A stretch of 7,276 nucleotides of DNA, from NCBI GenBank assembly GCA_023419055.1, contig JAEZYO010000545.1:1-7276 (forward strand), given 5' to 3'. The notes beneath the pieces were generated by a model that made no database searches, was not told the origin of the DNA, and worked only from the letters and a program-made list of their open reading frames with translations. Positions 1 through 7,276 of this stretch are shown here, piece by piece. The DNA comes from Pseudomonadota bacterium. Lineage in GTDB: Bacteria; Myxococcota; Polyangia; Polyangiales; Polyangiaceae. Numbering within the stretch: the first letter of the stretch is position 1; every line of letters starts with the position of its first letter. The position numbers and the translations under genes are program-made.

Positions 1-34
1 ACGTGCGGGCGCGTGATCGGAAACGCTGTCTGCC

Positions 35-958
35 GTGCGTTTCCCAGCTCTCGTTTCCCTCGCCATTCTTGCCGCTGCGTGTTCGCGTGGCGGTCAAGAA
101 GCCACCGTTCCCTCGTCCGCCAACCAAGCAGGTTACGCGGAGCGCTACCCGACGGCCGTGAGCGGGACGACCGCCCGGCTCGGTCAACAGGAGCAGCAGG
201 CTCAGCAGGATCTCGGCAAGTTCGCGGCCTATCCCGACGCGCTCAAAGAGCCGAGCTGGTCTCACGTGAGTGAGGTGGTCACGCGCGCCGACGCAGCTGG
301 AAAGTCCGCGGACTACGCGCGCGAGGCCGAGCAGGGGCGCTTCGTCGGGCAGTTCTTCGAAGAGGAGAAGGACGAGCTCCACCGTCGCGTGGCAGGCTCG
401 GTCGAGTACACCGCCAAGCAGAAGGGCTGCGACGCGGAGCTCGGCGGCGCGGCGGCTGGCTCGATGGACAAGGCCGTCGAGAAGGTGCTCGAGGAGCGTT
501 TGCGCGATCACAACGAGGCGCATCGCTACATCGACGACCACGAGGCCGAGCTCGGCAAGGCGAACGTCGAGAAGCTGCGCGAGCAGGCCGACGAGATCAG
601 CCGCGCGAGCTTCCTCGTCTACGTCGGAGTCCACGTCACGCGCCGAGACCTCGAGGCGATGGTCGCCGAAGCGAGCGACGTGAAGAGCACGCTCGATCGC
701 ACCATCGACGAGTCGAACAAGACCCTGGCAGACCCGAACGCCCCCGCGCCGACCAAGAAGGCCGCGCAGGCACGGCGCGACGCCGCCGAGAAGGCCGTCA
801 TGGAAGTCGACGAGCAGGTCAAGCAGGGGCAGGCCGCGCTCGAGAAGATCGACGAACGCAACAAGGCCTTGCAGGATCAGTACGAGAAGGCGCTCGAAGA
901 GCTGAAGAAGAAGATCGATCAAAAGGCGGAAGAGCAGGCCGCCTCCGCCAAGAAGTAG
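35..958 (+). CDS. Coiled-coil-rich lipoprotein of unknown function
   Basis: I do not recognise this 307-residue protein. The start is GTG at 35: it is the first start codon after an in-frame TGA at 14-16, and it gives a clean lipoprotein signal. Arg2 is followed by a hydrophobic stretch and a lipobox LAAAC, so signal peptidase II should cleave before Cys16. Ser at +2 argues for outer-membrane rather than inner-membrane retention. The Shine-Dalgarno match is weak (GGAA at 19-22). Residues 17-60 are polar and Gln/Ala-rich, probably disordered. Residues about 78-230 and 243-305 are rich in Glu, Lys, Arg and Ala and look like long helices or coiled coils. A Pro-rich break (ADPNAPAPT) at 232-240 separates them. 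The only non-helical-looking patch is around 193-201 (FLVYVGVHV). Cys132 is the only cysteine besides the lipid-modified one. A periplasmic spacer, tether or envelope scaffold would fit, but that is a guess from composition. The gene converges on the phosphatase gene, with 5 bp between stop codons. Confidence 0.85.
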   Translation: MRFPALVSLAILAAACSRGGQEATVPSSANQAGYAERYPTAVSGTTARLGQQEQQAQQDLGKFAAYPDALKEPSWSHVSEVVTRADAAGKSADYAREAEQGRFVGQFFEEEKDELHRRVAGSVEYTAKQKGCDAELGGAAAGSMDKAVEKVLEERLRDHNEAHRYIDDHEAELGKANVEKLREQADEISRASFLVYVGVHVTRRDLEAMVAEASDVKSTLDRTIDESNKTLADPNAPAPTKKAAQARRDAAEKAVMEVDEQVKQGQAALEKIDERNKALQDQYEKALEELKKKIDQKAEEQAASAKK

Positions 959-963
959 GCTTC

Positions 964-3354
964 TCAGGTGCCTTCGTAGCGCAGCACGACGAGCGTCACG
1001 TCGTCGTGCTGGCGCTCCATGAAATCGGTGACGTCGTCGAGTAACCCGAGGCAGATCTCGCCGGCAGGGAGATCGGTGCGTCGTTCGAGGCCGCTCATCA
1101 AGCGCTCGAGGCCGTACTGCTCGCCAGCGGCGTTCGTGCCCTCGATCGCGCCGTCGCTGTAGAGCACGAGCAGGTCTCCCTTCGTGAGCACGAGCTCCGA
1201 ATCGACGATGCCCTCGCCGATCTCGGCGGTCGCGCCGACCCACGTGCCGGGCGTCGGGATGAGCTCGATCTTCTGCTTCTGCGCTCGCCAGACGAGGAGC
1301 TCTTCGTGCGCTCCGGCGTACGTGATCTTGCCGGAAGCTTCGTAGCGGAGCAGGGTGAGCGTCGCGTGTTCGTCGCGCTTCAGGCGCGTGCGAACGCTCG
1401 AGTAGAGCACCGCGTTCAGCGTCTTCAGGATGTCGCTCGGTCGAGCCTCCGGGCTCTTCTCGACCAAGCTCGCGACCATGCTCCGGATCATCAGCATCAC
1501 GAGCCCGGTGGTGAGGCCGTGCCCCGCGACGTCGCCGATCCCGAACCAAGCGCCGCTCGCCGTCTCGAGCACGTCGTAGTAGTCGCCGCCGACCTCCGAC
1601 GCGGGCAGCATCACGGCCGCGATTTCCATGCCTTGCGCCCGCGGGTCACGGGGCAAAATCGAGGTCTGGATGGCCGCCGCGATCTGGAGCTCGCGCTCGA
1701 GCCGCTGCCGGTCCGCCGCCTCGCGCCGTCGCTCTTCCTCGAGCAGCTGCTCGTAGAGACGGATGCTCTCGAGGCTCGAGCTGATGGATTGGCGCACGAG
1801 CGTGTACACGAGCCCCGGCGGGGGACCTATCTCGAGCAGCAAGAAGCCGAAGACGCGATCCTTCAGGCCCAGCGTCTCGACCATGAAGTGACGGCGCCCG
1901 AGCTCTTCCGCGAACGCTTCTGGCAGGATGTCGAGCGTCGAGAAGGCGCCGTGGTCGGCCTCCTCCGCCTGCCCGTTGCGGTGCGCGAGGAGCACGCGCG
2001 AGCAGCCGAGCACGCGCACGTCCGCGTCCTCGAAGAGCACGATGTACGCCGACGGGAAGTGGAAATTGGCGAGGTGCGAGCTCACGACCCGCGCGAGCGC
2101 CTCCCGGCTGGGCGCGCCCGTGGTGTGCTCTCCGAAGGCCGCGAGCTCGACGGCCATGTGCTCCATCGCGACGCGCTGCGCGCCCTGCTCGAGCCCCTTC
2201 AGGTGACCGAGCCAGGAGCCCGCGCTCCGCCAGAGCTCGAGCAGGTCCTTTTCTCGCGCGTCCAGGCGGCGCAGCAGCATGTTGATGGCGCTGCCCCACT
2301 GGGTGGAGCCGCCGCCGAAATGTTCGCGCGCCGAGTCGAGCGCGTCGACGAGCTCGCCGCCGCCGCGCATCGAGGCCCGCGTGAGCTCTTCGGACAGGGA
2401 CTCGGCCCACTCCTCCGCTTTGCGCGCGCGCGGTGCGGCGATGCGCGTGAGCTCGAGCTCGAACTCGCCTCGAGGGGGACGTGACGGGCGCGGGCCCGGC
2501 GAGAGCGTCGGGGTGCGCGCCTCGCCGTAGTACAAGCAGCCGCAAGAGCGGCGCACCACGAGATCGCACGGGAGGAGCGACACCGGCTGGACGGGGCGGC
2601 CCTCCTTCTGCGCGACCAGGAGCTCGATCGCGCGGTCGGCTTGCGCCTGGAGATCCTGGCGGAGCGTCGTGAGCGGTGGGTTCGTGAGCTCGGCCTCGTC
2701 GACGTTGTCGAAGCCCGTGACCGACACGTCGCGCGGCACGCGCACGCGCCCTGCGGCGAGGGCGTCCATGGCGCCGCGCGCCATCTGATCGTTGGCCGCG
2801 ACCAGCGCGTCGAACTCGAGGCCGAAGCGCAGCCAGTCGCGCACCAGCTGTCGAGCGCTGTCGGACTCGAAATCGCCGTAGCCGACGAGCTCCTCTTCGA
2901 GCGAGAGGCCGCATTCGTCGAGCGCGTTGCGAAATGCCTGCTCGCGGGACAGCGCTTCGTCGTGCCACGTCGGCCCTCCGACGTAGGCGAAGCGGCGGCG
3001 GCCGTGCACGTGGTGCAGGTGGTTCACCGCGCGCCACATCGCGCCGTTGTTGTCCGCCTGAATCAACGGCGCGTCACCCCAGGCGTGACCTATCGCGACC
3101 TTGGGCACGCCGGGCAGTCTCTCCCCGAGCATCAGCTCGGGCCGGTTCCGAGACTCACCGAGCACGCACAGCACGATCGCGTCGATGCGACGCGAGCTGA
3201 GCAGGTCCCAGATCCTGACGCCGTGATCGAAGCACAGGGCGTTCCCGCCGACCCGCTCCACGGCGCGCAGAAGCGCCGCGAGCAGCAGCCTGGCGTAGGC
3301 GCCGGCGATCCAGTCGACGGAGATCGCAATGGTGAGGCCGCGGTTCGACGCCAT
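964..3354 (-). CDS. LacI-type ligand sensor fused to SpoIIE/RsbU-type PP2C (PPM) phosphatase
   Basis: This is a soluble 796-residue protein with no signal peptide or membrane segment. Residues 7-273 match the effector-binding half of LacI/GalR regulators (periplasmic-binding-protein fold): AANDQMARGAMDAL at 187-199, VPRDVSVTGFDN at 206-217, PPLTTLRQ at 226-233, ending in RRSCGC at 268-273. The N-terminal helix-turn-helix of true LacI proteins is absent. Residues 295-410 are mostly helical. About 415-535 look like a GAF-type domain, and 535-562 are a charged coiled coil. Residues 575-794 are a SpoIIE phosphatase (PF07228 family). They keep GGDYYD (Asp591, Asp594), GDVAGHG (Asp608), YSDG (Asp734) and HDDVT (Asp785), so the metal site looks intact. 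The IQTSILP helix at 562-568 is the usual RsbU-type switch region. The family dephosphorylates phosphoserine in STAS anti-anti-sigma factors. I infer that binding of a sugar-like ligand sets phosphatase activity. ATG at 3354 is chosen because the ligand domain begins directly after it. There is no good Shine-Dalgarno site. The reading frame stays open upstream to 4341, but that part is antisense to the helicase. No anti-sigma or STAS partner lies nearby. Confidence 0.93.
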   Translation of the reverse strand: MASNRGLTIAISVDWIAGAYARLLLAALLRAVERVGGNALCFDHGVRIWDLLSSRRIDAIVLCVLGESRNRPELMLGERLPGVPKVAIGHAWGDAPLIQADNNGAMWRAVNHLHHVHGRRRFAYVGGPTWHDEALSREQAFRNALDECGLSLEEELVGYGDFESDSARQLVRDWLRFGLEFDALVAANDQMARGAMDALAAGRVRVPRDVSVTGFDNVDEAELTNPPLTTLRQDLQAQADRAIELLVAQKEGRPVQPVSLLPCDLVVRRSCGCLYYGEARTPTLSPGPRPSRPPRGEFELELTRIAAPRARKAEEWAESLSEELTRASMRGGGELVDALDSAREHFGGGSTQWGSAINMLLRRLDAREKDLLELWRSAGSWLGHLKGLEQGAQRVAMEHMAVELAAFGEHTTGAPSREALARVVSSHLANFHFPSAYIVLFEDADVRVLGCSRVLLAHRNGQAEEADHGAFSTLDILPEAFAEELGRRHFMVETLGLKDRVFGFLLLEIGPPPGLVYTLVRQSISSSLESIRLYEQLLEEERRREAADRQRLERELQIAAAIQTSILPRDPRAQGMEIAAVMLPASEVGGDYYDVLETASGAWFGIGDVAGHGLTTGLVMLMIRSMVASLVEKSPEARPSDILKTLNAVLYSSVRTRLKRDEHATLTLLRYEASGKITYAGAHEELLVWRAQKQKIELIPTPGTWVGATAEIGEGIVDSELVLTKGDLLVLYSDGAIEGTNAAGEQYGLERLMSGLERRTDLPAGEICLGLLDDVTDFMERQHDDVTLVVLRYEGT

Positions 3355-3465
3355 TCCGGAGGTAGAAACGAAGATTCTAACCTTTTCGGCAGCCGATCGG
3401 GGGACTCGCGTCGGCCCTCCGTCTGGGTGTGGCAGCCCCCGCCGCTTCGCGGCAAGCTCGCGATC
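3355..3465. promoter_or_regulatory. Divergent intergenic region between phosphatase and helicase genes
   Basis: This 111-bp gap, or 72 bp if the helicase starts at GTG 3427, must hold the start signals for both divergent genes. Its left part (about 3363-3387) is clearly more A/T-rich than the surrounding genes, as expected for a promoter core. An 8-bp palindrome CCGATCGG lies at 3393-3400, too short to call an operator. I see no convincing sigma-70 -35 box on either strand and no sigma-54 -24/-12 pair. Confidence 0.55.
3374..3379 (-). promoter_or_regulatory. Possible -10 element for the phosphatase gene
   Basis: Read on the minus strand this hexamer is TAGAAT, five of six matches to TATAAT, ending 19 nt before the ATG at 3354. 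It sits in the A/T-rich patch of the divergent gap. No matching -35 hexamer is found at 16-18 bp spacing. If it is used, the leader would be only about a dozen nucleotides, which would fit the missing Shine-Dalgarno site. This is weak evidence from one hexamer. Confidence 0.22.
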
Positions 3466-5793
3466 GTGCCGCCCTCCGACGCGACCCGCAGCCTGGCGCT
3501 TCTCGGGCCGACCAACACGGGCAAGACCCACAAGGCGGTCGAGCGTCTCCTCGAGCACGAAAACGGGATGATCGGGCTCCCGCTTCGTCTGCTGGCACGA
3601 GAAATCTACGATCGCGTGAGCGCTCGGGTGGGACAAGAGCGGGTCGCGCTCGTCACCGGCGAGGAGAAGCGGGTCCCCAAGCGTCCCGACTATTGGGTGT
3701 GCACGACCGAGGCCATGCCGCTCGCGGTGGAGGTCGATTTTCTGGCCGTCGACGAGGTGCAGCTCGCCACGCACGACGAGCGCGGCCACGTCTTCACCGA
3801 TCGTTTGTTGCACGCGCGGGGACGGCGCGAGACCTGGTTCCTGGGCGCCGGCACGATGCGGCAGCTGCTCTCGCACCTCGTCCCGGCGGCGCGTCAAGAA
3901 GAGCACCCGCGACTGTCGCACCTTTCCTTCGCGGGCTCGAGCAAGCTGTCTCGTTTGAAGCCGCGGAGCGCCGTGGTCGCCTTTTCCGTGAGCGAGCTCT
4001 ACGCGCTCGCGGGCAGGCTCCGCGCGCTCCGGGGAGGGGCGGCGGTCGTGCTCGGCGCGCTCTCCCCGCGCGCCCGGAACGCGCAGGTCGCGATGTTCCA
4101 GGCGGGCGAGGTGGACTACTTGGTCGCGACCGACGCGATCGGCATGGGCCTGAATCTCGACGTCGACCACGTGGCGTTCGCCTCGCTCCGGAAGTTCGAC
4201 GGTCGCGGCACGCGCCACCTCGAGGACGCGGAGCTCGCTCAGATCGCGGGGCGCGCGGGCCGCTACCTGCGCGACGGCACGTTCGGGACCGTCGCGCCGC
4301 TCGAGCTCGACGCGAAGCTCGCGCAGCGGGTCGAGCAGCATCGGTTCGAAGCGGTGCGCCGAGTGCGCTTCCGCAACTCGGACCTCGATTTCTCTTCACC
4401 CGTCAGGTTGCTCGAGGCTCTGAGCGCGCCGCCTCCGGCGCCGTACCTGGCCGGCGTGCCGGACGCCGAGGATCTGCTCGCGCTGCAGGCGCTCTTGCGC
4501 GATCGAGCCGTCCTCGAGCGGGCGCAGCGCGAGGACCTCCTGCGCCTTCTCTGGGACGTGTGCCAGATCCCGGACTTTCGCCGCATCCTCTTCGAAGTCC
4601 ATGTCTCGCTCTTGCGCGAGATCTACGTGGCGTTGACGGAAGGGCCGCTGACGGACGACTTCATGGCGCCGCGCGTGACCGAGCTCGATCGTTGCGACGG
4701 CGACGTGCACGCGCTCGTGGCGCGCATGGCGCAGCTCAGGACCTGGGCGTTCGTCGCCAACCAGGGCGCCTGGGTGCGCTCTGCGAACCACTTCCAGGAG
4801 CGTCTCCGAGCGCTCGAGGATCGACTGAGCGACGCGCTGCACGGCGCGCTCGTCGCGAGCTTCGTCGAGCGGCGGAGCCGTCGGGTTCGCGCTCCTTCGT
4901 CAGGTGCTCGGCGGAGCGCCGGGGCGAGGCCCGAGCCGATCGAGGTGGACCGCTCGCACCCGTTCGCTGCGCTCTCGGCGTTGCGCGATCGCCTCGTGGA
5001 TCCCGGCGGTGAACCCGCGCCCTCCGCGGGCGACGAGCTGCTCGAGCGCTTGACGGACGCTCCGCACGAAGCCTTCGAGCTCGATCGGCGCGGCAACGTT
5101 CGCGCAGAAGGGGCGGAGCTCGGGCGCTTGATCCGCGGCGCCTCGGTGGCGGCGCCCGAGGTGCGGATGACGGCGCTCGACGACGTCGGGGCGGGGCTTC
5201 GCTCGCGGCTCGCGCGCCGAGTTCTCGCGTATGCGCGCGACGTCCCGGGCCGGTTGCTCGCCGAGCTCCGAGACCTCTCGAGCTCCGATGACGCGAACCT
5301 CCGCGCCATCGCGTATCAGCTCCGGCAGGGTCTCGGCAGCGCTCCTCGCTCGGAGCTCGACGCGATGCTCTCCGCGCTCGATGACGGCGCGAAAGAGAAG
5401 CTTCTGGCGCACGCGATCCGTGTCGGCAGGGTCGCGGTCTATTTGCCGGCCTTGCTCAAACCGGGGCCCCTCGAGCTGCGAGCGATTTTGCTACGCGCTC
5501 ACGAGCCGAGCCTCGAGCTGCCCGACGACCTCGGGCGCCCCTCGTATCCGGCGGGGCGCGTGCCGAAGGTGACGTGGCTCGCGCTGGGCTACGTGAAGCT
5601 CGGCCCTCGCGCGGCTCGAGTCGACCTCGTGGAGCGCGCGGCGGAGGCGCTACTTCGTGGCGAGCCCGACCCTCAAGCGCTGCGCTTTCTGGGGGTTCAG
5701 CGCGCCGATAGGGGGCGCGTCGCCCGGGCGCTCCGGGCGCTCCTCGCGGAATCGCTCGAGGCTACGGGTGCGCCGCGCGCGCCCCGTGCTTAG
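3466..5793 (+). CDS. SUV3-like ATP-dependent RNA helicase (superfamily 2)
   Basis: This 775-residue protein should unwind RNA in the cytoplasm using ATP. The helicase core fills residues 8-300: Walker A GPTNTGKT at 14-21, LVTGEEK at 62-68, the DEVQ box at 96-99 (DEIQ in SUV3 relatives), GAGT at 127-130, GALSPRARNAQVAMFQ at 197-212, ATDAIGMGLN at 221-230 and QIAGRAGR at 259-266. Runs such as GMIGLPLRLLAREIYDR and HVAFASLRKFDGR are close, from memory, to alphaproteobacterial SUV3-like helicases. Residues 330-470, with LLWDVCQIPDFR at 361-372, continue that similarity. Residues about 471-490 form an Arg/Ser/Ala linker, and 495-775 are a mainly helical C-terminal region I cannot name. SUV3 works with RNA-degrading enzymes in mitochondria; the bacterial role is less clear. 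GTG 3466 is chosen because family members begin shortly before Walker A. GTG 3427 would add 13 residues and is also possible; neither has a clear Shine-Dalgarno site. The frame is open back to 2641, but that part is antisense to the phosphatase gene. Confidence 0.93.
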   Translation: MPPSDATRSLALLGPTNTGKTHKAVERLLEHENGMIGLPLRLLAREIYDRVSARVGQERVALVTGEEKRVPKRPDYWVCTTEAMPLAVEVDFLAVDEVQLATHDERGHVFTDRLLHARGRRETWFLGAGTMRQLLSHLVPAARQEEHPRLSHLSFAGSSKLSRLKPRSAVVAFSVSELYALAGRLRALRGGAAVVLGALSPRARNAQVAMFQAGEVDYLVATDAIGMGLNLDVDHVAFASLRKFDGRGTRHLEDAELAQIAGRAGRYLRDGTFGTVAPLELDAKLAQRVEQHRFEAVRRVRFRNSDLDFSSPVRLLEALSAPPPAPYLAGVPDAEDLLALQALLRDRAVLERAQREDLLRLLWDVCQIPDFRRILFEVHVSLLREIYVALTEGPLTDDFMAPRVTELDRCDGDVHALVARMAQLRTWAFVANQGAWVRSANHFQERLRALEDRLSDALHGALVASFVERRSRRVRAPSSGARRSAGARPEPIEVDRSHPFAALSALRDRLVDPGGEPAPSAGDELLERLTDAPHEAFELDRRGNVRAEGAELGRLIRGASVAAPEVRMTALDDVGAGLRSRLARRVLAYARDVPGRLLAELRDLSSSDDANLRAIAYQLRQGLGSAPRSELDAMLSALDDGAKEKLLAHAIRVGRVAVYLPALLKPGPLELRAILLRAHEPSLELPDDLGRPSYPAGRVPKVTWLALGYVKLGPRAARVDLVERAAEALLRGEPDPQALRFLGVQRADRGRVARALRALLAESLEATGAPRAPRA

Positions 5794-5813
5794 GGTGTGA
5801 ACGACACTGGCCG

Positions 5814-5819
5814 AGGAGG
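5814..5819 (+). promoter_or_regulatory. Strong ribosome binding site of the lysozyme-inhibitor-like gene
   Basis: AGGAGG, within GAGGAGGG at 5813-5820, lies 6 nt before ATG 5826. It is a full match to the Shine-Dalgarno core and fixes the start. It is much better than any site before the other genes here, so the exported protein may be translated efficiently. Confidence 0.85.
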
Positions 5820-5825
5820 GCTCAG

Positions 5826-7193
5826 ATGTGGGAGCGAAAGGGTCGCTGGGGAGCGTACGCGTGGCGCATTGGTGCAGGGGCGCTTTCGCTGTCGACCGTC
5901 CTTTGTCTTACGGACGTGGCCGTCGCACAATCACCCCCGACCGAGGTGGTCCAGCTCTCACCCGGCGCGGCGGCCCTCACGCAGAGCGGACTCCTCGATT
6001 CGCGCACCCGGGACGACCAGGCGTACGTCTTCCGAGGAACGGCGGGGCAGGTGCTCGAAATCGAGCTTCGCTCGAGCAACCCCGACGTCTCCTTCTCCGT
6101 GACCCCTGTCGGGCCAGGATCGGCCCTCGTGAACTCGTCGATCACGGGCGAAAACCACTGGACGGGGAGGCTGCCGGCGACCGGCGACTACACCGTGCGG
6201 GTTTATCTGCAGCGCTCGGCCTCGCGCCGCGGGGTCACGGCGACCTACTGGCTCTCGCTCGCGATCCGCGCCGTGACTCCGCCCGCGGCGAGCAGGCTCG
6301 GTGGTACGAGCTGGCAGCTCGTACGCGTCCAATCCGCGCCTGATCGTGTGCTCGTCCTGCGCGCCGGGCAGCGAGAGAAGTACACGCTCACCTTCGGCTC
6401 CGACGGGCGCATCGCCCTCCGCGCCGATTGCAATCGCGCTCAGGGCACTTGGATGTCGGCCGGTGGAAATCAGCTGAGCCTCAGCGCGCTCAGCAGCACG
6501 CGAGCCGCTTGCGCCGAGGGCTCTCTGGACGATCGCTTTCTCCACGACATGCCGTACGTGCGCTCCTACTCGCAGCGCAACGGTCGACTCTACTTGTCGC
6601 TGATGACGGACGGCGGGATCTACGAGTTCGAGCCGCTCTCGAGCGCCGCGCCGGAGGCGGCCAGCCCGTCTTTCGACTGCGACCGCGCGAGGTCGGCCGT
6701 GGAACGCAGCATCTGCGCCGATCCACGCCTCGCCGCCCGAGACAACCAGCTCGCGAACGTCTACGGGGAATCCGTGCGCCGCAGCGGCGGGCACGCCGAA
6801 TCCTGGCTTTCGACGAGCCAGCAGGCGTTCATCCGGCAGCGCAACTCCTGCGAACGGAGCGACGACAGGCTCGCTTGCCTCGAGCGCGTCTACGACGAGC
6901 GCATCGCCGAGGTCCAGGTCAAGGGAGGGCTCGTCACCTCGCGCGGCCCCGTCACGTTCGCGTGCGCGGACTCGCGCGGCACTCCGGATCGGGTCTCCGC
7001 GACGTTTCACCAGTCAGAGCCGCCCTCGGTCACGCTAGAGCGAGGGTCCGATCGGGTGTTCGCGGTCGCGGGCCCGAGCGGGAGCGGCGTACGCTACGAA
7101 GCTCCCAGCGTGGTGTTCTGGGAGAAAGGGCAGGAGGCGCAGGTGAGCTTCTGGGGCGCCGAAATGCGCTGCGTGCCGCGCTATCGTAAGTGA
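5826..7193 (+). CDS. Secreted four-domain protein: PliG/PPC-like, META (HslJ), LprI (DUF1311) and MliC domains
   Basis: This 455-residue exported protein probably inhibits lysozymes in the periplasm or outside the cell. A Sec signal peptide (residues 1-34, basic N-region, cut at AVA|QS) is followed by four domains. (1) Residues 40-150: a beta domain with YVFRGTAGQ at 67-75 and RLPATGDYTVRV at 115-126, resembling PPC domains and the g-type lysozyme inhibitor PliG. (2) Residues 157-271: a META/HslJ domain, SWQLVRV to YEFEPL, with ADCNRAQGTW at 200-209. (3) Residues 282-364: LprI/DUF1311, with FDCDRARSAVERSIC at 283-297, QQAFIRQRNSC at 332-342 and CLERVYDERI at 351-360. (4) Residues 370-450: MliC, with FAC at 378-380, GSGVRY at 419-424, FWEKGQEAQV at 431-440 and MRC at 447-449. 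The eight mature cysteines come as one pair in META (202, 229), four in LprI (285, 297, 342, 351) and one pair in MliC (380, 449), fitting four disulfides. There is no lipobox, so it should be soluble rather than membrane-anchored like classical MliC. It lies 32 nt after the helicase gene and may share its transcript. The META, LprI and MliC calls are firm; the first domain is tentative. Confidence 0.93.
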   Translation: MWERKGRWGAYAWRIGAGALSLSTVLCLTDVAVAQSPPTEVVQLSPGAAALTQSGLLDSRTRDDQAYVFRGTAGQVLEIELRSSNPDVSFSVTPVGPGSALVNSSITGENHWTGRLPATGDYTVRVYLQRSASRRGVTATYWLSLAIRAVTPPAASRLGGTSWQLVRVQSAPDRVLVLRAGQREKYTLTFGSDGRIALRADCNRAQGTWMSAGGNQLSLSALSSTRAACAEGSLDDRFLHDMPYVRSYSQRNGRLYLSLMTDGGIYEFEPLSSAAPEAASPSFDCDRARSAVERSICADPRLAARDNQLANVYGESVRRSGGHAESWLSTSQQAFIRQRNSCERSDDRLACLERVYDERIAEVQVKGGLVTSRGPVTFACADSRGTPDRVSATFHQSEPPSVTLERGSDRVFAVAGPSGSGVRYEAPSVVFWEKGQEAQVSFWGAEMRCVPRYRK

Positions 7194-7276
7194 TTCGTGG
7201 CTCGAGCTTCTGGAAACAAGATGCCGAGCGCGCGCTCGTAACGCGCCTCGCTCGTCGCGAGCAGCGTGGGCTCGGG
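7181..7276 (-). CDS. Probable C-terminal end of a convergent gene (partial)
   Basis: Read on the minus strand from the window edge, one frame stays open for 31 codons and ends at TAG (7183-7181). It ends in RYERALGILFPEARATNHLR. The first 20 or so codons almost all end in G or C, as in the real genes here; the last ten are less biased. The other two minus frames give Arg/Ser-rich, unlikely sequences, and the plus strand offers only a 14-codon frame. It would overlap the 3' end of the exported-protein gene by 13 bp in a tail-to-tail arrangement. The tail is too short to identify a family. Confidence 0.45.
   Translation of the reverse strand, partial: PEPTLLATSEARYERALGILFPEARATNHLR

Follow-up and report, generated by a model that had tools for sequence, protein, structure and literature searches.

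The stretch of DNA analysed here (7,276 nucleotides, referred to below as the window) carries an open reading frame whose product joins a Sec-type N-terminus to four domains, in the order PliG-META-LprI-MliC (Table 1). The first-pass annotation had described this frame as one secreted polypeptide made of several lysozyme-inhibitor-type domains, an observation confirmed by the reading frame itself, by Pfam and by a phmmer search of the PDB. GC content by codon position within the frame (0.656/0.566/0.836, in a window of 69% GC) is coding-like, as expected for a real high-GC gene. The signs of a signal peptide, read by eye, are a charged N-terminal end, a hydrophobic stretch and AVAQ near residue 34, and the structural model has a helix at residues 9-21 of this region, with low confidence; from these signs we infer that the protein is exported.

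One inverted repeat (6229-6282) lies within the gene. A promoter/terminator scan returned no promoter-like site and one terminator-like site, on the minus strand (0.5 expected), and a PADLOC scan returned nothing. Two further genes precede the helicase gene: on the minus strand, positions 967-3363 encode a SpoIIE phosphatase joined to a LacI-type periplasmic-binding sensor domain (Pfam), and on the plus strand, positions 35-958 encode a charged, A/E/K-rich protein without Pfam match, possibly exported as judged by eye.

Table 1. Features of the candidate inhibitor gene and of the gene preceding it, in window coordinates
Feature	Position	Strand	Basis
Suv3-type RNA helicase gene, ending 32 bases before the inhibitor gene	3427-5793	+	Pfam
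Ribosome-binding-site-like GAGGAGG, 6 bases before the ATG	5813-5819	+	read from sequence
Whole gene, 455 aa, PliG-META-LprI-MliC	5826-7193	+	ORF, ATG start
Putative Sec signal peptide, residues 1-34, without lipobox	5826-5927	+	by eye
PliG-like domain, residues 41-148	5946-6269	+	PDB phmmer, profile comparison, fold
R130-R134, its two arginines aligned with R115 and R119 of E. coli PliG	6213-6227	+	alignment
META/HslJ domain, residues 156-271, with C202 and C229	6291-6638	+	Pfam, fold
LprI/DUF1311 domain, residues 281-366, with C285, C297, C342 and C351	6666-6923	+	Pfam, family HMM, model
MliC domain, residues 372-452, with C380 and C449	6939-7181	+	Pfam, fold, motif
S420 in motif SGSGVRY, matching S89 of P. 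aeruginosa MliC	7083-7085	+	motif alignment
K434 in motif FWEKG, matching K103 of P. aeruginosa MliC	7125-7127	+	motif alignment

Domain assignments

All four domain assignments are backed by sequence and, LprI excepted, by the folds of solved structures: MliC, LprI and META each score above their curated Pfam cut-offs (LprI marginally), and the PliG, META and MliC parts match folds in the PDB. Relatives from the homologue search described in the next section are given as P-numbers.

The first beta domain had been noted to resemble the g-type inhibitor PliG, and the resemblance is firmer than was claimed. In the Pfam scan no model was found for this domain, a Cas3 row (14 bits against a cut-off of 27) being meaningless. 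In the PDB, residues 42-147 match Aeromonas PliG (4dzg) with an E value of 2.2e-8, with E. coli and Salmonella PliG represented by three weak rows only (E 0.05-0.28), and profile-profile comparison of the PliG-like part with seven proteobacterial PliG-type sequences gives a probability of 99.1 (E 1.1e-18). BLASTP against 11 hand-chosen sequences gives E values, not equivalent to database values, of 1e-15 to 8e-13 for six proteobacterial PliG-type proteins and 6e-6 for E. coli PliG. The unnamed phrog_2177, among four PHROGs rows, covers residues 42-147 (E 4.3e-8).

Fold comparison also recovers the PliG fold, with 30% identity to PliG versus 16% to 5sv5. A PPC domain, which the first-pass annotation had listed beside PliG, is ruled out by these identities and by the lack of any PPC match in a Pfam listing at E up to 1 (from which HMMER filters drop most matches above 0.1). 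The same results argue against a general envelope or adhesion protein with a PPC-like first domain, whose beta domains would bind proteins or glycans and inhibit nothing, a reading that we regard as highly improbable.

The two arginines in Table 1 are well kept among the nine PliG-bearing proteins, P0008 and P0009 included (R130 in 8/9, R134 in 9/9). In the PliG crystal papers, Tyr47 and Arg115 of E. coli PliG are reported to be important residues; the position of Tyr47 is occupied by R62 in our protein, and the tyrosine is missing from all nine rows, being present in 4/7 of the aligned proteobacterial PliG-type sequences, E. coli included. The SG-x-Y turn begins with SG in 4/9 rows (P0004, P0006, P0007 and P0009), TG in another 4/9 (our protein, P0002, P0003 and P0005) and AG in P0008. 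Judged from these alignments, the PliG part appears to keep only some of the family's conserved residues.

Plasmid matches to the PliG part came from 12 records (H13 and H15-H25), of which seven were taken and six used, L002 (H13) being left out as the chosen frame fell short of the whole match. Three alphaproteobacterial PliG-type proteins (L003:1833-2822, L008:1420-2400 and L009 ~1441-2211) have C-terminal stretches of about 80 residues that look alike by eye; in L003 and L008 this stretch has no Pfam match and follows a bacterial SH3 domain. A standalone PliG-type protein of a Paracoccus marcusii plasmid (L006:1423-1821), 37% identical to our PliG part over 108 residues, is recorded as a 'DNA breaking-rejoining protein', which looks like a misannotation.

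For the second domain, Pfam META (PF03724) matches residues 157-267 (E 2.6e-14, 53.6 bits against a cut-off of 24), and comparison with solved structures finds an HslJ-like fold; phmmer of META alone against the PDB gave chance rows only. BLAST against E. coli HslJ leaves the META part unaligned, its best piece lying on residues 291-335. The NCBIfam HslJ equivalog (NF007766) scores 18.3 against 168, on residues 291-336, outside the META part, and the NCBIfam C-type lysozyme inhibitor equivalog 12.2 against 168; these two are the only NCBIfam rows and, scoring so far below the cut-offs, the protein does not belong to either E. coli equivalog.

The LprI match in Pfam (PF07007, residues 285-362, E 1.4e-4) is marginal, at 22.6 bits against a cut-off of 22. 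This part has four conserved cysteines and the pattern SFDC...C...D...R...C...C...Y..R, as in the aligned relatives, and a family HMM of this part finds four PF07007-annotated proteins that were not among its input rows: P0027 (best stretch at E 2.5e-19), P0028 (1e-20), P0029 (3e-21) and P0031 (9.2e-20). P0027 carries a caspase-like domain (PF00656) followed by two LprI domains. The AlphaFold2 model of the LprI part consists of four helices (pLDDT 91.8); a PDB fold search with this part alone gave no match at E up to 0.001, and phmmer against the PDB gave chance rows only. In PHROGs, the unnamed phrog_4675 covers residues 273-364 (E 3e-14).

Among viral models, the LprI model has a single match with E no higher than 0.001; two others, which carry the name DUF1311/LprI, follow with E 2.7e-3 and 8.2e-3 and a TM of 0.73-0.74 over the query. 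Phage proteins named as DUF1311/LprI-like in BFVD are Q7Y3G7 (phage RB49) and A0A2S1PGF8 (an Aeromonas phage). By analogy with T4 Spackle, which inhibits the T4 tail lysozyme (PMC7677548, in part), such phage proteins might be lysozyme inhibitors acting in superinfection exclusion.

The last domain matches Pfam MliC (PF09864) over residues 386-444 (E 4.6e-11, 43 bits against a cut-off of 22) and has the eight-stranded barrel of solved MliC/PliC structures. With the MliC piece alone, the phmmer listing against the PDB is headed by a nanobody row that is due to chance (E 0.008), and the PliC/MliC rows have E values of 0.21-0.45. The motif region reads SGSGVRYEAPSVVFWEKG: the SxSGAxY motif is present with V in place of A, the second motif is VVFWEKG versus YxxxTKG, and S420 and K434 stand 14 residues apart, as do S89 and K103 in P. 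aeruginosa MliC. The latter are named as key residues for c-type inhibition, and the equivalent double change S83A/K103A abolishes inhibition in gonococcal SliC (both from excerpts of PMC6033465). The intact Ser/Lys pair with its exact spacing also speaks against an envelope or adhesion protein devoid of inhibitory activity. Both residues are kept in six of the seven four-domain proteins, P0007 having D and R; P0010, P0013 and an Azospirillum protein keep the serine and have H at the place of the lysine.

Relatives and domain orders

A homologue search in which 7,996 candidates were scored, and which is not a census, found 32 clusters. Seven of these, the window's own included, have the full order PliG-META-LprI-MliC, and two retain PliG-META, the domains after it being absent or out of frame. 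META, LprI and MliC recur in other orders (two META-LprI-MliC, one LprI-MliC-META, one MliC-META), and single domains make up the other clusters (13 META and 6 LprI, each without the others). The assignments were made with HMMs built from the family, and some of the input rows, namely P0001-P0008, P0010 and P0013, are themselves counted here. Pfam places the LprI and MliC domains of P0007 and the LprI domains of P0012 and P0013 below its curated cut-offs, and it finds an MliC domain in P0026 (31.9 bits) that the family HMM missed.

As seven protein clusters share the full order, we reject the view that the fusion arose by chimerism or a frame error in a single assembly: the four domains are conserved as a unit. 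Since META, LprI and MliC also recur in other orders, the combination is a repeated one and no accident. In P0008 and P0009, PliG and META are followed by a C-terminal part that is out of frame or truncated, through sequencing errors or because the genes are decaying.

When the PliG region alone was used as query, only the PliG-bearing family was found (7 rows, without P0007 and P0008). In a tree of 30 META domains, the nine PliG-bearing proteins fall together (support 91/94), with no settled place for the other META-LprI-MliC proteins. Matches to P0010 at E up to 1e-5 occur in 13 of 72,556 plasmid records, all over its LprI-MliC part only, and in none of the phage records (with P0010, not the window's protein, as query). 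Scans of genome contigs with the protein and with alignment A1, and of viral contigs with alignment A1, found no relative. On sequence grounds, LprI-MliC thus appears to be a module of several proteobacterial genera, the forms with META occurring in few proteins, and the addition of PliG is seen in one family only in this non-exhaustive search.

Conservation within the four-domain proteins is uneven. Among the five closest relatives (P0002-P0006), conservation is highest in PliG (87-94%, versus 71-86% for the others). In the most distant one, P0007, it is the least conserved (44%; META 56%, LprI 60%, MliC 54%), both MliC key residues are lost and R130 is also absent. It therefore seems that c-type inhibition is not what keeps the architecture together in P0007, which shows, as far as alignment can tell, that the domains can drift apart in function.

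P0007, in which the architecture persists although the c-type key residues are gone, favours the main alternative to the inhibitor reading developed below, namely that the protein is a brake by which the producer controls its lytic transglycosylases and autolysins, with inhibition of foreign lysozymes as a side effect. Inhibition of a lytic transglycosylase has been described for the Ivy proteins of P. aeruginosa, and there is a published proposal that lysozyme inhibitors mainly control their producers' own enzymes (parts of PMC10746161 and PMC5955474). Moreover, the LprI-only protein ScwA modulates MltD but has, in the portion of PMC7933661 drawn on here, no role in lysozyme resistance.

Genomic neighbourhood and lineage

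The lineage distribution of the gene, approached through its helicase neighbour, bears on this alternative. A search with the helicase gave 7,999 matches, of which the best 120 were listed. Thirteen of these 120 carry an organism name (10 Polyangiaceae, 2 Myxococcales and 1 Pseudomonadota, the closest at 70% identity). The producer is thus probably a relative of predatory myxobacteria, and these names make its earlier description as a bacteriolytic soil predator plausible, though indirectly.

Six of the seven helicase clusters of at least 80% identity share the size of their longest contig with an inhibitor relative: 40106 (P0001, probably the window's own record), 7070 (P0002), 7787 (P0004), 11172 (P0006), 32459 (P0007) and 24324 (the broken P0009). 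The seventh, P0037 (longest contig 11513), has no inhibitor relative of equal contig size. That helicase and inhibitor relatives lie on shared contigs is judged indirectly, from these equal sizes. One further coincidence, between helicase P0072 and the LprI-only P0031 (both 2970), is due to chance, as the two are of different source and the contig is too short for both genes. Among the listed helicases of at most 72% identity, for example P0039 on a 52-kb contig, none had a PliG-bearing relative among the 7,996 candidates scored.

This identity limit suggests that the inhibitor gene is a lineage-specific accessory gene, which counts against a brake on the producer's own enzymes; the apparent restriction to one lineage weakly favours a defensive accessory role over a housekeeping one. 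The published precedents for such alternatives have weight; we consider the own-enzyme brake rather unlikely.

The neighbourhood also bears on whether the protein confers immunity, protecting the periplasm when competitors inject wall-cutting effectors. Immunity proteins usually fit one toxin each and are encoded beside it; here, none of the neighbours in the window was recognised as an effector gene; they are the helicase, the LacI-sensor/SpoIIE phosphatase and the protein without Pfam match. Such a role, for which there are precedents in LprI/DUF1311 proteins that adjoin T6SS wall-cutting effectors and have been proposed as their immunity proteins (PMC12135965 and PMC8867033, in part) and in the PliG-type immunity protein Tsi3 (named in a part of PMC5507604), is improbable for this gene.

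Proposed function

The best explanation, to which we assign a probability of roughly 0.55, is an exported, disulfide-rich protein that would bind and block cell-wall-cutting enzymes of the lysozyme fold. This inhibitor reading is preferred because of the domain matches, the folds, the retention of S420 and K434 in six of the seven four-domain proteins and the result of the double alanine change in SliC. Once exported, the protein would bind lysozyme-fold enzymes that cut the sugar backbone of the cell wall. In the MliC domain, Lys434 and the SGSGVRY loop would enter the active site of lysozymes of c-type-like character, and the PliG-like domain may act in the same way on goose-type-like lysozymes of GH23, a family that also includes bacterial lytic transglycosylases. 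LprI could contribute contacts with bacterial wall enzymes, in keeping with what has been proposed for the LprI immunity proteins, and META may serve as a spacer or as one more binding domain. The likeliest use would be to shield the producer's wall from muramidases, whether foreign or released by the producer itself.

A broader version, in line with the earlier suggestion that one product might block several lysozymes at once, would have the protein neutralise c-type enzymes at its MliC site and, simultaneously, goose-type/GH23 enzymes at a separate PliG site. LprI and META would add to inhibition or targeting, making the protein a shuffled multi-domain shield of an uncultured Polyangiaceae lineage. 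Tyr47 is absent, META has no known anti-lysozyme activity and ScwA lacks a lysozyme role; simultaneous blocking is a good hypothesis, put forward tentatively and with a rather low probability.

Most described Gram-negative lysozyme inhibitors are small, of 100-150 residues (excerpt of PMC7933661), and they are defined against one lysozyme type. Relatives of c-type and g-type inhibitors joined in one molecule would allow asking whether the target is foreign lysozyme or the wall enzymes of the producer or its rivals. The recurrent, reordered fusions of META with LprI and MliC offer a lead to the role of the META domain, which is described, in the part of PMC3270026 used here, as of unknown function and without known inhibitory function.

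Comparison with known systems

Literature searches, with most subscription journals outside their reach, found no paper joining the META domain and MliC; those combining lysozyme inhibitor with myxobacteria, or HslJ with lysozyme inhibitor, gave only papers off topic by title, and no fusion like PliG-META-LprI-MliC was apparent among the titles listed. The LprI-MliC tandem, on the other hand, is already described. LprI of Mycobacterium tuberculosis, a lipoprotein and lysozyme inhibitor, combines LprI and MliC in one exported protein, its MliC domain being sufficient for lysozyme resistance (from the part of PMC7933661 concerned with it). In our protein, compared with it without alignment, PliG and META precede this pair and no lipobox is visible. 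Azospirillum, Cupriavidus, Skermanella and Aeromonas also have proteins with the tandem. The one from Azospirillum, 204 aa long and made up of LprI and MliC only, is 40.7% identical to ours over 177 aa, and 0/13 of the plasmid matches cover the META part of P0010.

With the MliC/PliC family the protein shares the fold, the SxSGxxY and WxKG motifs and the S/K spacing of P. aeruginosa MliC, but the domain is here part of a larger polypeptide that falls far under the NCBIfam equivalog cut-off and has a relative, P0007, without the key residues. Its likeness to the META/HslJ family (PF03724) lies in the fold and the Pfam match, the difference being that META here sits between two inhibitor-type domains. 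E. coli PliG and Aeromonas 4dzg resemble the first domain in fold, in the SG-type turn, which reads TGDY here, and in the arginine pair R130/R134, yet E. coli PliG is a protein of 133 aa, whereas here PliG is fused to three further domains and Tyr47 is not kept. An N-terminal PliG-type domain in a multi-domain protein is also found in the PliG-SH3 proteins of Rhodobacter, Leisingera and Comamonas, in which PliG is followed by a bacterial SH3 domain instead of the META-LprI-MliC series found here.
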